A stretch of 64,000 bases of DNA from a bacterium (GTDB lineage Bacteria; Actinomycetota; Acidimicrobiia; Spongiisociales; ZC4RG35), in the NCBI GenBank assembly GCA_028819345.1, contig JAPPLW010000082.1, positions 1-64,000 on the forward strand, given 5' to 3'. Position 1 is the stretch's first letter. Every line of letters starts with the position of its first letter. Made by a program: the position numbers and the translations under genes. The notes under the pieces were generated by a model. That model was given only the letters and a program-made list of their open reading frames with translations. It was not told the DNA's origin and searched no databases. Positions 1-64,000 of the stretch are shown here, in pieces.

Positions 1-825
1 CTCGTACCCAGTCTCCTGACAAGTTCGCCGGGACGGTCCGAAAGCACCAACAGCAACGCTCCGAAGATGATGGGATGAGCCGGTTGGAACATCAACGCTC
101 ACAACGGTTCGCCAAGATCAAAACAGATAACACAGACGGCATGACCGTGCTCTACGGTCGGTTCGATCCGATCACCGGCGCTCTCATCGAAACCGCCCTA
201 TCCCGCAAGATGAACGAACTGTGGCGGGAAGAAGACCCGCGGGCGAGGTGCACACCGGGTCAGAGGATGGCAGACGCCCCTGGCGGGGTTGGTCACCAGA
301 GAAGAAACCAACAAGGACGGAAAACCTCCCCGCGGTCCCAGACTGCTGTTGATCGCCGACTACGACGTCATCTCCCGAGAGCTTCGCAACGGGCGCCTCG
401 GGGACGGCACCCCGATCCCTGTGGAGAAGATCCGCGACCTCGCCTGCCAGTCGGATATCCTCCCCGCCATCTTCAAAGGTGTGTCACAGCCTTTGGATTT
501 GGGACGGTCACGGCGGGCTGCCAGTCCCGCCCAAAGGGTGGCTCTCGTGGCACGGGACAAAGCCTGCATAGGATGCGGCGCCAATGCCAACTGGACCCAA
601 GCCCACCACATCACCCCCTGGGCCGTTCACGGCAACACCAACCTCAACGACATGGTGCTCCTGTGCTCCCGCTGCCACCACAAAGTCCACGACGACCACT
701 GGGTCGTACGCAGAACACCAACCGGGAAGTACCACCTCAAGCCACCACTCAAGCACAACCGGCCAACACCCAGCAGGCGCAGCCGGACCAAAAGCCGCCG
801 CAGCCCCATCAAACAACGAAAATGA
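1..825 (+). pseudogene. DUF222/HNH endonuclease (13E12-type), frameshifted and 5'-truncated by the window edge
   Basis: The frame open from base 3 encodes a DUF222-like segment ending in QRMADA. At the CCCC run at 277-280 the family sequence moves to the +1 frame: dropping one C gives ADALAGLVTREE and continues to the stop at 825. The second frame carries the HNH domain: two CxxC-type zinc pairs (CIGCG, CSRCH), AHHITPW and HHKVHDD. The family is a multicopy actinobacterial group of putative HNH nucleases with mostly unknown roles. The start lies upstream of the window. Either the copy is dead or one base was inserted by a sequencing error in a homopolymer; the reading frame is otherwise clean on both sides, which suggests a recent event or an error. 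Confidence 0.8.
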
Positions 826-889
826 ACCATCGAAAAACCGGCATCCGCCACCGGGGTAGGATGGCACAGGTGACGTTTCCAACCTTGTC

Positions 890-911
890 CCCGGGCACTC
901 TGGCGCCCGGG
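890..911. other. 7-bp inverted repeat between HNH gene and citrate synthase gene
   Basis: CCCGGGC at 890-896 pairs with GCCCGGG at 905-911 around an 8-nt loop. No T-run follows, so it is only a weak candidate for a terminator. Confidence 0.25.
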
Positions 912-985
912 ATCCGAACCGCAAGCCGGGGTCGCTGTGTGAAGTCCCTTGGTGGGCACGGGTCGAGTAGCGGGAGGTCCTAGCA

Positions 986-2092
986 ATGGAGGTCGCCCCA
1001 CCGGGTCTCAAGGGATTGGCGGTGTCCGACACCGAACTGGGAGATGTTCGCGGCGACGAGGGGTTTTTTCACTACCGCCAGTACGACGCTGTGCATCTGG
1101 CCCGGACCCGCAGCTTCGAGGACGTGTGGACACTTCAGTTCAGTGGTGAACTTCCTCCCGCGGTCCCGAGGGTCAATCCCGGTCCGATGCGAGAACTCCC
1201 CACCGAAGCCGCCCGGGTGGTGGATGCGGCCAGTGCCCGGATGGACGACCCCATGGCGGTGCTGAGAGTGGGGTTGTTGGCGGTGGGCGCGGTGGAGGGC
1301 CGCGGTCCCCTGCTGGACCGGTCGGCGGCCCAGCGCCGTGACGACGCGGTGCGGCTTGCGGCGGTGGTCCCCACCATCCTGGCCCGTCACCACCGGCGCC
1401 GGGACGGTCTCGATCCTGTTCCTCCGGATCCGGGAATCTCCCATGCGGCCGACTACCTGCGGATGAGCACCGGCGGGACGGCCAGCGCCGAGGCTGTCCG
1501 GGCGGTGGAGCAGTACCTGGTCGTCACTCTCGACCACGGGTTCAACGTCTCCACCTTCGCCAGCCGGGTGGTGGCCAGCACCGGCGCCGACATGGCCGGT
1601 GCGCTGGTGGCCGGCCTGGGAGCTCTGAGCGGCCCGCTCCACGGAGGAGCGCCCAGCCGGGTGATCGAGATGATCGAAGACATTCAAACCCCCGCCCGAG
1701 CCGCTACCTGGGTGTCGGAGCGCTTGGCCGAGGGGCACAAGATCATGGGATTCGGACACGCCGTCTACCGGGTGCGGGACCCCCGGGGGGTGGTACTCCG
1801 CGCCGCCGCCGAGACCCTGGGAGGAGACCTGGTGGAGCGCGCTGCCGGGATCGAAGAGGAGATACTTTCGGTGCTGGCCGATTGGAAACCCGGGGTGCGC
1901 ATCCTCACCAACGTCGAGTACTGGGCCTCGGTGGCCCTGGAGTTGGCCGGGGTCCCCCGCCATATGTTCACTCCCACCTTCGCGGTCAGCCGCTCGATCG
2001 GCTGGGCCGCTCACGTGCTGGAACAGGCAGAGAAGGGAAAGCTCCTGCGTCCCGCAGCCCGTTACGTCGGTCCCGAGCCGGCCCGCTCCTAG
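986..2092 (+). CDS. Citrate synthase family protein (citrate synthase 2 / methylcitrate synthase-like)
   Basis: This 368-aa protein belongs to the citrate synthase family, which condenses oxaloacetate with acetyl-CoA (or propionyl-CoA) in the cytoplasm. The C-terminal half has the two histidine regions, LHGGAPSRV and GHAVYRVRDPR, and the terminal segment with SIGWAAHVLEQ. The loop that normally holds the catalytic Asp (NVD) reads TNVEYWAS, so Glu replaces Asp; from memory some actinobacterial CitA-type enzymes share this. The N-terminal roughly 60 residues are divergent. ATG at 986 follows GGGAGGT by about 10 nt. It stands alone and is convergent with the thioesterase gene. I cannot tell citrate from methylcitrate specificity by sequence. 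Confidence 0.85.
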   Translation: MEVAPPGLKGLAVSDTELGDVRGDEGFFHYRQYDAVHLARTRSFEDVWTLQFSGELPPAVPRVNPGPMRELPTEAARVVDAASARMDDPMAVLRVGLLAVGAVEGRGPLLDRSAAQRRDDAVRLAAVVPTILARHHRRRDGLDPVPPDPGISHAADYLRMSTGGTASAEAVRAVEQYLVVTLDHGFNVSTFASRVVASTGADMAGALVAGLGALSGPLHGGAPSRVIEMIEDIQTPARAATWVSERLAEGHKIMGFGHAVYRVRDPRGVVLRAAAETLGGDLVERAAGIEEEILSVLADWKPGVRILTNVEYWASVALELAGVPRHMFTPTFAVSRSIGWAAHVLEQAEKGKLLRPAARYVGPEPARS

Positions 2093-2121
2093 CAATCCAC
2101 CCTGGAACGGGAGCTCTTCTA

Positions 2122-2529
2122 CTAGGGACCCGCCACTCTGTACGGAAGGGTAGCCTCGGCGAAGCCCTCGGGAGTGCGATGGGGTCTTCCTTCCGGGTCG
2201 GTAAAGGCCGCCTTGATCTCGATGGTGGCCACCGGCTCGGATCCCACCTCGGCTCTCTGGGACCATCGGGTTGAGGCCCGTCGCACCTCCCTGACCCGGG
2301 TGGTGACCCGGATCTCGTCGCCGAGGCGCGCCGGAGCAAAATAGCGGACATTCGCCTCCACCAGCACTATCTGGAGACCCATCTCCGCCAGGCGGGCCAT
2401 CGAGAAGCCCATCTCATCCAGGAGGTCGACCCTGGCCATCTCGAAGTAACTCAGATAGCGGGCGTGGTTGACGTGGTTGTAGGGGTCGAGATCGGAAAAG
2501 CGCGCCCGCACCACACTCTCATAGGCCAT
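2122..2529 (-). CDS. Acyl-CoA thioesterase, 4HBT/YbgC hotdog family
   Basis: This 135-aa single-domain hotdog protein is the usual size of the 4-hydroxybenzoyl-CoA thioesterase family. The N-terminus has the family pattern RFSDLDPYNHVNHARYLSY, with the Asp of DPYNHVNHA as the likely catalytic residue, followed by the long helix and beta-sheet with APARLGDEI. It would hydrolyse an acyl-CoA in the cytoplasm; the substrate is not predictable. A TAGCCT -10 box lies 6 nt before the ATG, suggesting a leaderless transcript divergent from the DUF454 gene. Confidence 0.85.
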   Translation of the reverse strand: MAYESVVRARFSDLDPYNHVNHARYLSYFEMARVDLLDEMGFSMARLAEMGLQIVLVEANVRYFAPARLGDEIRVTTRVREVRRASTRWSQRAEVGSEPVATIEIKAAFTDPEGRPHRTPEGFAEATLPYRVAGP

Positions 2530-2535
2530 ATCGGA

Positions 2536-2541
2536 AGGCTA
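2536..2541 (-). promoter_or_regulatory. -10 box TAGCCT for the thioesterase gene
   Basis: TAGCCT on the minus strand ends 6 nt before the ATG at 2529. No Shine-Dalgarno sequence is present, consistent with leaderless transcription. Confidence 0.45.
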
Positions 2542-2553
2542 GTGAGATGCTTT

Positions 2554-2581
2554 TTGACTAACTCCCCGACCTCTTTAGCCT
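2554..2581 (+). promoter_or_regulatory. Promoter of the DUF454 gene (TTGACT-16-TAGCCT)
   Basis: The -35 box TTGACT (2554-2559) and -10 box TAGCCT (2576-2581) are 16 bp apart. The -10 ends 10 nt before the GTG at 2592, so the leader would be only a few nucleotides. This is the best complete promoter in the window. Confidence 0.6.
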
Positions 2582-2591
2582 TTGGGAGTCA

Positions 2592-2984
2592 GTGGCACAG
2601 ATCGCCCGCTTCCCCCTGGTTCGCCTCATCTACTTCATCCTGGGGCTGATCTGTCTTGGGTTCGTGTTCCTGAGTTGGCTGCCGGGGATCCCCACCGCCG
2701 ACTTCGTGGTCCTGGCGCTGTTCTTCTTCGCCCGCTCCTCCAAGCGTTTCGAGATGTGGCTCCGCAACCACCCCGTGTTCGGGAAGATCATCAAGAGCTA
2801 CCAGGGTGGACTCACCGTCCGCGCGAAAACCATCGCCCTGTTGGGCATCACCGCCTCTATCGGTGTCTCTGCGGTCCTGCTGACCAGCGACACCACCCTC
2901 CGGGTGATACTGGTGGCCGTGGCGGCGGTGGCCTGGTGGTACGTGCTCACCCGCCCCACCAAACCGCTTCGAGCCCGCGCCTGA
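2592..2984 (+). CDS. YbaN/DUF454 family inner-membrane protein
   Basis: This 130-aa small membrane protein matches the YbaN/DUF454 family. It has the N-terminal pair of hydrophobic segments around GLICLGFVFLSWLPGIPTAD, the conserved FFARSSKRFEMWLRNHPVFG loop, and two more transmembrane helices before a basic tail. The function of the family is unknown. GTG at 2592 is preceded by GGGAG and sits just behind a good promoter. It is divergent from the thioesterase gene and convergent with the oxidoreductase array. Confidence 0.8.
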   Translation: MAQIARFPLVRLIYFILGLICLGFVFLSWLPGIPTADFVVLALFFFARSSKRFEMWLRNHPVFGKIIKSYQGGLTVRAKTIALLGITASIGVSAVLLTSDTTLRVILVAVAAVAWWYVLTRPTKPLRARA

Positions 2985-2999
2985 TCCGTCGGCCCGTCC

Positions 3000-3863
3000 C
3001 TAGGCGGGAGTCCCGAAGAACTCCGACGCAATCTGTTCGGCCGTCTCGTACTGGTCGGGACGAGGGTGGGTGAGGGTGAACTCGTTCGCCCCCGCCTCTG
3101 CGTACCGCCCCACCACCTCGGTAAAGGCGCCGAGGCTCGACCAGATGTCCGGCAGGCCCTGGGGGGCGGTGGTGAAGGCCTCGAGGTGGACCGAACGGCT
3201 TATCTCGGCGGGACCCCTTCCGATCCTCTCGCACTCGGCGTCCAGGATCCGGTTGCGCTCGGCTATCTCCTCCACCGTCCCGAACGAGTTCCAGCGGTCC
3301 GCAAACCGAGCGCAGATCCCCAGCATCCGGGGACCGTGGGCGGCCACCGTGAACGGCGGACGGGGCCGCTGCACTGGCCGGGGACGGAGCCGGGCCTCCG
3401 ACAACCGGTAATGCCGGCCCTCATGGGAGACCGTGTCCCCCCGCAGCAGGGGGTCGATGACCTCCATTGCCTCGGAGAACCGGTCCACCCGCACCCCCGG
3501 CTCGAAGAGGGGAATCCCGAACCGGCGGTGCTCCTCCTCGAACCACCCACAGCCGATTCCCAGTTCCAGGCGGCCCCCCGAGACGTGATCGACCGTGATG
3601 GCCTGCTGGGCCAGGAGCGCCGGATGGCGGAGGACGTTGCTGCTCACCAGCGCCCCCACCCGGATCCGGGGCGTCTCGGAGGCCATGGCGGCCAGGAGGG
3701 TCCATCCCTCGAAAAGGGGGGCGTTCGGGTCCAGGGAGCGGAGGAGATGGTCGCAGTGCCAGATGCTGTCGAACCCCAACTGCTCGAAGTACCGCCACTT
3801 CTTCACCAGAACCGGATAGGGATCAGACTGGACCACGGTGACGCCGAACTTCAGTCCTTCCAT
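3000..3863 (-). CDS. F420-dependent LLM-class oxidoreductase, array member 1 (operon-distal)
   Basis: This 287-aa TIM-barrel protein belongs to the luciferase-like (bacterial luciferase/F420 oxidoreductase) superfamily. The N-terminal strand MEGLKFGV, the segment GFDSIWHCDHLL, HPALLAQQAITVDHVSGGR, and GIGCGWFEEEHRRFGIP are shared with five upstream neighbours. Such enzymes use F420H2 or FMNH2 to reduce or oxygenate small molecules; the substrate is unknown. ATG at 3863 is chosen because it aligns with the paralogues; in-frame TTG codons lie just upstream. It is the last gene of a six-paralogue minus-strand array, 53 bp downstream of the preceding member on that strand. Confidence 0.85.
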   Translation of the reverse strand: MEGLKFGVTVVQSDPYPVLVKKWRYFEQLGFDSIWHCDHLLRSLDPNAPLFEGWTLLAAMASETPRIRVGALVSSNVLRHPALLAQQAITVDHVSGGRLELGIGCGWFEEEHRRFGIPLFEPGVRVDRFSEAMEVIDPLLRGDTVSHEGRHYRLSEARLRPRPVQRPRPPFTVAAHGPRMLGICARFADRWNSFGTVEEIAERNRILDAECERIGRGPAEISRSVHLEAFTTAPQGLPDIWSSLGAFTEVVGRYAEAGANEFTLTHPRPDQYETAEQIASEFFGTPA

Positions 3864-3925
3864 CAATCCCAAGACTCCGATCCGGTCAACCCGGGCGGCC
3901 GCCCGCCGTATCGGGCGGTCCTACT

Positions 3926-4789
3926 TCAAACACTGTGCCCGATGGCCTCTGTGAGGATGGCGTCGGCCGTGGCCTGCTGGCCGGGGCGGGGCTGGTTGAT
4001 GACGAACTCGCCCATCCCTGCTTCCGTGTACCTGCCCACCACCTCGGAGAAGACGCCGGCACTCGTCCACACGTCCGGCAATCCCCGTGCGGCTGGGTCG
4101 GCGGCATTCATGAAAACCGAGCGGATGATCCCGGCGGGGTCCCTCCCGATCCTCTCGCACTCTTCGTCGAGGATGCGGTTTCGCTCGGCCATATCTTCGG
4201 GCGAGCCAATGGAGTTCCACCGGTCGGCGTAGCGGGCACAGATGCGGAGCATCCGGGGACGGTGGGCGGCCAGGGTGAGCGGCGGGCGGGGCAACTGGAC
4301 CGGATAGGGGCGAAGCTTGGCCTCCGACAACTGGTAGTGCTCGCCTTCGTAGGTGACGGTCTCTCCCCGCAGCAGGCGGTCGATGATCTCGATCGCCTCG
4401 GAGAACCGGTCCACCCGCACCCCGGGCTCCAGCAGAGGTATCCGGAACCGGCGGTGCTCCTCCTCGAACCATCCACATCCCACTCCCATCTCGAGGCGCC
4501 CGCCCGAGATGTGATCGACGGTGATGGCCTGCTGGGCCAGGAGCGCCGGATGGCGGAGGAGGTTGCTGGAGACCAGCGCCCCCATCCGGATCCGGGAGGT
4601 CTCGGAGGCCAGGGCGGCCAGGGTGGTCCAACCCTCGAACATGGGAGCGGTGGGATCGGTGGGACGGAGGAAGTGGTCGGGATTCCATATGCTCTCGATC
4701 CCCAACTCCTCGTAATGGCGCCACTTCCGCACCAACACCGGGTACGGGTCGCCCTGGGCGAGGAATATCCCGAACCGGGGCGCGGTCAT
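3926..4789 (-). CDS. F420-dependent LLM-class oxidoreductase, array member 2
   Basis: This 287-aa paralogue starts MTAPRFGIFLAQGDPYPVL and keeps the whole family pattern, including GIESIWNPDHFLRP and GVGCGWFEEEHRRFRIP. It differs from most members in having NPDHF where they have HCDH, near the cofactor/substrate pocket, which suggests substrate divergence rather than simple gene dosage. It is followed by array member 1 on the same strand, with no obvious terminator between them. The F420 assignment rests on family resemblance and on the actinobacterial setting, not on a diagnostic residue I can verify. Confidence 0.85.
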   Translation of the reverse strand: MTAPRFGIFLAQGDPYPVLVRKWRHYEELGIESIWNPDHFLRPTDPTAPMFEGWTTLAALASETSRIRMGALVSSNLLRHPALLAQQAITVDHISGGRLEMGVGCGWFEEEHRRFRIPLLEPGVRVDRFSEAIEIIDRLLRGETVTYEGEHYQLSEAKLRPYPVQLPRPPLTLAAHRPRMLRICARYADRWNSIGSPEDMAERNRILDEECERIGRDPAGIIRSVFMNAADPAARGLPDVWTSAGVFSEVVGRYTEAGMGEFVINQPRPGQQATADAILTEAIGHSV

Positions 4790-4889
4790 CGGACAGCCTC
4801 CTCCGATGTCGTCACCGGGGTCCTGCGGCGGATGGGGTTCTCACCCGCCACCCGGGCCGCGGCGCTCCTGACGGTCGGAGCGGGGGCCC

Positions 4890-5741
4890 TCAGAGGACCT
4901 CCGAGGCGATCCGTTCGGCAGTCTGGTACTGCCCGGGTTGGGGTTGGTCGATGATGAACTCCTCCACTCCCGCTTCCCGGTACGTGCCCGCCACCTCACC
5001 GAACGCCTCCACGCTCGACCACGGGTTCGGAAATCCCCCCGCAACCAGTTTGGGGACGGACACCCGCATGGAGCGGAGTATTTCTTTCGGATCCCTCCCG
5101 ATCTTCTCACATGCCTCGTCGAGGAGCAGGTTCCGCTCGGCCATCTCCTCGGGCGTGCCGCTGGAGTTCCACCGGTCGGCAAAGCGGGCGCAGATGCGGA
5201 TCATCCGGGGCTGGTGGGCAGCCAGGGTGAGGGGCGGGCGCGGCCACTGGACCGGGTAGGGGCGAAGCTTGGCCTCCGACAACCGGTAGTGCTCGCCATC
5301 GTAGGAGACCGTCTCCCCCCGGAGGAGGGGATCGATGATCTCCAGGGCCTCGGAGAAGCGGTCCACCCTCGGCCCGGGCTCGAAGAGGGGGATCCCGAAG
5401 CGCTCGTGCTCCTCCTCGAACCACCCGCAGCCGACCCCCACCTCCACGCGTCCCTGCGAAACATGGTCGACGGTGATGGCCTCCTGGGCCAGGAGGGCGG
5501 GATGCCGGAGCACATTGCTGCTCACCAGCACCCCCAGGCGGATCCGGGAGGTCTCGGCCGCCAGGGCGGACAGGACGGTCCATCCCTCGTATAGGGGAAC
5601 GGTCGAATCGCCGGTGAACAGCAAATGGTCACAGTGCCAGACGCTCTCGAACCCCAGTTCCTCGAAATACCGCCATTTCTTGACCAGCACCGGGTACGGC
5701 TCGTACTGCATGGCGGAAATCCCGACTCTGAAACCCTTCAT
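4890..5741 (-). CDS. F420-dependent LLM-class oxidoreductase, array member 3
   Basis: This 283-aa paralogue starts MKGFRVGISAMQYEPYPVL and has GFESVWHCDHLL and GVGCGWFEEEHERFGIP. ATG at 5741 is chosen over a much longer open frame because it aligns with the paralogues and has GGAGGTGATGG directly upstream. The upstream stretch is nearly the same as that before member 5 (both read GAGGTGATGG just before the start), showing that the duplication unit carried its ribosome binding site. The gene lies 22 bp downstream of member 4. Confidence 0.85.
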   Translation of the reverse strand: MKGFRVGISAMQYEPYPVLVKKWRYFEELGFESVWHCDHLLFTGDSTVPLYEGWTVLSALAAETSRIRLGVLVSSNVLRHPALLAQEAITVDHVSQGRVEVGVGCGWFEEEHERFGIPLFEPGPRVDRFSEALEIIDPLLRGETVSYDGEHYRLSEAKLRPYPVQWPRPPLTLAAHQPRMIRICARFADRWNSSGTPEEMAERNLLLDEACEKIGRDPKEILRSMRVSVPKLVAGGFPNPWSSVEAFGEVAGTYREAGVEEFIIDQPQPGQYQTAERIASEVL

Positions 5742-5763
5742 CACTCCATCACCTCCACCCTCA

Positions 5764-6639
5764 TTATGCACGGCCTCCACGACTCGGCGCGATGACCTCT
5801 GAGGCGATCCGCTCGACCGTTGGGTACTGGTCGGGTCGGGGCTGGTCCATGATGATCTCGTCCGCTCCGGCCTCTGTGAGCGCGCCCATGACCTCCGAGA
5901 ACGCGCCGGGGCTCGACCAGAGGTCGGGCAGGCCCCGGCAGGTCGGGTTGGACGGTCCCGCCCGGAAGGAACGGATGATCTCTTCCGGGTCCCTTCCGAT
6001 CCTCTCGCACTCGGCGTCGAGGAACCGGCTCCGCTCGCCCATCTCCTCCAGGGTCCCCGACGAGGTCCACCGGTCCGCAAAGCGTGCGGCGATCCTCATC
6101 ATGCGGGGCTGGTGGGCGGCGAGGGTGAAGGGCGGGCGGGGCGACTGCACCGGCCGCGGCCGGAGCCGGGCCTCCGATAACTGATAGTGCTCCCCCTCGT
6201 GGGAGACGGTTTTCCCCCGGAGCAGTGCGTCGAGGATCTCCATCGCCTCGGAGAAGCGGTCCACCCGCTCGGGGGGATCGAAGAGGGGGATCCCGAACCT
6301 TTCGTGCTCTTCCTCGAACCACCCGCAGCCGATCCCGAACTCGAGCCGGCCCCCGGAGACGTGGTCGACGGTGATGGCCTCCTGGGCCAGGAGCGCGGGA
6401 TGCCGGAGCACATTGCTGGTCACCAGCGTCCCCATCCGGATCCGGGAGGTCTCGGCGGCGATGGCGGCCAGGAGGGTCCACCCCTCGAAGAGGGGGTAGG
6501 TGGGATTGTTGGGACGCAGGAGATGGTCGCAGTGCCAGATGCTGTCGAACCCCAACTCGTCGAAGTACCGCCACTTCTTCACCAGCACCGCATAGGGGTC
6601 GGACGGGGTCACGGTGAGCCCGAACGTGACGGCCTTCAC
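5764..6639 (-). CDS. F420-dependent LLM-class oxidoreductase, array member 4
   Basis: This 291-aa paralogue with a GTG start begins MKAVTFGLTVTPSDPYAVL and keeps GFDSIWHCDHLLRP and GIGCGWFEEEHERFGIP. GGGAGTG precedes the GTG. It is most like members 1 and 3 by eye, with HCDHLL shared by all three. No partner flavin reductase or F420 biosynthesis gene lies in the window, so cofactor supply comes from elsewhere. Confidence 0.85.
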   Translation of the reverse strand: MKAVTFGLTVTPSDPYAVLVKKWRYFDELGFDSIWHCDHLLRPNNPTYPLFEGWTLLAAIAAETSRIRMGTLVTSNVLRHPALLAQEAITVDHVSGGRLEFGIGCGWFEEEHERFGIPLFDPPERVDRFSEAMEILDALLRGKTVSHEGEHYQLSEARLRPRPVQSPRPPFTLAAHQPRMMRIAARFADRWTSSGTLEEMGERSRFLDAECERIGRDPEEIIRSFRAGPSNPTCRGLPDLWSSPGAFSEVMGALTEAGADEIIMDQPRPDQYPTVERIASEVIAPSRGGRA

Positions 6640-6688
6640 CGGATCACTCCCATTGTCATCGCGTTCCGGCTCGCCGGGCGGTCCCGCA

Positions 6689-7552
6689 TCAACGGCTCGG
6701 CTCGATGACCTGGGAGGCGATCCGCTCCACCATCTTGTACTGCTCGGGCCGGGGTTCGACGAAGAGGAACTCGTTCACCCCCGCCTCGGCGTACCGGCCC
6801 ACCACCTCGGAGAATGCGTCGGGGCTCGACCACATATCGGGCAGGCCCTGGGGCCCCAGGGTGGAGTTCCCACCCAGGTAGGAACGGACTATCTCCGACG
6901 GCTCCCTCCCGATCCTCCGGCAGGCCTCGTCGACCTGGAGATTGCGTTTGGTGAGTTCCTCCACCGTCCCGGTGGAATTCCAGGAGTCGGCGTAGCGGGC
7001 GCAGATCCCGAGCATGCGAGGCTTGTGACCGGCCAGCATGAACGGAGGGCGGGGCGACTGCACGGGTCGGGGGCGGAGCCGGGCCTCGCTCAGTTGGTAG
7101 TGCCGGCCCTCATAGGAGACGGTCTCCCCGCGCATCAGGGGGTCGATTATCTCCATGGCCTCTTCGAAGCGGTCGACCCGCTCCTTGGGTTCGTACAGGG
7201 GGATGTTGAACCACTCGTGCTCCAACTCGTACCACCCCGCGCCCACCCCGAAGTCCAACCGCCCCTCGGAGACGTGATCCAGGGTGATGGCCTGCTGGGC
7301 CAGGAGCGCGGGGTGGCGGAACGTGTTGCTGCTCACCAGCACCCCCACCCTGATCCGGGAGGTCTCCGCCGCCAGGGCGGCCAGCACGGTCCAACCCTCG
7401 AAGAAGGGCTTATCGGGATGGCCGGGATTGTGAAAGTGGTCACACGGCCAGATGCTGTCGAACCCCAGTTCCTCGAAGTACCGCCAGTTGTCCAACAGCA
7501 CCTGATACGGCTTCCACTGGGGGGTGTAGACACCGAACCTGAATCCCTTCAC
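6689..7552 (-). CDS. F420-dependent LLM-class oxidoreductase, array member 5
   Basis: This 287-aa paralogue begins at GTG 7552 (VKGFRFGVYTPQWKPYQVL), with GAGGTGATGG upstream as in member 3. It is one of the more divergent copies: GFDSIWPCDHFHNPGHPD replaces the usual HCDH segment, and GVGAGWYELEHEWFNIP replaces GCGWFEEEH. A longer in-frame extension to 7648 exists but has no family similarity. The changes cluster at the predicted active-site face, so this copy probably acts on a different substrate. Confidence 0.85.
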   Translation of the reverse strand: MKGFRFGVYTPQWKPYQVLLDNWRYFEELGFDSIWPCDHFHNPGHPDKPFFEGWTVLAALAAETSRIRVGVLVSSNTFRHPALLAQQAITLDHVSEGRLDFGVGAGWYELEHEWFNIPLYEPKERVDRFEEAMEIIDPLMRGETVSYEGRHYQLSEARLRPRPVQSPRPPFMLAGHKPRMLGICARYADSWNSTGTVEELTKRNLQVDEACRRIGREPSEIVRSYLGGNSTLGPQGLPDMWSSPDAFSEVVGRYAEAGVNEFLFVEPRPEQYKMVERIASQVIEPSR

Positions 7553-7661
7553 AACGCCATCACCTCGACTCTCATCAGCAACCGGCTGGTCCGGGGCCAA
7601 ACATAACACGGGCAGGCGCTCCCGACACCCCCGACGGGGGTCCGCCATTGGCGCCGGTGGG

Positions 7662-8531
7662 TCAGCGACCCGGCTCGATCACCTCCGAGACGATCCGCTC
7701 GGCCGTCTTGAACTGCTCGGGGCGGGGCTGGTCCATGATGAACTCGTTCACCCCCGACTCGGCGTAGCGCCCCACCACTTCACTGAACGCGTCGGGGCTC
7801 GACCAGGCGTCGGGCAGGCCCTGGGCGGCCATGTTGGACGCCCACCCGTAGAAGGAGCGGATTATCTCGGCCGGGTCCCTCCCGATCCGCTCGCAGGCCT
7901 CGTCGAGGAGGCGGTTGCGCTCTGCCATCTCCTCCACCGTCCCGAAGGAGTTCCACCGGTCGGCATAGCGGGCGCAGATGGCCAGCATGCGGGGGCGGTG
8001 GGCGCCCAGGGTGAGCGGCGGGCGGGGAGACTGGACCGGGCGCGGGCGGAGCCGGGCGCCCCGGAGCCGGTAATGCTCACCGTCGAAGGTGACTTCCTGT
8101 CCGCGGAGGAGGGAGTCGATGATCTCCACCGCCTCCGAGAAGCTCCGCACCAGCGTCGGCGGGTCGCCGAAGGGGATCCCGAACCGGTCGTGCTCCTCCA
8201 CGAACCATCCGGCGCCGAACCCGAGTTCCAGCCGGCCTTCCGAGATGTGGTCGATGGTGAGGGCCTCGTGCGCCAGCAGGGCCGGGTGGCGGAAGGTGTT
8301 GCTGCCCACCAGCACCCCCACCCTGATCCGGGAGGTCTCGGCGGCCAAGGCGGCCAGGAGGGTCCACCCCTCGAAGTAGGGATCAGAGGTGTTGGAGGGC
8401 CGGAGGAAGTGGTCGCAGTCCCAGATGCTGTCGAAGCCCAGTTCCTCGAAGTATCGCCACCGCTCCGCCAGGACCGGATACGGCTCGGCCTGATCGGTGC
8501 AGATCCCGTAGAGGATCCTCCCCTCCGCCAT
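7662..8531 (-). CDS. F420-dependent LLM-class oxidoreductase, array member 6 (operon-proximal)
   Basis: This 289-aa paralogue begins MAEGRILYGICTDQAEPYPVL at ATG 8531. It has GFDSIWDCDHFLRP and GFGAGWFVEEHDRFGIP, so like member 5 it has Ala instead of Cys in the GxGxGW motif. It is the first oxidoreductase transcribed. The DUF378 gene lies 50 bp upstream on the same strand and may share its promoter. The array order, with members 5 and 6 (GAGW) at the promoter end and 1-4 (GCGW) behind, suggests stepwise tandem duplication. Confidence 0.85.
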   Translation of the reverse strand: MAEGRILYGICTDQAEPYPVLAERWRYFEELGFDSIWDCDHFLRPSNTSDPYFEGWTLLAALAAETSRIRVGVLVGSNTFRHPALLAHEALTIDHISEGRLELGFGAGWFVEEHDRFGIPFGDPPTLVRSFSEAVEIIDSLLRGQEVTFDGEHYRLRGARLRPRPVQSPRPPLTLGAHRPRMLAICARYADRWNSFGTVEEMAERNRLLDEACERIGRDPAEIIRSFYGWASNMAAQGLPDAWSSPDAFSEVVGRYAESGVNEFIMDQPRPEQFKTAERIVSEVIEPGR

Positions 8532-8581
8532 TACGTCACCGACAGCGCCATCCCCAGGGAGCTTACCCCGAGAGGCCGAAG

Positions 8582-8779
8582 TCAGATATTGGCCGACAGC
8601 ACCACGAGCGCTATCACGCCGGCCACCCCGAAGATGACATAGACCGCTCGCGAGACCACGTTGGTGTCGCCGAACCTTCCTGCGGTGCTGATGGCCGCCA
8701 CCAGGTCGAGACCGAACAAGCCGACCAAGCCCCAGTTGATGGCGCCGATCGCCGCCACCACAATCGCCAGACCCTCCAT
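8582..8779 (-). CDS. DUF378 family small membrane protein
   Basis: This 65-aa protein has two transmembrane segments and the DUF378 signature IGAINWGLVGLFGLDLVAAI near its N-terminus. The function of the family is unknown. ATG at 8779 is preceded by AAGGAG about 8 nt upstream; an in-frame start at 8803 has no such site. It could be the first gene of the oxidoreductase operon, since only 50 bp separate it from member 6. Confidence 0.75.
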   Translation of the reverse strand: MEGLAIVVAAIGAINWGLVGLFGLDLVAAISTAGRFGDTNVVSRAVYVIFGVAGVIALVVLSANI

Positions 8780-8893
8780 TTCCAACTCCTTCCTTGCCTG
8801 CACGGGCCCCTCGGCCCGTGAACCAACCTAGCTGTCCCGCCGCCAAAACCCCGCCTTGTCGGCCACGTCACCCGGGGTCTCGGAGCGGGAGAC

Positions 8894-8899
8894 CATTAT
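8894..8899 (+). promoter_or_regulatory. -10-like box CATTAT before the endonuclease IV/polymerase gene
   Basis: CATTAT ends 8 nt before the ATG at 8908, with no Shine-Dalgarno sequence in between. Confidence 0.3.
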
Positions 8900-8907
8900 T
8901 AACCGCA

Positions 8908-10761
8908 ATGCCAGACCAGCCCGCCGTCGCCGACCGCACGCCCCGGACCCCGATCCTGTTCGGCGTCTCCGGTCCCCCGCCGCCCGACGGAGGCGACGAC
9001 GGTGCCTTCCTGGACGACCTGGCTGCCCGGGGCATCCGGTCCTATGAACTCTCCTTCGTGAAGGGGTTCCCCTGGAAGGAGCCCCGGTGCGCGCAGTTCG
9101 GCGCCGAGGCCGCGGCGAGGGGCCTTCGGATCTCGGTCCACGCCCCCTACTTCGCGGTGCTTACCACCGAGGAACCCGACAAGTCCCGGATGTGCCTCTC
9201 GGCCCTGGAGCACACCATGAAACTGGGACAGGAACTGGAGGCGCCCCTGGTGGTCGCCCACTCCGGTCACCTGAAGGGACGGGATCCCGGGCAGGTGATG
9301 AACCTGATCCGGAGCCGCCTGGACGACTTGGCTCCCAAGGTGGCCGACCTGGGGGTGGGCCTCGGATTGGAGACCGCCGGACGCGAGGGTGCCTTCGGGA
9401 CGCTGGGGGACATCGCCCTCCTGGCCGCGGAGTTCCCCTTCGTCAGGCCGGTGGTCGACTGGGCGCATCTCCACGCTCTATCGGGAGGAGGGCTGGTGGA
9501 CACCGAGCGGTTCAAGACGGTCCTGTCCTTTTTGCGAGATTCCTTCCCCGCCTGGATGCTGTCGCCGCTCCACACCCAGTTCACCGACAACCGGTTCGGA
9601 CCCGCCGGGGAGATCAGCCATGTCCGGTACGGAGAGGGGACGCTTCGCGTGGGACCGCTGGTGGAGGCGGCGTACGAGTCGGGCGTCTCCATGGTGGTGA
9701 TCTCCGAGGCCCGGGAGTGGGAGAGCCACGTCGCCATCGGCCGGGAGGTGGCGACCACGGTCCGCCGCCTGGAGCAGGTCCGGGAGAGGGGCGGCCCCAG
9801 CGCCGCCTCGGGGGCGGTGTCCTTTCCCGACCCGGTGCCGGTGGCCCCCACCGAGGACCGGCACCGGCCCCTGAAGGCCTCCCTCCCCCTTCGCCTCTCC
9901 AACCTGGCCAAGCCCTTCTTCCCCGAGGGCTACACCAAGGGCGACCTGATCAGCTACTACGCCTCGGTGGCGGGGACCCTTCTCCCCCACCTCCGGGACC
10001 GGCCCCTGTCGATGTCCCGATATCCCGACGGGATCGAGGGGCCGTCCTTCTATGAGAAGCGGGCTCCGGGGCACCAGCCCCAGTGGATGAGAAAGCTCCC
10101 GGTGGACTCCCACTCCATGGGCGGGGAGATCGAGTTTCTCTGCGCGGACCATCCCGAGTCGTTGATGTGGTTCGCCAACATGGGCTGTGTGGAGACCCAC
10201 CCCTTCCACTCCCGCCATCCCGACCTCGACCATCCCGACTGGGCGGTGTTCGACTTCGACCCGGCCCCCGGCGCGTCGTGGTCGCAGGTGGTGGCGGGCG
10301 CCCGGCTGTGCGGGATGGCGCTGGAGCGGCTCGGGCTGCGCTCCTACCCCAAGCTGTCGGGAAGCCGCGGCATGCACGTGTACGTGCCGCTCCGGCCGGT
10401 GCACGGCTACGGGAGGGTGCGGAGGTTCGTGGGGGCGGTGGCCCGGTTGCTGGAAGCGGCCAACCCCGAGGACCTGACCCTGGCCTGGGAGAAGCCCAGG
10501 AGAGCCGGGAAGGTGTTCATCGACCACAACCGCAATGCCTTCGGCCAGACCATCTCGTCGGTCTATTCGGTCCGTCCCCTCCCCGGGGCGCCGGTGTCGG
10601 CGCCCCTCTTGTGGGAGGAGGTGGGCCGCTACCGGAACGGCGACATCCATATCGGGAACCTGTGGGACCGCCTGTCCCGCTACGGCGACCTGTTCCTGGG
10701 AGTGCTGGCCGCCGACCAGACCCTCGACTCCGCCGAGGAGGCCCTGGAAATAACTACTTGA
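8908..10761 (+). CDS. Endonuclease IV-like / LigD-type polymerase (PrimPol) fusion protein
   Basis: This 617-aa protein joins two DNA repair domains. Residues 15-285 form an endonuclease IV-like TIM barrel. Lined up by spacing with E. coli Nfo, eight of nine zinc ligands are present (H78, H118, E155, D184, H187, H222, H238, E267); the position of Nfo D229 is Ile236. Residues about 317-617 are a LigD-type PrimPol domain with LSNLAKPFFPEGYTKGDLI, the DFD metal pair (D449, D451), SGSRGMHVYVPL and the third Asp (D539) in FIDHNRNAFGQT, 90 residues on as in LigD. No ligase, 3'-phosphoesterase or Ku is in the window. A plausible job is to cut at abasic or blocked 3' ends and fill the gap. ATG at 8908 is used because the longer frame would overlap the DUF378 gene. 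Confidence 0.85.
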   Translation: MPDQPAVADRTPRTPILFGVSGPPPPDGGDDGAFLDDLAARGIRSYELSFVKGFPWKEPRCAQFGAEAAARGLRISVHAPYFAVLTTEEPDKSRMCLSALEHTMKLGQELEAPLVVAHSGHLKGRDPGQVMNLIRSRLDDLAPKVADLGVGLGLETAGREGAFGTLGDIALLAAEFPFVRPVVDWAHLHALSGGGLVDTERFKTVLSFLRDSFPAWMLSPLHTQFTDNRFGPAGEISHVRYGEGTLRVGPLVEAAYESGVSMVVISEAREWESHVAIGREVATTVRRLEQVRERGGPSAASGAVSFPDPVPVAPTEDRHRPLKASLPLRLSNLAKPFFPEGYTKGDLISYYASVAGTLLPHLRDRPLSMSRYPDGIEGPSFYEKRAPGHQPQWMRKLPVDSHSMGGEIEFLCADHPESLMWFANMGCVETHPFHSRHPDLDHPDWAVFDFDPAPGASWSQVVAGARLCGMALERLGLRSYPKLSGSRGMHVYVPLRPVHGYGRVRRFVGAVARLLEAANPEDLTLAWEKPRRAGKVFIDHNRNAFGQTISSVYSVRPLPGAPVSAPLLWEEVGRYRNGDIHIGNLWDRLSRYGDLFLGVLAADQTLDSAEEALEITT

Positions 10762-10797
10762 AGGCCCGGCTGGGGGGTGGGCGGCCCGTCCGGCGGG

Positions 10798-10803
10798 TAT
10801 CCT
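10798..10803 (+). promoter_or_regulatory. -10 box TATCCT before the HisA-like gene
   Basis: TATCCT ends 7 nt before the ATG at 10811; no ribosome binding site is visible, as expected for a leaderless mRNA. Confidence 0.45.
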
Positions 10804-10810
10804 CTCACGA

Positions 10811-11941
10811 ATGGACGTCTACGGACGCATCAACATTCTGGGGGGCAGGTCGGTCCGCCTCCCCGCCCTCGACGTGACCGAGGCCATCATCCTGGACAAC
10901 GACCCTCTGAGCCGCGCCAAGATGTGGGCCAGCCAGGGCGCCGACCTCCTGCATGTGGTGGATTTGAACGCCGCCGCGCTGGGCGACTACCAGAACCGCG
11001 ACCTGATCGACAGGATCGTTCGGGAACTGGACACGCCGGTCCAGGTGGCGGGAGGCGTCCGGTCCCCCATCGAGGCGGCGCGGCTGATCCGCAACGGCGC
11101 CTGGAGGGTGGTGATGGGCACCGCCGCCATCGAGGAGCAGATCATGATCTGGGACCTGTGCCGGGAGTATCCGGGCAAGATCGCCGTCTCGCTCGACGTC
11201 CGTCCCGACCAGGAGATAGTGACCCAGGGATTCTCGGAGAGAAGCGGCCGCTACCTCGAGGAAGTGCTGTTGGAGATGTCCTCGGCGGGAGTGGCCGCCT
11301 TCCTGGTGGCAGAGGCCGGACGCGACCCCCTCACCGAGCCGCTCGACCTGGATATCTACACCGAGTGCCTGGAATTGGTGCCCGAGCCGGTGATAGTGGC
11401 CGGCGGGGTGGGCTCGGTGGACGACCTCCGCACCCTTTCCCGGCTGTCGGTTTCGGGCCGCAAGCTCGGGGGGGTGATCGTGGGAAGGGAGGTCACCCAC
11501 GGCCGGTTCAGCCTCCAGCAGGCCAAGCAGACCGTGGCGGCCGCCGACGAGGCGCCGGCACTGAGTCCCCGCGGAGGGATGAGCATGGTCCTCCGGGTGG
11601 AGGACCTCGAGAAGATGTCCGCTTTCTACTCCAAGGTCCTCGGTCTCAGCGAGGTGGTCGCCCCGGCGGTGGCCACCCGCGGCTATGTGTGGATGGGGAT
11701 CGGCGGGGGGGCCTACCTCATCCTCCGAAGGAGACGCGAGGGCGAGCCGCACTCGACGGGAACCGCTGAGATCGTGCTGTGGACCGAGGACACCAAGAAG
11801 TGGGCGGACTACCTGGTCGGCCAGGGTCTGGGGGTGATGAAGACCCACTCCGCCGAGGCCGGACTGCCGGTCGACCTGACCGGGGTGGTCGATCCCGAGG
11901 GGAACACCGTCTGGGTGAGCAGGCGCCCCCAGACGACCTAG
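10811..11941 (+). CDS. HisA-like isomerase fused to a C-terminal VOC (glyoxalase-fold) domain
   Basis: This 376-aa protein has a HisA/HisF-type (beta/alpha)8 barrel at residues 1-245 and a VOC/glyoxalase domain at about 257-372 (MSMVLRVEDLEKMSAFYSKV, VVDPEGNTVWV). HisA isomerises ProFAR in histidine synthesis. Here the second-half Asp (D129 in VSLDV) is present, but the N-terminal catalytic Asp expected at position 8 is Asn (GRINILGG), and phosphate-loop glycines AGGV occur twice (80-83, 197-200). It may therefore be a HisA paralogue with another sugar-phosphate substrate rather than the histidine enzyme. No other his gene is nearby. It is followed by the riboswitch-controlled metX. Confidence 0.75.
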   Translation: MDVYGRINILGGRSVRLPALDVTEAIILDNDPLSRAKMWASQGADLLHVVDLNAAALGDYQNRDLIDRIVRELDTPVQVAGGVRSPIEAARLIRNGAWRVVMGTAAIEEQIMIWDLCREYPGKIAVSLDVRPDQEIVTQGFSERSGRYLEEVLLEMSSAGVAAFLVAEAGRDPLTEPLDLDIYTECLELVPEPVIVAGGVGSVDDLRTLSRLSVSGRKLGGVIVGREVTHGRFSLQQAKQTVAAADEAPALSPRGGMSMVLRVEDLEKMSAFYSKVLGLSEVVAPAVATRGYVWMGIGGGAYLILRRRREGEPHSTGTAEIVLWTEDTKKWADYLVGQGLGVMKTHSAEAGLPVDLTGVVDPEGNTVWVSRRPQTT

Positions 11942-11989
11942 GGCCCCCCGCCGGGAGCCGACCCCGCACCTCGGCCGGTCCGGGTGGAA

Positions 11990-12017
11990 TTGGGGCTGAG
12001 GGACCCCGGACTAAACT
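11990..12017 (+). promoter_or_regulatory. Candidate promoter of the SAM riboswitch-metX transcript
   Basis: TTGGGG (11990-11995) and TAAACT (12012-12017) are 16 bp apart and lie about 20 bp before the riboswitch, which fits a transcription start near 12024. Confidence 0.4.
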
Positions 12018-12036
12018 GTGTCCGGTAGCGTCACCA

Positions 12037-12126
12037 GACGCTCATCCAGAGCGGTGGAGGGACAGGCCCGAAGAAACCGCGGCAACCGGTCGCCCAGGCA
12101 CGGTGCCAACGCCTGACCGATGAGTA
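12037..12126 (+). ncRNA. SAM-I (S-box) riboswitch
   Basis: The element has the S-box core in order: CTCATCCAGAGCGGTGGAGG, GGCCCGAAGAAACC, GGCAACC, GCACGGTGCCAA and a closing GATGAG. P1 is formed by CTCATC (12041-12046) with GATGAG (12119-12124). It senses S-adenosylmethionine. No intrinsic terminator follows; instead the Shine-Dalgarno AAAGGAG (12126-12132) begins two bases after P1 and lies 6 nt before the metX GTG. SAM binding should therefore lower translation rather than terminate transcription. Confidence 0.92.
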
Positions 12127-12138
12127 AAGGAGAAGTCG

Positions 12139-13311
12139 GTGACAAACAGTACCTCGGACCCGCCCCTCGACCCCGCGGTCGACGGCCTGCCGCGGGCCGA
12201 GACCCGGTTCGTGCGGCTCGGTTCCTACACCACCCTGGGCGGGAAGACCATACCCGACGTCACCCTGGCCTATGAGATGTACGGGGAACTGAACGAGGCC
12301 CGGGACAATGTCATCCTGGTGTTCCATGCCCTGACCGGGAGCCAGCACGCCGCCGGGTTCAACCCGTCGGTGCCCGGGGTCGGCGCCCGGTGGACCGAGG
12401 AGATGCAGGTGGGCTGGTGGGACGGCTTCATCGGACCGGGGCGGGCCCTGGACACCGACAGGTACGCGGTGGTGTGCGTCAACTACCTGGGCGGGTGCTA
12501 CGGGTCCACGGGTCCGTCGTCCACCGATCCCCGGACCGGGCGCCCCTACGGCTCGGCGTTCCCGTCCCTGACCATCACCGACATAGTCGACTCCCAGATG
12601 AAGCTCCTCGAACACCTGGGAGTGGAGCGGATCCAGGCCTGCACGGGGGGATCGGTGGGCGGCTTGATGGCGCTGGTGCTGGGCGTCCGCTATCCCGACC
12701 GGGTGAAGGTGGTGATCCCAATCGCCGCCGGACTCGGGGTGACCACCCTGCAGGTGATCCACAACTTCGAGCAGATGTTCGCCATCGTCACGGACCCGAA
12801 CTTCCAGGGCGGGGACTTCTACGGAGGACCCCGGCCGGACCTGGGACTGGCCCTCGCCCGGATGATCGGCCACAAGACCTTCGTCTCCCTCTCGGCCTTC
12901 CGGGAGCGGATCCGCCATGAGATCGTGGAACGCGAGGACCTGGGCGGATACCGGGTGCAGCACCCCATGGAGTCCTACATGCTTCACCAGGGGCAGAAGT
13001 TCGTGGAGAGATTCGACGCCAACACCTACCTGCGGGTGGTGCGGATCTGGCAGAAGTTCAACCTGGTGAAGGAGGTAGGGGGAGGGAGCGTCAAAGAGCT
13101 GTTGAGCCGCTGCCGCGATCAGCAGTGGCTGGTGTTCACCATCGACTCGGACGTGTGCTTCTATCCCGACGAGCAGGAGAGCATGGTCAAGACGCTCAAC
13201 GAGGTGGGGGTCCCGGTCCTGTGGCACACGGTGCAGTCGGACAAGGGCCACGACGCCTTCCTGCTGGAGCCCGAGAAGTTCAAGCCGGGCATCCACCAAG
13301 TCCTGGGCTAG
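12139..13311 (+). CDS. metX: Homoserine O-acetyltransferase family protein (MetX)
   Basis: This 390-aa alpha/beta-hydrolase is of MetX length and layout. It would acylate homoserine in methionine synthesis. Visible are HALTGSQHAAG (oxyanion region), NYLGGCYGSTGP, the nucleophile elbow GGSVGG, and the late Asp and His in TIDSDVCFYPDEQ and SDKGHDAFLLEPE. GTG at 12139 is set by AAAGGAG at 12126-12132. A SAM-I riboswitch directly upstream confirms a role in methionine/SAM supply. Acetyl- versus succinyl-CoA use cannot be told from the sequence by eye. It is convergent with selD, 4 bp apart. Confidence 0.93.
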   Translation: MTNSTSDPPLDPAVDGLPRAETRFVRLGSYTTLGGKTIPDVTLAYEMYGELNEARDNVILVFHALTGSQHAAGFNPSVPGVGARWTEEMQVGWWDGFIGPGRALDTDRYAVVCVNYLGGCYGSTGPSSTDPRTGRPYGSAFPSLTITDIVDSQMKLLEHLGVERIQACTGGSVGGLMALVLGVRYPDRVKVVIPIAAGLGVTTLQVIHNFEQMFAIVTDPNFQGGDFYGGPRPDLGLALARMIGHKTFVSLSAFRERIRHEIVEREDLGGYRVQHPMESYMLHQGQKFVERFDANTYLRVVRIWQKFNLVKEVGGGSVKELLSRCRDQQWLVFTIDSDVCFYPDEQESMVKTLNEVGVPVLWHTVQSDKGHDAFLLEPEKFKPGIHQVLG

Positions 13312-13315
13312 GGGA

Positions 13316-14341
13316 TCACACCAGTTCTATCGACGGCCGGCCCTCGAGCACCGCTCCGACGGTGGCGGCCGACACCCCAACCTCCTCCAGCCGGGCGATT
13401 AGTTCTCTAGCCCCCGACAGCGCAACCGCCACCAGGAGCCCCCCGCTGGTCTGGGCGTCGCACACCAGGCGCCGGGCGGCATCGTCCCCTCCCCCGAGCC
13501 TTCCGCCGAAGGCCTCCAGGTTGCGAAGGCTTCCCCCCGGGTAGAACCCCTCCGATAGCAGGTCCTCGGTCCCCTCGAGGAGCGGCAGGGCGCCAACTTC
13601 CACTCGGGCCGCCGCGCCGGAGGCGTCCAGCATGGAGAGGAGGTGTCCCGCCAACCCGTAACCGGTGACGTCGGTGGCCGCCGAGGCGCCCGCCGAGATC
13701 ATCGCCCGACCGGCGCGGTCGTTGAGAGAGACCATCGACTCCACCGCTGCGGAGAGGATGCGGGGAGGGCAGGCACCGGCCTTCTGAGCGGTGGTGATGA
13801 TCCCCGTACCCAGGGGCTTGGTGAGCACCAGCAGGTCCCCGGGACGGGCTCCGGCGTTGGTGGTCAGCCTCACCGCGGTCCCGGTCACCGCGAAGCCGTA
13901 CTTTGGCTCTGGGTCGTCCACGGTGTGTCCGCCGACCACCGTGCACCCCGCCCGGGCCATCACCTCCGACCCTCCCTGTATCACCGCGGAGAGGGTCTCC
14001 AGCGGCAGGTCCCCCGACGGCCAGCACACCAACTGGAGGGCGGTGAGCGGCTCCCCGCCCATGGCGTAGACATCCGACAGCGCGTTGGCGGCGGCGATCC
14101 TCCCCCAGTCCGCCGGGTCGTCCACCACCGGCGTGAAGAAGTCGACCGTCTGGATGAGGACGCGCCCGTCCGGCAGGCGGTACGCGCCTGCGTCGTCGCG
14201 GGTTTCCACACCCACCAGGAGGTGGGGGGAGGAAAAGGCCGGATGGTCCCTGAGGGGGCGCAGGACCTGCGCCAACTCGGCCGAGCCGAGCTTGCACCCT
14301 CAGCCGGCGCCGTGACTGAAGCGAGTCAGCTTGGTGTCCAT
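13316..14341 (-). CDS. selD: Selenide, water dikinase SelD, itself a selenoprotein (in-frame UGA)
   Basis: SelD makes selenophosphate from selenide and ATP. The conserved barrel part (TVDFFTPVVDDP, ANALSDVYAMGG, GGHTVDDPEPKYG, TDVTGYGLAGHL, DAQTSGGLL) is open only from about 14299. Reading upstream through one TGA at 14302-14300 restores the family N-terminus MDTKLTRFSHGAG-U-GCKLGSAEL with ATG at 14341. The UGA stands exactly at the catalytic Cys/Sec position next to GCK, so the product is a 341-aa selenoprotein. A bacterial SECIS hairpin follows 33 nt downstream. A TAGCTT box lies 7 nt before the ATG. A gene call starting after the UGA would lose the active site. The organism must have SelA, SelB and tRNA-Sec elsewhere. 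Confidence 0.92.
14257..14273 (-). ncRNA. Bacterial SECIS element in selD
   Basis: On the minus strand GGCGCAG-GTC-CTGCGCC forms a perfect 7-bp stem with a GUC loop starting 34 nt after the UGA. The loop resembles the GGUC loop of the E. coli fdhF SECIS, and the distance suits SelB recognition. It lies within the coding sequence. Confidence 0.75.
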
Positions 14342-14348
14342 CGGCACA

Positions 14349-14354
14349 AAGCTA
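14349..14354 (-). promoter_or_regulatory. -10 box TAGCTT of selD
   Basis: TAGCTT on the minus strand ends 7 nt before the reconstructed ATG at 14341, supporting that start and a leaderless mRNA. Confidence 0.45.
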
Positions 14355-14363
14355 CCAACTTGA

Positions 14364-14369
14364 TATGCT
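14364..14369 (+). promoter_or_regulatory. -10 box TATGCT of greA
   Basis: TATGCT ends 12 nt before the greA ATG. The selD and greA start codons are only 40 bp apart, so the divergent promoters overlap. Confidence 0.4.
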
Positions 14370-14381
14370 CTGTTTGTTGCG

Positions 14382-14858
14382 ATGGAAAACCCCGCCACAT
14401 TCCTCACCCCCGATGCGCACCGCCGGCTCGTTGCCGAGTTGGAGGACTTGAAGGGCCCCAAGCGAATCGAGATCTCAGAGCGGATAGCCGAGGCTCGCTC
14501 GCATGGCGACATCCGGGAGAACGCCGACTATCAGGCCGCCAAGGACCACCAGGGTTTGATGGAGGCCCGGATCGCCCATCTCGAGGCGGTGTTGCGGGAC
14601 GCGCAGGTGATGGAGGTCGACGACACCGGCCGGGTGGAGATCGGATCGATAGTGACCGTCGAGGATGAGGAGGGCGACCTGATGGAGTTCCTGCTGGCGC
14701 CCGCCGAGAACCGGGGATCGGCCGCTCTGGTGGTCTCCCCCACCAGCCCCCTGGGGCAGGCGGTCCTGGCCAAGTCCCCCGGCGACCTGGTCTCCTATGA
14801 CGCGCCGGGCGGGACGTTCGAGGTCAAGGTCACCGCCGTCCGTCCCTTCGCACCCTGA
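14382..14858 (+). CDS. greA: Transcription elongation factor GreA
   Basis: This 158-aa protein has the GreA layout: an N-terminal antiparallel coiled coil (residues about 8-80) with ISERIAEARSHGDIRENADY and AAKDHQG, and a C-terminal FKBP-like domain (about 85-158) with SPLGQAVLAKSPGDLVSY. GreA enters the RNA polymerase secondary channel and, through the acidic pair at the coiled-coil tip (D and E of GDIRENADY), stimulates transcript cleavage to rescue stalled complexes. No Shine-Dalgarno is seen. It is divergent from selD. Confidence 0.95.
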   Translation: MENPATFLTPDAHRRLVAELEDLKGPKRIEISERIAEARSHGDIRENADYQAAKDHQGLMEARIAHLEAVLRDAQVMEVDDTGRVEIGSIVTVEDEEGDLMEFLLAPAENRGSAALVVSPTSPLGQAVLAKSPGDLVSYDAPGGTFEVKVTAVRPFAP

Positions 14859-14953
14859 GCGACCCTTCTCCCTTCCCCCGGGCCCTGCCGTTCCCCTGCC
14901 GCGGGTAGGGAGCGCGGACTCCTAACCGCCGTCCTTGTCGGCGAAGACAGCCG

Positions 14954-14959
14954 TAATCT
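14954..14959 (+). promoter_or_regulatory. -10 box TAATCT of mgtE
   Basis: TAATCT abuts a GTG at 14960 and ends 9 nt before the ATG at 14969. This makes 14969 the likelier start, with a leaderless transcript. No M-box riboswitch is visible upstream. Confidence 0.45.
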
Positions 14960-14968
14960 GTGAGGCAC

Positions 14969-16372
14969 ATGAAGCCTCGACTGCATCGTCCCCGGGAACT
15001 GGCCCAGCGTCTTCGCCGGGTGGCCCGACTGCGGCCAAGCGAGGTCGAGGAGTACCTGGAGGCCAACCCGGAGGTGTGGACGGCCCTGGCCGAGGCCTCC
15101 CCTCACGATGCGGCGGACATCTTGGAGTCGGTCTCGCCCGACACCGCAGGGGAACTGCTGAGCCCTCTCGACCGCGGCCAGAGCGCACCCATCCTGGAGG
15201 AGTTGCGCGACGAACTGGCCGCCGCGTTCCTGGAGGAACTGCCCTTGGACGAAGCGGCCGAGGTGCTGGAGGAGATGGCGGCCACCGAAGCCGTGGACAT
15301 CCTGGAGAACATGGAGACCGAGACGGTCGAGGCGATGATCGACCTGATGGACGAGCCCGCCGGCAGCGAGGTCAGCCGGCTGTTCCACTACCCGTCGGAC
15401 ACAGCGGGAGGGCTGATGACCACCGAGGTGGCGGCGCTTCCCATCGGCCTCACCGCCGGGGAGGCGATCGAGCGGATCCGCACAATCCGGGAGACGGTGG
15501 AAGACCTCACCTACGTGTACGTCACCGACGACTTCGGCGTGCTGCGAGGGGTGCTCTCTTTCCGTGACCTGGTGTTCGTCAGACCCTCGGTCGGCCTCGA
15601 CGAGGCGATGGAGGCCAGCCCGGTGACGGTCCACACGCTGGCGGACCGGGAAGAAGTCTCCGAGTTGATGCAGCGCTACCGCCTGATGGGCCTTCCGGTG
15701 GTGGACGACCTGGGACATCTGCAGGGAATGGTGACGTATGACGAGGTGATCGACGCAGTGCAGGCCGAGGCATCCGAGGACTTCGCGGCCTCGGTGGGCG
15801 CCGGTGCGGAGGAGACCATCTACACCGCGGTGCTCTCGTCGGTGAGAATGCGGCTTCCCTGGCTGACCCTGAATCTGCTGCTGGCGATGGTGGTTGCGTT
15901 CGTCGTCGAGCGTCAGACCGGGATCATCTCGGCCGAGCCGGTCCTGGCCGCACTCATGCCGGTGGTGGCCCTCCTGGGAGGGAACGGGGGGGTGCAGAGC
16001 CTGGCGGTGGTGATCCGCTCCATGGCCGCCGGCGACCTTCCCCGGGCGCGGATCTGGGAGGTGCTGAGACGCCAGGTGAGCATCGGGCTGCTGAACGGCG
16101 CCTTTCTGGCGGTGGCCGCCATGGGTCTCACCGTGGCGCTCCTGTCGTTCGGGGTGTTCTCCTCCAACTACGGGGCGGCGCAGGTGGCGCCGGTGGTGGG
16201 AGTGACGGCTCTGGCCAATCTGACCATCGCCACCCTGGCGGGGGCCGGCATCCCCATGGCGCTTCGCCGGATGAACTTCGACCCGGCGTTGGCGTCGAGC
16301 ATCTTCCTAACCCTGATCACCGACGTGGTGGGCTTCGGCGGGTTCCTGATGGTGGCCGCGGCGTTTCTCTGA
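14969..16372 (+). CDS. mgtE: Magnesium transporter MgtE
   Basis: This 467-aa protein has the complete MgtE architecture: an N-terminal superhelical domain (about 1-135, LLSPLDRGQSAPILEEL, ILENMETETVEAMIDLM), two CBS domains (about 140-260, with FHYPSDTAGGLMTTEV at the start), and five C-terminal membrane helices with MPVVALLGGNGGVQ. MgtE is a Mg2+-gated Mg2+ channel of the cytoplasmic membrane; the N and CBS domains close it at high Mg2+. ATG at 14969 is preferred over GTG 14960 because a -10 box runs up to the GTG. It is a single-gene unit. Confidence 0.95.
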   Translation: MKPRLHRPRELAQRLRRVARLRPSEVEEYLEANPEVWTALAEASPHDAADILESVSPDTAGELLSPLDRGQSAPILEELRDELAAAFLEELPLDEAAEVLEEMAATEAVDILENMETETVEAMIDLMDEPAGSEVSRLFHYPSDTAGGLMTTEVAALPIGLTAGEAIERIRTIRETVEDLTYVYVTDDFGVLRGVLSFRDLVFVRPSVGLDEAMEASPVTVHTLADREEVSELMQRYRLMGLPVVDDLGHLQGMVTYDEVIDAVQAEASEDFAASVGAGAEETIYTAVLSSVRMRLPWLTLNLLLAMVVAFVVERQTGIISAEPVLAALMPVVALLGGNGGVQSLAVVIRSMAAGDLPRARIWEVLRRQVSIGLLNGAFLAVAAMGLTVALLSFGVFSSNYGAAQVAPVVGVTALANLTIATLAGAGIPMALRRMNFDPALASSIFLTLITDVVGFGGFLMVAAAFL

Positions 16373-16833
16373 TCAAACGCCAAAGATGCGTATGGGCTTG
16401 GAACCAGCCAAGGCCTGAACCGGTTGGGTGGGGCAGAGCCGGCCTCAGCCCTCACGATGCCCTGGCCGGTGTTTGTTTACCGAGTTCGGGTTGGTGAGTG
16501 ATGTTTGTCACACCCGGTTGGCATGCTGTCTAGTGCGCGGGCTGTGAAACAAACAGGCACCAGGCATTGAAAACGCCTGACCGTGTACGCACATTGACAG
16601 CAACAAACATCCGACCCCGGTCCGGACCGGTCGGATCATCACCAAGTCTCGTCCACCGACGGGCGGCCTCCCGGCAACGCTCCAAGGTGACGAGCACCAG
16701 CCGACGACCAAGAACCCTCGGTTCCGGACAAGCCTGCGCCTGTCCGGAAAAATTCGACCGGAACGGCGGAGGCGGGTCGGGAGGGAAAACCCCAAAGGGT
16801 TAAGGGGGCGGGTGGTGGCGGCGGGCCCGGCGG
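16373..16833. other. 461-bp gene-free stretch with inverted repeats
   Basis: No convincing gene or tRNA is seen. It holds TGTTTGTTT (16470-16478) facing AAACAAACA (16547-16555), a small hairpin CAGGC/GCCTG (16561-16579), and a perfect 9-bp inverted repeat TTCCGGACA/TGTCCGGAA (16722-16730/16741-16749). It separates the 3' ends of mgtE and the minus-strand lipoprotein gene, so terminators are expected here, but none has a proper T-run. Confidence 0.6.
16722..16749. repeat. Perfect 9-bp inverted repeat, 10-nt spacer
   Basis: TTCCGGACA and TGTCCGGAA flank a 10-nt spacer. On the plus strand it is followed by A residues, not T, so it does not look like an intrinsic terminator for either neighbour. 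Confidence 0.5.
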
Positions 16834-17403
16834 CTAGGAGCCTACGATGTATCCCTCGAGGTTGGCGAAGGGGCCCTGGAATCGGAGGATGGCTCCCTCT
16901 AGGAAGCTGACCAGATAGTGGCTCTCCAGCAGGGCCTTCTGTTCGGGGGTGCGCTCGGATTCGGGGGTGAGGAGGGCCGAGACCGCCTCGCGGTTGTCGA
17001 GGACGTGCAGTTCGTAGAGGTCGTCTCGCTCCTCGTACATCGACAGCACCAGGTTCTCAAGATCCACATCGGTGTAGTCGCCCGGGGGGACCTCCAGGTG
17101 CAGCACGCTTCCGTCCCTGGTGGACTCCTGCCTGACCACCCGGAAAGAGATCTCGCCGCCCTCCTGGTCCGTGGTGGTCGAAGGAGACTCCGTGGCCGAC
17201 CCCGTCTCGTCTGCGGCGGCGATGGTGGTGGTGGTAGTGGTCGTGGTGGGATCGGGCTCGGTTGTGGGCGCGGCGGTGGTCACCACCCGGGAGGTGGTGG
17301 TCACCAGGGCCGGGGCGTCGTCGTCGCCACAGGCCGCGACCGTCGCCAGGACCGCCAGTCCCGCCAGGACGGCGACCAGGCGAACGTTCACCGAACCTGG
17401 CAT
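16834..17403 (-). CDS. Secreted lipoprotein of unknown function
   Basis: This 189-aa protein has an N-terminal signal peptide ending in the lipobox VAAC (Cys about residue 25), then a Thr-rich linker (about 34-62) and a compact domain of about 110 residues with DLENLVLSMYEERDDLYELH and LVSFLEGAILRFQGP. It would be lipid-anchored outside the membrane. I recognise no family for the domain. It lies 56 bp downstream of the class IV aminotransferase gene on the same strand. Confidence 0.65.
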   Translation of the reverse strand: MPGSVNVRLVAVLAGLAVLATVAACGDDDAPALVTTTSRVVTTAAPTTEPDPTTTTTTTTIAAADETGSATESPSTTTDQEGGEISFRVVRQESTRDGSVLHLEVPPGDYTDVDLENLVLSMYEERDDLYELHVLDNREAVSALLTPESERTPEQKALLESHYLVSFLEGAILRFQGPFANLEGYIVGS

Positions 17404-17459
17404 GTCAAGAAACCAGGGACTTCCAATGGGTTCCGCAGGACTCGGGAGGAACCACTCCC

Positions 17460-18278
17460 TCAGGCTTCATCGATGGACTGTCTGACGCGTCGCACGAAGG
17501 CCTCTCTCAGGCGCTTGGTGACCGGTCCCCACTGGTACTCCTGTTCCCCGACCGCAACCACGGGCGTCACCTCCCGGGTGGTTCCGATCACCATCACCTC
17601 CTCTGCGTCCAGCACCCGGTCCAGGCTGAAGCGTCCCTCCCGCATGGGCACGTCCGAGTTCGACACGAGTTCCAGCACCACCCGCCGGGTGATGGAGTCG
17701 AGGATCAGCAGGTCCAGAGAGGGGGTCTCCCACACTCCGTCGTATACCCAGGCCACCGAGAAGACCGGGCCCTCCAGCACCGTCCGGTTGTCAGAAACCA
17801 GGAGAGCCTCGTCGAACCCCTCCTTCACCGCGTGACGGGTGGCGGCCATGTTGGGCCCGTAGGAGAGGGTCTTGCCCCCGGCGAGATCCCAGGGCCGGCC
17901 GGCGGAGTGCCAGGGAGCGGTGAGCGGAAAGAGGGTCATGGTGTCGGGTCGGGAGGGAACCGGATGCCAGGTCACCACGCACTTCTCCTGGCCCGGCGCG
18001 GCGCCCCGACCAATGATCACCCTGATCAGCCCCTCCGGGCCGTAGGCCGCCACCTGCTTCACCCAGGAGTCGAGGTCGGCGCGTGGGGGAACCTTGAGAT
18101 CCATCATGGCGGCGGACCGGTGGAGGCGGTCGTGGTGGGCGTCCCACTCGAACGCAACGCCCCGGTACACGCGCATCACCTCGAAGCATCCGTCGCCCCT
18201 GGTGATGGTGGGACTGTCCATGTCGAAGACCAGCGGCCCCGAGGGCTTGCCGTCGACCAGGATGGCATGCCCGCTCAT
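17460..18278 (-). CDS. Aminotransferase class IV (PabC / branched-chain aminotransferase fold)
   Basis: This 272-aa PLP protein has the class IV fold. The N-terminus has SPTITRGDGCFEVMRVYRG; the PLP lysine is probably in GGKTLSYGPNMAA; LVSDNRTVLEGPVFSV and GTTREVTPVVAVGE match the conserved glutamate/phosphate regions. Candidates are aminodeoxychorismate lyase, D-amino acid or branched-chain aminotransferase; length and context (next to nadE) do not decide. ATG at 18278 gives the typical 4-bp ATGA overlap with the nadE stop, so the two are translationally coupled. Confidence 0.8.
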   Translation of the reverse strand: MSGHAILVDGKPSGPLVFDMDSPTITRGDGCFEVMRVYRGVAFEWDAHHDRLHRSAAMMDLKVPPRADLDSWVKQVAAYGPEGLIRVIIGRGAAPGQEKCVVTWHPVPSRPDTMTLFPLTAPWHSAGRPWDLAGGKTLSYGPNMAATRHAVKEGFDEALLVSDNRTVLEGPVFSVAWVYDGVWETPSLDLLILDSITRRVVLELVSNSDVPMREGRFSLDRVLDAEEVMVIGTTREVTPVVAVGEQEYQWGPVTKRLREAFVRRVRQSIDEA

Positions 18279-19921
18279 CGGAGGTTCCAACCGCTGGTGA
18301 TGGGACGGCGCCTCTCCCGTCCCAGGGACTTGGTGGTGATCTTGGGACCCGGCGCAGACTGGCGTCTCTTGTACTCGGACCGCTCCACCAGGCCGACCAC
18401 CTGGCGCACCAGGGCCGGGTCGAAGCCGGCAGCCGCTATCTCTTCCATAGAACGTTCCGAGTCGATGTACATGGACAGGATGGAATCCAAAACATCATAG
18501 GGTGGGAGCGAGTCGGTGTCCAACTGGTCGGGACGGAGTTCCGCGGAGGGAGGCTTGGTGAGTATCTCTGTGGGGATGACCGGCTCCCGGCGGTTTCTCC
18601 ACTGCGCCAGGCGGTACACGAGGGTCTTGTAGACGTCCTTCAGCGGTGCGAAGGCTCCCACCATGTCACCGTAGAGAGTGGCGTAGCCCACCGACAGCTC
18701 CGACTTGTTTCCAGTGGCCAGCACCAGCCCGCCGTGGCGGTTGGAGAGGGCCATGAGGATCGATCCCCGCGCCCGGGCCTGCAGGTTCTCCCCGGCGACT
18801 CCCCACTCGGCGTTCCCCATCACCGGAGACAGGGTGTCCACGAAGGCGGCGTGGGCGCGCTCGATGGGGACCATGTCGAAACGGATGCCCAGGTTGGACG
18901 AGAGCCGCTTGGCGTCGGTCTTGGAATGCTCGGAGCTGTAGACACTCGGCATAGAGATCCCCCAAACCCGGTCTGGGCCCAGCGCGTCGGCGGCCAGACA
19001 GGCGGTGACCGCCGAGTCGATCCCTCCCGACAGGCCCACCGCCGCCGTCTCGAAGCGGTTCTTGCGCACGTAGTCGCGAACGGCCAGCGTCAGCGCCTCC
19101 CAGACCTCTTCCTCGGCCTCCATCCACTCCCGCTGAGGCCGCTCCCCGGCAGCCTCCTCGCCGGCCGATGGGACATCCAGGAGGAAACGCTCCTCTGTGA
19201 ACTGGGCGGCGCGATAGAGGATGGCCCCGTCGGATCCAGCCACCAGCGAGGCGCCGTCGAACACCAATTCGTCCTGGCCTCCCACCAGATTGAGATAGAC
19301 CACGGGCGCTCCCGCCTCCCGGGCGCGGCGGGAAACCAGCGCCTCCCGCTCGACGGCCTTGCCCAGGTGATAGGGGGAGGCGTTGATGTTGACGATCACC
19401 CCGGCGCCGGCTTCGGGCAGCATCCTCCAGGGACCTTCATCCATCCAGAGGTCCTCGCAGACGGAGACCCCCACCCGCGTATCCCCCACCGGCCAGGTGC
19501 GAACGGTGTTGCGGCCCGGATAGAACCAACGCCGCTCGTCGAATACCCCGTAGTTGGGCAGGTGCTCCTTGTGATAGACCCCCAGGATGCGGCCCGATCC
19601 CAGGATGGCCGCGGCGTTGGCCACCCGGCGGGGCGCCGCGTCGTCCTCCCCTGCTTCGGGGCGGGAGGAGTCCAGGAACCCGACCACGGTGACGGTCCGG
19701 GCCGACCGCTCCGACAGTCGCTCCACCACGGCCCGGTTGGCGCTGAGAAAGTCGCCCCGGAGCGCCAGGTCCTCGGGCGGATACCCGCTGGTGGCCAACT
19801 CGGGTAGGACCAGGAGATCGGCCTTCTCCCCCTCGGCCCAGTCCATGGCCTCGAGGATCCGTCGACAGTTGCCCTCCAGGTCTCCCACGTCGAAGTTGCA
19901 TTGGGCGCCGGCGATTCGCAT
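18275..19921 (-). CDS. nadE: Glutamine-dependent NAD(+) synthetase
   Basis: This 548-aa two-domain enzyme makes NAD from deamido-NAD, ATP and glutamine. Residues 1-260 form the nitrilase-like glutaminase, with Glu in LPELATSGYPPEDL, Lys in YHKEHLPNYGVFDE and Cys in VSVCEDLW. Residues about 285-548 form the synthetase with P-loop GLSGGIDSAV and ATGNKSELSVGYATLYGD. ATG at 19921 (MRIAGAQ) is chosen, with a TATCCT box 8 nt upstream; a longer frame lacks family similarity. It is divergent from the crcB pair and overlaps the class IV aminotransferase gene downstream. Confidence 0.94.
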   Translation of the reverse strand: MRIAGAQCNFDVGDLEGNCRRILEAMDWAEGEKADLLVLPELATSGYPPEDLALRGDFLSANRAVVERLSERSARTVTVVGFLDSSRPEAGEDDAAPRRVANAAAILGSGRILGVYHKEHLPNYGVFDERRWFYPGRNTVRTWPVGDTRVGVSVCEDLWMDEGPWRMLPEAGAGVIVNINASPYHLGKAVEREALVSRRAREAGAPVVYLNLVGGQDELVFDGASLVAGSDGAILYRAAQFTEERFLLDVPSAGEEAAGERPQREWMEAEEEVWEALTLAVRDYVRKNRFETAAVGLSGGIDSAVTACLAADALGPDRVWGISMPSVYSSEHSKTDAKRLSSNLGIRFDMVPIERAHAAFVDTLSPVMGNAEWGVAGENLQARARGSILMALSNRHGGLVLATGNKSELSVGYATLYGDMVGAFAPLKDVYKTLVYRLAQWRNRREPVIPTEILTKPPSAELRPDQLDTDSLPPYDVLDSILSMYIDSERSMEEIAAAGFDPALVRQVVGLVERSEYKRRQSAPGPKITTKSLGRERRRPITSGWNLR

Positions 19922-19929
19922 GCCCCACA

Positions 19930-19935
19930 AGGATA
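19930..19935 (-). promoter_or_regulatory. -10 box TATCCT of nadE
   Basis: TATCCT on the minus strand ends 8 nt before the nadE ATG, with no ribosome binding site. Confidence 0.45.
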
Positions 19936-19974
19936 CGTAACCAGGTGTGACGGCCATGCCGGTTAACACCGTGA

Positions 19975-19980
19975 TACGCT
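19975..19980 (+). promoter_or_regulatory. -10 box TACGCT of the crcB operon
   Basis: TACGCT ends 8 nt before the first crcB ATG. I looked for a fluoride riboswitch in the 67-bp nadE-crcB spacer and could not recognise one. Confidence 0.4.
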
Positions 19981-19988
19981 GATCTTGG

Positions 19989-20375
19989 ATGACGCCGACG
20001 CCCGGCAGCCCCGCGACGGCCATCGCCGTCTTCTGCGGAGGGTCGTTGGGAGCCCTGGCCCGCTACGGGCTCGGCGAGTGGCTGGCCCCGGTGGGCAGGG
20101 TTCTCACCGCCACGGTGGTCGCCAACCTCCTGGGGTCGGCGATACTCGGCATCCTGGCCGGGGTGGCGGCGCGGCGGGGAGAACGAGGCGTGGCCTGGTC
20201 GCTCCTCGGCGTCGGGTTCTCCGGGGCTCTCACCACCTTCTCCACCTTTGCGGTGGAGGCCATCACCATCTTCGACGAAGGAGGCCCGGCCGCCGCGGCG
20301 GTCTACGTGGGCGGCAGCGTGCTCGCCGGGCTGTGGGTGGCCTCGGCGGCTCGAAGGAGGAGTCTGGCGTGGTGA
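19989..20375 (+). CDS. crcB: Fluoride channel subunit CrcB/Fluc (first copy)
   Basis: This 128-aa protein has four transmembrane segments and the Fluc signatures GGSLGALARYGLGEWL, TVVANLLGSAILG and SGALTTFSTFAVEA. Fluc exports fluoride as an antiparallel dimer. A second, non-identical copy overlaps its end, so the channel is probably a heterodimer in which the two subunits have opposite orientation. This copy has a short N-terminal extension before the first helix. Confidence 0.93.
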   Translation: MTPTPGSPATAIAVFCGGSLGALARYGLGEWLAPVGRVLTATVVANLLGSAILGILAGVAARRGERGVAWSLLGVGFSGALTTFSTFAVEAITIFDEGGPAAAAVYVGGSVLAGLWVASAARRRSLAW

Positions 20376-20731
20376 TCCTGTGGGTGGCCCTGGCCGGCGG
20401 GGTCGGTGCGGTCATCCGGTGGCTGGTCTCCGCCTGGTTCGCCGAGCGGGCTCCGCGGGGAACGGGCACCACGTTGGTCAATCTGGTCGGCGCCCTGGGT
20501 CTCGGGGCGGTAGTTGCCCTCTCTCACAATGGCCAACTCCACCCGGATGTAGCGGTGGTGATAGGTACCGGTCTGTTAGGGGCCTTGACCACTTTCTCCA
20601 CCTGGATGGTCGAGACTCTGGAGGGGTCCGAAGGGGCTATGGCAGGCATCTGGTGGCGCACCGTCCCACACGTACTGATGGGAATGGGATTGGTAATGGT
20701 GGGAACACACCTCGGAGGGGGTGTCAACTGA
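20369..20731 (+). CDS. crcB: Fluoride channel subunit CrcB/Fluc (second copy)
   Basis: This 120-aa protein has four membrane helices, with GGVGAVIRWLVSAWFAE, TTLVNLVGALGLG and LLGALTTFSTWMVE. It starts inside the end of the first copy: GTG at 20369, or GTG at 20372 which would give a GTGA overlap; GGAGGA lies 7-10 nt upstream. Tight overlap implies equimolar synthesis, as expected for a heterodimeric Fluc. Confidence 0.92.
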   Translation: MVILWVALAGGVGAVIRWLVSAWFAERAPRGTGTTLVNLVGALGLGAVVALSHNGQLHPDVAVVIGTGLLGALTTFSTWMVETLEGSEGAMAGIWWRTVPHVLMGMGLVMVGTHLGGGVN

Positions 20732-20773
20732 CCGATACCGGGCTCCGACCCGTACCCAAAGGGGGCGGGCAGC

Positions 20774-21505
20774 TCAGACTGTCAACGGCGGTTGTAGATC
20801 AATCACTATGCGGCAATGGTCGCTGGGTCCCCATTCACCGGGTTGGTTCAGTGCATGTACGCGGAGCCGATCGGCGATGTCCCGCGAGGCGAACACATAG
20901 TCCAACTGCAGACTGGCTTCCGCGGGTCGTTGTCTATGTAGCTTGCTGTAGAAAGTCGGTGAGTAGGGACCCACCAAGGGCAGTCCCCTTCGTCGCATGT
21001 CATCGAATACAGGGCAATCGCTGTCCCACCACGTGGTCAGATCGGCGCCCACCACCCAGGGCAGGTCGGCGCCGCAGTAGTCCTGTATTTCACCGATCAT
21101 CCTCGGCACTCTCTCGGCGCTTCCACTGTCCATAGCCGCTTCGACAGAAACCAAGCCGATGCGCTCCTCATTCCACAGGTGGGCGATGGCCACCGCCAAC
21201 CGTGCCGTGGACTCGACAGCAGGGTCCGGCCCGACCGAATCGATTATGTCGGCCACAGACACCCGGTCGATGGAGAAGCGTTCCGAGAGTCGAACCACAG
21301 CCCTGGCGCCCTTCCAACCTCGATGTATCCATGGTCCGGGACCGACGTCGATGCCGCCGGTTACCTCGGCCGGTGGCGTGCACGCCTCTTGCAACAGAGC
21401 AAAGTCGGCGCCAATGCGGTTTTCGTCGAGAAAACGCCAACTCTTCCTCTGAAACTCCATGTTCCAGCAGATGATCCGGGCTGGTGGCCACCGTGACCCC
21501 GACAC
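20774..21505 (-). CDS. Endonuclease/exonuclease/phosphatase (EEP) superfamily protein
   Basis: This 243-aa protein has the EEP layout: ICWNMEFQ at the N-terminus, the metal Glu in FALLQEA, VVGADLTTW (where GDFN is usual), LDYVFAS, and the SDH motif in GPSDHCRIVID at the C-terminus. It has no signal peptide, so it would act in the cytoplasm as a metal-dependent phosphodiesterase or nuclease of unknown substrate. The Thr in place of the usual Asn of GDxN is odd and could lower activity. The GTG start lies 4 bp after the tyrA stop, so it may be the last gene of the aroF-tyrA operon. Confidence 0.75.
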   Translation of the reverse strand: MSGSRWPPARIICWNMEFQRKSWRFLDENRIGADFALLQEACTPPAEVTGGIDVGPGPWIHRGWKGARAVVRLSERFSIDRVSVADIIDSVGPDPAVESTARLAVAIAHLWNEERIGLVSVEAAMDSGSAERVPRMIGEIQDYCGADLPWVVGADLTTWWDSDCPVFDDMRRRGLPLVGPYSPTFYSKLHRQRPAEASLQLDYVFASRDIADRLRVHALNQPGEWGPSDHCRIVIDLQPPLTV

Positions 21506-21509
21506 CCGT

Positions 21510-22538
21510 TCAGTCTCCCAGGAGCCGGAAACCCACCGCTCTCAGGGCGCGGCGCAGGCGGTCGGACTCCTCCGGCCGGACCGAGAGGGTGAGCACGCCT
21601 CCCCCGCCGTGGGTGGCGTGGCGCAATTGGAGATCCCGCAGGTCCACGCCGCTCTCGGACAGCGCATGGCCCACCCGGGCGATCTCCCCCGGACGGTCCT
21701 CCAGCAACACCCCCAGCCCTTCTCCCGGGGGGGCGAAGGCGGCGCGGGCGCGCCTTGCCGAACCCAGAAGCTCGCCAACCCACTGGTCTTCGAGCCCTTC
21801 CAGATGCCTCGCCCAGTCCTCCAATCCGGCCGACATCTCCCGCAGCACCGAGGAGAGGGACATCCGGTTGGACACCAGAAGGTCTGCCCACCAGTCCGAG
21901 TTGGACAGGGCGATCCTGGTGAGGTCACGGAACCCTCCGGCCACCAACGCTTCGGCGGCGGCGCCTTCCCGGGACAGCCGGTCAACCAGGGAGGCGGCCA
22001 GCACCATGGGAAGGTGGCTGACCAGGGCCACTATGCGATCGTGACGCTCCGCGGTCATCTCCACCGGTAGCGCCTCCAGTGTCCGGGCCACCCCGGAGAC
22101 CGCCTGGATGTCCGAAGGAGAGGCCTGATCGGTGGTGATCACCCAGGTTGCGCCGCGGAACAGCCCTCCGCTTGCTCCCAGCGGACCCGATACCTCCCGG
22201 CCCGCCATAGGATGGCCTCCCACGAAGCGGGCAAGATGCGAAGCCGCCTCCACCACCGGCTGCTTGATGCCGGCCACGTCGGTCACCAGCACATCGGTTC
22301 GAAGCTCCGAGAGCATCGAGATGGTGGCCCTGGGGGGCGACGCCAGGATCACCAGTTCGGCGTCTTCCACCGCCTCCTCCAAGCTCTCGGCCTGCTTGGA
22401 GACCGCGCCCACGGAAGCCGCCTGAGCCAGGTGCTCGGGGTTGGTGTCCCATCCGCACACCTCCCATCCGGCGACCGAGAGCCCGATCCCGATCGAAGCG
22501 CCGATCAGCCCGGTGCCGACAACCGAGGCCGAATGCAT
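21510..22538 (-). CDS. tyrA: Prephenate dehydrogenase with C-terminal ACT domain
   Basis: This 342-aa protein converts prephenate to 4-hydroxyphenylpyruvate with NAD in tyrosine synthesis. The Rossmann motif GTGLIGASIG is at residues 8-17; VTDVAGIKQPV, GGHPMAGRE and LPMVLAASL follow in family order. Residues about 270-342 form an ACT domain (VLLEDRPGEIARVGHALSESG), probably for feedback by tyrosine. Its ATG directly abuts the aroF stop codon, making a two-gene aromatic operon. Confidence 0.93.
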   Translation of the reverse strand: MHSASVVGTGLIGASIGIGLSVAGWEVCGWDTNPEHLAQAASVGAVSKQAESLEEAVEDAELVILASPPRATISMLSELRTDVLVTDVAGIKQPVVEAASHLARFVGGHPMAGREVSGPLGASGGLFRGATWVITTDQASPSDIQAVSGVARTLEALPVEMTAERHDRIVALVSHLPMVLAASLVDRLSREGAAAEALVAGGFRDLTRIALSNSDWWADLLVSNRMSLSSVLREMSAGLEDWARHLEGLEDQWVGELLGSARRARAAFAPPGEGLGVLLEDRPGEIARVGHALSESGVDLRDLQLRHATHGGGGVLTLSVRPEESDRLRRALRAVGFRLLGD

Positions 22539-23552
22539 CTAGAGCGGGATGCCCAGTGCTCGGGCCATCACCTCGATGCTCTTCATCAACTCGGCGAACT
22601 CCTCTGGCAGGATCGCCTGGGCGCCGTCGACCAGGGCGGTGTCCGGGGCGGGATGGACGTCGACCATCAGCCCGTCCGCTCCCACTGCCAGCCCCGCCCG
22701 CGCCAGCGGCGGCACCAGATGCCTCTTCCCGGAGGCGTGAGAGGGGTCGACCAGCACCGGGAGGTGAGACAGTTCCTTGAGCAGGGGAATGGCGGTGATG
22801 TCCAGGGTGTTGCGGGAAGCGGTCTCGAAGGTGCGGATGCCCCGCTCCACCAGGATGATCTCCTGGTTGCCCTCCTTGTAGATGTACTCGGCGGCGTTCA
22901 ACCACTCTTCCAGGGTGGCGGTGAATCCTCGCTTGAGCATCACCGGTGTCTTAGTGCGCCCCACCTCGGTCAGCAGGGCGAAGTTGGACATGTTGCGGGT
23001 GCCGATGCGAAGGATGTCGGCATAGCTGGCGACCAACTCCACGTCCCGGGGGTCCAGCACCTCGGCCACAAAGGGCATGTCGAACTCCTCGCGGGCCTCG
23101 TCCAGGAGAATCAACGCCTTCTCCTTGAGGCCCTGGAAGGAGAACGGCGAGGTGCGGGGCTTGAAGGCGTCTCCCCGTAGCACGGTGGCCCCCGCCGCCC
23201 TGACCGCCTCGGCGGTCTCGAACAGGACCTCGCGGGACTCCACCGCGCACGGTCCGGCGACCGGGGTGAACGATCCGTCCCCGATGTGCACCCCCCGCAC
23301 GTCGATCACCGTGTCGGCTTCCTGGAACTCGCGGCTGACCAGCTTGTATGACCTCATCACCGGCACCGCCCGCTCCACTCCGGCCAGCGCCTCCAGGGGC
23401 AACTGCAGGATCTGGTTGCGGTCGCCCACCGCTCCGATGACGGTACGGAAGCGGCCCACCGAGACATGAGCCTCACAATCTATCGACTCGAGGCGGTTCA
23501 CCACCGTATCTATCTGGTTCTGGGTGGCGTCTTTTCTCATAACGATGATCAT
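22539..23552 (-). CDS. aroF: DAHP synthase, type I-beta with N-terminal ACT-like domain
   Basis: This 337-aa enzyme condenses phosphoenolpyruvate and erythrose 4-phosphate, the first step of the shikimate pathway. Residues 1-75 form the ferredoxin-like regulatory domain of I-beta enzymes (MIIVMRKDATQNQIDTVVNRL). The barrel has the metal Cys in GPCAVES, KPRTSPFSFQGL, LKRGF, DPSHASGKR and DVHPAPDTALVDGAQ. It is the first gene of the operon with tyrA, so carbon entry and the tyrosine branch are co-expressed. Confidence 0.94.
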   Translation of the reverse strand: MIIVMRKDATQNQIDTVVNRLESIDCEAHVSVGRFRTVIGAVGDRNQILQLPLEALAGVERAVPVMRSYKLVSREFQEADTVIDVRGVHIGDGSFTPVAGPCAVESREVLFETAEAVRAAGATVLRGDAFKPRTSPFSFQGLKEKALILLDEAREEFDMPFVAEVLDPRDVELVASYADILRIGTRNMSNFALLTEVGRTKTPVMLKRGFTATLEEWLNAAEYIYKEGNQEIILVERGIRTFETASRNTLDITAIPLLKELSHLPVLVDPSHASGKRHLVPPLARAGLAVGADGLMVDVHPAPDTALVDGAQAILPEEFAELMKSIEVMARALGIPL

Positions 23553-23683
23553 CGAGGTCCTCTGAGGTCGACCGTACTAGATGTTACGGCTTCGCAACCG
23601 GCCGATGTTCGCCGTTTCCCAAGGCCTTTACACCCCGCGAATTATCGGCGTGGCGGACAGAACTCGTCGACCCGAGGGGCCGG

Positions 23684-23689
23684 TAGTCT
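23684..23689 (+). promoter_or_regulatory. -10 box TAGTCT before the 184-aa unknown gene
   Basis: TAGTCT ends 9 nt before the ATG at 23699, with no ribosome binding site. Confidence 0.4.
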
Positions 23690-23698
23690 CTTGCCGGT

Positions 23699-24253
23699 AT
23701 GCCGATCGACATCGCCGGTTTCATCCACAACGTCAAAGAGCACGCAATCAAGCACGGCTTTCACATCCACGACGAGCGCCACTTCGTGGAGACCTACTCT
23801 CTCCGCCAGTCCTGGGAGGTGGATCTCCATCCCGCCGAGTCCTGCAGCCAGCCGATCGACCTCCACCTGTCCCTGGATGTGGAACCCCGGGCGCTCCTGG
23901 CCCTGATCGACCGCTTGGACGAGATGGAAGACGACTTCGAGGAACCCGAGGACATCTACCAGATGCACATGTACTTCAACTGGTCGGTCCCCCCTCTCAC
24001 CAACCCGCCCGACCTGTTAGTGCTGGCCACGGATCTGGCGGGGGTGGGGGAACTCTCCCTCCCCATCGAGGTGCAGGCCATCGACTCCTATGCGCCGCTG
24101 GGCGAGTCCACCCAGCGCCGCCTGATGATCACCGGCACCGTGCACATCTCCCTGGTCGACATGGTGATGGGCCGCGAGCAGTTGTGCGAGACCCTGGAAC
24201 TGGCCAAGGAGGTCAGCGTCTACCTGGCCGACCGTATCGAAGCCTGGGTGTAA
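23699..24253 (+). CDS. Conserved hypothetical protein, 184 aa
   Basis: No family recognised. The protein is soluble and acidic, without signal peptide or membrane segment. It has a His-rich N-terminal part (KEHAIKHGFHIHDERHF), two strings of charged residues (RLDEMEDDFEEPEDIYQMH) and ends in an amphipathic segment. Codon use matches the neighbours and a -10 box lies just upstream, so it is a real gene. It is divergent from aroF with 146 bp between them. Confidence 0.7.
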   Translation: MPIDIAGFIHNVKEHAIKHGFHIHDERHFVETYSLRQSWEVDLHPAESCSQPIDLHLSLDVEPRALLALIDRLDEMEDDFEEPEDIYQMHMYFNWSVPPLTNPPDLLVLATDLAGVGELSLPIEVQAIDSYAPLGESTQRRLMITGTVHISLVDMVMGREQLCETLELAKEVSVYLADRIEAWV

Positions 24254-24362
24254 TCCCCGGGGCCGACACGCACCTCCCGCCTCCCCCCGGACCCGGTGCC
24301 GGAGGACCGTTCAACCCCGATATGCTGGATGTCGACCAACCGACTCCCACCAGGAGGGCTTG

Positions 24363-24773
24363 ATGGCGCTAAACGTGTACCTGCATTTCGACGGCAACTG
24401 CCGGGAGGTCTTCGAGTTCTACCGTTCGGTGTTCGGAGGCGACTTCGACTCGTTCTCAACCTTTGACGAGATGCCCGACGAGATGGGCATTTCGGAGGAG
24501 GAGAAGAACGGCGTCCTGCACGTCTCCTATGAAATCGGCGGCACCGCCCTGATGGGCAGCGACGTTCCGAGCGCCTTCGGACCGCCTGTGGAGATGGGCA
24601 ACAACTTTGCCATCTCCTATGAGGCCGAGAGCCGCGAGGAGACGGAGAGACTGTTCCAAAGGATCTCTGAAGGCGGAAGGATCACCATGCCGCTGGGCGA
24701 CACGTTCTGGGGCGCCTACTTCGGCGCCTGCACCGACAGGTTCGGCATCAACTGGATGGTCAGCTACCAATAG
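24363..24773 (+). CDS. VOC family protein, PhnB-like
   Basis: This 136-aa protein is of the PhnB/glyoxalase-like VOC type: LNVYLHFDGNCREVFEFYRS at the start, ALMGSDVP in the middle and WGAYFGACTDRFGINWMVSY at the end, the usual closing motif. Proteins of this group are found as antibiotic-resistance-like or methyltransferase-like folds with mostly unknown substrates. ATG at 24363 has AGGAGG just upstream. It stands alone. Confidence 0.85.
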   Translation: MALNVYLHFDGNCREVFEFYRSVFGGDFDSFSTFDEMPDEMGISEEEKNGVLHVSYEIGGTALMGSDVPSAFGPPVEMGNNFAISYEAESREETERLFQRISEGGRITMPLGDTFWGAYFGACTDRFGINWMVSYQ

Positions 24774-24846
24774 CCGCTCCCGAGCGGTCACAGGCCGCCC
24801 GGTTACTCGCCCGCGTCAGATTTCGAGCGGCGGTCCGCCCGCCGGC

Positions 24847-25857
24847 TCAGGGGTATGAAACCTGAGGCTGGAGCCCCACCACCCGGACCTGGCCCTGCTC
24901 CATCTCCAGGAACACCAGCCAGGTGGACCAGTCGAGTCCCCCGAACTCCTCGTTGTCCCCGGGATCATGGATGGCGACCCACGGGAAGTTGGCAAACGCC
25001 GAGGAGATGGCCGATCCCGGCAGGACCGCGTTGGTGCCCAGCGTGAGACCCCCCACCTCGATTTCCACGTCCTCGTCGAGGTAGTCGGCCAGGAAGGGGT
25101 CGGCGATCACCTGCTTCCAGGTGCCGACGGTCGCATCGCCCTGCTGATCGGCTGAGGCTCCGGTGTTGGACCACCGCAGTTCGGTGTCGTCGTCCCCCAG
25201 GCCGGATAGCTCGTCGGGCTCCCAGCGGCGCAGGTTCTGGTCGTGGTAGATGACGAAGAGGCCTCTCCAGGACACCGTGTCGGCCAGGCCGTTGCCCAGC
25301 ACCAGGGCGTTGGCGAAGTTGTCCAGAGCCGCCTTCCACTCCCACTCGGCCTCGACCTTTTCGGGCGACCAGATCTCGGTGAGGTAGTAGCCGTAGGCCC
25401 ATCCCCAGGTGTCCTCGGCGATGAGTTCGTGCCACACCCGGCCATTCACCACTTCCAGGACGCCGGTGGGGGCCAGTCCCGCCTGGGCGGGGAGGAGTTC
25501 GCCCACGATGGGATTGTCGGTGCCGGGTCCCTCCCTGAAGTTCAAGCTGTTATCCGCCTCGCCGGGGGCGAGCAGCACCACTCCCAGGCGGCGCCCGGGT
25601 GGAAGGGTGGTGGTAGTGGTTGTCGGCGGGGGCAGGGTGGAGGTGGTCACCACGTCCGGTTGAGTCCCGTCTGCGCCGGCCGCGGTCTCCTGGGTGCCCG
25701 ACTCCGCCTCCGCCGCGGTGGTCTCTCCCTCCGCGACGGTCTCTTCGCCATCCGGCGTCGTCTCATCGTCCCCGCCGCAGGCCGCCCCCAGCAGAGCGAG
25801 CACCAGAACCGTCCAGAGCAACAGTCGAAGGGGATTCCGGGCCTTGACTCCAAACAT
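24847..25857 (-). CDS. Secreted lipoprotein with SH3-like segment, unknown function
   Basis: This 336-aa protein has a signal peptide with lipobox LGAACGG (Cys about residue 27), a long acidic Thr/Glu/Pro linker (about 30-90), and a bacterial SH3-like segment (LNFREGPGTDNPIVGELLPA) followed by a C-terminal domain of about 200 residues that I do not recognise. It would sit on the outer face of the membrane, perhaps bound to cell wall. ATG at 25857 is chosen because a TATTCT box ends 8 nt before it and the signal peptide begins there. Confidence 0.7.
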   Translation of the reverse strand: MFGVKARNPLRLLLWTVLVLALLGAACGGDDETTPDGEETVAEGETTAAEAESGTQETAAGADGTQPDVVTTSTLPPPTTTTTTLPPGRRLGVVLLAPGEADNSLNFREGPGTDNPIVGELLPAQAGLAPTGVLEVVNGRVWHELIAEDTWGWAYGYYLTEIWSPEKVEAEWEWKAALDNFANALVLGNGLADTVSWRGLFVIYHDQNLRRWEPDELSGLGDDDTELRWSNTGASADQQGDATVGTWKQVIADPFLADYLDEDVEIEVGGLTLGTNAVLPGSAISSAFANFPWVAIHDPGDNEEFGGLDWSTWLVFLEMEQGQVRVVGLQPQVSYP

Positions 25858-25865
25858 GTCTGCCC

Positions 25866-25871
25866 AGAATA
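25866..25871 (-). promoter_or_regulatory. -10 box TATTCT of the SH3 lipoprotein gene
   Basis: TATTCT on the minus strand ends 8 nt before the ATG at 25857, without a Shine-Dalgarno sequence. Confidence 0.45.
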
Positions 25872-25928
25872 GTAACAACCCACGAGGTACCAACACCACC
25901 TACCCCCCGGAGGAAAACGCCGCCGCGG

Positions 25929-26780
25929 CTAGGGCCGCTCTCCCCTTCCCAACCGAAGGTTGACGTCATCCACCACCCCCAACAACTCCAACGGCTCGTC
26001 GATCACATAGTGGGCCCCCGCCTCCCACAGGATCCGGCGGGCGGCCGCCAGGCGTTCGGACACTTCCTCGGGTGACCAGGACCGGGCCTCTGACAGGCTG
26101 TGAGCGTTCATGTAGTTGCCGTACCGGGCGATCCCGACCGACCAACATCCGGCCTCCAGCCCCTCCTCGACTCCCGAGGTGGTGTCGTCCACCTTCACCA
26201 CCGCCTGGATGGGATGGACATCCAGGAGATCGAGGTTGCGGTAGAGCATGAAAGGCCTGGGCCGGGCGCCGTGGGCCACCTCGTCCCCGGCCACCGTGCA
26301 GTCGGGGTGAAACCCCTGTTCGCGGGCCCGCACCAATAGGACATCCACCATCGAGCGGACGAACCCGGTGGTCACGCCGATTTTGACGCCGTACTCGCTC
26401 TGCAGCCCGGCGGCCATCTCCACCACCCCCGGCAGCAACTCCGCATGCTCGGGAAGACACTCGATCGTGAGGGGGACGAAATCCTCGAACATCCCCCGCG
26501 CGTCGGCCTGGTCGGGAGCCCTCCCATGGACGGCCCGCCAGCGTTCTGAGATGGCGGGCATCTCGAGCAGGCGCCGGATGTGAAGGTCCTTGGTCAAGCC
26601 CATCGGGCCCCGGGCCTCCGACATGGTGATCTCCACCCCCCTCCTCCTGAACACCTCCACGAACACCCGGGCCGGGGCCAGCACGTAGGCGTCCACCACG
26701 GTCCCGCTCCAGTCGAGAATCACCCCTCGAACCGGACCCCGGTAGGACCGTTCTACGCGCCGGCTTTGATCGGACGTCAT
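25929..26780 (-). CDS. phnX: Phosphonoacetaldehyde hydrolase-like HAD protein
   Basis: This 283-aa HAD-superfamily enzyme matches PhnX, which splits phosphonoacetaldehyde into acetaldehyde and phosphate. The nucleophile Asp is in VILDWSGTVVDAYV; the Schiff-base lysine is in GPMGLTKDLHIRR, the hallmark that separates PhnX from other HADs; KVDDTTSGVEEGLEAG is motif IV. The family usually reads DWAGT; here it is DWSGT. No PhnW transaminase or phosphonate transporter is adjacent, so the source of substrate is unclear. It is divergent from the lut operon. Confidence 0.82.
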   Translation of the reverse strand: MTSDQSRRVERSYRGPVRGVILDWSGTVVDAYVLAPARVFVEVFRRRGVEITMSEARGPMGLTKDLHIRRLLEMPAISERWRAVHGRAPDQADARGMFEDFVPLTIECLPEHAELLPGVVEMAAGLQSEYGVKIGVTTGFVRSMVDVLLVRAREQGFHPDCTVAGDEVAHGARPRPFMLYRNLDLLDVHPIQAVVKVDDTTSGVEEGLEAGCWSVGIARYGNYMNAHSLSEARSWSPEEVSERLAAARRILWEAGAHYVIDEPLELLGVVDDVNLRLGRGERP

Positions 26781-26819
26781 GCCCTACAGTCTGGCAAGTT
26801 CACCCGCCTATCCGTAGTA

Positions 26820-27593
26820 ATGTCTCAATCCATGTCCGAGACCGTCCAGTTGTTCGTGACCTGCATAATCGACGCGGTGTTCCCCCAGGTAGGGCGGGAT
26901 GTGGTGGAGGAACTGGAGCGGAACGGGGCGGAGGTGGAGTTCCCCGCCAACCAGACATGCTGCGGACAGCCCGCCTACAACGCAGGCCACCACCGGGAGT
27001 CGACCGAGGTGCTGTTGCACAACCTGGAGGTGTTGGACCGGACGGGCGGCCCGATAGTGATCCCGTCGGGGTCCTGCGCGGACTTTCTCATCCATCACGG
27101 CCCGCGGCTGGCGTCCGGAGACCCGGAGAAGGCCGCCATGGCCGAACGGGTGGCGGCGCGGATCCGGGAGTTCACCTCCTACGTCACCGAACAGCGGGAA
27201 CGGGCCGCGACAGTCGACGCCGAGACCCAAGACCGGTCCCCCGCCCGCCGGGCCTTCTATCACCCCTCATGCCACGCCCTGCGCGGCCTGGGCCTGCGAC
27301 GGGAGGGAGAGTCGCTCCTGGAATCGGTGCGGGGGGTGGAACGGGTCGAGATCGAGGGCGCCGAGGAGTGCTGTGGATTCGGCGGCCTGTTCGCCCTGGA
27401 GATGCCCGAGGTCTCCACCGAGATAATGAACACCAAGCTGGACCGGTTGGAAGAAGCCGGTGTGGAGATGCTGGTAGGAGGGGACGCGGCTTGTCTGATC
27501 CACCTGGAGGGGGGCCTCCGGCGGCGTGAGAACCCCATGCAGGTGGTGCACATCGCGTCGGCGATCGCCACCGGCCGGGGGGACCGCCGATGA
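26820..27593 (+). CDS. lutA: Lactate utilization protein A (Fe-S oxidoreductase, CCG domains)
   Basis: This 257-aa protein has the two cysteine-rich CCG domains of LutA/YkgE: TCCGQPAYNAG and ECCGFGGLFA, each with a partner Cys region (GSCADFL, HPSCHALRGLG). With LutB and LutC it forms an iron-sulfur L-lactate dehydrogenase feeding electrons to the chain. ATG at 26820 is used; ATG at 26832 is possible. Its stop overlaps the lutB start by 4 bp (ATGA). Confidence 0.92.
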   Translation: MSQSMSETVQLFVTCIIDAVFPQVGRDVVEELERNGAEVEFPANQTCCGQPAYNAGHHRESTEVLLHNLEVLDRTGGPIVIPSGSCADFLIHHGPRLASGDPEKAAMAERVAARIREFTSYVTEQRERAATVDAETQDRSPARRAFYHPSCHALRGLGLRREGESLLESVRGVERVEIEGAEECCGFGGLFALEMPEVSTEIMNTKLDRLEEAGVEMLVGGDAACLIHLEGGLRRRENPMQVVHIASAIATGRGDRR

Positions 27594-28993
27594 GCCAGCC
27601 GGTCACCTTCCGCCGCCGGGCCGTCGGGGAGATGGGCACCCGCAAGCCGGCGGCCGTGGGACGGGCGGCCCGGAGGTTCATGGGGAAGCGCCAGTGGGCG
27701 GTCGACGACTTCACGCCCATGGAGGAGACCCGCGACCGGGCCCGGATGATCCGCCTCCACACCCTGGCCAACCTCCACACCTACCTCGACCAGTTCGCCG
27801 ACTCGGTGGAACGAAACGGCGGCCAGGTGCTCTGGGCGGCCGACGCGGCGGAGGCCAACCGGCTCATCTCCGAGGTGGTCGCGAGGAAGGAGGGCTCCCT
27901 GGTGATCAAGTCCAAGTCGATGGTCACCGAGGAACTCGACCTCAACGCCCACCTGCAGGCCGAGGGGCACACGGTGGTGGAGACCGACCTGGGGGAGTTC
28001 ATCGTCCAGTTGGCCGAGGACCACCCCTCCCACATCATCGCCCCGGTGATGCACCTCACCCGCCAGGACATCGGGGAGTTGTTTCACAGGCGGCTGGAGA
28101 TCCCCTACACCGACGATCCCGAGGAACTCAACGCGGTCGCCCGCCGCCACCTGCGCCGTTTCTTTCTCTCTGCGGACGTGGGCATCTCGGGAGTGAACAC
28201 CGGAGTGGCGGAGACCGGGTCGATCATCACCGTCACCAACGAGGGCAACGGATGGTTGACCACCGCCGCTCCCCGGACCCACATCGCCGTCATGGGCATG
28301 GAGAGGCTGGTCCCCACCTTCGCCGACGCGGCGACCATCGTGGAGGTCTTGGCCCGTTCGGCCACCGGCCAGCGGCTCAGCGTGTACACCAACGTGGTGT
28401 CCGGGCCGAGGAGGCCAGGCGACCCGGACGGACCCGACGAGTTCGTGGTGGTGATCGTGGACAACGGACGCAGCGGGGTGCTGTCCACCGACGCCTCCGA
28501 GATACTGGCTTGCATCCGATGCGGGGCGTGCCTGAACGTCTGCCCGGTGTTCCGGGAGGTAGGCGGCCACGCCTACGGGCAGGTCTATTCGGGACCGGTG
28601 GGGTCGGTGCTGGCCCCCGGTTTGGCGGGGTTCACCGATGCGGTGGACCTGCCCTTCGCCTCCAGTTTGTGCGGAGCGTGCCGAGAGGTGTGCCCGGTGC
28701 GGATCGACATCCCGAAGCTCCTGGTGCACCAGCGGGTGCGGGCAACCAGGGAGAACGACCCCTTCCGGTGGTTGGGGCCCGGGCTGTCGCTCTACGCACA
28801 GGCGGCCAAGCGGCCCAGGGTCTGGAAGAGCCTCCTGGCCGCCGGGCGGATGGCAGGCCGGCTGAAGGGGAAAGGCGAGTGGTTCCACCGCCTGCCCTTC
28901 CACGCCAAGGGATGGACCCAGAGCCGGGACTTCCCCGCGCCGGCCCGAGAGTCCTTCCGCCAGTGGTGGAAGGAGAACCGCGATGGATCGTAG
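27590..28993 (+). CDS. lutB: Lactate utilization protein B (LUD domain, 2x[4Fe-4S])
   Basis: This 467-aa protein has the LUD domain (about 70-300, VIKSKSMVTEELDLNAHL, GISGVNTGVAETGSI) and a ferredoxin-like C-terminal part with CIRCGACLNVCPVF and CGACREVCPV, the two [4Fe-4S] sites. It is the central subunit of the LutABC L-lactate oxidation system. It overlaps lutA by 4 bp and lutC by 11 bp, so the three are one operon. Confidence 0.94.
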   Translation: MSQPVTFRRRAVGEMGTRKPAAVGRAARRFMGKRQWAVDDFTPMEETRDRARMIRLHTLANLHTYLDQFADSVERNGGQVLWAADAAEANRLISEVVARKEGSLVIKSKSMVTEELDLNAHLQAEGHTVVETDLGEFIVQLAEDHPSHIIAPVMHLTRQDIGELFHRRLEIPYTDDPEELNAVARRHLRRFFLSADVGISGVNTGVAETGSIITVTNEGNGWLTTAAPRTHIAVMGMERLVPTFADAATIVEVLARSATGQRLSVYTNVVSGPRRPGDPDGPDEFVVVIVDNGRSGVLSTDASEILACIRCGACLNVCPVFREVGGHAYGQVYSGPVGSVLAPGLAGFTDAVDLPFASSLCGACREVCPVRIDIPKLLVHQRVRATRENDPFRWLGPGLSLYAQAAKRPRVWKSLLAAGRMAGRLKGKGEWFHRLPFHAKGWTQSRDFPAPARESFRQWWKENRDGS

Positions 28994-29636
28994 CCGGTTT
29001 CTCCAGCGGGTCGAGGAGGCCGCGGGTGCAGGCACCCTTCCCGAGTTTCCTGCCCCACACCCCGGCCCGGCCCTTCCCGTCCTGGCCGAGGTGGACCTGA
29101 CCCCGCACTTCGTCGAGGCCTTCGAATTGCTGGACGGGGTGGTGCACCACCGGTCGCCCGTGGAGGTGATCTCGGGGATCATGGAGGAGCGAGGCGCCGA
29201 GGAATTCCTGGCCTGGGACCAGGAGCACCTCCCCGCCGACGGACTGCTGGCCGCGCTGGCCGAGAGAGGGTACCGGCGGGCGTCCAGTTGCCTGCCGTCC
29301 GATCCCGAGGGTCGGGTCCCCCATCAGATGGGCTACATGGACGCGGTGGTGGGGGTCTCGGCGGCGCTTGCGGCCTTTGCGGAGTCCGGCTCGGTGGTGG
29401 TTGCCTCCGGGAAAGGGCGCTCCCGCCTGGCCTCGGTGATCCCGGCGGTGCACGTGGTGCTGGTACCCACCGACCGGATCTTTCGCTCCCTCTCCCACTG
29501 GGCGGCCCATGCCGAGGAACCGGGCAGTCTCGCCAACCTGGTGTTCGTAACCGGCCCGAGCCGCACCGGCGACATAGAGCTGACCCTCACCAAGGGCGTG
29601 CACGGTCCCGGTGAGATCCACGCCGTGCTGCTGTGA
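28983..29636 (+). CDS. lutC: Lactate utilization protein C (LUD domain)
   Basis: This 217-aa protein has the LUD fold and its signature TGPSRTGDIELTLTKGVHGP near the C-terminus. It is the third subunit of the L-lactate oxidation system. Its start lies within the end of lutB and its stop overlaps the GTG of the next aminotransferase by 4 bp, so a fourth gene is coupled to this operon. Confidence 0.92.
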   Translation: MDRSRFLQRVEEAAGAGTLPEFPAPHPGPALPVLAEVDLTPHFVEAFELLDGVVHHRSPVEVISGIMEERGAEEFLAWDQEHLPADGLLAALAERGYRRASSCLPSDPEGRVPHQMGYMDAVVGVSAALAAFAESGSVVVASGKGRSRLASVIPAVHVVLVPTDRIFRSLSHWAAHAEEPGSLANLVFVTGPSRTGDIELTLTKGVHGPGEIHAVLL

Positions 29637-30787
29637 CCGTCGCCAGCCGCCTCCGGCCGTTCGGGAACACCATCTTCACCGAGATATCCCATCGCGCCCG
29701 CCAGCGCGGGGCGATCGATCTCGGGCAGGGCTTCCCCGACTTCGAGGGTCCGGACTTCGTGAAGAGGGCCGCCAAGTCGGGGATCGACGTCGAGTCCAAC
29801 CAGTACCCGCCGTCCATGGGCCTTCCGGTCCTGCGAGAACGGATCGCCGCCGGCTTCCAAACTCAAACCGGGATCGCAGTGGACCCGGACAGCAACGTGA
29901 CGGTCACGTCCGGGTGCACCGAGGCGCTGGCGGCCTCCTTCCTGGGCCTCGTGGAGCCGGGCGAGCGGGTGATCCTCCTCGAGCCGTGGTACGACGCCTA
30001 CCCGGTGGGATGCGCCCTGGCCGGGGCCCTCCCCCGGTTCGTGACGCTCCGCCCACCCGACTTCCGGCTGCCCGAGGCCGAGTTGCGGGCGGCGTTCGCC
30101 GAAGGCGCCCGGGCGATCGTGTTCAACACGCCCCACAACCCGACCGGCCGGGTCTTCGATCACGATGAACTGGCGCTGGTGGCCGAACTGTGCGTCTCCC
30201 ACGACGTCACCGCCTTCACCGACGAGGTCTACGAGCACATCCGATTCGACGGGAAAGCCCATCTCTCCCTGGCTTCCTACCCGGGGATGTGGGAGAGGAC
30301 CGTGACCATGTCATCGGTGGGCAAGAGCTTCTCTCTGACCGGATGGAAAACCGGATGGGCGGTGGCGCCCGAGGACCTCACCGCCGGGGTGAGAGCCGCC
30401 CACCAGTTCCTCACCTTCACCACTCCCAACCCCATGCAGCACGGGACCGCCGTCGCCCTTTCCGCCCCCCAGGAGTATTTCGAGGAGTTGCGCGCCCTGT
30501 ACACCTCCCGGAGAGACCTTCTGGCGGAGGGACTGGACCGGCTGGGCTTCGGCGTTTACACCCCCGAGGGCACCTACTTCCTGCTGGCCGACCACCGCCC
30601 CTTCGGCTTCTCCGACGACGTGGCCTTTGTCAACCATGTGATTGAACACGTGGGGGTGGCGGCCATCCCGCCGTCGGTGTTCTACAACGATCCGGCGGAC
30701 GGCGCCGAACTGGTCCGCTTCGCCTTCTGCAAGAGCGAGGACACGCTCCGTTCGGCCCTCCGGCGGTTGGAGGGAATCAGGAGGTGA
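29633..30787 (+). CDS. Class I/II aminotransferase (KAT/YbdL-like)
   Basis: This 384-aa fold-type I PLP enzyme has IDLGQGFPDFEGP, the PLP-binding lysine in SSVGKSFSLTGWKTGWA, and FNTPHNPTGRVF. These match the kynurenine/methionine aminotransferase (KAT, YbdL) branch. GTG at 29633 overlaps the lutC stop (GTGA). A link to lactate may be that transamination products (2-oxo acids) are handled together, but that is only inferred from the overlap. Its 3' end overlaps the convergent quinone reductase gene by 11 bp. Confidence 0.88.
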   Translation: MTVASRLRPFGNTIFTEISHRARQRGAIDLGQGFPDFEGPDFVKRAAKSGIDVESNQYPPSMGLPVLRERIAAGFQTQTGIAVDPDSNVTVTSGCTEALAASFLGLVEPGERVILLEPWYDAYPVGCALAGALPRFVTLRPPDFRLPEAELRAAFAEGARAIVFNTPHNPTGRVFDHDELALVAELCVSHDVTAFTDEVYEHIRFDGKAHLSLASYPGMWERTVTMSSVGKSFSLTGWKTGWAVAPEDLTAGVRAAHQFLTFTTPNPMQHGTAVALSAPQEYFEELRALYTSRRDLLAEGLDRLGFGVYTPEGTYFLLADHRPFGFSDDVAFVNHVIEHVGVAAIPPSVFYNDPADGAELVRFAFCKSEDTLRSALRRLEGIRR

Positions 30788-31745
30788 GGATCACCTTTCC
30801 GGTGGTCTCCCTGCCCTCCAGCATCCGGTGCGCCCTGGCCGCTTCCGCCATGGGAATGCTGTGGCCGATCCGCAGGCCCAACTCGCCGCTGATCAACATC
30901 TCGAACAAGGAGGAGGCCGTCTCCAAGAGTTCGGCGCGGGTCGCCATGTAATCGCCCATCGTGGGACGGGTCAGGAACAGCGACCCTTCCTGGGTGAGGC
31001 GCAGCGGCGCCACCGGGGGCACCGGCCCGCTGGCGTTGCCGAAGGTGACCATCATCCCCCGGGGCCGAAGCAGGGTGAGTCCCCGATCGAAGGTGGCGGC
31101 GCCCACCCCGTCATACACCACGTCGAGTGGTCGGGGGCCGGCGATCTCCTCCACCGCATCCCCGAAGTCGGTCTCCCGGTAACAGATGACATGGTCGGCC
31201 CCGGCGCTCTCGGCCAGCCGGCCCTTCTCCGCGGACCCCACCGTGGTGAACACCTCCGCCCCGCGTCGCTTGGCCAACTGGATCAGGAGCAGCCCAACGC
31301 CTCCCGCCCCGGCGTGCACCAGCGCCCGATCGCCCTCCGACAGGGGAAAAGTGGCATTCGCCAGGAAGTAAGCCGTGATACCCTGCAGCAGCAACCCGGC
31401 CGCCGACTCGATCTCCACGCCCGGAGGCACCGGAACCATCCTCTCGGCCGGCCCCACCACCTGCTCCGCGTAGGAGCCCAGGCAGGTGCTCCACGCCACC
31501 CGGTCCCCCACCTCGATCCCCTCCGTCCCCTCACCCAGTTCCCGGACCACCCCCGCCCCCTCCAACCCGGGCGTGAAGGGGAGTCCCACCGGATAGAGGC
31601 CGGTCCGGTGATAGGTGTCGATGTAGTTCACTCCGGCGGCCAGCACGGTGACCAGCGCCTCTCCGGGACCCGGGCGGGGATCGGTAACCTCCCTCCACTC
31701 CATGTGGCCGGGGCCGCCGTAGTCCTCCACCCTTATTGCCTGCAT
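30777..31745 (-). CDS. Quinone oxidoreductase, zinc-independent MDR family
   Basis: This 322-aa protein has the QorA pattern: AAGVNYIDTYHRTGLYPVGL, PGLEGAGVV, and the NADPH-binding VHAGAGGVGLLLIQLAKRRG. There are no zinc-binding Cys residues. It reduces quinones with NADPH in the cytoplasm. ATG at 31745 has GGAGG about 5 nt upstream. It overlaps the end of the aminotransferase gene on the opposite strand. Confidence 0.9.
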   Translation of the reverse strand: MQAIRVEDYGGPGHMEWREVTDPRPGPGEALVTVLAAGVNYIDTYHRTGLYPVGLPFTPGLEGAGVVRELGEGTEGIEVGDRVAWSTCLGSYAEQVVGPAERMVPVPPGVEIESAAGLLLQGITAYFLANATFPLSEGDRALVHAGAGGVGLLLIQLAKRRGAEVFTTVGSAEKGRLAESAGADHVICYRETDFGDAVEEIAGPRPLDVVYDGVGAATFDRGLTLLRPRGMMVTFGNASGPVPPVAPLRLTQEGSLFLTRPTMGDYMATRAELLETASSLFEMLISGELGLRIGHSIPMAEAARAHRMLEGRETTGKVILTS

Positions 31746-31824
31746 CCAACCTCCATGTTCGGTGTTTCAAAGTGTATCCCGAGGCGTGGTGACGAGAAGC
31801 GTTCGAAAGGAAGGCCACCCCGTC

Positions 31825-31830
31825 TAAGCT
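31825..31830 (+). promoter_or_regulatory. -10 box TAAGCT of the MoaD-membrane fusion gene
   Basis: TAAGCT ends 7 nt before the ATG at 31838, without a ribosome binding site. Confidence 0.45.
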
Positions 31831-31837
31831 GGTAAAC

Positions 31838-32830
31838 ATGCCGAGAGTACGTCTTTTCGCGGGCCTGCGGGAGGCGGCGCGCACCTCGGAGTTGGAGATC
31901 GAGGGCGCCACGGTGGGCGAGGTGTTGGAGGCCGCCTCATCCCGCTTCGGAACCCAGTTCGCCGAGGGCCTGGCCACCGCCAAGATATGGCGCAACGGGG
32001 AAGAAGTGGACACCGTCGCGGCGGTCGGCCCCGAGGACGAGATCGCGCTCCTGCCTCCAGTCTCGGGCGGTTCCGTCGCCTGGGGAAGAGAACTGGGCTC
32101 AGGGGGCGCCGCCACCCTCGTGGTGGTGGCCGCGCTGGTGCTGGGCAACATGGTGGGAGAACAGGACCTGTGGACACCGATCCTGGCTGCGATGGTGGGG
32201 CTGTGGACTTTCGACGTGGTGGGCGCCGCATCGGAACGGGGACACGACCTGGCGATCGGATCCCTTCTGGCGGGCCAGATCGCGGCGATGGCGCTCATCC
32301 ACCTGCTGGGCCCCTCCGCCCTCTTGCCCGCCCTGGCCATGGGAGTGATCTTCCCCCTGGGCGCGGCGACCTTCGTGCCCCGGCGGCGCCACCTCACCTC
32401 CCTGGGCATCGCAGCCGGTGTGGGGGCGCTGAGTTGCGGCGCGGTTGCGTCCCTGATGCTGGCCAGGACGGTGTTCGAGCCGGGCGGTCGGACCGTCGGA
32501 TTCTTCCTGCTGGTGGTGGTCGGCACCATCATCCTGGCGGAGGCCGTTCGCCGGATGCGGTCCAACCGGCTGCTGAACCGCCAGAACACAGTGGTGATCG
32601 GAGTGGTGGCCCTGTCAATCATCGGGGCGGTGCTGTGGGGGTTCTCCGTCACCGACTTCCTCCTGATCGGATTCGGACTGTCCGCCGCCTATCTGGCCGG
32701 GGAAGGCTTCGGCACGGTGCTTCGCTCCGGGCGGCTCTGGTCCAGTCCCCTGCCCGGCATCCTGTCGAGCCTGGATGGACCTCTCTGCGCCGGATTGGTG
32801 TTTTTCGCCCTGCTCACACTGATCCTCTGA
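31838..32830 (+). CDS. MoaD/ThiS-type ubiquitin-like domain fused to a multi-pass membrane domain
   Basis: Residues 1-78 of this 330-aa protein are a full MoaD-type beta-grasp domain: PRVRLFAGLREAA at the start and EIALLPPVSGG at its end. In MoaD that Gly-Gly is the free C-terminus that becomes a thiocarboxylate. Here G77-G78 are followed by 252 more residues that form about seven to eight hydrophobic helices. The last part (GEGFGTVLRSG, PLPGILSSLDGPLCAGLVFF) faintly resembles the end of CDP-diacylglycerol synthase but lacks its Asp pairs. Either the GG is released by a protease, giving a membrane-stored sulfur carrier, or the domain is structural. No moa or thi gene is adjacent. Confidence 0.75.
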   Translation: MPRVRLFAGLREAARTSELEIEGATVGEVLEAASSRFGTQFAEGLATAKIWRNGEEVDTVAAVGPEDEIALLPPVSGGSVAWGRELGSGGAATLVVVAALVLGNMVGEQDLWTPILAAMVGLWTFDVVGAASERGHDLAIGSLLAGQIAAMALIHLLGPSALLPALAMGVIFPLGAATFVPRRRHLTSLGIAAGVGALSCGAVASLMLARTVFEPGGRTVGFFLLVVVGTIILAEAVRRMRSNRLLNRQNTVVIGVVALSIIGAVLWGFSVTDFLLIGFGLSAAYLAGEGFGTVLRSGRLWSSPLPGILSSLDGPLCAGLVFFALLTLIL

Positions 32831-32861
32831 AGGCGCCCCACCATTAGCGGGGCGGAACCTT

Positions 32862-32867
32862 TAACCT
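32862..32867 (+). promoter_or_regulatory. -10 box TAACCT of the M23-GNAT-mshA-ybjN operon
   Basis: TAACCT ends 7 nt before the ATG at 32875, so the operon mRNA is probably leaderless. Confidence 0.45.
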
Positions 32868-32874
32868 ATCCGAC

Positions 32875-34080
32875 ATGGGAAGATCGGAGCGCATTCCAGC
32901 CGTTCTGGTCCTGGTTGTGATACTCATGGGAACCGGAGGAACGCTGTTCTCCGTGGCGCAGGAGGAGGAAGAGGAACAGGCGCCGGCTGAAATAGCGAGG
33001 AGTGAGGTGGATCAGGCGTGCGCCGCTTCCCGCGGACAGTTGGCCGTGTACGAGGGCGCACTGGACCTCTTCCACGAGGCGACCGCCGAGTGGGACATCG
33101 TGCTGGAGGACATCGAGATCGCCCGGGGGCGCGCCGACGTTGCGGAGTCGCTGGCGGCCCGCAAAGCAGAAGAGGTCGAAGTGCTTCGCGCCGACCTGGA
33201 GGAGGCCGCCATCCAGATCTACATGCAGCAGGGGGTCTTGGCCCTGACGCCCTTTTTGGGGGAGACCCCCGGTGACCTGATAGTCGGCCAGCACTACCTG
33301 GAAACTGGCACCGAGACGAAGGTGGCCGACATCAACAACTACCTCAGTTCGCAGAGAGATCTCAATCTCCACCGCGAGGAAATCGCCGTCCTCGAGGCCG
33401 AACTGCTGGACTTGCAGTCCCGGCAGGAAAGCTGGACGAGACAGTTGGCGCTGGCGACCGGCGACCAGTACGCCGCCTGGGAGGAGCTGGATGACGAATG
33501 CCAGGAACTGGTGAGGAAGTGGGAGGCGCAGGAAGCCCGTAAGAGAGCGGAGGAGGCCCGCCGCAGAGCCGAGGAGGCGCGGCGGATAGCGGCGGAGAGA
33601 GCAGCCGAGGCGCGCCGCCGAGAGCAGGCCCGCATCCAGGCCGCGGCTCTCGCCTCCCGCCAGGGCCAGGGGATCGGCCCGATACCCGGGCTGGTCTGCC
33701 CTTTTCCGGGATCAGCGTTCGTGGACTCCTGGGGAGCGCCCCGCTCGGGAGGGAGGAGCCACAAGGGGGTCGACATGTTCGGCCCCAGGGATGCTCCCCT
33801 CTTGGCGACGGCCGCCGGGACGATCACCATAACCAACGGGGGCCTGGGAGGAAGGGGCCTGTGGATTCACTCCGACACCGGGGTCGCCTATTACTACGCT
33901 CACCTGAGCGGGTGGGCGGTCAGTGAAGGAGACCGGGTGGCTGCCGGCCAGGTGGTCGGCTACAACGGCTCCACCGGCAACGCCTGGGGGGGCCTCCCCC
34001 ACCTTCACCTCCAACTCCATCCCACCGGGAGGGAGGGTCCCGCCTACAACCCCTATCCGACCGTCCGAGCAGCCTGCTGA
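32875..34080 (+). CDS. M23 family metallopeptidase with coiled coil (EnvC/NlpD-like)
   Basis: This 401-aa exported protein has an N-terminal signal/anchor (about 8-28), a long helical coiled coil with an Ala/Arg/Glu-rich stretch (about 40-265), and a C-terminal M23 peptidase domain (about 275-395). The zinc site is visible as HKGVD and HLHLQ, so the LytM fold should be active or bind peptidoglycan. Such proteins cleave cross-bridges or activate amidases at the septum. It is first in an operon with a GNAT protein, mshA and ybjN; the next gene starts 3 bp after its stop. Confidence 0.88.
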   Translation: MGRSERIPAVLVLVVILMGTGGTLFSVAQEEEEEQAPAEIARSEVDQACAASRGQLAVYEGALDLFHEATAEWDIVLEDIEIARGRADVAESLAARKAEEVEVLRADLEEAAIQIYMQQGVLALTPFLGETPGDLIVGQHYLETGTETKVADINNYLSSQRDLNLHREEIAVLEAELLDLQSRQESWTRQLALATGDQYAAWEELDDECQELVRKWEAQEARKRAEEARRRAEEARRIAAERAAEARRREQARIQAAALASRQGQGIGPIPGLVCPFPGSAFVDSWGAPRSGGRSHKGVDMFGPRDAPLLATAAGTITITNGGLGGRGLWIHSDTGVAYYYAHLSGWAVSEGDRVAAGQVVGYNGSTGNAWGGLPHLHLQLHPTGREGPAYNPYPTVRAAC

Positions 34081-34083
34081 GCG

Positions 34084-34980
34084 ATGCGCATACATCAAGA
34101 CTGGAATGCCGCCGGGTTCGAGTACCCCACCGTCGAGGACCACCTGGGTCCTTTTCCCGGCCGGGGCTTCCTGCGGGCCGTGACCCCGGAGGTGGAGTTG
34201 GTGGAGGCAGATGGCGCCCTGCTGGCGCTGGAGCGGGCGGAGGACGGCGCCGTCCGGATGGCCGGCCGCTCGTCCCTGACCGACTACCACAGCCCCCGGG
34301 GTTCCCGGGTCCCCGCCCTGGTGGCCGAGTGGTGGCGTCGCCAGGAGCCGGGCACCAGGCTTGACTGGGACTCCCTTCCCCGCCGCGCCGCCGGGGTGGT
34401 GGAGGAAGGATTGGCCCTGGCCGGCGCCGAGCCGGTGACCGGCCAGACCGCGGTGACCGCCGTGCTGCACCTGCCCGCCACCTACACCGAGTACCTGCAG
34501 ATGGTGGGCAAGAAGGAGCGCCACGAGATAAGGCGCAAGGCCAGACGCTATCACCGGGAGGTTGGGGAGGCGATCATCCGGACCGAGCGCGGACCGGGGT
34601 GGGGATTCGAGGAGTTCGTGAGGCTTCACAGGCTGGCCGCCGGGCCCAAGGGCCGGTTCATGGACGAACAGACCGAGGCCGTGTTCCGGCGCCTGGCGGG
34701 TCTTCCCGGATGGAGAGTCGACCTGCTGGCCGACCCGGGGGGCAAGGCCACAGCGTGCGTGTTCGGCTATTCGGATGCGGACTCCTACTACCTGTACAAC
34801 TCCTCCTTCGACCCGGCCTACTCGGCGTCCTCTCCCGGAGTGGTGCTCCTGTCCTCCATGATCGAGAAGGCGGTGAGCGAGGGCCTCTCCCGCTTCGACT
34901 TCCTTAAGGGCGACGAGACCTACAAGCGGCGCCTGGGCGCCGTCCACCGACCCCTGTACACGGTGAGTTGTCGAAAATGA
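34084..34980 (+). CDS. GNAT-type acyltransferase (PF13480/FemAB-like)
   Basis: This 298-aa protein has a GNAT-like fold in its second half, with VGKKERHEIRRKARRY, a middle strand region around YLYNSSFDPAYSASSPG and the closing motif FDFLKGDETYKRRLGA typical of the BioF2-like/FemAB-like acetyltransferase group. These enzymes transfer acyl or aminoacyl groups in cell envelope or exopolysaccharide synthesis. The stop overlaps the mshA start (ATGA), so it may act on a mycothiol precursor or on the wall; I cannot tell which. Confidence 0.75.
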   Translation: MRIHQDWNAAGFEYPTVEDHLGPFPGRGFLRAVTPEVELVEADGALLALERAEDGAVRMAGRSSLTDYHSPRGSRVPALVAEWWRRQEPGTRLDWDSLPRRAAGVVEEGLALAGAEPVTGQTAVTAVLHLPATYTEYLQMVGKKERHEIRRKARRYHREVGEAIIRTERGPGWGFEEFVRLHRLAAGPKGRFMDEQTEAVFRRLAGLPGWRVDLLADPGGKATACVFGYSDADSYYLYNSSFDPAYSASSPGVVLLSSMIEKAVSEGLSRFDFLKGDETYKRRLGAVHRPLYTVSCRK

Positions 34981-36197
34981 TCGCCCGGGTCGCCTTCATC
35001 TCCATGCACACCTCGCCGCTCCGGAACCCCGGAGAGGGAGACGCGGGAGGCATGAACGTCTACCTCCATGAGCTCTCCACGACCATGGCGGCGCAGAACG
35101 TGGCGGTGGACGTCTTCACCCGACGGGATCACCTCAGGCTGCCGGAGACGGTGACGGTGGCGCCGGGCTACCGGGTGCATCACCTGCAGGCGGGACCTCC
35201 CTGCGCTCTCCCGATCGAGTGGCAGGCGCCGCACCTGGAGGAGTTCAGCCAGGCGCTCCTCGAGCGTCTGGAAGCCGGGACGGCCCTGCCCGACCTGGTA
35301 CACAGCCACTACTGGCTCTCGGGATGGGCGGCGCTGGAAGTCAAGGAGAGGGTGGGCATCCCCATGGCCAACTCCTTCCACACCCTGGGCAGGGTGAAGG
35401 ACGCCACCCGGCGGGCGGACCAGTCCCCCACCCACCCGGTGCGGATCGCCACGGAGGAGACCCTGATCTCCAGCGCAGACTGCGTGGTGGCGTCCACTCC
35501 CTTCGAGGCGGACGACCTCATGGACCACTACGGAGCGGACCCCGCCAAGCTGTGCGTCTCCCCACCGGGAGTGAACCGCACCCATTTCAAGCCCGGGGAC
35601 AAGACCGCAGCCCGGAGGAGGCTGGGCCTGGGGGCGGGACCCCTGGCGTTGTTCGTGGGAAGGATCCAGGCCCTCAAAGGACCGGACGTGGCCCTGGAGG
35701 CGGTGAGGATGGCCCGCGAGCGTGTGCCGGATCTGCGCCTGCTGGTGGTGGGGGGACCGAGCGGACCCGAGGGGAAACGGGAGATGGAAAGGTTGCGCGC
35801 CGCGGCGGCCGGACTCGGGCAGGGAGCGGTCCGCTTCTATTCGCCGGTCCCCCATGACCGGCTGGGCGACTTCTACCGGGCCGCCGACGTGCTGGTGGCG
35901 CCCTCCCGGAGCGAGTCCTTCGGTTTGGCGGTGGCCGAGGCGCAGGCCTGCGGGCTGCCGGTGGTGGCCGCCCGGCGAGGTGGGCTGATGTACGTGGTGG
36001 AGGACGGAGGATCCGGCTGGCTGGTGGACGGATGGGAGCCGGAGGGATACGCCCTCGCCATAACCAAGGTGCTGGAGGACGAGGAGTTACGGGCCGGCAT
36101 GTCGGCCCGCGGGGTGGAATGGGCCCTCCAGTACTCCTGGCAGGCAACCTCCGAGCGCCTGCTGGAACTCTACCGGAGCGTGCTGTTCAACCGATGA
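34977..36197 (+). CDS. mshA: D-inositol-3-phosphate glycosyltransferase MshA
   Basis: This 406-aa GT-B (GT4) enzyme starts with the MshA hallmark RVAFISMHTSPLRNPGEGDA followed by GGMNVY. It transfers GlcNAc from UDP-GlcNAc to inositol 3-phosphate, the first step of mycothiol synthesis. VHSHYWLSG, SFHTLGRVKD and the nucleotide site SRSESFGLAVAEAQACGLPV are in place. ATG at 34977 overlaps the GNAT stop. A YbjN protein follows, as in Mycobacterium, which strengthens the assignment. Confidence 0.9.
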   Translation: MIARVAFISMHTSPLRNPGEGDAGGMNVYLHELSTTMAAQNVAVDVFTRRDHLRLPETVTVAPGYRVHHLQAGPPCALPIEWQAPHLEEFSQALLERLEAGTALPDLVHSHYWLSGWAALEVKERVGIPMANSFHTLGRVKDATRRADQSPTHPVRIATEETLISSADCVVASTPFEADDLMDHYGADPAKLCVSPPGVNRTHFKPGDKTAARRRLGLGAGPLALFVGRIQALKGPDVALEAVRMARERVPDLRLLVVGGPSGPEGKREMERLRAAAAGLGQGAVRFYSPVPHDRLGDFYRAADVLVAPSRSESFGLAVAEAQACGLPVVAARRGGLMYVVEDGGSGWLVDGWEPEGYALAITKVLEDEELRAGMSARGVEWALQYSWQATSERLLELYRSVLFNR

Positions 36198-36637
36198 CCG
36201 ACTTCTCGGCCACCCTTACGCAGGCCATCTCCTCCTGGGTGGCGGACCCCCAGAGCGACGTGGAGTACTCAGAGGAGGTGGAGGGCAAATGGGCGGTCCG
36301 GATGCGCCAGAGCGTCCGATCGGCCACCACCGTGTGGTGGACCGTGGGCGACCGGAGCATCATCGCCGAGGCCTACGTGCTGCCCGCCCCTCCCGCCAAC
36401 CAGGCCGAGGTGTACCGGCTATGCCTGCTGCGCAACCATCGCCTGTGGCGATGCCACTTCGCTCTCGACCCGGAAGGAGCGGTCGTGCTGACCGGGCGGC
36501 TGGCCGCGTCGGAGGTGAGCCCGGAGTCACTGGACCTGCTGCTGGGAGAGATCTACGAAGCAGTGGAACTCAGCTTCCGGCCCCTGGCGATGATGGCATT
36601 CTCCGACCCGCGAAAAGAGCGCCCCCAGAAGGCTTGA
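36194..36637 (+). CDS. YbjN domain-containing protein
   Basis: This 147-aa protein has the YbjN/secretion-chaperone-like fold: VEGKWAVRMRQSVRSATTVWW, a central YRLCLLRNHRLWRCHFALD, and a C-terminal helix SLDLLLGEIYEAVE. YbjN proteins are of unknown biochemical role; the same neighbour follows mshA in mycobacteria. ATG overlaps the mshA stop (ATGA). It is the last gene of the operon. Confidence 0.8.
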   Translation: MTDFSATLTQAISSWVADPQSDVEYSEEVEGKWAVRMRQSVRSATTVWWTVGDRSIIAEAYVLPAPPANQAEVYRLCLLRNHRLWRCHFALDPEGAVVLTGRLAASEVSPESLDLLLGEIYEAVELSFRPLAMMAFSDPRKERPQKA

Positions 36638-36672
36638 CATGACCCCCTTGACTCTCTCACCATGTCAAGGGG
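36633..36672 (+). terminator. Hairpin region with two competing left arms after ybjN
   Basis: The right arm CATGTCAAGGGG (36661-36672) can pair either with CTTGACATG (36633-36641), which includes the ybjN stop, or with CCCCTTGAC (36644-36652). Each gives a 9-bp perfect stem. No T-run follows. It is the likely end of the mshA operon, or a small attenuator. Confidence 0.4.
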
Positions 36673-36851
36673 TCGGGCGGGAGGCCGAGCGTCACCTAAA
36701 GGGAAGGCGGGATGGCGCCGGAAAACCGCCCGGCCTTGAAAGCCCACCGGGATCGCAGTGTGTCTCTGGATCGGTGAGCGGGGAGTCACAATCCGATCGT
36801 GAGGTGACCTGGTCAACACTGTGGTGACATGGTGGTTGGAGGAATCATGGA

Positions 36852-36857
36852 TAACAT
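36852..36857 (+). promoter_or_regulatory. -10 box TAACAT of the antitoxin gene
   Basis: TAACAT ends 6 nt before the GTG at 36864; no ribosome binding site lies in between. Confidence 0.4.
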
Positions 36858-36863
36858 GCGAGA

Positions 36864-37112
36864 GTGATCGGTGGGTCGGAGTTCAAGGCGAAGTGTCTGA
36901 AACTCATGGATCAGGTGGCGGATACCGGACAGGAGATTGTCATCACCAAGAACGGATGTCCGGTCTCACGGTTGGTGCCTTACCGTACAAAGCCAAGCAC
37001 GTTCTTTGGCCGCGACCGAGGCGGAATACGCGTCCTGGGCCACATCGTCGAACCAGTGGATGTTGAGTGGGAGGCTGAGATCAACCCGAGTCGAATACTG
37101 GACGCCAACTGA
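36864..37112 (+). CDS. Phd/YefM family antitoxin, without a partner toxin
   Basis: This 82-aa protein has the Phd/YefM antitoxin N-terminus (SEFKAKCLKLMDQVADTGQ, IVITKNGCPVSRLVPYR), which binds DNA as a dimer, and a short C-terminal tail that would bind a toxin. Normally a PIN-domain (VapC) or RelE toxin follows within a few bases; here only 63 bp of non-coding sequence separate it from the next gene, and no toxin is upstream either. It is thus an orphan, perhaps a remnant or a free regulator. GTG start. Confidence 0.8.
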   Translation: MIGGSEFKAKCLKLMDQVADTGQEIVITKNGCPVSRLVPYRTKPSTFFGRDRGGIRVLGHIVEPVDVEWEAEINPSRILDAN

Positions 37113-37175
37113 TAAAAGCTGGCACCTGCTTGTAGCCTTAGCCTGCCTTCTGGGGTGTAGGACGAACAGGACATC

Positions 37176-38018
37176 ATGAGTCTTCCCATCAGCTTTCTCT
37201 CAGATTTCGGAACCGACGACGAGTTCGTGGGGGTGGTCCACGGGGTGATGGCCCGGATAGCGCCGGAGTCACGGGTGATTGACGTCAACCACCGCATCCC
37301 GGCCGGAAACGTGCGGGCCGGAGCGCTGTCGCTCTTGCGCGCCGTTCAGTACCTGCCTCCCGGGGTGGTCCTGGCGGTTGTGGACCCGGGAGTCGGGACC
37401 GACCGGAGGGCCCTGGCGGTCGAGACCGCCGAGATCGTGTTCGTGGGTCCCGACAACGGTCTGCTGTCGCCGGCGGTGGCGATGGTGGGCGGCGCCCGGC
37501 GGATGGTCGCCTTGGAGAACCCCGACTACCGCCTTCCCTCGGTGGGAGAGACCTTCTGGGGACGGGACGTCTTCGCCCCGGCGGCGGCGGCCCTGGCTGC
37601 CGGGGAAGCCGTACTGTCCGACCTGGGACCCCCGATCGGTCCCGAGGAGGTGACTCCCCTCCTCCTGCCCCTTCCGGAAGTGAGCGCGGGCAGGGTGAGC
37701 GGGGAAGCCTGGTGGGTGGACACCTTCGGAAACGTCCAGACCAACATCGCCCCCCACGACCTGCAGGCCGCCGACCTGGATGACTGCCGGGAACTGTCGG
37801 TGAGGATCGGCGCGTCCGCCTACCGGATACGTGTGGCGAGGGCCTACGCAGAGGTGGAGAGGGGAGAACTCCTGGTCCATGTCGACTCGGCGGGGCTCAT
37901 GGCCCTGGCGATGCGGGAGGGGCGGGCCTGCGACCGGCTTTCTTTGGCCGAACGCATGTCGGTGGTTATGGAGAGACCACCAGACCCGACAACTGCACCA
38001 CCGCCGCCACCACGATGA
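37176..38018 (+). CDS. SAM hydroxide adenosyltransferase family protein (DUF62), catalytic His replaced
   Basis: This 280-aa protein is of the DUF62 family, which hydrolyses S-adenosylmethionine to adenosine and methionine. Two of the three catalytic residues are present: D70 and R77 in VVDPGVGTDRR. The third, His of TFHGRD in active members, is Trp here (ETFWGRDVFAP, W128). FLSDFGTDDEFVG and GPDNGLLSPA (substrate loop) are normal, as is the C-terminal domain with VDTFGNVQTNI. The protein may bind SAM without hydrolysing it, or use another residue. Its last 15 residues (PPDPTTAPPPPPR) overlap a small antisense gene. Confidence 0.85.
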   Translation: MSLPISFLSDFGTDDEFVGVVHGVMARIAPESRVIDVNHRIPAGNVRAGALSLLRAVQYLPPGVVLAVVDPGVGTDRRALAVETAEIVFVGPDNGLLSPAVAMVGGARRMVALENPDYRLPSVGETFWGRDVFAPAAAALAAGEAVLSDLGPPIGPEEVTPLLLPLPEVSAGRVSGEAWWVDTFGNVQTNIAPHDLQAADLDDCRELSVRIGASAYRIRVARAYAEVERGELLVHVDSAGLMALAMREGRACDRLSLAERMSVVMERPPDPTTAPPPPPR

Positions 38019-38061
38019 TCAGCGCCAGGGCGATGATGGCTATTGCCGTGCCGGGCCGCAC
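37966..38061 (-). CDS. Small single-helix membrane protein, 31 aa
   Basis: From GTG 38061 the minus strand encodes MRPGTAIAIIALALIIVVAA and then VVQLSGLVVSP: one transmembrane helix with a short basic N-terminus. GGGAG lies 7 nt before the GTG. It overlaps the 3' end of the DUF62 gene by 53 bp in antisense; the DUF62 tail there is a Pro-rich low-complexity string, as if shaped by this gene. Function unknown. Expression is not proven. Confidence 0.45.
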   Translation of the reverse strand: MRPGTAIAIIALALIIVVAAVVQLSGLVVSP

Positions 38062-38073
38062 TAAGTCACTCCC

Positions 38074-38376
38074 ATGGGCCTCCCAGCATATCGGACCGTA
38101 ATGGCGGGCAGACGGCGCTACCTGGTCTTCTACACCCGACCCGAGTGCCACCTGTGCGCGGAGGCGGCGCCCCGGGTGCGGCGGGCGGCTCTCTTCTGGG
38201 GCCTGGCCCTCCAGGAGGTGAACATCGACCGGCAGGCCGATCTGGCGGTTGACTACGGGCTGCGCATCCCGGTGGTGGAGGACCCGGGGGGACGGGTGCT
38301 GGCCGAGGGAAAGATCGGGACCCTGGCGGCGTGGAGAGCGGCGCTCGGGGTGCGGTTCGGGCGGTCCGGCAGGTAG
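38074..38376 (+). CDS. Glutaredoxin-like protein (CxxC)
   Basis: This 100-aa protein (92 aa if started at ATG 38101) is a thioredoxin-fold protein of the glutaredoxin/DUF836 type. The redox motif is CHLC in YTRPECHLCAEA, followed by LQEVNIDRQADLAVDYGLRI and PVV (cis-Pro loop). It would act as a small thiol-disulfide carrier, possibly with mycothiol (mshA is 2 kb away). It is divergent from the 31-aa gene and convergent with the cytochrome operon. Confidence 0.8.
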   Translation: MGLPAYRTVMAGRRRYLVFYTRPECHLCAEAAPRVRRAALFWGLALQEVNIDRQADLAVDYGLRIPVVEDPGGRVLAEGKIGTLAAWRAALGVRFGRSGR

Positions 38377-38388
38377 CCCCCAGCCGGA

Positions 38389-39396
38389 TCAGTGCTCGGC
38401 GGCAGGCTCGTCAGCCGCCTCTTCCTCCGGTCCGGCCTCTTCGGGCGCCGGCTCCTCGTCGCCCTGGACGAGCCCGCACTCGATCAGGGTCTGGTCGGGG
38501 TCGGCGCCGCCGTAGCGGATCCTTTCGAACGCCACCACGGCGGCGATCTCCTCCGCGGTGTTGCTGGTGGCGAATCCGGGCATGAATCCTCCCCCGCCCA
38601 CGGTGGCGGCCAGGTCCCCGTAGGTGTCTATGCCGGCTTCCTGGAAGCCTCCGGTGGCCAGCGTCACCCACTCGATGTGATCAGGACAACTGGAGAAGGT
38701 GGTGAGCACGGTGGCGAGCGCGGGCCCCACCCCGCCTTCGCCGTTGGCGCCGTGGCAGCCCGCGCAGGTCTCGAACACCGCCTCCCCAACCGCCAGGATG
38801 TTCCCGGTGGTGTCCACGGCGCGTCCGGTGAACTCGCTACCGTCGCAGTTGACCACCGTGGAGTCGAGCCGGTTGACGGCCAGTTCCACTCCTCCCTCCA
38901 CGCACCCCGCCCGGGCCGAGTTGCCGGCCAGGTACAGCAGCCCGATCACCGGGATGACCAGAAACAGGGCGGCCAGCCATCGGGGAAGGGTGGATGAGGT
39001 CCTCTCGGTCAGGCGGGCGGTGGGCACCGACACCACCACCGGGAAGGAGACCGCCTCCTTGGTGGTCACCTCCGAGGGAGGAGGGAGGGGCGCCGCCGCC
39101 GGTGCCGGCGCGGCGGCAGGAACGGGCGTAGGCGCAGACGGAGCAGGCGGTGCGGGCGCGGCTGCCGGGGCCGGCGGAGGTTCGGGGGCAGCCGCCGGAG
39201 CGGGCGCAGGCTCGGGGGCCGGAGCCGGAGCCGGGGCGGATGCGGAGGGCGAGGGTGAGCCGCCGCCGCCCGCCCAGGCCGCCAGGACCTCCTCGACCGG
39301 GACGCCGTCCGCGGCGGCCCGGGCCTCGGCGGAGCGCTGCACCAGGATCTCGGGTGCTCCCAACACCTCCGCGGCTCTCGCCAGGTTCTCACTCAT
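38389..39396 (-). CDS. Membrane-anchored monoheme cytochrome c with N-terminal shared segment (third gene of the CcoN-like operon)
   Basis: This 335-aa protein has three parts. Residues 14-44 are a predicted helical segment, LVQRSAEARAAADGVPVEEV, ending AWAGGG. Residues about 45-110 are a Pro/Ala linker. One transmembrane helix (about 139-157) leads to a periplasmic cytochrome c domain with CAGCH (211-215) and a probable axial Met in GGFMPGF. Extra Cys (165, 184, 237) could form disulfides. The tail is acidic (Glu/Ala). With the CcoO-like and CcoN-like genes it forms a cbb3-like set in which this would be the CcoP counterpart, but it has one heme, not two. It overlaps the CcoO-like gene by 8 bp. 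Confidence 0.85.
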   Translation of the reverse strand: MSENLARAAEVLGAPEILVQRSAEARAAADGVPVEEVLAAWAGGGGSPSPSASAPAPAPAPEPAPAPAAAPEPPPAPAAAPAPPAPSAPTPVPAAAPAPAAAPLPPPSEVTTKEAVSFPVVVSVPTARLTERTSSTLPRWLAALFLVIPVIGLLYLAGNSARAGCVEGGVELAVNRLDSTVVNCDGSEFTGRAVDTTGNILAVGEAVFETCAGCHGANGEGGVGPALATVLTTFSSCPDHIEWVTLATGGFQEAGIDTYGDLAATVGGGGFMPGFATSNTAEEIAAVVAFERIRYGGADPDQTLIECGLVQGDEEPAPEEAGPEEEAADEPAAEH

Positions 39397-40207
39397 CGGG
39401 TCCGCTCCCGGTAAGGACCCGGGACTCCGACAGGTAGGCCACCAGCGAGTCCATCCAGTCGCCTCCATAGGTGAGGTGTCCTCCCTCTCCGGAGAGGGTC
39501 GCCTCGATCTCGGTCGGGGACATCCGACTCCCCACATTGGCCAGGTCGGGACCGTAGCGCTGGCGGCCGATCACCTGGTTGGTGTCCGACAGCGTCACGC
39601 CACCCACCCCGGCCAGGGCGGCGAGTTGGGCGTCGGCGACCACGGGACGGACCATCTGGGTGTGGCAGCCGGCGCATCCCTCCGCCAGGTAGACCTCCTG
39701 GCCCTGCAAAGCGGATGCGGTGTAGGGGATCTCCGAGTGCACAGCCCCGCGGCCCGTTCCGGAAAAGGCGGGAAGCACCAGCGTGACGACCAGGCAGAGG
39801 ACCAGAAGGGTGGTGGCCCCCAACAGGTACCGGAAGGGCCGGTCGACCCGGCCGGTGAGCACGGGGGGAGGGCCGTCCGCCATCAGAGTTGCGGCAGGGG
39901 CCGCGGGCGCGGCGGGCGCAGGGGTGGCGGGGGCGGGAGACGCGGCCGCGGTCGGGGAGGGCGGCGCCGCGGCAGGAGTGGGAGTCGGTGGAGGCGCGGC
40001 CGGTTCGGGCGGCGGAGGCGCTGCAGTCGGCGCAGGCTCAGGCGCCGGAGCCGAGGAGGGCGGGGGCGCCGAGCCGCCTCCGGCCCAGGCCTGGAGGACC
40101 TCGTCGACCGAGACGCCCTCTGCCGCAGCCCGCGCCTCGGCGGAGCGCTGCACCAACTCGGCGGGTGCGCCCACCACTTGGGCGGCGGCCTCGAGAAACT
40201 CGCTCAT
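39389..40207 (-). CDS. CcoO-like monoheme cytochrome c with the shared N-terminal segment
   Basis: This 272-aa protein repeats the layout of its neighbour. Residues 14-44 carry LVQRSAEARAAAEGVSVDEV and AWAGGG, followed by a long Pro/Ala linker (about 45-105), one transmembrane helix (about 126-147) and a cytochrome domain. The heme motif CAGCHTQMVRP (178-188) and RYGPDLANVGSR are signatures of CcoO, the cbb3 oxidase subunit II. Authentic CcoO has neither the N-terminal segment nor the linker. The start overlaps the CcoN-like stop by 4 bp (ATGA). Confidence 0.87.
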   Translation of the reverse strand: MSEFLEAAAQVVGAPAELVQRSAEARAAAEGVSVDEVLQAWAGGGSAPPPSSAPAPEPAPTAAPPPPEPAAPPPTPTPAAAPPSPTAAASPAPATPAPAAPAAPAATLMADGPPPVLTGRVDRPFRYLLGATTLLVLCLVVTLVLPAFSGTGRGAVHSEIPYTASALQGQEVYLAEGCAGCHTQMVRPVVADAQLAALAGVGGVTLSDTNQVIGRQRYGPDLANVGSRMSPTEIEATLSGEGGHLTYGGDWMDSLVAYLSESRVLTGSGPDE

Positions 40208-41703
40208 TCCTCTTCCCTCGCCTCGGTCAAATCCTCTTCCTCCTCGGAGGAACCATCGGCCGGGACCAGGGTGAAGACCTCCTGGTTGGCGGGGCGCCCG
40301 GAGGTGAAGGTCCGCAGAACGGCCAGGCAGAACGAGATCTGGCCCAGAAGGGTCACCAGTCCCGACAGTATGGACAATCCGAGGAGCAGCGAGGCCAGCC
40401 CCACCAGATCCCCCCAGCCTTCCCCTGTGGGGCTGATCCCTCCGAAAGACCCTCCCGCCCAACCGTACCCGGCAACCAGGCCCGCCCCCACCAGCAGAGC
40501 GGAAGTCAGCCCCACCCCCCAGAACGTGAGACGCAGATGCAGCCGGGCCAGTCCCTGACTCGCCAGGGTGCGGCCGGTGATGGAGGGCAGCGCTTGATAC
40601 GACCAGGCGGCCACCAGAAGCCCTCCCGCCCCGAACAGGGTCGCGTACAGGACCCCGTCCCAGAAGGGGGTCAGCCCAACCACCGCCGCCGCGGACCGGA
40701 CCGTGCCGAAGCTGGTCAGAGCGGCGGTCATCAAGGCGAAGAAGGCGCCGGCCAGGGCGGCGGCCACCACCGGTCGGTCATGCCTCTCCGCCCAGACCTC
40801 CTCGGTGGTCAGAGAGAGGTTGGCGGCGTTTGCCAGGGCCGAGACGGGCAGGGCCAGCGTCATCAGGAAAGCCACGGCCTCCAGCCAATCGGGGACCGGG
40901 CCGAAGACCAACGGGCCGGCGCCCCCCCACGCCGCGGCGAACGCCAGGGACCAGAAGCCCACCCTTGCCAGTTGCCTGCTGGCGAGAGGGTTTCCCGTCT
41001 CCTTCACCAGCGCGTAGTAGGCGAGGCCGATGCCCATACCCACCACCCACAGGTTGGAAAGACCGAATAACGACACCGACTCGGACATGGCGCCCGCCAT
41101 CGCCGAGGGAGCGGGAACAGCCCCCACCAGGTAGAGAAGCGGCAGCCAGACCACCCCGGCCAGGGCGTACCAAAGGGAGACGAAGATGTTGGGCTCCTGT
41201 CGATGGCGAACCGTGGAGACGGTCACCACCATGGGCGCCAACAGGGTGGCCAGAAGCGGCAGGGAGACCCACCATGGCAGTGAGAAGGGACCGGTTCCGT
41301 CCCCTCCGCCCAGCAGCACCACCAGTGCCCCGACCACTGTCACCCCGGCGGTTCCCGCCCCGCCCGCCAGGGCCAGGGCCTCGCCGCGCATCCGGACCCC
41401 GGTGAGCCGGGGCAGGATGTAGTAGACTCCGCCCGCCATGGACAGGGTGAGCCAACCGATCACGGCCAGCAAGAGAGCGATGGGGCGGATGCGGCCGTAC
41501 GAGAAAGGCCCGGTCAGGGTCCCCGGGAAGCGCAGTTCCACCATCCCGGCCACCCATACAATCCCGGCCGCCGCGAGGAAGGCGGTGGAGGCGATGATGT
41601 GCCACTTGGCGGCCGTGTCTCCGGCCAGCCCATCCGACCATGCGGCGTAGCGCCCGACCCGACTGATCGGGCTTCCAGATTGATTATTCTTGGTTGTACT
41701 CAG
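40204..41703 (-). CDS. CcoN-like (heme-copper oxidase subunit I) homologue lacking all heme and copper ligands
   Basis: This 499-aa protein has about 12 membrane helices and clear CcoN-type landmarks: YGRIRPIALLLAVIGW, RHRQEPNIFVSLWYALAGVV, PVPDW and YQALPSITGR. Every ligand of CcoN is changed. The low-spin heme His in GRLRPLH is Ala; the Cu His in YGHN is Leu (FGLSN); the HH pair before LPDW is Leu-Val (AGPLVFGPVPDW); and the HVH motif has no His (FWDGVLYATLFGAGG). It cannot bind heme b, b3 or CuB in the known way. It leads an operon with two c-type cytochromes and probably anchors them. The start is uncertain: CTG 41703 (STTKNNQSG, GGGGGT upstream) or TTG 41796. Confidence 0.85.
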   Translation of the reverse strand: MSTTKNNQSGSPISRVGRYAAWSDGLAGDTAAKWHIIASTAFLAAAGIVWVAGMVELRFPGTLTGPFSYGRIRPIALLLAVIGWLTLSMAGGVYYILPRLTGVRMRGEALALAGGAGTAGVTVVGALVVLLGGGDGTGPFSLPWWVSLPLLATLLAPMVVTVSTVRHRQEPNIFVSLWYALAGVVWLPLLYLVGAVPAPSAMAGAMSESVSLFGLSNLWVVGMGIGLAYYALVKETGNPLASRQLARVGFWSLAFAAAWGGAGPLVFGPVPDWLEAVAFLMTLALPVSALANAANLSLTTEEVWAERHDRPVVAAALAGAFFALMTAALTSFGTVRSAAAVVGLTPFWDGVLYATLFGAGGLLVAAWSYQALPSITGRTLASQGLARLHLRLTFWGVGLTSALLVGAGLVAGYGWAGGSFGGISPTGEGWGDLVGLASLLLGLSILSGLVTLLGQISFCLAVLRTFTSGRPANQEVFTLVPADGSSEEEEDLTEAREEE

Positions 41704-41911
41704 AGCGCTACCCCCGGGTGCCCCGGAAACGAAAGGCCTGCCATGAGAGCCGCTCCGAAAGATAGCAAGATTGAAACCACCCTCGGCGCGAGTCAACGCC
41801 GGGTGACGGGAGCGGATCGGCTGTGATGGCCGGAATCGTCATAACTTTGTTTGAAACCCGCCCCGGTGTAAAAATAGGAATGGTTCGACCCCGGAAGGCC
41901 ATCTGGTAGAG

Positions 41912-42541
41912 ATGCACCGCATCGCCGCTATAAACGACCGAACACGGATCCTCATCGGGTCGTCGTCGTTGCTCGTAGGCACGGGGCTCATGGCCGTGGC
42001 GGTGCTCTGGGTCCACTACTCCGCGCTGCCCCAGACAGAGATCGTCAACGGGGTGTCCACGGCGGTGGTGGTGGACTATTTCAACTGGATACCCAGGGGC
42101 TGGTTCTGGAAGAGCATCGGGTACCTCGCTGCGCTGGGGGCCTCCCAGATGATGCTCCTGGGCGCGGCCCTCCTGTGGGTGCTGAACCAGAGGATGACCT
42201 GGGCCCGGGCCTCCTTCGCCGCGTTCCTGATCTGGATAGAGCTGGTGCTGGTGTTCGGGATCGTTCCCTCCGAGTGGCTCAACCTCTCCCAGACCGACCT
42301 CGACTGGTCGAGCCAGCGGATCGCCTTCAGCATCCCGCCGTTCCTGATGCTGGGCAACGACGTCGCGATCAGTTGGGCCGCCATCAAGGACTCCATATCC
42401 GGCGCCTACAACCTGGGCACCCTGGCGGGCGCCGGCGTTGTCGCCTACCTGCTGCAGCAGATCTACAAGCCGCCCAAGAAGCGCGCCGCAGCCGCCCGGA
42501 CCTCCCCGTACGGTCGCCCGCTTGTGAAAGGGGATGGCTGA
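41912..42541 (+). CDS. Membrane protein, first gene of the cytochrome b/Rieske operon
   Basis: This 209-aa protein has about four membrane helices (near 13-35, 69-90, 97-116, 160-181) and a basic C-terminal tail (KPPKKRAAAARTS). I do not recognise the family. It has no heme or iron-sulfur motif. Its stop codon overlaps the ferredoxin start by one base (TGATG), so it is probably the membrane anchor of the ferredoxin. The gene is divergent from the CcoN-like operon; about 115-208 bp lie between the starts, depending on the CcoN-like start. Confidence 0.7.
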   Translation: MHRIAAINDRTRILIGSSSLLVGTGLMAVAVLWVHYSALPQTEIVNGVSTAVVVDYFNWIPRGWFWKSIGYLAALGASQMMLLGAALLWVLNQRMTWARASFAAFLIWIELVLVFGIVPSEWLNLSQTDLDWSSQRIAFSIPPFLMLGNDVAISWAAIKDSISGAYNLGTLAGAGVVAYLLQQIYKPPKKRAAAARTSPYGRPLVKGDG

Positions 42542-42990
42542 TGCCCCGCGGAGTTGTGGATGAGACCCCTCCGTTCCGCGACGACTACCAACTCGCGCTG
42601 GTGGAAAACGACTTCTATGCGGGAAAGATCCGTCCCAAACAGTTCCTCCACATCGACCAGTCCGAGTGCATCATCTGCGAGGGCTGCGTGGACATCTGCC
42701 CGTGGAAGTGCATCTTCTATCTGTCCATGGAGGCCATCGACGAGGCGGTCAACGTCGACGACCCGAGGGAGGACACCACCAACTACGGTTTCTTCGTCGT
42801 GGACGAGAACGAGTGCACCCGATGCGCCCTGTGCATCGACCGGTGCCCCACCGGCGTCATCTCCCTCGGTAAGTTCGAAGGGTCCCTGGCCGCCCAGGCT
42901 GAGGAGATGGGACTCAACCAGGCGCCGTGGGAGGTCGACACCGGCCAGAGGGACTTCAAGCACGGGTACACCTACGGAATGCGCTGGTAA
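42541..42990 (+). CDS. 2x[4Fe-4S] ferredoxin-like protein of the cytochrome b operon
   Basis: This 149-aa protein has two 4Fe-4S motifs: CIICEGCVDICP (C43, C46, C49, C53) and CTRCALCIDRCP (C92, C95, C98, C102), 45 residues apart, with an insert between them. The first has an extra Cys57 (CPWKC). The N- and C-terminal extensions (FYAGKIRPKQFLH, DFKHGYTYGMRW) are unusual for a free ferredoxin and suggest a fixed subunit. A quinol:cytochrome c reductase does not need a ferredoxin, so this indicates an extra electron entry or exit, or a structural role. No signal peptide, so it lies on the cytoplasmic side. Confidence 0.9.
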   Translation: MPRGVVDETPPFRDDYQLALVENDFYAGKIRPKQFLHIDQSECIICEGCVDICPWKCIFYLSMEAIDEAVNVDDPREDTTNYGFFVVDENECTRCALCIDRCPTGVISLGKFEGSLAAQAEEMGLNQAPWEVDTGQRDFKHGYTYGMRW

Positions 42991-42999
42991 GGAGAGAGT

Positions 43000-43788
43000 G
43001 TGAGCTCACGTAACGGCATTCACGGTCTGCTGACCAAGGCCCGCACCCATGCGACCGACATGATGGGACGGATGTGGTCGGGCCAGTTCATGGACTCGAT
43101 GCTCCGACCGGGATCGCCCTTCAAGAAGGGCTACACCGACACCCCCCGCAACCGGTCCTACGTGATCATGAACAACGTGCTCTACCACCTCCACCCGGTG
43201 AAGGTGAAGCGTCACGGCGTGAAGCTCTCCTACACCCTGTGCCTGGGAGGATTGAGCTTCTTCCTCTTCATTCTCCTGACCGTCACCGGCATCTTCCTGA
43301 TGTTCTACTACGCCCCCACCGCCGAACGGGCCTACATCGACGTGCAGGCGCTGTCGACCGACATCGCCTTCGGCTCCCTCATGAGGAACATGCACCGCTG
43401 GGGCGCCCACCTGATGGTCCTCACCGTGTTCCTCCACATGTCGAGGGTCTTCTATCACGGCGCCTACAAGCCTCCCCGGGAGTTCAACTGGGTGGTGGGC
43501 GTGATCCTGTTGCTCCTGACCCTCCTCCTCTCCTTCACCGGCTATCTGCTCCCCTGGGACCAACTGGCCCTGTGGGCGGTCACGGTGGGAACCAACATGG
43601 CCGGCTTCGTCCCGGTGATCGGCGCGCAGGTGAAATTCGCCCTTTTGGGCGGGGTGGAGGTGACGGCGGGGACGCTCCTGCGATGGTATGTGCTCCATGT
43701 GCTATTCCTGCCGTTCATCATCGTGATCTTCCTGGCGGTCCACTTCTGGAGAGTCCGCAAGGACGGCGGCATCTCCGGACCCCTATAA
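43000..43788 (+). CDS. Cytochrome b, N-terminal half (b6/PetB-like)
   Basis: This 262-aa protein has four membrane helices. The heme bL/bH ligands are H132 and H146 in [20 protein letters not shown], and H233 and H248 in [20 protein letters not shown]; the second pair has 14 residues between, as in b6. C81 in YTLCLGGL lines up with the Cys that carries heme c-i in b6 and in Bacillus QcrB, so a third, covalently bound heme is possible. With the next gene it makes a split (b6 + IV) cytochrome b that oxidises menaquinol. GTG start with GGAGAG upstream. Confidence 0.93.
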
Positions 43789-43808
43789 GCCGTGCGAGGT
43801 AAGCGTTA

Positions 43809-44747
43809 GTGCCTGAGATCCCCGAAGAACTCCTGAGGCGTTCCGCCGAAGCGAAGGCCAAGGCGCTGGGCCTGCCCGTGGAACAGGTCCTTGCCGAGAT
43901 GCGCGGAGAAGCCCCGGTCGCCGAGGTCCCGGCCGAGTCGGTGGACGTGCCCCGCCCGACCTTCGTTCCCAGCCCTCCCCCGCCTTCCGTCCCCGAAATC
44001 CCGCCCGAACCCCAGCCGCCCGACCCGGCCTCCGCCCCGCCTCCGGCCATCACCGCCGTGGCTGAGACCCCACCCGCCGCGGCGGAAGGACCTGCTCCCG
44101 CGGTGGAGGAACCGGCCCCCGCCGCCCCGGAGGTCCCCGACAACGGCGCAGGGAACGGCCGGCTGGCTGCCACCGTCTCGGTCCGACCGTCCGTGCCCCC
44201 GGCCGGCGTGCCGGAGGGGGTGCGCCACCAGCGATTGCTCACGGTGGTCAAGGCCCGGGCGATCCAGCAGGTCAAGGCCGACCCCACCGACAAGGTGAAC
44301 ACCTGGCCTCATTTGATGATCGCCGAGTTCACCGCCCTCCTGGCGATGACCGCCTTCCTTCTGGTCCTCTCCACCATTCTCCAGGCGCCCCTGCTGGAGG
44401 CGGCCAACTTCAACGCCACTCCCAACCCCTCCAAGGCCCCCTGGTACTTCCTGGGTCTCCAGGAGATGCTCTCCTATTTCGATCCGCAGATCGCCGGGGT
44501 GACCGTGCCCACCGTGATCGGGATCGTGGGATTCATGATGATTCCCTACATCGACCGCAATCCGTCCACCCGTCCCTCGGACCGCAAGCTCGCCATCATG
44601 CTGTTCACCATCTTCCTGGCGGGATCGGCGACTCTCACCATCCTGGGAGTGCTCTTCCGGGGCCCGGGATTCAACTTCGCCTATCCGTGGGTTGACGGGG
44701 TGTTCTTCGACGACCTCAAAGACTGGGTCGACTTCGGTGGCCACTGA
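43809..44747 (+). CDS. Cytochrome b, C-terminal half (subunit IV-like), with shared N-terminal segment
   Basis: This 312-aa protein begins with PEELLRRSAEAKAKALGLPV followed by EQVLAEMRGE, the same helical segment as in the two minus-strand cytochromes, then a Pro/Ala/Glu linker (about 35-120). The remainder has three membrane helices and the quinol-site region NPSKAPWYFLGLQEMLSYFD. The PEWY motif of most cytochrome b proteins is APWY here, so the conserved Glu is missing, as in some other bacterial types. It completes the split cytochrome b. GTG start at 43809. Confidence 0.9.
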   Translation: MPEIPEELLRRSAEAKAKALGLPVEQVLAEMRGEAPVAEVPAESVDVPRPTFVPSPPPPSVPEIPPEPQPPDPASAPPPAITAVAETPPAAAEGPAPAVEEPAPAAPEVPDNGAGNGRLAATVSVRPSVPPAGVPEGVRHQRLLTVVKARAIQQVKADPTDKVNTWPHLMIAEFTALLAMTAFLLVLSTILQAPLLEAANFNATPNPSKAPWYFLGLQEMLSYFDPQIAGVTVPTVIGIVGFMMIPYIDRNPSTRPSDRKLAIMLFTIFLAGSATLTILGVLFRGPGFNFAYPWVDGVFFDDLKDWVDFGGH

Positions 44748-44769
44748 TGGCGGCTAGGCGGATCGTCTG

Positions 44770-45636
44770 ATGGGCGGCGTCGAGCTGATCATCATCGGTG
44801 TGGCCGCGGTGGCGATCGCCGCGGCGGTGGGAGCGTTCACCATCGCCTTCCGCCGAGCCGAGCCCGACTCGGCCTCCCTCTGGCCCAAACGGCTGGAGCG
44901 CCGGGCGCGCCTTGCCGACCGTTCCACCCCGACCATGGACGTCGTGGTGGAGTCCCCGCCCGAGGCCGAGGAGACGCCCGATGAGGTCGAGGAGGTGGCG
45001 GCCGCCGTCGAAGAGGTGGCGGCCGAGGAGGTGCTGGCGCCCATAACCGAGACCCAGGTGATCGTGGAGGCCTCCCCCGAGGAGGTGGGAGTCACCCGCC
45101 GCCAGTTCTTCAACCGCTCTTTGGCCGCCATGTCGGTGGCGTGGTTCGGCATCATGGGAATCGAGATCCTGGCCTTCTTGTGGCCGAAGATAAGCGGCGG
45201 CTTCGGCAGCGACGTGGACGCGGGGAACGCCGCCGACATCGTGCCGGAGATGACCGACGCGGCCGGTCTCATCACACCGGCCTTCATCCCCGACGCGCGG
45301 GCCTACGTGGTACCGGCGCCTGTCAAGATGAGCGAGCAGTTCGCCGGCAAGGACGTCGAGGCCGGAGGGCTCATGGCCCTCTACCAACGTTGCGTCCACC
45401 TGGGATGCCGTGTCCCCTGGTGTGACGACTCCCAGGGATTCGAGTGCCCGTGCCACGGATCCAAGTACAACTCGATCGGAGAGTATTTCGCCGGGCCCGC
45501 CCCCCGGAACCTGGACCGGTTCGCGGTCCACATCTCCGAGGACGGGCGGTTGATTATCAGGACCGGAGTGATCGTGGAGTCTCCCCGAGCGATCGCCCAG
45601 TCCGTGTCGTATCCGCAAGGCCCCTCCTGCATTTAG
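44770..45636 (+). CDS. Rieske 2Fe-2S protein with two membrane helices
   Basis: This 288-aa protein has a first transmembrane helix (about 4-26), a Glu-rich cytoplasmic linker (about 60-105), a second helix after TRRQFFNRS (about 115-137) and a periplasmic Rieske domain. The cluster ligands are C208 and H210 (CVHLGC) and C226... H229 (CPCHGS), with the usual second Cys pair for the disulfide. It moves electrons from menaquinol at cytochrome b to the c-type cytochromes. Extra helices are typical of actinobacterial QcrA. Starts 22 bp after subunit IV. Confidence 0.94.
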
Positions 45637-45643
45637 GGAAGTA

Positions 45644-47350
45644 ATGGACTCCACGCTGGTAATCACCCTGGTGCTGGTAGGGGCGGTGATCTGGCTCTCC
45701 TTCCTGGGAGTGGCCGCCCTCAGGTCCCGCCGCCGGGAGGGAATCCCTCCCAACCAGGTGCCGGGAATCACCGACGATGCCCTCGAGACCCGCCGGCTGG
45801 AGCGCATCCAGCAGGGGGCGGTGCTCCTCTCGGCCTTCCTGGCGGTCGGCCTGGCGGTGTACTACCTGAGCGAGACCGACCGTCAGTTGGGTTTCGTCGA
45901 CCAGTTCCACGAGGAGTCGGTGGAGCGGGGCGCGGCGTTGGTGGGCCCCGGCGAGGCCGACTGCTGGAGCTGCCACGGACCCAACGGGGTGGGTGGCGTG
46001 GCCAGCTACGTGGAGAAGCGGACCGGGGTGAGCGTGTCCTGGGCGGCCCCGGCCCTCAACGACATCTTCTTCCGCTATGACCGGGACATCATCTCCTACT
46101 GGGTGACCTACGGACGGGGCAACAGTCCCATGCCTCCCTGGGGAACGGTGGGAGGGGGCCCCATGAACGAGCAGCAGGTGCAGGACATCGTCAACTACCT
46201 GGAGAGCATCCAGATCCCCCAGCAGGAGGCCCTCCGCAAGACCGACGGGATCGTGGTAGGCCAGCTGAGCACCCTGGAGAACGCCGACCAGGCTCTGGAG
46301 AGGGCCATCGTCGAGCAGCGCCAATTGATCGCCGACATAGCAGACGCCCCGCGTCACGCCGAGACCCTGGCTGACCTGGTAGCCCTGGCCAAGCGGGCCC
46401 TCGAGCTGTCGGACCGGGGAATCGACCGGGACGGCGACAACCTGTCCGACATCTCCGAGACGACCATCTCCGAGCTGACCGCCACGGCCGCCTCCCTGTT
46501 CGACTTCTCCGAGATCGAGGCGTGGACCTTCGATCCCCAGAATCCCGCCACCGACGGCCGGCCCGACGCGGACGTCGCCGACCACGCCATCTCGGTCCTG
46601 GAGTCGCTGGTGCCCCGGGCGCCGATCCTCGAGTTGCGCATGGAGTCCATCAGAGCGGCGTTGGCGGCCGAGGACGAGGTGGACACCGATGGAGACGGCC
46701 TGTCGGACCGGGCCGAGAGGGTGATCACCGCCGAGTTGGCCGCATCCCGGACCGCACTGCGCCCCAACACCCTGACCGTGGTCAACCTGGACCCAGAGCG
46801 CGCTTCTTCCGGCGGGGGAATCAGCGACGACCAGGCAGCCGCCACCGCCATCTCCGGCATGGAGGCTGCTTCCATTAACCTGACCGTGCGGACCGAGAAC
46901 GCCGAGAGGTTGCTCGGACCGGCCCGGGCCGGTCTCGAGGAACTGCTGGACGCCCAGGTCGAACGCAAATGGGAGATATCTGTGGAGGGGGTGGCGCACG
47001 CCGCCTTCTTCGGCGACATCGATCGCGCCGAGCGGGCGGTGGGGGTGTTCACCGGCTACTGCGCCCGCTGCCACACCTCGGGCTGGTCGGCGGGGACTCC
47101 GTATGCGGCCCAGCCCGGATCGGGAGGGTTCGGGCCGGCGGTGTGGAAGGGCAGGCCGCGGGTACAGTTCATTTTCAAGGAGGACCTCCGCGACTTTCTG
47201 CTGGTGGGAGCGGTGGCCGACCAACCCTACGGGGTGAGCGGCTTCGGGAACGGGCAGATGCCCGCCTTCGGAGCGGTGCTGTCAAGCGACGACCTGGACC
47301 TCTTGGTGGACTACCTTTGGGCAGGCGACCTCAACGGCAAGGGGAACTGA
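45644..47350 (+). CDS. Diheme cytochrome c with calcium-loop motifs between the hemes
   Basis: This 568-aa protein has two N-terminal hydrophobic segments (about 5-26 and 58-77) and two heme sites: CWSCH (107-111) with axial Met in SPMPPWG, and CARCH (473-477) with Met in GQMPAFG. The 300-residue middle part is helical and holds two EF-hand/thrombospondin-like calcium loops, DRDGDNLSD (261-269) and DTDGDGLSD (347-355). It probably takes the place of cytochrome c1/QcrC as electron acceptor of the Rieske protein. Its long helical insert with calcium loops is not a feature of known c1 or cc proteins. Starts 7 bp after the Rieske stop. Confidence 0.9.
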   Translation: MDSTLVITLVLVGAVIWLSFLGVAALRSRRREGIPPNQVPGITDDALETRRLERIQQGAVLLSAFLAVGLAVYYLSETDRQLGFVDQFHEESVERGAALVGPGEADCWSCHGPNGVGGVASYVEKRTGVSVSWAAPALNDIFFRYDRDIISYWVTYGRGNSPMPPWGTVGGGPMNEQQVQDIVNYLESIQIPQQEALRKTDGIVVGQLSTLENADQALERAIVEQRQLIADIADAPRHAETLADLVALAKRALELSDRGIDRDGDNLSDISETTISELTATAASLFDFSEIEAWTFDPQNPATDGRPDADVADHAISVLESLVPRAPILELRMESIRAALAAEDEVDTDGDGLSDRAERVITAELAASRTALRPNTLTVVNLDPERASSGGGISDDQAAATAISGMEAASINLTVRTENAERLLGPARAGLEELLDAQVERKWEISVEGVAHAAFFGDIDRAERAVGVFTGYCARCHTSGWSAGTPYAAQPGSGGFGPAVWKGRPRVQFIFKEDLRDFLLVGAVADQPYGVSGFGNGQMPAFGAVLSSDDLDLLVDYLWAGDLNGKGN

Positions 47351-47353
47351 GCC

Positions 47354-47713
47354 ATGCGTGAACTGTTTCGATCCCTGCTGTCGGCAAACCTCTTCGTCAC
47401 CGGCGTCATCCTCTTCCTGACCTCGATCCTGGTCTTCTACGGCACGGTCTACCTGCTGAACTACACCAACCTGGGGAAAAAACTGGCCTTCCTGGTGACC
47501 GGAGCGGGCACCGCCGCCTGGATGACCATCGGCAGCCTGCTCTTCGTCCTCTACGCTCCCCGCGGTCCCCGGCCCGTGAACATAGAGGGACTCAACGCCT
47601 TCGAGGTGCGCATCATCCCCATCACCTTCATGGTGGTCTCGGCGGTGGTGTTCATCGGCTTCCTCGTGGCTCTCCACCAATACGAAGAAGCCCGCGAGAA
47701 AGCCGATCTCTGA
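47354..47713 (+). CDS. Small three-helix membrane protein at the end of the cytochrome operon
   Basis: This 119-aa protein has three predicted membrane helices (about 12-35, 44-65, 88-108). I recognise no family and see no cofactor motif. ATG lies 3 bp after the cytochrome c stop, so it is translated with the complex and is probably a small accessory subunit. Confidence 0.7.
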   Translation: MRELFRSLLSANLFVTGVILFLTSILVFYGTVYLLNYTNLGKKLAFLVTGAGTAAWMTIGSLLFVLYAPRGPRPVNIEGLNAFEVRIIPITFMVVSAVVFIGFLVALHQYEEAREKADL

Positions 47714-47900
47714 CTCAACCCAAGGGACACCTGCGCCCTGATCACCTCACCAGGGGCGACCTACCCCGGCGTGACCCTCTTTCGGTCGGACCAGGCAGGC
47801 CAATAGTGATGCTCCAACTTTTCCACGCTCTCCAATAATCTTTGACTGGGGGGTCGCGAATGGATGCCCCACGGTTGAGAGCCAGAAGGAGAGCACTGAA

Positions 47901-49214
47901 ATGACAAGGATCGTCCCTCGACGATTGTTGATGGCCACTGCGGCCGTGTTTGTGATGTTGGGAGCCGCCTGCGGGGAACCTGAGCCGCCGGAGTACCTGG
48001 GCGACGGCTCGCTGGGCACGGTGGTAGTGGTGCAGGGTGAGTCGGTCCAGATCCGGTCCGTCTACACCAGTCCCGGCGAGATCGGCCTCCTGGGGAACTC
48101 CGCGGAGAAGGCCATCGTGCTGGCGGTGGAGGACTACGGGACCGTCCACGGCTTCGATGTAAACCTGGGGGTGGGACTCGACGACATGTGCTCCCCCGAA
48201 GGCGGGATGATCACCGCCTCGCTGGTGATCGCCGAGGGAGACGTGTTGGGGGTGGTTGGCACCAACTGTTCGGCAGCGGCCGCCGAGGCCTCGCCGCTCA
48301 TCACCAGCGCCGGCATGGTGTTGATCTCACCATCCAACACCGCGCCGTCGCTCACTTCGGACCTGGCCGGGAACGAGGGCGAAAGCCACTTCCCCGGCTA
48401 CTACCGCACGGCCCACAACGACCTGATCCAGGGAGAGGCCTCTGCTCACTTCCTGTATGGAGAAGGCGTCTCCAGCGCGGCTGTCGTGCACGACGGCGGA
48501 CCCTACACCATGGGCCTGGCCACCGCCTTCGCCAACGCATTCGAGAGAGAAGGGGGCGTGATCACGGGCACTTGGGAAGTCGACCGCAAGGAACAGGAGT
48601 TCGAGCAGGTGCTCACCGAGATAGCCGAAGGCGAACCGGAGGCCCTGTTCTTCCCGATCTTCTACCCGACCGGAAAGTACCTGGTGGAGCAGGCGGCCGA
48701 GATGCCGGCTTTCTCGGACATGGTGTTCGCCGGTGCCGACGGTCTGCTCGGCGACAGTTTCCTCTCGCTGCCCGAGAGCGAGGGCATGTACATATCGGGT
48801 CCCGACGACCGCTTCGGAGACAACGTCAACCAGCGCACCGGCTGGAGCGCCACGGATCTGGAGGCCCGTCTAACGGAGATCGAGGGCGGACCGCCCAGCA
48901 ATGCCTTCTGGGGGCACGCCTACGACGCCACCGTCATGTTGCTGGACGCCATCTCCGCCGCGTCATACCTGCGGTCCGGCGACAACGCCCTGGTCATAGA
49001 CCGGGCCGGGTTGCGGGAATACCTCGACAACCTCTCCGGATTCCATGGAGTGACCGGCGTTCTCAGTTGCGACGAGTTCGGAGACTGCGGCGCCTCCCGG
49101 GTGGTGATCCACGAACACCTGGACTCCACCAACCTCCAGGCCACCAGGGAGAACATAGTCTTCGAGGTCGGCCCGGAAGGCCAGCAGACCCGGGAGTCCC
49201 TAACCGAGCACTGA
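47901..49214 (+). CDS. Periplasmic-binding lipoprotein, LivJ/branched-chain amino acid type
   Basis: This 437-aa protein has a signal peptide with lipobox LGAAC (Cys about 24) and a type I periplasmic-binding fold of the LivJ group: SPGEIGLLGNSAEKAIVLAV, VLGVVGTNCSAAAAEASPLI, SPSNTAPSLT, FWGHAYDATVMLLDAI. It would bind a small ligand outside the membrane. No ABC permease or ATPase is adjacent, so it either feeds a distant transporter or is a sensor. AAGGAGA lies about 10 nt before the ATG. Confidence 0.82.
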   Translation: MTRIVPRRLLMATAAVFVMLGAACGEPEPPEYLGDGSLGTVVVVQGESVQIRSVYTSPGEIGLLGNSAEKAIVLAVEDYGTVHGFDVNLGVGLDDMCSPEGGMITASLVIAEGDVLGVVGTNCSAAAAEASPLITSAGMVLISPSNTAPSLTSDLAGNEGESHFPGYYRTAHNDLIQGEASAHFLYGEGVSSAAVVHDGGPYTMGLATAFANAFEREGGVITGTWEVDRKEQEFEQVLTEIAEGEPEALFFPIFYPTGKYLVEQAAEMPAFSDMVFAGADGLLGDSFLSLPESEGMYISGPDDRFGDNVNQRTGWSATDLEARLTEIEGGPPSNAFWGHAYDATVMLLDAISAASYLRSGDNALVIDRAGLREYLDNLSGFHGVTGVLSCDEFGDCGASRVVIHEHLDSTNLQATRENIVFEVGPEGQQTRESLTEH

Positions 49215-49304
49215 CGAGCCATTGCTCTGCAGCCGCCGAGTACATCAGTGGGGTTCCGGATCGGCGGGGATTGACGGGCGATAAACGCGCTGTCCAGTGA
49301 GCAG

Positions 49305-50150
49305 CTAGTAACTCGTGAAAGTGAGTACACCCAGCCCGTAGTCGTTGGTGCTGGCGAGGGCCACCATGGTCTGGTGCACGTCCCGGGCCACGTCCATGAT
49401 CAACGCCTCGCTGGCGGTGGCGTCCTGCAACCCGAACTTGGTCATAACCGTGATGGCGTAGGGGCGGTTGGGGAGGAACACGATTCCCACGTCGCAGCGG
49501 ACCCGTTCCATGCCGCCCGACTTGTTGGCCACCGCCAGGTCGGAGGGTATCGCCCGGTTCAACGGCGTCGACTTGGGCTTTCCGAGGATGCGCAGGACCT
49601 GCTCCGCCACTCCTGGCGAGGGCTTGCCCCGGTACAGCACCTCCATCATCGCCACCAACTCGTTCGGCGTCGAGACGTTCTCCTCGCCGCGGTCTATGGC
49701 TTCGCTGTCCATCATCTTGCGCCTCAACCTGGTCTCTGTGAGGCCCATGCCGTCCAGCAGCGCGTTGGTCGCCTCCATGCCCGCCCAGTCGATGCACATG
49801 TTGGTCGAGGTGTTGTCCGACACGATGATCATCAGGATGGCGATGTCCAGCACCGACAACTCGGGCTCGCTCTCCATGTAGTGGATCACCCCGCTGCCCC
49901 TTCCGTACATCTCGGGTGTGATCCTTACCCGGTCGGTGAGGTCTATCTCCCCCTGTTCGGCGCGGGCCAGCAACTGCGTCAGGATGTGGATCTTGATGCT
50001 GGACGCCGTGGGAAACACCTCATCGCCGCGGATGGAGAACCCGTCTCCACGTTCCAGATCCAGCACCGAAACCGCCGCTACTCCCTCGAAACCCTCGACT
50101 CTTTGACGCGACCGCTTCTCCAAGCGCTCCCATAGGCTCCTGTAGCTCAT
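49305..50150 (-). CDS. Class A beta-lactamase-like serine hydrolase without signal peptide
   Basis: This 281-aa protein has all active-site motifs of class A enzymes: SSIK (S50, K53), SDN (111-113), a Glu-rich omega-loop region (DSEAIDRGEEN, about 148-158) and KSG (210-212). It lacks a signal peptide: it starts MSYRSLWERLEKRSRQRVEG. It is thus probably cytoplasmic and may not be a resistance enzyme. ATG at 50150 has AAGGAGA 8 nt upstream. It lies 81 bp downstream of the nucleoside permease gene and may be the last gene of that operon. Confidence 0.85.
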   Translation of the reverse strand: MSYRSLWERLEKRSRQRVEGFEGVAAVSVLDLERGDGFSIRGDEVFPTASSIKIHILTQLLARAEQGEIDLTDRVRITPEMYGRGSGVIHYMESEPELSVLDIAILMIIVSDNTSTNMCIDWAGMEATNALLDGMGLTETRLRRKMMDSEAIDRGEENVSTPNELVAMMEVLYRGKPSPGVAEQVLRILGKPKSTPLNRAIPSDLAVANKSGGMERVRCDVGIVFLPNRPYAITVMTKFGLQDATASEALIMDVARDVHQTMVALASTNDYGLGVLTFTSY

Positions 50151-50231
50151 CACTTCTCTCCTTGCTTCTTTCCGCGGCACGGCCATCGCTCCCTGGCTCG
50201 TCCCCGACCTCCCTCTCCTGTCCAAGCTTAA

Positions 50232-51149
50232 TCAACCGGCGGTGGTCAGGTCGAGGAGGCGGGCGAATCGTTTGCGGGCGATGATCAGCGCCAGCAGGGT
50301 CACTACGAAGGGCAGAGCGTCGGTGATCTGCACCGGCAGGCCGTTGCCCTGGAAGCGGAAACCCAGCGCCTCGGCCAGGGCGAACAGGGCGGCGGCCGCC
50401 AGCACGCCCACCGGATGGGCGCGGCCCAGCATCACCGCCACCACCGCCACCCAACCGCGCCCGCTTGACATGTTCTCGGCGAACTGCACGACGTTGCCCA
50501 GGGACAGCTGGGCCCCGGCCAGCCCGGCCAAGGCGCCTGACGCCAGCACCGCCCCGTACTTGTAGACGGTGGGACTCACTCCCAGGGTCTCCGCCGCCAA
50601 CGGGCGTTCACCAACCCCTCTCAGACGCAGGCCCACCGGAGTCCGGAAGAGGAACACCCACAACGCCGGTACCAGCAACAGAGCAACGTAGGTGAGAATC
50701 GTGTTGTCGAAGAGGACGGGACCGATCCACGGGATGTCGGAGAGAACCGGGATGGCGATCCGGTCCAGGCCGTCGATCCGGGGATGCTGGAACACCCCCC
50801 GCACGTCGAAGAGCTGCGGCAGGAGGAACCCTGTGAGTCCCATCGCCAGCAGATTCAGTGCTATCCCCAGCACGATCGGGTCGCCGCGGCGGGTAACCGT
50901 GCCGTACGCCAACGCCAGGGAGATCAGCATCCCGGCCGCAATCCCGAACACAACTCCCAGCGTCCAGCTGATCGCCAGGTAGGAACCGGCCACCGCCGCG
51001 AAGGCGCCCGCCAGCATGATCCCCTCCAGGGCGATCTGGAAGACCCCCGCCCGCTCGCAGATCATGCCTCCCAGCGCGGCCAGGAGGATGGGGATCATCG
51101 CCCGGGTCGCCGAGTCGAACAGGGCGGCGTCCAAGATCTGTTCGAACAT
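50232..51149 (-). CDS. ABC transporter permease, nucleoside (BMP-type) importer, second
   Basis: This 305-aa membrane protein of the branched-chain-type permease fold (about eight helices) contains LAALGGMICERAGVFQIALEG, the N-terminal signature of nucleoside importers of the BmpDEFG/NupOPQ type, and the coupling loop LRLRGVGERPLAAETLGV. Its start overlaps the preceding permease stop by one base. Encoded with BMP lipoprotein, ATPase and another permease. Confidence 0.9.
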   Translation of the reverse strand: MFEQILDAALFDSATRAMIPILLAALGGMICERAGVFQIALEGIMLAGAFAAVAGSYLAISWTLGVVFGIAAGMLISLALAYGTVTRRGDPIVLGIALNLLAMGLTGFLLPQLFDVRGVFQHPRIDGLDRIAIPVLSDIPWIGPVLFDNTILTYVALLLVPALWVFLFRTPVGLRLRGVGERPLAAETLGVSPTVYKYGAVLASGALAGLAGAQLSLGNVVQFAENMSSGRGWVAVVAVMLGRAHPVGVLAAAALFALAEALGFRFQGNGLPVQITDALPFVVTLLALIIARKRFARLLDLTTAG

Positions 51150-52243
51150 CAGACCTCTCCGACCGCCGCGGACTCCGCATCGCTCACCTCGGTGGAAGGG
51201 CGTTCACCCCGCCGGATGGCCAGCCGGCACGCCACCGCCACGATCACCACTGCCTGCAGCACCTGGGAGAGGCGCCATGAGACACCGGCGTTTCGCTGCA
51301 TGGCAAGTCCGCCGATCTGGAGGGCCGAGAAGAACATTCCCGTGATGAAGATGGGGATTGGGCGATTGACCGCCAGAAGGGAGACCAGCAGGCCCGTCCA
51401 GGCAAACCCGGCGAGCACCAACTCCCCGTCGATGAATCGCAGGGCCTCGCCGATGATGAGATGGGTCCCGATCAGTCCGCCGATGGCGCCGGCCACCACC
51501 ATCACCTGGACGGTTCGCTGCTCGACGTCGATCCCTCCGTAGCGGGCCGAGCGCATGTTGAAACCGGTCATCTGGGACTCATACCCCGCCACCGACCGCG
51601 CGTACACCATCCAAAGGAGCGCAACCAGAACTATGACCAGTATCAGTGATAGGCTCACGCCTCCGAAGATCGGCATCTTTGGCATCCGGGCCGTCTCTGG
51701 AACCTGGCGAGTGGACGTGAGAGTGACGGCGTCGTCCAAAAGTTGAAACCGCACCAGGTAACCGGTGATAGCGCGGGCCACGTAGTTGAGGAGAAGGCTC
51801 GTGATCAGGATGGGAAGACGGAGCCAGGTCTGTCCGTAGGCGGGGAGCAACCCCCACACTGCTCCCACCACCGCGCCGGCGAGCATCGCCAGCGGGACGA
51901 TCACATACCCCGGGCCGGGCACGTAGATGGCCACGATCGTTCCCGCCAGGCCGCCGATCACCATCTGACCCTCTCCCCCCAGGTTGATGATTCCCGACCG
52001 GAAGGCTATGGAGACCGCCAGCGCCATGCCGATGATCGGTACCGACCTGCCGAGGGTGTTGCGCAACCCCGAACCTGTAACGGCGCCGGTGAACATCTCC
52101 CCCCCGGCTGCCAGGGGGTCGCCTCCGGTGACGGCCACGATGGCCGCAGCCAGGGCAAAGGCGAACAACAGCGAGAAAGTGACCGGGCTCCTCACGGCCC
52201 GCCGGCTCATGTCCCCGACTTCGTTCAGGACTCGCTCAAGCAA
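51149..52243 (-). CDS. ABC transporter permease, nucleoside (BMP-type) importer, first
   Basis: This 364-aa membrane protein has IAFRSGIINLGGEGQMVIGG, the matching signature of the other permease of BMP-type importers, and GFNMRSARYGGIDVEQRT as coupling loop. It forms the channel with the second permease. Start overlaps the ATPase stop by 8 bp. Confidence 0.9.
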   Translation of the reverse strand: MLERVLNEVGDMSRRAVRSPVTFSLLFAFALAAAIVAVTGGDPLAAGGEMFTGAVTGSGLRNTLGRSVPIIGMALAVSIAFRSGIINLGGEGQMVIGGLAGTIVAIYVPGPGYVIVPLAMLAGAVVGAVWGLLPAYGQTWLRLPILITSLLLNYVARAITGYLVRFQLLDDAVTLTSTRQVPETARMPKMPIFGGVSLSLILVIVLVALLWMVYARSVAGYESQMTGFNMRSARYGGIDVEQRTVQVMVVAGAIGGLIGTHLIIGEALRFIDGELVLAGFAWTGLLVSLLAVNRPIPIFITGMFFSALQIGGLAMQRNAGVSWRLSQVLQAVVIVAVACRLAIRRGERPSTEVSDAESAAVGEV

Positions 52244-53759
52244 CCGCCGCCTCCAGGTGCGCTCCGGTCATGTAGAGGCCGATCTCGGGCTCATCGACAG
52301 TGCGAGGATCCAGAGTGGCGACGATGCTCCCCTCGAACATCACCAGGATGCGGGTACTGAGAGCAAGGATCTCCGACAACTCCGCCGACACCATCAGCAC
52401 CGCTCCGCCTTGGTCGCGGTAGCGGATCAACTGGCTGTGGACGAACTCGATGGCGCCGATGTCCAACCCGCGGGTGGGCTGCTCGGCTATCAGAAGAGGG
52501 GTCCCGTGTTCCATCTCCCGGGCGACCACGACCTTCTGCAGGTTCCCACCCGAAAGCGTGGAGACCGGACCTGCCACCGAACCCGCCTTTATGTCGAACA
52601 CCTCCACCAGACGCCGGGTGAGCCGGGCCACCGCGCCACGGTCGAACCAGCCTCTACGTTGGACAGTCTCCTCCCGGTGATGACCAATGAGAAGGTTCTC
52701 CGAGACCGACGCCTGGCGGATTGTGCCCACCCCGTAGCGGTCCTCGGGGATGTAGGCCAAGCCTGCCGCTCGCCGCCCCGCCACATCGGCCATGGTGATG
52801 TCGGTTCCCGACAGGGTCACGGCGCCGGTGTCGGCCTCCGTCAGACCGCAGAGAGCCTCGATCAACTCGCTCTGCCCGTTCCCCGCCACGCCGGCTATCC
52901 CGACTATCTCTCCGGACCTGACCTGGAAACTGGCGTCCTTCACCACCGCACGGCCGTGCCCGCCCAGAACGGTCAGGTTCTCCACCTCCAGCACCGCTTG
53001 GTCCGGTTGGTGCTCGGGGGCTCTGCGATCCAGATCCACCGCCCGGCCGGTCATGTGCAGGGTGATCTCGGCCGGGTCGGTTTCGGCGGTCACCAGGTCG
53101 GCCACCGCCCGGCCGTTGCGCAGCACGGTGACCCGGTCGGAGATGGCCATCACCTCGCCCAGCTTGTGGGTGATGAAGATGATCGTGCGTCCCGCCTCGC
53201 GTAAGCGCCTGATCACTTCGAACAACTGGTCCCTCTCCTGGGGGGTGAGCACCGCGGTGGGCTCGTCCAAGATCAGGACCTGGGCGTCCCGGTAGAGGGC
53301 CTTCAATATCTCGACCCGCTGCAACACCCCGACGGGTAGATCCTCCACCGCCGCCTCGGGATCGACCGCCAGTCCGTAGCGATCGGCCAGGTCGCTGACC
53401 CGGGCGACGCCGGCGGACCGGTCGATCAACCCGCGGCGGCGGGGCTCCTGGCGGAATACCACGTTCTCGGCCACGCTCAGGGTCGGGAACAGCTTGAAGG
53501 ATTGGTGCACCATCCCCAGTCCGGCGGCGATGGCGTCGAGGGCCGAAGAGAACTCGACCCGCTCCCCCCGTATGAATATCTCTCCCTCGTCGGGAGGGAA
53601 GAGACCGTAGAGAAGTGACATCAGGGTGGTCTTTCCCGCCCCGTTCTCACCCACTATGGCATGGATCTCCGCGGGACGCACGGCCAGGTCGACGGCGTCG
53701 TTGGCAAGGACGCCGGGGTACCGCTTAGTTATCCCGCGGAGCTCCAGCTCAAATGTCAA
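52236..53759 (-). CDS. ABC transporter ATPase with two nucleotide-binding domains, nucleoside importer
   Basis: This 507-aa tandem ATPase is of the sugar/nucleoside (RbsA/NupO) type. Domain 1 has Walker [10 protein letters not shown] (about 37-45), [11 protein letters not shown] and [10 protein letters not shown]. Domain 2 has the degenerate Walker [11 protein letters not shown] and the signature [15 protein letters not shown] with [12 protein letters not shown], as usual for this group. It powers the two permeases. TTG at 53759 starts 4 bp after the BMP stop. Confidence 0.92.
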
Positions 53760-53763
53760 GTAC

Positions 53764-54794
53764 TCAACCGAACAGGGGGTCGGGGACCACTATGTCGCCG
53801 CTGACGATGGCGTCCCGGGCGTCGCGGACCTCCGCCACGATGTCGGGATGGTCGGCGATCACGCACTGGCTGTCCGCCAGGACCTCGTCGGACTCCAGCG
53901 CCATCACGCCGGTGCCGCCCTCGGCCAGCCCGAAGGCCACCACCGGACCGGCGGTCCCGTCGAGGACCTGCTTCGCCAACTGCTCGACCAGCACGTCCAC
54001 CAGCTTCAGGTTGTTGTCGACGATGTGTCCCGGCGCCTCGGGGCACTGGTTGACGTCGACGCCGTAGCTCAAGAAGCCCTCCTGCACGGCGGCTTCGAAA
54101 ATGCCGCCGTTGGATCCGGCGCCCACCGCGAAGATGTGGTCTGCGCCGCGGGCCGCTACCGCCAGGGCTTGCTCCTTGGCGCGGGCGGGATCGGAGAAGG
54201 GGTTGTCTCCACCGATGAACACCTGGGTGTCGTTGATGGAGGGGTCGATGCTCTGGGCGCCCAGCGCGAAGCTGTCCGACCAGCGATGGAGGAACGGGAT
54301 GTCCAGGGCCACCACCGAGCCGATCTCCTTGGCCTCGCTGAGGCGTCCGGCCATAATTCCCAGCAGGTACGCCCCCTCGTGCTCGCGGAACACTCCGCAG
54401 TGCAGGTTGGCGGCCGGCTCGTTGGGGCAGGCGTCGATCAGGATGAATTTCTGATCGGGGTTGGCCTTGGATAGCTCGTCGGCCAACTCGACCAGGGTGA
54501 AGGTGGTGAGCACCACAATGTCGGGCGCCTCGTCGATGGCGGCCTCGATGTTGGCGCGCCGGTCGGAATCGTTGGTCGATTCGAAGGTCTTCCAGGTCCC
54601 GTCCAGTTCCTCTGCGACTCTCTGCGTGCCGACTTGGCCGAGTTCAAGGAACTTGTTGACACCGATCGGATTGGGAGTCACATAGATGAGGCTCGGCCCT
54701 TCGGCGGCCGCTTCTTCATCGTCGCCTCCGCATGCCGAGGCCAGCAGGGCCAAGGCAGCCATCAAGGCAATGCCCAGGATCATCTTGCGGTTCT

Positions 54795-54798
<4 letters not shown>
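53764..54798 (-). CDS. BMP family nucleoside-binding lipoprotein
   Basis: This 344-aa protein has a lipobox LLASACGG (Cys about 23) and the BMP/PnrA fold: NKFLELGQVGTQRVAEEL, VVLTTFTLVELADELSK, CGVFREHEGAYLLGIMAG, ALDIPFLHRWSDSFALGAQS and HIFAVGAGSNGGIFEAA. It captures purine or other nucleosides for the ABC importer. The ATG overlaps the mtnA stop by 4 bp, so salvage enzyme and import are coupled. Confidence 0.91.
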
Positions 54799-55889
<1,091 letters not shown>

Positions 55890-55899
55890 AGCAATCCTC

Positions 55900-55906
55900 T
55901 AGCCTA
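55900..55906. promoter_or_regulatory. Shared bidirectional -10 element TAGCCTA
   Basis: TAGCCT on the plus strand ends 8 nt before the deaminase ATG; the same bases read TAGGCT on the minus strand and lie 11 nt before the mtnA ATG. Only 24 bp separate the two starts. Confidence 0.45.
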
Positions 55907-55913
55907 TAGGAAG

Positions 55914-57230
55914 ATGCCGCAGACCCGTCGATACGTGGCCGATCACCTGATTCCCATGGAGCCGGAAGGCGTCATCCACTCACCGGGCGTCGTAGACACC
56001 GAAGACGGAGTGGTGGTGTGGGCGGGGAAGGCCGAGGAGGCCCCGGACCTCGCCGAGAGCACGACCGAACGGGTGGAGGGCGTGCTGCTCCCCGGGATGG
56101 TGAACATCCATTGTCACACTCCCATGGTCCTCCTGCGGGGCGCGGGAGAGAACCTGCCGGTGGACCGGTGGCTACACGAGGTGATGTGGCCGCGGGAGGC
56201 CCGCCTCACCCCCGAGGACGTGGAGGTGGGGATGGCCGCCGGCGCCGCGGAACTGCTGGCCGGGGGCGTGACCACCTCGTTGGAGATGTACTTCTGCGGG
56301 GAGGCCGTGGCAGCCGGAGCGGTCTGGGCGGGGCTCCGGTGCGTTGTCACCGCTCCGCTCATCGAAGACCCGAAGCTGAGCGGGATGTTCGGCTCCCTGC
56401 AGCACCAGTTGGACGAGATGACCGAACTCATCAGGCGTTGGGAGGAGAGCACCCTGATTCAGGTGGGAATCGGACCCCACGCCGTGTACTCCCTCTCCGA
56501 GGAGTGCCTGCGGAGCGTGGCCGACGCGGCGGCCACCCACGGGGCGCTGGTCCACATCCACGTCGATGAGCAGGAGTGGGAGGTGGAGGCGGTACGCAAG
56601 CAGACGGGAATGTCGGCCACCGCCTTCCTGAAGGAGGTGGGCATCCTGGACTCGCCCACTATGGCCGCCCACTCGGTGTGGATCTCACCCGAGGACATCG
56701 ACATCCTGGCCGAGTCGGGAGCGGGGGTGGCCCACTGTCCCTGTTCCAACGGCAAGCACGCCTCCGGCATCGCCCCGGTGGCGGAGATGCGGGCGGCCGG
56801 GATCCCGGTGGGAATCGCCACCGACGGACCGGCTTCCCACCATCGCCTGGACATGTTCGAGGAGATGCGGATGGCCATGCGCCTGGCCCGCATCCGCTCC
56901 CAGGACGCCGCAGCCCTCCTGCCCCACGAAGCCCTGGCGATGGTGACCCGGGAAGCGGCAGACGCCATCCGCCGGCCCGACCTGGGCAGGCTGGCGCCGG
57001 GGAGCCCAGCCGACATGATCGCCGTCTCCCCCTCCGGCGCGGCCTTCGGTCCGGTGATCCCCGAAGAAGACGATCTCGTGTCGCGGCTGGTCTGGTCGGG
57101 GTCCCCCGCCGCGGTTCACGCCGCTTGGGTGGCGGGAAGGCAGGTGATGTCGGAGGGCGAGGTGCTCACCGTAGACGTCGAAGCGGTCGGCAGGGACGTC
57201 GCCGGCCGCGCCCGCAGGCTGGCCGGATGA
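55914..57230 (+). CDS. Amidohydrolase, MTA/SAH/5'-deoxyadenosine deaminase-like
   Basis: This 438-aa metal-dependent amidohydrolase has LLPGMVNIHCHTPMVLLRGA (HxH), GVTTSLEMYFC, GPHAVYSLSEECL, VHIHVDEQEWE, HSVWISPEDIDIL, HCPCSNGKHASGI and GIATDGPASHHRLDMFEEM. These follow the MtaD/SAH deaminase pattern of TrzN-like enzymes. It would deaminate the adenine ring of MTA, SAH or 5'-deoxyadenosine to the inosine form. ATG at 55914 is used; a much longer frame upstream is antisense to mtnA. The stop overlaps the cupin gene (ATGA). Confidence 0.87.
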   Translation: MPQTRRYVADHLIPMEPEGVIHSPGVVDTEDGVVVWAGKAEEAPDLAESTTERVEGVLLPGMVNIHCHTPMVLLRGAGENLPVDRWLHEVMWPREARLTPEDVEVGMAAGAAELLAGGVTTSLEMYFCGEAVAAGAVWAGLRCVVTAPLIEDPKLSGMFGSLQHQLDEMTELIRRWEESTLIQVGIGPHAVYSLSEECLRSVADAAATHGALVHIHVDEQEWEVEAVRKQTGMSATAFLKEVGILDSPTMAAHSVWISPEDIDILAESGAGVAHCPCSNGKHASGIAPVAEMRAAGIPVGIATDGPASHHRLDMFEEMRMAMRLARIRSQDAAALLPHEALAMVTREAADAIRRPDLGRLAPGSPADMIAVSPSGAAFGPVIPEEDDLVSRLVWSGSPAAVHAAWVAGRQVMSEGEVLTVDVEAVGRDVAGRARRLAG

Positions 57231-57673
57231 ACGCCGACCAGGTCATCTCCCTCCTGGGCCTCGAGCCCCTTCCGGCCGAAGGCGGCATGTGGACCCGGAT
57301 CTGGCTCGACGATCACGGAAGCGCCATCTATTTCCTGATGCGACCCGGAGACTTCTCCGCCATGCACCGGCTGGACGCTCCCGAGATCTGGCATCACTAC
57401 CTGGGCGCACCGGCCAGCATGCTGCTGCTGCACCCCGGCGGGTCGGTGGACCAGCCCGTCCTCGGAAAAGCGTTACAGGAAGGCCAGCGGCCCTGCGTAA
57501 CGGTGCCGGCCGGGGTGTGGATGGGCGCCTCCACCACCGGCGACTGGAGCCTGGTGGGCGCCACCATGGCGCCCCCGTGGCACCCGGGCCGCTTCGAACT
57601 GGGCGACCGCGCCGACCTGATCGGCCAATATCCCCGGGCAGCCGGCCGCATCAAAGAACTCACCCGGAACTGA
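57227..57673 (+). CDS. Cupin, DUF985 family
   Basis: This 148-aa protein has the DUF985 (cupin 5) pattern: SAIYFLMRPGDFSAMHRLDA, PEIWHHYLGA, VTVPAGVWMGAS and LVGATMAPPWHPGRFELGD. The family binds small ligands or metal; its role is unknown, possibly epimerase- or sugar-related. It overlaps the deaminase gene by 4 bp, which ties it to this nucleoside pathway. Confidence 0.85.
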   Translation: MNADQVISLLGLEPLPAEGGMWTRIWLDDHGSAIYFLMRPGDFSAMHRLDAPEIWHHYLGAPASMLLLHPGGSVDQPVLGKALQEGQRPCVTVPAGVWMGASTTGDWSLVGATMAPPWHPGRFELGDRADLIGQYPRAAGRIKELTRN

Positions 57674-57679
57674 CCTGCG

Positions 57680-58453
57680 ATGAGCGTCCTCCCCACCCCT
57701 GCCTCCATGCTCGATCTCTCGGGGCTGGTAGTGGCCGTCACCGGGGCGGGAGGCGGGATCGGCCAGGGAATCGCACGGCGATTCTCCCAGGCCGGAGCCT
57801 CGCTGGTGGCTCACACCCGCACCACCGACCTGGGACCTCTGATCGAGTCGGTGCCGGGACCGGCCGCCGAAGTGATGGCCGACCTGCGTCTACCCGACGG
57901 ACCCGACCTGGTGGTGGAGGCGGCCGTGGCCTCCTTCGGCAAGCTCGACGTCCTGGTGAACAACGCCGCCGACCAGACTCTGGTGGCGATGCCGGAGATG
58001 GACGACGAGCAGTGGCAGAGGATGGTCGACACCAATCTGACCGCCGTGCACCGTCTCACGCAGGCGGTTGCGGCCCATCTCATCTCCCGGCAGTCCCCGG
58101 GCTCGGTGATCCACATCTCGTCGATCGAGGGCAGCCAGCCGGCCCCGCTCCACGGCCACTATGCGGTGACCAAGGCCGGCGTGATCATGCACGCCCGGGC
58201 CGCCGCGCTGGAGTACGGCGCCCACGGCATCCGCGTGAACTCGGTCTCCCCGGGCCTGATCCATCGGGCCGGGCTCACCGAACAGTTTCCGGAAGGGGTG
58301 GCCCGCTGGAAGGCCGCCGCGCCCCTGACGAGACTGGGCACCCCCGAGGACGTGGCGGACGCCTGTGTCTTCTTGGCGTCACCCCTTGCCCGGTGGATAA
58401 CCGGCGCCGACCTGGTGGTGGACGGCGGAGTCCTCGCCCATCCGACCTGGTGA
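57680..58453 (+). CDS. Short-chain dehydrogenase/reductase
   Basis: This 257-aa SDR has TGAGGGIGQGIA (NAD-binding), VLVNNAADQT, a Ser in IHISSIEGSQPA and the catalytic YxxxK in YAVTKAG, and ends with ADLVVDGG. It is one of two SDR genes between cupin and aldolase; substrate could be a sugar, sugar phosphate or aldehyde from the nucleoside pathway. Starts 6 bp after the cupin stop. Confidence 0.88.
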   Translation: MSVLPTPASMLDLSGLVVAVTGAGGGIGQGIARRFSQAGASLVAHTRTTDLGPLIESVPGPAAEVMADLRLPDGPDLVVEAAVASFGKLDVLVNNAADQTLVAMPEMDDEQWQRMVDTNLTAVHRLTQAVAAHLISRQSPGSVIHISSIEGSQPAPLHGHYAVTKAGVIMHARAAALEYGAHGIRVNSVSPGLIHRAGLTEQFPEGVARWKAAAPLTRLGTPEDVADACVFLASPLARWITGADLVVDGGVLAHPTW

Positions 58454-58466
58454 TGAAGGACTAGCC

Positions 58467-59237
58467 GTGAAACTCACCGACCGGGTCTATGTGGTGACGG
58501 GTGCAGGGGGAGGGATCGGGCGCGGCGCCACCCGGGCCCTGCTGGAGGACGGAGCGCGGGGAGTGACGATGGTAGACCTGGCGGCGCCGTCGGAGGCCGC
58601 CTCGGAGATTGACCCCGGCGGCGAGCGGACCCTGGCCCTCTCGGCCGACGTCACCTCCGGGGATGACGCACGGTCCGTGGTTGCGGAGACAGTGGAACGC
58701 TTCGGCCGGTTGGACGGGCTGGTCAACTGTGCGGGGGTCGTGTTCCTCGACACCGCCTGGGACGCCTCGGCGTCCGACTGGAACCGCCAGTTGGAGGTGA
58801 ATGTCACCGGCTCGTTCGTGTTCGCCCGGGCGGTCGGCGGCCACCTGCGGGAGCACGGAGGCGGGGCGGTGGTGAATGTGAGTTCCAACTGCGGCAAGGC
58901 CGGCTACCCGAACATGGCCGCCTACAACGCTTCCAAGGCGGCGGTGCTGGGACTCACCCGGTCCCTCTCGATGGAGTGGGCCACAGACGCCATCAACGTC
59001 AATGCCGTGTGTCCGGGAGGGGTGGACACGCAGATGCTGGTCGGGGTGGCGGACTGGCTCTCTCCCCGCCTGGGCGTGCCGGCCGATGATCTCCTGGGAC
59101 AGATGGGACCCGCCCAACTGGGCCGGCGGATCGAACCCGTGGAGGTGGGGCGGGTGATAGCCTTTCTCCTCTCCGACGAGGCGCTGATCATCAGGGGCCA
59201 GTCGATCAGCATCGACGGCGGCGACACCCCTTACTGA
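58467..59237 (+). CDS. Short-chain dehydrogenase/reductase
   Basis: This 256-aa SDR has TGAGGGIGRGAT, GLVNCAGVVF, Ser in VVNVSSNCGKAG, YNASKAA (YxxxK) and GQSISIDGG. It is a typical classical SDR, different enough from the previous one to act on another substrate. GTG at 58467 is preceded by GAAGGA. Same operon. Confidence 0.88.
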   Translation: MKLTDRVYVVTGAGGGIGRGATRALLEDGARGVTMVDLAAPSEAASEIDPGGERTLALSADVTSGDDARSVVAETVERFGRLDGLVNCAGVVFLDTAWDASASDWNRQLEVNVTGSFVFARAVGGHLREHGGGAVVNVSSNCGKAGYPNMAAYNASKAAVLGLTRSLSMEWATDAINVNAVCPGGVDTQMLVGVADWLSPRLGVPADDLLGQMGPAQLGRRIEPVEVGRVIAFLLSDEALIIRGQSISIDGGDTPY

Positions 59238-59245
59238 GGTGAAGC

Positions 59246-61216
59246 GTGGTCAAATACCTCTGGGATGATCTAAAAGCCCCGGCGCCCTCCGACCCCCTTG
59301 CCGAGTGCGTGTACGGTTCCCGGCTGATCGGGTCCGATCCGGCCCTGGTGCTCCACGGCGGAGGCAACACCTCGGTCAAGGCGCCCTTCTCCGACATAAC
59401 CGGCCAAGAGGTGGAGACCCTGTGGGTGAAGGGATCGGGCTGGGACCTGGCCAGTATCGAGAAGGAAGGGTTCGCTCCCCTGCCCATCCAACGGCTTCGC
59501 CAACTCCTCGACCTGGACAGCCTCTCGGATGTCGAGATGATGCGGGAACTCTCGGCGGCGCGGCTCGACCCCGCCGCTCCCCAGCCGTCGGTGGAGTCCC
59601 TGCTCCATGCCCTGATCCCCCACCGGGCGGTCCTCCACAGCCACGCCGACGCGATCGTCACCCTCACCAATCTCGAGGACGGCGCCGACCGGGTGCGGGA
59701 GGTCCTGGGGGAGGGAGTCCTGATCGTGCCCTACGTGATGCCCGGCTTCGACCTGGCGCGAGAAGTCCGGGACATGTGGCCCTCCGGCGGTGACTGCTCG
59801 ACCGGCATGGTGCTGATGAACCACGGACTCTTCACCTACGGGGACACCACCCGGCAGGCCTATCGCCGCCATCTGGACCTGATCAACCGGGCCGCCCGGT
59901 GGCTGGAGAGCCACGCGCCCCACCGTCCTGCGGAGGGAGGGCCCCTGGGCCGGGTGGACCCGGTGGAACTGGCGCGGATCAGAACAGAGATCTCCCGGGC
60001 GGCGGGCCGTCCCATGATCTCGGTGCGCCACGCCACCGCCGAGGTGGCCCGCTTCGTCGGCCGAGCGGACCTCTCCTCGGTGGCGACCCGCGGGCCGCTC
60101 ACCCCCGACCACGTCATCCGGACCAAGCGCATCCCCATGGTGGGCCGGGACGTGACCGGCTACGCCGACCAATACCGGCTCTACTACCAGCGCAACCTCC
60201 ACCGAGCCCGGGGAGAGACCACCATGCTGGACCCCGCTCCCCGGGTGGTGTTGGATCCCGAGATCGGGATGCTGGCGGTGGGCGCCACCACCTCGGACTC
60301 ACGGATCGCTTCCGACATCTACCGCCATACCATGCCGGTGCTCACCAGGGCCGAGGACCACCTGGGGGGCTACGCGGCCCTCCCCGAAGGAGACCTCTTC
60401 GAAGTGGAGTACTGGGAGTTGGAGCAGGCCAAGCTCCGAAGGCGCGGCGCCTCCCCCGAACTCACCGGGATGGCGGCGCTGGTGACCGGAGCGGCGTCGG
60501 GCATCGGGCGGGCCTGCGCGGAGGAGTTGATGAAGCGGGGAGCGGCGGTCACCGGCCTGGACCTCTCCCCCAGCGTGGTCGACTCCTTCGACTCGCCCGC
60601 CTGGCTGGGGGTCCCCTGCGACGTGACCGACCCGGCCGCCCAGACCCAAGCGGTGGAGAGAGCCGTGGAGCGCTACGGCGGGATCGACATCGTGGTGGTG
60701 TGCGCCGGGATTTTCGGCGGAGTCTCCCCGATCGCCGAACTGGACGCCTCCGAGTGGCGGAGCGTGATGGCGGTCAACGTCGACGCGGCGGCCGACCTGC
60801 TGTCGAGGGTCCACCCGTTCCTTGGCCTCTCTCCGGCCGGGGGAAGGGTGGTGGTGGTCTCCACCAGAAACGTCCCCGCGCCCGGGCCGGGAGCGGCGGC
60901 CTACTCGGCATCCAAGGCGGCCCTCACCCAGTTGGCGCGCGTGGCCGCCCTGGAGTGGGCCTCCGACGGAATCCGGGTCAACATCGTCAATCCCGACGCG
61001 GTGTTCGACACCGGAATCTGGAACGAGGAACTGCTGGCCACCCGCGCCGCCCATTACGGCATCGACGTGGAGTCCTACAAGCGCCGGAACCTGCTGGGGA
61101 CCCCGGTCACCTCCGCCCAGGTGGCCGCGGTGGTCGCCGAATTGGTGAGTGACCGCTTCTCGGCCACCACCGGCGCGCAGATACCGATCGACGGTGGCAA
61201 TGAAAGGGTGGTTTGA
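59246..61216 (+). CDS. Bifunctional class II aldolase / short-chain dehydrogenase
   Basis: This 656-aa protein joins a class II aldolase (about 1-390) and an SDR (about 405-656), like the RhaD-type fusions. The aldolase has GGGNTSVKAPF, Glu in PSVESLLHALIPH, the zinc pair HSHAD and third His in MNHGLFTYGD. The SDR has TGAASGIGRACA, VVCAGIFGG and YSASKAA. The aldolase would cleave a ketose 1-phosphate (5-deoxyribulose 1-phosphate or a similar product of MtnA) to DHAP and an aldehyde, and the SDR could then reduce or oxidise the aldehyde. GAGGTG precedes the GTG start. Confidence 0.9.
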   Translation: MVKYLWDDLKAPAPSDPLAECVYGSRLIGSDPALVLHGGGNTSVKAPFSDITGQEVETLWVKGSGWDLASIEKEGFAPLPIQRLRQLLDLDSLSDVEMMRELSAARLDPAAPQPSVESLLHALIPHRAVLHSHADAIVTLTNLEDGADRVREVLGEGVLIVPYVMPGFDLAREVRDMWPSGGDCSTGMVLMNHGLFTYGDTTRQAYRRHLDLINRAARWLESHAPHRPAEGGPLGRVDPVELARIRTEISRAAGRPMISVRHATAEVARFVGRADLSSVATRGPLTPDHVIRTKRIPMVGRDVTGYADQYRLYYQRNLHRARGETTMLDPAPRVVLDPEIGMLAVGATTSDSRIASDIYRHTMPVLTRAEDHLGGYAALPEGDLFEVEYWELEQAKLRRRGASPELTGMAALVTGAASGIGRACAEELMKRGAAVTGLDLSPSVVDSFDSPAWLGVPCDVTDPAAQTQAVERAVERYGGIDIVVVCAGIFGGVSPIAELDASEWRSVMAVNVDAAADLLSRVHPFLGLSPAGGRVVVVSTRNVPAPGPGAAAYSASKAALTQLARVAALEWASDGIRVNIVNPDAVFDTGIWNEELLATRAAHYGIDVESYKRRNLLGTPVTSAQVAAVVAELVSDRFSATTGAQIPIDGGNERVV

Positions 61217-61219
61217 ACC

Positions 61220-61951
61220 ATGCATCTTCCTGTTTTGAATGTGGCGGCGTCGGACATCCCCGAGCGGATGCTGGTGGTGGGCGATCCCGACCGAGCCCTC
61301 CGGGTGGCCGCCCGGTTCGAGGACCGGGTCGAGATCGGGCGCTTCCGCGAATACGTGACCCTGGCGGGCAGGCACCGGGGAGTCGAGGTGGGGGTGGTGT
61401 CCCACGGGGTGGGCGCCGCAGGCGCGGCGGTCTGCTTCGATGAGCTCCTCCAGGCGGGTGTCCGGCGGGTGATCCGGGCCGGGAGTTGCGGAGGCATGCA
61501 GGATGACGTCCTCGACGGTCACCTGGTAATCGTCACCGCTGCGGTGCGCAACGATGGACTCACCTCCGAGTTGGTGCCGGAGGGTTATCCCGCCGCCGCC
61601 TCACCCGACATCGTGGCCGCACTCCGCCGGGCGGCGCAGGGGAGCGAGAACATCCACGAGGGCGTCGCCCTCACCAACGCGGTGTTCTACAGCAATGAGA
61701 TCATGGGCTCCAACCTGGGTTTGTGGCAGAAGGCCGGAGTGAAAGCGGTGGAGATGGAGTGCGCGGCGCTGTTCGTCATGGCCGGCCTGGCGGGACGGGA
61801 ATGCGGAGCAATCCTCACGGTGGACGGGAACCCGCTGGTGGAACGGGACGAGGAGATGACCGGCTACGACCCCCACCGCGGGGTGGTGAGGGAAGCGGTG
61901 GGCCGGATGATCGGGATTGCGCTCGACGCCCTGGTGGCCGACCCTCCCTGA
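61220..61951 (+). CDS. Nucleoside phosphorylase, family I (PNP/uridine phosphorylase)
   Basis: This 243-aa protein has the family I nucleoside phosphorylase marks: MLVVGDPDRALRVA (phosphate loop), IRAGSCGGMQ, and VEMECAALFVMAGL (ribose-binding Glu). It would split the deaminated nucleoside with phosphate to base and (5-modified) ribose 1-phosphate, the substrate for MtnA. ATG starts 3 bp after the aldolase stop, at the end of the six-gene operon. Confidence 0.9.
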   Translation: MHLPVLNVAASDIPERMLVVGDPDRALRVAARFEDRVEIGRFREYVTLAGRHRGVEVGVVSHGVGAAGAAVCFDELLQAGVRRVIRAGSCGGMQDDVLDGHLVIVTAAVRNDGLTSELVPEGYPAAASPDIVAALRRAAQGSENIHEGVALTNAVFYSNEIMGSNLGLWQKAGVKAVEMECAALFVMAGLAGRECGAILTVDGNPLVERDEEMTGYDPHRGVVREAVGRMIGIALDALVADPP

Positions 61952-61965
61952 CCCGAAGGACCGAG

Positions 61966-62601
61966 TTACCCGACGCCGTCGGAGTTGGACTGGTGGTAGC
62001 CCAGGATCAGCAACTCGGTGGCGACATCCACCCTGCGGAGAGTCGTTCCCGCCGGTGCGTGGAGAACCACGGGGGCGAAGTTGAGAATGGAGGTCACCCC
62101 CAACTTCACCAGCAGGTCGACCGCCCCCTGGGCGGCGGGAGCGGGAGTGGCGATCACACCGATCGACACCCCCTGGGAGCGGACATCCTCGGTCAGGCTG
62201 TCGGGGTGGCGGATGACCAGGTCCCCCACACTCTCTCCGATCTTCCCGGGATCGGTGTCATACACCCCCGCCAGGATCAGCCCTCGACTGGCGAATCCCT
62301 GGTAGTGGGCCAGAGCCATCCCGAGGTTTCCCATCCCCACTATGACAATGGTCAGAGGAACGTCGAGGCCCAGGGCGGCGCCGATTTGGGATGCCACCGA
62401 CTGGATGTCGTACCCCACCCCCCGGCGGCCCTCGCATTCCAGGTACCAGAAGTCCTTCCGCACCTTGGCCGCATTTATGCTGAGGGCCGTTGCGATCTCC
62501 CCGGACGACACCGTCTCCTGGTCGACGGGGAGTTGGTCCAGACACCTCAGGTAAAGGGGCAACCGCGAGACCGTGGCGTGGGGTATAGCCGGTCTAGCCA
62601 T
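61966..62601 (-). CDS. rex: Redox-sensing transcriptional repressor Rex
   Basis: This 211-aa protein has an N-terminal winged helix (about 8-80, with SRLPLYLRCLDQL and KVRKDFWYLECEGRRGVGYD) and a Rossmann domain with VIVGMGNLGMALAHY. Rex senses the NADH/NAD ratio and controls respiratory genes. ATG at 62601 is chosen because a TAGGAT box lies 7 nt upstream and the Rex sequence begins there. I saw no Rex operator (TTGTGAA...TTCACAA) in the adjacent spacer. Confidence 0.93.
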   Translation of the reverse strand: MARPAIPHATVSRLPLYLRCLDQLPVDQETVSSGEIATALSINAAKVRKDFWYLECEGRRGVGYDIQSVASQIGAALGLDVPLTIVIVGMGNLGMALAHYQGFASRGLILAGVYDTDPGKIGESVGDLVIRHPDSLTEDVRSQGVSIGVIATPAPAAQGAVDLLVKLGVTSILNFAPVVLHAPAGTTLRRVDVATELLILGYHQSNSDGVG

Positions 62602-62608
62602 CCCCGAA

Positions 62609-62614
62609 ATCCTA
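62609..62614 (-). promoter_or_regulatory. -10 box TAGGAT of rex
   Basis: TAGGAT on the minus strand ends 7 nt before the rex ATG. Confidence 0.45.
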
Positions 62615-62727
62615 CACCTGGCCGCCCCGCCGGGATCCCGCCCCTCCGTTCGCCCCGGGCGCACGCAACCTTGGGAGGAGATGGGATGGACTCCGACCCC
62701 CGCGGCGGGAGGAGCCCAGGTGACGGC

Positions 62728-62733
62728 TATCTT
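62728..62733 (+). promoter_or_regulatory. -10 box TATCTT of the MenJ-like gene
   Basis: TATCTT ends 5 nt before ATG 62739 and 8 nt before ATG 62742; the second spacing matches other genes here. Confidence 0.4.
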
Positions 62734-62741
62734 TTGAGATG

Positions 62742-63980
62742 ATGAACGGCGCTGACGTGTTGGTGGTTGGCGGCGGCCCGGCCGGGTCGGCCGCCGCCTA
62801 CTGGCTGGCTCGGGACGGCCACGCGGTAACCGTGGTGGAGCGCAAGTCCTTTCCCCGCGACAAGACCTGCGGCGACGGTTTGACGCCGCGGGCCGTTTAC
62901 CAACTCGACGAGATGGGATTCGACTTCTCGGCGCCGGGGTTTCACCGCGTGACGGGATTGCGCTCCTATGCCGGCGACAAGCTGATGCTGGAGATGTCCT
63001 GGCCCGATCACTCCCGGTTTCCCGACTGGGGGGGAGTGATCCGCCGCAGTGAACTCGACCAGCAGGTGGCCGACCTGGCCCGCGGCCAGGGGGTGAGCGT
63101 CCTGGAAAATACCGAGGCCCGCCCGTTGGTGGACAACGGGGCGTTGGAGGGGGTGGAACTGCGCTCCAACGGGTCGGTGGAGACGGTCAGACCGAGGGTG
63201 GTGATCGTGGCCGACGGGGCCCTCAACCGGTTCGGGCGTCATCTGGGGGTAACCCGCCGGAAGGACTACCCCCTGGGATTGGCGGCCCGCGGCTATTACC
63301 GCAGCCCCCGCTCGTCCGATCCGTTCCTGGAGAGCCAACTGGACATCCGCGACCGCGCGGGAGCCACCATGCCCGGCTACGGCTGGGTGTTTCCCCTGGG
63401 TGACGGGACGGTCAATGTGGGAGTCGGACTCCTCTCCACGTTCAAGCGGTGGAAGCAGACCAACACCACCAGGATGATGGCGGACTGGGTCAACGCCGCC
63501 CCCGGGTACTGGGGACTCTCCGAGGAGACCCGGCTCACCGATCCGGTGGGCGGCGCACTGCAGATGTCGTTCTCCCGTTCACCGCTGGCCGGGCCCAACT
63601 GGCTGGTGATAGGAGACGCAGCGGCTGCGATCAACCCTTGGAACGGAGAGGGCATCGCCTACGCCTACGAGACAGGACGCATCGCCGCGGAACTGGCCGG
63701 ACAGGCGGTTGCCAACGGGGGCTCCGATGCCCTGTCGCGATACCCCGGTCAACTGCACCGGGAGTACGGCCTCTACTACCGCACGGCGCGCATCTTCGTG
63801 AAGTTGATCGGACGCCCGGCGGTGATGCGGACCCTCGCCCACACGGGCTTGCGCAACCGTCCCCTCATGGAGTGGACCCTGAAAGTGATGGCGAACCTCC
63901 TGGAAGAGGATGAAAGAGGCATCGGCGAGGAGGTGTTCCGGGCCTTGCAGAGGCTGGCCCGCGCCGTACCGGTGGCCTGA
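62742..63980 (+). CDS. FAD-dependent geranylgeranyl reductase family protein (MenJ-like menaquinone reductase)
   Basis: This 412-aa flavoprotein has the FAD motif VLVVGGGPAGSAAAYWLA, the family motif SFPRDKTCGDGLTPRA, and GDAAAAINPWNGEGIAYA. It matches the geranylgeranyl reductase family and its actinobacterial member MenJ, which saturates one isoprene unit of menaquinone to form MK(H2). A menaquinone role suits the menaquinol-type cytochrome b in the window. Start at 62742 (second of two ATG codons) is preferred from the -10 spacing. It is divergent from rex. Confidence 0.87.
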   Translation: MNGADVLVVGGGPAGSAAAYWLARDGHAVTVVERKSFPRDKTCGDGLTPRAVYQLDEMGFDFSAPGFHRVTGLRSYAGDKLMLEMSWPDHSRFPDWGGVIRRSELDQQVADLARGQGVSVLENTEARPLVDNGALEGVELRSNGSVETVRPRVVIVADGALNRFGRHLGVTRRKDYPLGLAARGYYRSPRSSDPFLESQLDIRDRAGATMPGYGWVFPLGDGTVNVGVGLLSTFKRWKQTNTTRMMADWVNAAPGYWGLSEETRLTDPVGGALQMSFSRSPLAGPNWLVIGDAAAAINPWNGEGIAYAYETGRIAAELAGQAVANGGSDALSRYPGQLHREYGLYYRTARIFVKLIGRPAVMRTLAHTGLRNRPLMEWTLKVMANLLEEDERGIGEEVFRALQRLARAVPVA

Positions 63981-64000
63981 AAGAGGCCTTTTCGGGACTT

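Follow-up and report, generated by a model that had tools for sequence, protein, structure and literature searches.

An endonuclease IV-like domain fused to a LigD-type polymerase domain in Acidimicrobiia, with a counterpart in the reversed order

The 64,000-nucleotide stretch of an Acidimicrobiia genome analysed here (the window) encodes a protein in which an endonuclease IV (EndoIV)-like TIM-barrel domain is followed by a LigD-type primase-polymerase domain. The same pair occurs in the opposite order in a separate family, f48, and fusion in both orders suggests that the two activities cooperate in the repair of broken or base-less DNA. Both domains are known; measured against the open-access literature searched, what is new is the architecture, its reversed counterpart and the existence of carriers that lack Ku. 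No published description of any of these three was found in open-access PMC. The features of the forward fusion are as follows, in window coordinates.

8908..10761 (+), fusion protein coding sequence, 617 amino acids, ATG start; the start methionine is kept in the same-genus homologue L016, and L012 and L013 match from residue 1
8947..9783 (+), EndoIV-like TIM-barrel domain, residues 14-292 (PF01261, AlphaFold2 model, structural matches)
9139..9708 (+), putative tri-metal site, H78, H118, E155, D184, H187, H222, H238 and E267 (alignment)
9610-9612 (+), codon of the invariant Glu235, adjoining Ile236 (alignment)
9613-9615 (+), codon of Ile236, at the position of D229 in endonuclease IV (Nfo) (alignment)
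9784..9885 (+), inter-domain linker, residues 293-326, fast evolving (dN/dS)
9886..10758 (+), LigD-type primase-polymerase domain, residues 327-617 (PF21686, structural matches)
9901..9939 (+), 5′-phosphate pocket, N332, K335 and K344, equivalent to N13, K16 and K26 of Mtb LigD (alignment)
10252..10524 (+), polymerase catalytic residues Asp449, Asp451 and Asp539 (alignment with Mtb LigD PolDom)

Two intact domains on one chain

A Pfam search bears out the domain identities and order read from the sequence in the initial annotation. AP_endonuc_2 (PF01261) matches residues 36-272 with 82.7 bits (cut-off 31.1), and LigD_Prim-Pol (PF21686) matches residues 343-596 with 282.9 bits (cut-off 27.4), covering profile positions 1-254 of 254. 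The C-terminal half also exceeds the cut-off of the NCBIfam model TIGR02778 (ligD_pol; 233.4 bits against 214.7). The polypeptide does lack the other LigD domains, as had been proposed: Pfam and NCBIfam find no ATP-dependent ligase domain in the 617 residues, and Pfam finds no LigD_N phosphoesterase domain. A whole-chain AlphaFold2 model built with 35 homologues has a mean pLDDT of 91.5 and a pTM of 0.90; a pTM of this size in a chain with two domains means that their predicted placement relative to each other may be informative.

The gene is a single uninterrupted open reading frame of 617 codons, and an assembly join or frameshift between the domains is ruled out by same-order homologues in many independent assemblies and by the lack of any internal stop. 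Both halves are under purifying selection, with a dN/dS of 0.065-0.17 in each domain against four congeners. The linker reaches 0.30-0.65 in three of these four comparisons and shows zero differences in the closest congener.

The N-terminal half is a divergent relative of EndoIV

We aligned the N-terminal half with Nfo, whose metal ligands we take to be the known sites H69, H109, E145, D179, H182, H216, D229, H231 and E261. Residues H78, H118, E155, D184, H187, H222, H238 and E267 of the fusion correspond to H69, H109, E145, D179, H182, H216, H231 and E261, and Ile236 stands at D229. The eight of nine ligands initially counted are therefore present in the window protein, but not all eight are fixed in the family. 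Across 32 diverse members, H78, H118, E155, D184, H187, H238 and E267 are invariant, whereas position 222 (Nfo H216) has His in 25 members and Gln in the other 7; the D229 position is Ile, Val or Leu in 32 of 32 homologues. Glu235 and His189 are also invariant in the family, as is Y81, the equivalent of Nfo Tyr72, while the Nfo residue N75 is not conserved. Seven of the nine Nfo ligands, together with Glu235, remain invariant across both fusion orders and in a stand-alone Firmicutes-like homologue, L142. L142 keeps Glu235 and His238, and so do the stand-alone f56 homologues, in the sequence NETKH. We infer that Glu235 may take the place of D229 at the third metal, as ExxH instead of DxH.

A profile of 33 members of the N-domain family, the stand-alone L142 included, was searched against solved structures. 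The best PDB match is MJ1311 (3wqo; E 1.7e-12), an EndoIV/tagatose-epimerase-like protein deposited as uncharacterized, which differs from the fusion in standing alone and in carrying DDEH in the aligned segment, with an Asp two residues before the His, as in Nfo. The E values are 6.8e-11 to 3e-5 for EndoIV proteins of many organisms and about 1e-6 for UV endonuclease, whereas those for xylose isomerases are 0.004 or worse. The fold agrees with the profile. A separate AlphaFold2 model of the N-domain (pLDDT 95.4, pTM 0.92) was compared with PDB chains, and the top nine matches are all EndoIV, from T. maritima, E. coli and T. thermophilus (Z 25.1-26.2). EndoIV structures span Z 24.4-26.2 overall, the best being 4hno (Z 26.2, rmsd 2.8, 267 residues aligned), followed by MJ1311 at Z 25.0 and by sugar isomerases and epimerases at 23.8 or less; adjacent matches less than 1 Z apart are treated as tied, and the order of the groups is clear. 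A xylose-isomerase-like sugar epimerase, the competing assignment raised in the initial annotation, is thus second best by both profile and fold.

The N-terminal half is nearer to EndoIV than to sugar isomerases, yet it is not Nfo. It shares with Nfo the TIM-barrel fold, the eight ligands and the Tyr72 equivalent, but it is only 13-20% identical, lacks D229 and N75, has a polymerase attached and falls below the curated NCBIfam cut-offs for TIGR00587 (deoxyribonuclease IV; 17.8 bits against 129.65) and NF002198 (18.4 bits against 244). Because D229 is missing and the Nfo cut-off is failed, the name endonuclease IV is unsuitable. The genome that encodes the fusion has canonical Nfo as a separate gene.

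The C-terminal half retains the LigD polymerase site

Solved structures of LigD polymerase domains and Prim-PolC share 31-37% sequence identity with the C-terminal half, whose structural matches include 5dmu (Z 38.1), 6sa0 (Z 37.6) and 2irx (Z 35.8). Alignment to Mtb LigD PolDom confirms the catalytic triad and its spacing, with D449-x-D451 followed by D539 and 90 residues from the first Asp to the last. All three are invariant in 35 homologues, as are N332, K335 and K344, which align with the residues of the Mtb LigD 5′-phosphate pocket (PMC8656161), R371 and P373, which correspond to R63 and P65 of Prim-PolC (PMC7442782), and a hydrophobic wedge formed by F381 and Y382. Because the triad, pocket, R371/P373 and wedge are invariant, the domain should bind gaps with a 5′-phosphate and polymerise.

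The fusion thus contains a full domain of the kind found in mycobacterial LigD and Prim-PolC, with the triad, pocket and wedge of both. In contrast, LigD carries ligase and phosphoesterase domains, and Prim-PolC is a separate chain, co-transcribed with ligC in some mycobacteria. The linkage of Prim-PolC with ligC and fpg, also seen in some mycobacteria, is absent at the fusion locus in the window. The phosphoesterase-polymerase-ligase LigD shares with the fusion the logic of 3′-end healing and fill-in, but the fusion has an unrelated nuclease fold, no ligase domain and another domain order. We know of no LigD polymerase domain or Prim-PolC described with an EndoIV-like domain.

Distribution and a reversed fusion

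The forward fusion is present in 48 of 59 order-level relatives, in some of them split over contigs, and many named metagenome assemblies of Acidimicrobiia contain same-order homologues. The alignment of full-length homologues comprises about 45 distinct sequences and spans one order of Acidimicrobiia. Outside the order, forward fusions 41-47% identical occur in the Actinomycetota families f52 and f55. Among 396 Actinomycetota genomes, 19 contain the N-domain family: as forward fusions in 13, in family f48 in three and as stand-alone proteins in three (family f56).

In two f48 genomes (G129 and G279), the same Pfam pair forms a 600-residue protein in which the polymerase domain precedes the EndoIV-like one.

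L130:6192-7994 (-), reversed fusion, polymerase then EndoIV-like (Pfam pair)
L131:2691-4493 (-), reversed fusion, polymerase then EndoIV-like (Pfam pair)

A third copy, in G322 (L132:6392-8193), has a frame break that divides it between two overlapping frames. When 63 polymerase domains are placed in a tree, the reversed form groups with stand-alone domains. The groups to be tested were defined from domain architecture ahead of the tree; all fusions taken as one clade are rejected (AU p=0.00997), whereas the forward fusions alone as one clade are not (AU p=0.386). Since the reversed polymerase domain stands apart from the forward fusions (AU p=0.01), the EndoIV-like and polymerase domains were, under this sampling, probably joined at least twice. 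The existence of two natural fusions, one in each order, provides independent evidence from evolution that both domains act as one unit.

Ku, ligases and Nfo in carrier genomes

The initial annotation had pointed to Ku and LigD elsewhere in the genome as a check. The genome encodes one Ku, one LigC-type ligase, a stand-alone polymerase domain besides that of the fusion, and a canonical Nfo (372.9 bits); no LigD_N phosphoesterase was found in it at E<=0.001. Among near-complete genomes of the order, Ku is present in 34 of 36 carriers against 2 of 7 non-carriers, as raw counts that ignore shared ancestry. Both carriers without Ku belong to one genus, g21 (G036, 100% complete, and G043, 95% complete), in which the fusion is intact and neither Ku nor a PF01068 (ATP-dependent) ligase match was detected. 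The fusion can therefore persist without Ku-dependent joining.

Of 43 near-complete relatives, 42 give a match to canonical Nfo, a few of them only through a fragment or through the fusion. With Nfo nearly everywhere, carriers included, the fusion is no substitute for it, and these genomes do not require the N-domain for general AP endonuclease function. Within the window, the fusion has no repair or ligase gene beside it, the LigC-type ligase being located elsewhere in the genome, and the loci of relatives show no conserved repair gene beside it and no link to ku in any locus checked.

Proposed function and alternatives

We favour, with some confidence, a role akin to base excision repair of the Prim-PolC type, in which an EndoIV-like nuclease that cleans 3′ ends or acts on AP sites works together with a polymerase that fills short gaps. 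The two steps first envisaged, incising DNA or cleaning its 3′ ends and then filling in, are plausible for these domains. The N-terminal domain would strip 3′-blocking groups (3′-phosphate, 3′-sugar remnants) or nick 5′ of abasic sites, leaving a 3′-OH. The C-terminal domain would then grip the downstream 5′-phosphate and add one or a few nucleotides, probably ribonucleotides. Sealing would fall to a separate ligase, which may be the LigC-type ATP-dependent enzyme in the genome that encodes the fusion and, by default, NAD-dependent LigA in carriers without an ATP-dependent ligase. The fusion would then hold the EndoIV and Prim-PolC steps of short-patch base excision repair on a single chain and, where Ku is present, might also serve Ku-dependent end joining. 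Among partner nucleases of Prim-PolC and LigC, EndoIV performed best when base excision repair was rebuilt in vitro, with ribonucleotide gap filling (PMC5663958), and LigD and Nfo of B. subtilis are epistatic in spore resistance (PMC4770248). Against this reading stand the loss of D229, the lack of a conserved N75 and the Gln at the H216 position in some members, as well as the canonical Nfo encoded by nearly all carriers and the absence of repair genes next to the fusion.

A more specific form of the proposal can be put forward tentatively. The fusion could be a single-chain repair enzyme that combines abasic nicking or 3′ healing with (ribo)nucleotide fill-in, serving a short-patch base excision repair independent of Ku and, in one genus, of ATP-dependent ligase, with Glu replacing the Nfo Asp in the tri-metal centre. 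Support for LigD-type polymerases in base excision repair besides end joining has so far come from mycobacterial LigC/Prim-PolC and the B. subtilis spore data, and a genus that keeps the fusion without Ku is a place to test such a role.

The co-occurrence with Ku is as much an indication of end joining as of excision repair. In a Ku-dependent end-joining factor, the EndoIV-like domain would heal 3′ ends in place of the LigD phosphoesterase and the polymerase would fill in, with Ku and an ATP-dependent ligase acting in trans. Most carriers have Ku, and the genome studied here has Ku and a LigC-type ligase but no LigD_N phosphoesterase. In f48, no polymerase domain other than that of the reversed fusion gives a strong match, and some 2 kb separate Ku from an ATP-dependent ligase. 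However, genus g21 keeps its fusion with no Ku or ATP-dependent ligase detected, the stand-alone polymerase domain in the studied genome could serve NHEJ instead, and the fusion is unlinked to ku throughout the loci checked. We regard this role as the main rival, clearly less likely than excision repair.

The substitutions in the metal centre could also mean that catalysis by the EndoIV-like half is changed or lost, and that this half serves the polymerase as a DNA-binding or scaffolding module. D229 and N75 are lost, H216 is variable and canonical Nfo is kept in the same genomes, but a scaffold would have no need of the seven ligands and Glu235 that persist in both fusion orders and in L142, and this makes such a role improbable. 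It is scarcely credible that the fusion is metabolic or accidental, with a TIM barrel of the sugar-phosphate isomerase/epimerase type as its N-terminal half: PF01261 does include such enzymes and epimerase structures reach Z 21-23.8, but EndoIV leads by profile and fold, H78 and H118 of the EndoIV metal centre are invariant, and fusions to a DNA polymerase exist in two opposite orders.

Flanking genes and outlying homologues

A repair operon was considered and rejected: luciferase-like genes lie upstream, and HisA and an alpha/beta hydrolase lie downstream. The upstream genes (3000-8531, -) are six similar tandem luciferase-like monooxygenase genes, probably F420-dependent, of which only that at 7662-8531 is confirmed by Pfam. 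In the product of the next gene downstream (10811-11941, +), a HisA-type domain of histidine biosynthesis (residues 6-228) is followed by a domain with the glyoxalase fold (260-368). The EndoIV-polymerase fusion has a HisA-like gene after it in 17 relatives, and of its neighbours it is mainly HisA that persists in more distant ones.

A third architecture was sought in homologues of LigD size that are extended far beyond the usual N-terminus (L086, L088 and L092), but the extensions proved to be spurious read-through, a run of N or ordinary LigD. A phage or plasmid origin was likewise set aside, with no phage match, no relative on a viral contig and two weak plasmid records. Among the stand-alone f56 homologues, L207 and L208 carry Leu where the HAPY motif has tyrosine, and such homologues lie near cytochrome c maturation-like genes (L210 and L211). 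The record that holds L142 (NZ_CP061967.1) is named Klebsiella pneumoniae plasmid unnamed2. Judged by its sequence, with genes for proteins that resemble spermidine synthase, agmatinase, sulfate adenylyltransferase and AprB, it has the look of a contig from a Firmicutes sulfate reducer, and its label is probably wrong.

Follow-up and report, generated by a model that had tools for sequence, protein, structure and literature searches.

dCcoN, a homologue of the cbb3 oxidase subunit CcoN that has none (0/6) of the invariant His ligands for heme b, heme b3 and CuB, is most likely a conserved pseudo-oxidase subunit that belongs with complex III. Its gene lies in the window (the whole stretch of 64,000 nucleotides analyzed here) and is followed by genes for a CcoO-like and a CcoP-like cytochrome c. 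Divergent from these three genes is a seven-gene cytochrome bc operon, with which they form a pair (Table 1).

Table 1. Genes of the dCcoN cluster and of the divergent cytochrome bc operon in the window
Feature	Position	Strand	Remarks
CcoP-like membrane-anchored mono-heme cytochrome c	38389..39396	minus	335 aa; PF13442 1.4e-6
CcoO-like membrane-anchored mono-heme cytochrome c (CAGCH)	39389..40207	minus	272 aa; PF02433 FixO E=6.8e-14
dCcoN (ligand-less CcoN homologue, predicted CcoN fold)	40204..41796	minus	530 aa
MP419, conserved membrane protein	41912..42541	plus	first gene of bc operon; conserved in place
Two-cluster [4Fe-4S] ferredoxin-like subunit (Fer)	42538..42990	plus	Fer4 families
Cytochrome b6-like subunit (ExtP-like)	43000..43788	plus	only PF00033 protein found in genome
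Cytochrome b C-terminal half / subunit IV	43809..44747	plus	PF00032; tagged N-terminus
Rieske iron-sulfur protein	44770..45636	plus	PF00355
Di-heme cytochrome c of bc operon	45644..47350	plus	two cytochrome c domains
MP473, small conserved membrane protein	47354..47713	plus	conserved in place

Sequence and predicted fold of dCcoN

The dCcoN frame opens with TTG at 41796, and its N-terminal start is uncertain because the first membrane helix has no good ATG upstream. The protein matches Pfam COX1 (PF00115) over residues 62-446 (E=1.6e-25). Its best named model is the NCBIfam CcoN equivalog TIGR00780 (E=1.5e-29), although at 103 bits it falls short of the cut-off of 583 bits. The top sequence matches in the PDB are all CcoN chains of cbb3 oxidases. 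The AlphaFold model (pLDDT 90.5, pTM 0.90) was compared with the PDB using Foldseek, and the best matches were again CcoN chains (TM 0.81-0.83), which rank above NorB, ba3 and A/B-type oxidases. The PF00115 match and the Foldseek result place dCcoN in the heme-copper oxidase superfamily, with the helical fold of subunit I. A fold outside this superfamily is ruled out by the structural match. An identity as NorB or another nitric oxide reductase was rejected, since CcoN chains outscore NOR chains in sequence and in structure and the ligands are absent.

The ligand columns were read from an alignment to the CcoN of R. capsulatus and of 9g6b. They are occupied in the window protein by A107, F244, G294, P295, V382 and Y384. 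The cross-linked K-channel residue Y251 is replaced by Ala (A288 in the window protein), the W203 column holds Ser, and T215 of the K-channel is replaced as well. The whole protein contains five His and one Cys in 530 aa, and no His is close to the centre of any predicted membrane helix. Misalignment of the ligand columns is ruled out by pairwise HMMER, the alignment of homologues, the His census and the structural match.

The same state is seen across the family. An alignment of 138 rows contains 130 that are ligand-less and 8 with five or six ligands, without real intermediates between them. Four of the 130 have a single His in a ligand column and the rest have none. The ligand-bearing rows comprise two reference CcoN sequences, five from three further families of the same phylum and one distant NorB-like sequence. 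The Tyr251 column is mostly W, A, G, L or S in the ligand-less rows, and no His, Cys or Met column that might supply a replacement ligand reaches 50% in the family. Conserved columns are mostly structural Gly, Pro, Trp, Tyr and Arg; at more than 75% conservation, charged residues are limited to R102, R130 and R367, the others being mainly G, P, W and Y. In a quick tree, one change of state splits ligand-bearing from ligand-less sequences, with a branch support of just 67, so a single loss of the ligands is compatible with the tree but not proven.

The preliminary description of this DNA had proposed homology to CcoN, which the profile searches, the PDB sequences and the structural match all bear out. 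It had also stated that all six His ligands are gone. The suggested alignment finds no His in any ligand column of dCcoN and adds the loss of Y251 and W203; some of the residue-by-residue assignments were slightly off, while the conclusion of ligand loss was right. The model that it called for gives a heme-copper oxidase fold with a TM of 0.83 to CcoN. Together, the model, the match to CcoN and the missing ligands indicate that dCcoN has a predicted heme-copper oxidase fold with empty metal-ligand positions.

Cytochrome partners, shared tag and divergent bc operon

The start of the CcoO-like gene (40207) overlaps the stop of dCcoN in an ATGA, and the start of the CcoP-like gene (39396) overlaps the CcoO-like gene by 8 bases. 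As in cbb3 operons, genes with PF02433 (CcoO) and Cytochrome_CBB3 (CcoP) are adjacent and overlapping, and the arrangement is conserved: wherever the contig extends far enough, CcoO and then CcoP almost always come after dCcoN. Roughly half of the order has a single dCcoN-CcoO fusion protein, typically of 640-690 aa, in which the CxxCH motif of CcoO is intact. A model of the fusion has a pTM of 0.90, and its membrane part again matches CcoN. In the separate CcoO proteins of families f1, f3, f5 and f12, the conserved distal heme Met is replaced by His, and in f7 and two f5 sequences the distal ligand is Gln. The fusions and the ligand-bearing sister operons retain the Met. In several families, retuning of the CcoO heme seems to have taken place, and the change from Met to His could lower its potential. 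At one locus (L146:7093-9237), the ligand-less homologue of CcoN has a cupredoxin domain at its C-terminus in place of a fused CcoO, and it directly adjoins COX2-COX1-COX3.

CcoO, CcoP and subunit IV of the bc operon have a 45-aa N-terminal segment in common (consensus mdellaaaaaalgiPehLlrRSAeARAkaeGvpveevLaewaGea), of which some relatives have as many as five repeats. Among the loci compared, some of which overlap, the tag is carried by 105/105 subunit IV, 144/148 CcoP and 70/90 CcoO ORFs. It occurs hardly anywhere else in those loci, except in truncated copies of the same genes. A tag so nearly private to CcoO, CcoP and subunit IV looks as a docking device would be expected to look, and we infer from the sequences that it serves as one. 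The shared tag and the gene linkage suggest that dCcoN, CcoO, CcoP and the bc subunits form one complex. The tag occurs only four times in the genome, and its fourth carrier, P0001, is a 397-aa membrane protein without a Pfam match (L116:15683-16876, contig C92, minus strand). Its gene is situated some 7 kb from the operon of the caa3 oxidase, and P0001 may link the oxidase to the complex.

The ten-gene arrangement [CcoP-CcoO-dCcoN]<->[MP419-Fer-cytb-subIV-Rieske-diheme-MP473] is preserved throughout the order as well as in family f12. MP419 and MP473 have no Pfam or NCBIfam match above cut-off, and the closest NCBIfam model to the window cytochrome b is ExtP of the selenite/tellurite operon. 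In three farther relatives (L147, L201 and L203), dCcoN and bc-type genes are at most several kb apart, and cytochrome c assembly genes (CcmF or ResB) are found nearby in L147 and L203. No second cytochrome bc complex and no cytochrome b besides the window copy were found in the genome. The only other heme-copper oxidase found there is of the caa3 type, with COX2-cytochrome c, COX3 and CtaG. In many genomes of the order, other contigs encode a further cytochrome b, a paralogue with about 54-59% identity.

Within the order, an orthologous cytochrome b (a match of at least 75% identity, sorted by eye from the hit tables) is present in 110/113 genomes with dCcoN versus 5/25 without it (Fisher p 1.4e-16). 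In the five genomes with the bc operon only, every contig stops immediately before MP419, at the expected start of dCcoN; these are contig breaks, and a real absence of dCcoN is ruled out. In the three with dCcoN only (G038, G077 and G090), dCcoN is close to a contig end, and the two contigs with known length measure 3-4 kb. The association of dCcoN with COX1 in the order is much weaker (p 0.008). A COX1 match is missing in 11/113 dCcoN genomes, most of them incomplete, and the downstream oxidase may therefore vary. This near-exceptionless co-occurrence with the sole bc complex makes complex III the most likely home of dCcoN.

Distribution and selection

Homologues of dCcoN were found in 113/138 genomes of the order and in 151/395 genomes sampled from the class, including the large genus g65 of family f12, and are also present in other classes of the phylum. 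With homologues in more than 100 genomes, a sequencing error or a single decayed copy is ruled out. None of 60 related genomes tested has a CcoN above the curated cut-off. Identity between dCcoN of the order and of f12 is about 19-20%, and the fold columns are conserved. Genomes of f12 (genus g65) are about 1 Mb in size, with a locus GC of 0.34-0.37. The family probably represents Ca. Actinomarinales, for which about 1.1 Mb and a GC of 32.5% have been reported (PMC12008989, PMC7771536). Genome sizes in the order of the source genome are about 1.1-5.4 Mb; this order appears to be UBA5794-like, UBA5794 being a sister order to Ca. Actinomarinales with genomes of 1.39-5.38 Mb (PMC12008989, PMC7771536).

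In comparison with the closest relative, the dN/dS of dCcoN is 0.09, and with a more distant one it is 0.20; both relatives have intact frames, and the frame is therefore under purifying selection. The value against a third relative, 0.25, is inflated because that relative is frameshifted at the N-terminus. At L139 (G110:C56) of a close relative, the dCcoN frame is broken within the N-terminal 36 codons and the membrane part is intact.

These results also bear on the gene context given in the preliminary description. The intact frame and the translational coupling to a CcoO-like gene hold, in keeping with the two dN/dS values and the ATGA overlap. The survey of homologues that it proposed finds both the ligand loss and the operon kept across the order and beyond, and the proposed dN/dS analysis gave the values above for intact-frame relatives. 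Its operon with cytochromes was correct, but the divergent bc operon, which is the main context, had been missed.

Proposed role and relation to known complexes

From the sequences and the models, we consider it fairly probable that dCcoN, CcoO and CcoP form a cofactor-free scaffold module of the adjacent bc complex that relays electrons to the caa3 oxidase. dCcoN would be a cofactor-free descendant of CcoN with the helical fold retained. Reduction of O2 or NO is not expected of it, as the ligands for heme b, heme b3 and CuB are missing. With the CcoO-like and CcoP-like cytochromes, it would make up an accessory module of an unusual bc complex containing a [4Fe-4S] protein, a split cytochrome b, a Rieske protein and a di-heme cytochrome c. 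dCcoN would anchor and orient the c hemes on the outer membrane face, and the tags of CcoO, CcoP and subunit IV, presumably on the cytoplasmic side, would hold the module to the complex. The Rieske protein and the c hemes would carry electrons from quinol to the caa3 oxidase, which is separate. The whole would amount to a bc-cbb3 supercomplex with its oxidase site switched off and its cytochrome relay kept, caa3 doing the O2 chemistry. The absence of metal in dCcoN, the physical assembly and the electron route are all read from sequence, and dCcoN might still bind a heme through residues outside the canonical set. A maintained non-catalytic scaffold had already been put forward in the preliminary description; the conserved ligand loss, the predicted fold and the kept heme motifs of CcoO and CcoP support it.

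Other roles can be envisaged for so complete a protein. The full helical body is retained, though a single-span anchor would do for cytochromes c, and three further parts of the cluster, MP419, MP473 and the Fer subunit, lack an explanation. dCcoN might accordingly be a transport or quinone-binding subunit, in which the emptied pocket and channels carry protons or bind quinone as an extra coupling site. We regard this as unlikely, given that the K-channel residues Y251 and T215 are replaced and that R102, R130 and R367 are the only charged residues conserved above 75%. The module could also serve a different acceptor or donor, such as an extracellular or a nitrogen/sulfur reductase, with the complex III neighbourhood just regulatory. 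The nearness of the cytochrome b to ExtP, the few dCcoN genomes without a COX1 match and the potentially lower potential of CcoO with a distal His would fit such a role. However, it is hard to reconcile with the near-complete co-occurrence of dCcoN and the bc complex, the tag in common with subunit IV and the position of dCcoN beside COX2-COX1-COX3 at L146, and appears quite improbable.

The long maintenance of the gene and of its cytochrome donors would likewise be compatible with a heme-copper enzyme that is still catalytic, using non-canonical ligands for another metal site or another heme ligation. With all six ligands missing, only five His and one Cys in 530 aa, no His deep in a helix and no family column of His, Cys or Met at 50%, we give this very little credence. 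A decayed ccoN, retained merely as a translational hitch-hiker of the downstream cytochrome gene, would explain the ATGA overlap. Yet dN/dS values of 0.09 and 0.20, open frames in about a hundred genomes, the CcoO fusion in about half of the order and fold columns conserved despite about 19-20% identity to f12 make it hardly credible. The reading that we retain is a scaffold module of the bc complex.

To our knowledge, no other member of the heme-copper oxidase superfamily has been retained after losing all its metal ligands. The preliminary description likewise knew of no described scaffold system of this kind, and a search of the open-access PMC literature turned up neither a ligand-less CcoN nor this complex. 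Like CcoN of cbb3 oxidases, dCcoN is homologous over the whole membrane body (TM 0.83) and is followed by CcoO and CcoP homologues; unlike it, dCcoN lacks the six ligands, W203 and the cross-linked Tyr, scores below the cut-off and is paired with a bc operon. In the actinobacterial bcc-aa3 obligate supercomplex, a c-heme relay to an A-type oxidase replaces soluble cytochrome c, as the putative relay would here. That relay, however, is the di-heme QcrC, no CcoN-like subunit is present, and the bc architecture differs in having no 4Fe-4S subunit and an unsplit cytochrome b. The bc1-cbb3 supercomplexes (R. capsulatus 6xkw, P. aeruginosa 8smr) join complex III to a CcoN/O/P-type module with a c-heme relay, which the assembly proposed here would resemble, but their CcoN is an active oxidase, whereas dCcoN has no catalytic site and a separate caa3 oxidase is present. 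The Pseudomonas orphan CcoN4 is also an unusual CcoN in modular use with other CcoO/P, although the CcoN4 isoforms are functional oxidases (PMC5697931) and dCcoN has no ligands for that. The Nitrospina cbb3 oxidase similarly combines fused subunits with altered residues near CuB, but it is still treated as an oxidase and shows no total ligand loss (PMC3578206).

If this reading is true, dCcoN would be a naturally occurring pseudo-oxidase, and supercomplex evolution would here be caught in a frozen state. In these bacteria, automatic annotation as 'cbb3 oxidase' from PF00115 or CcoO/CcoP can be mistaken. We lean towards the broader view that this is a new kind of complex III, a bc complex with a metal-free heme-copper oxidase subunit and CcoO/CcoP as a permanent structural subunit. 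No fewer than two orders of Acidimicrobiia (UBA5794-like and Actinomarinales-like) would have it as a fixed feature, with scattered occurrences in other classes of actinobacteria, and it would give streamlined ocean actinobacteria a complex III. Complex III has been stated to be missing in Actinomarinales (PMC7771536). The same ten-gene cluster in f12 suggests that these widespread ocean bacteria have an unusual one.
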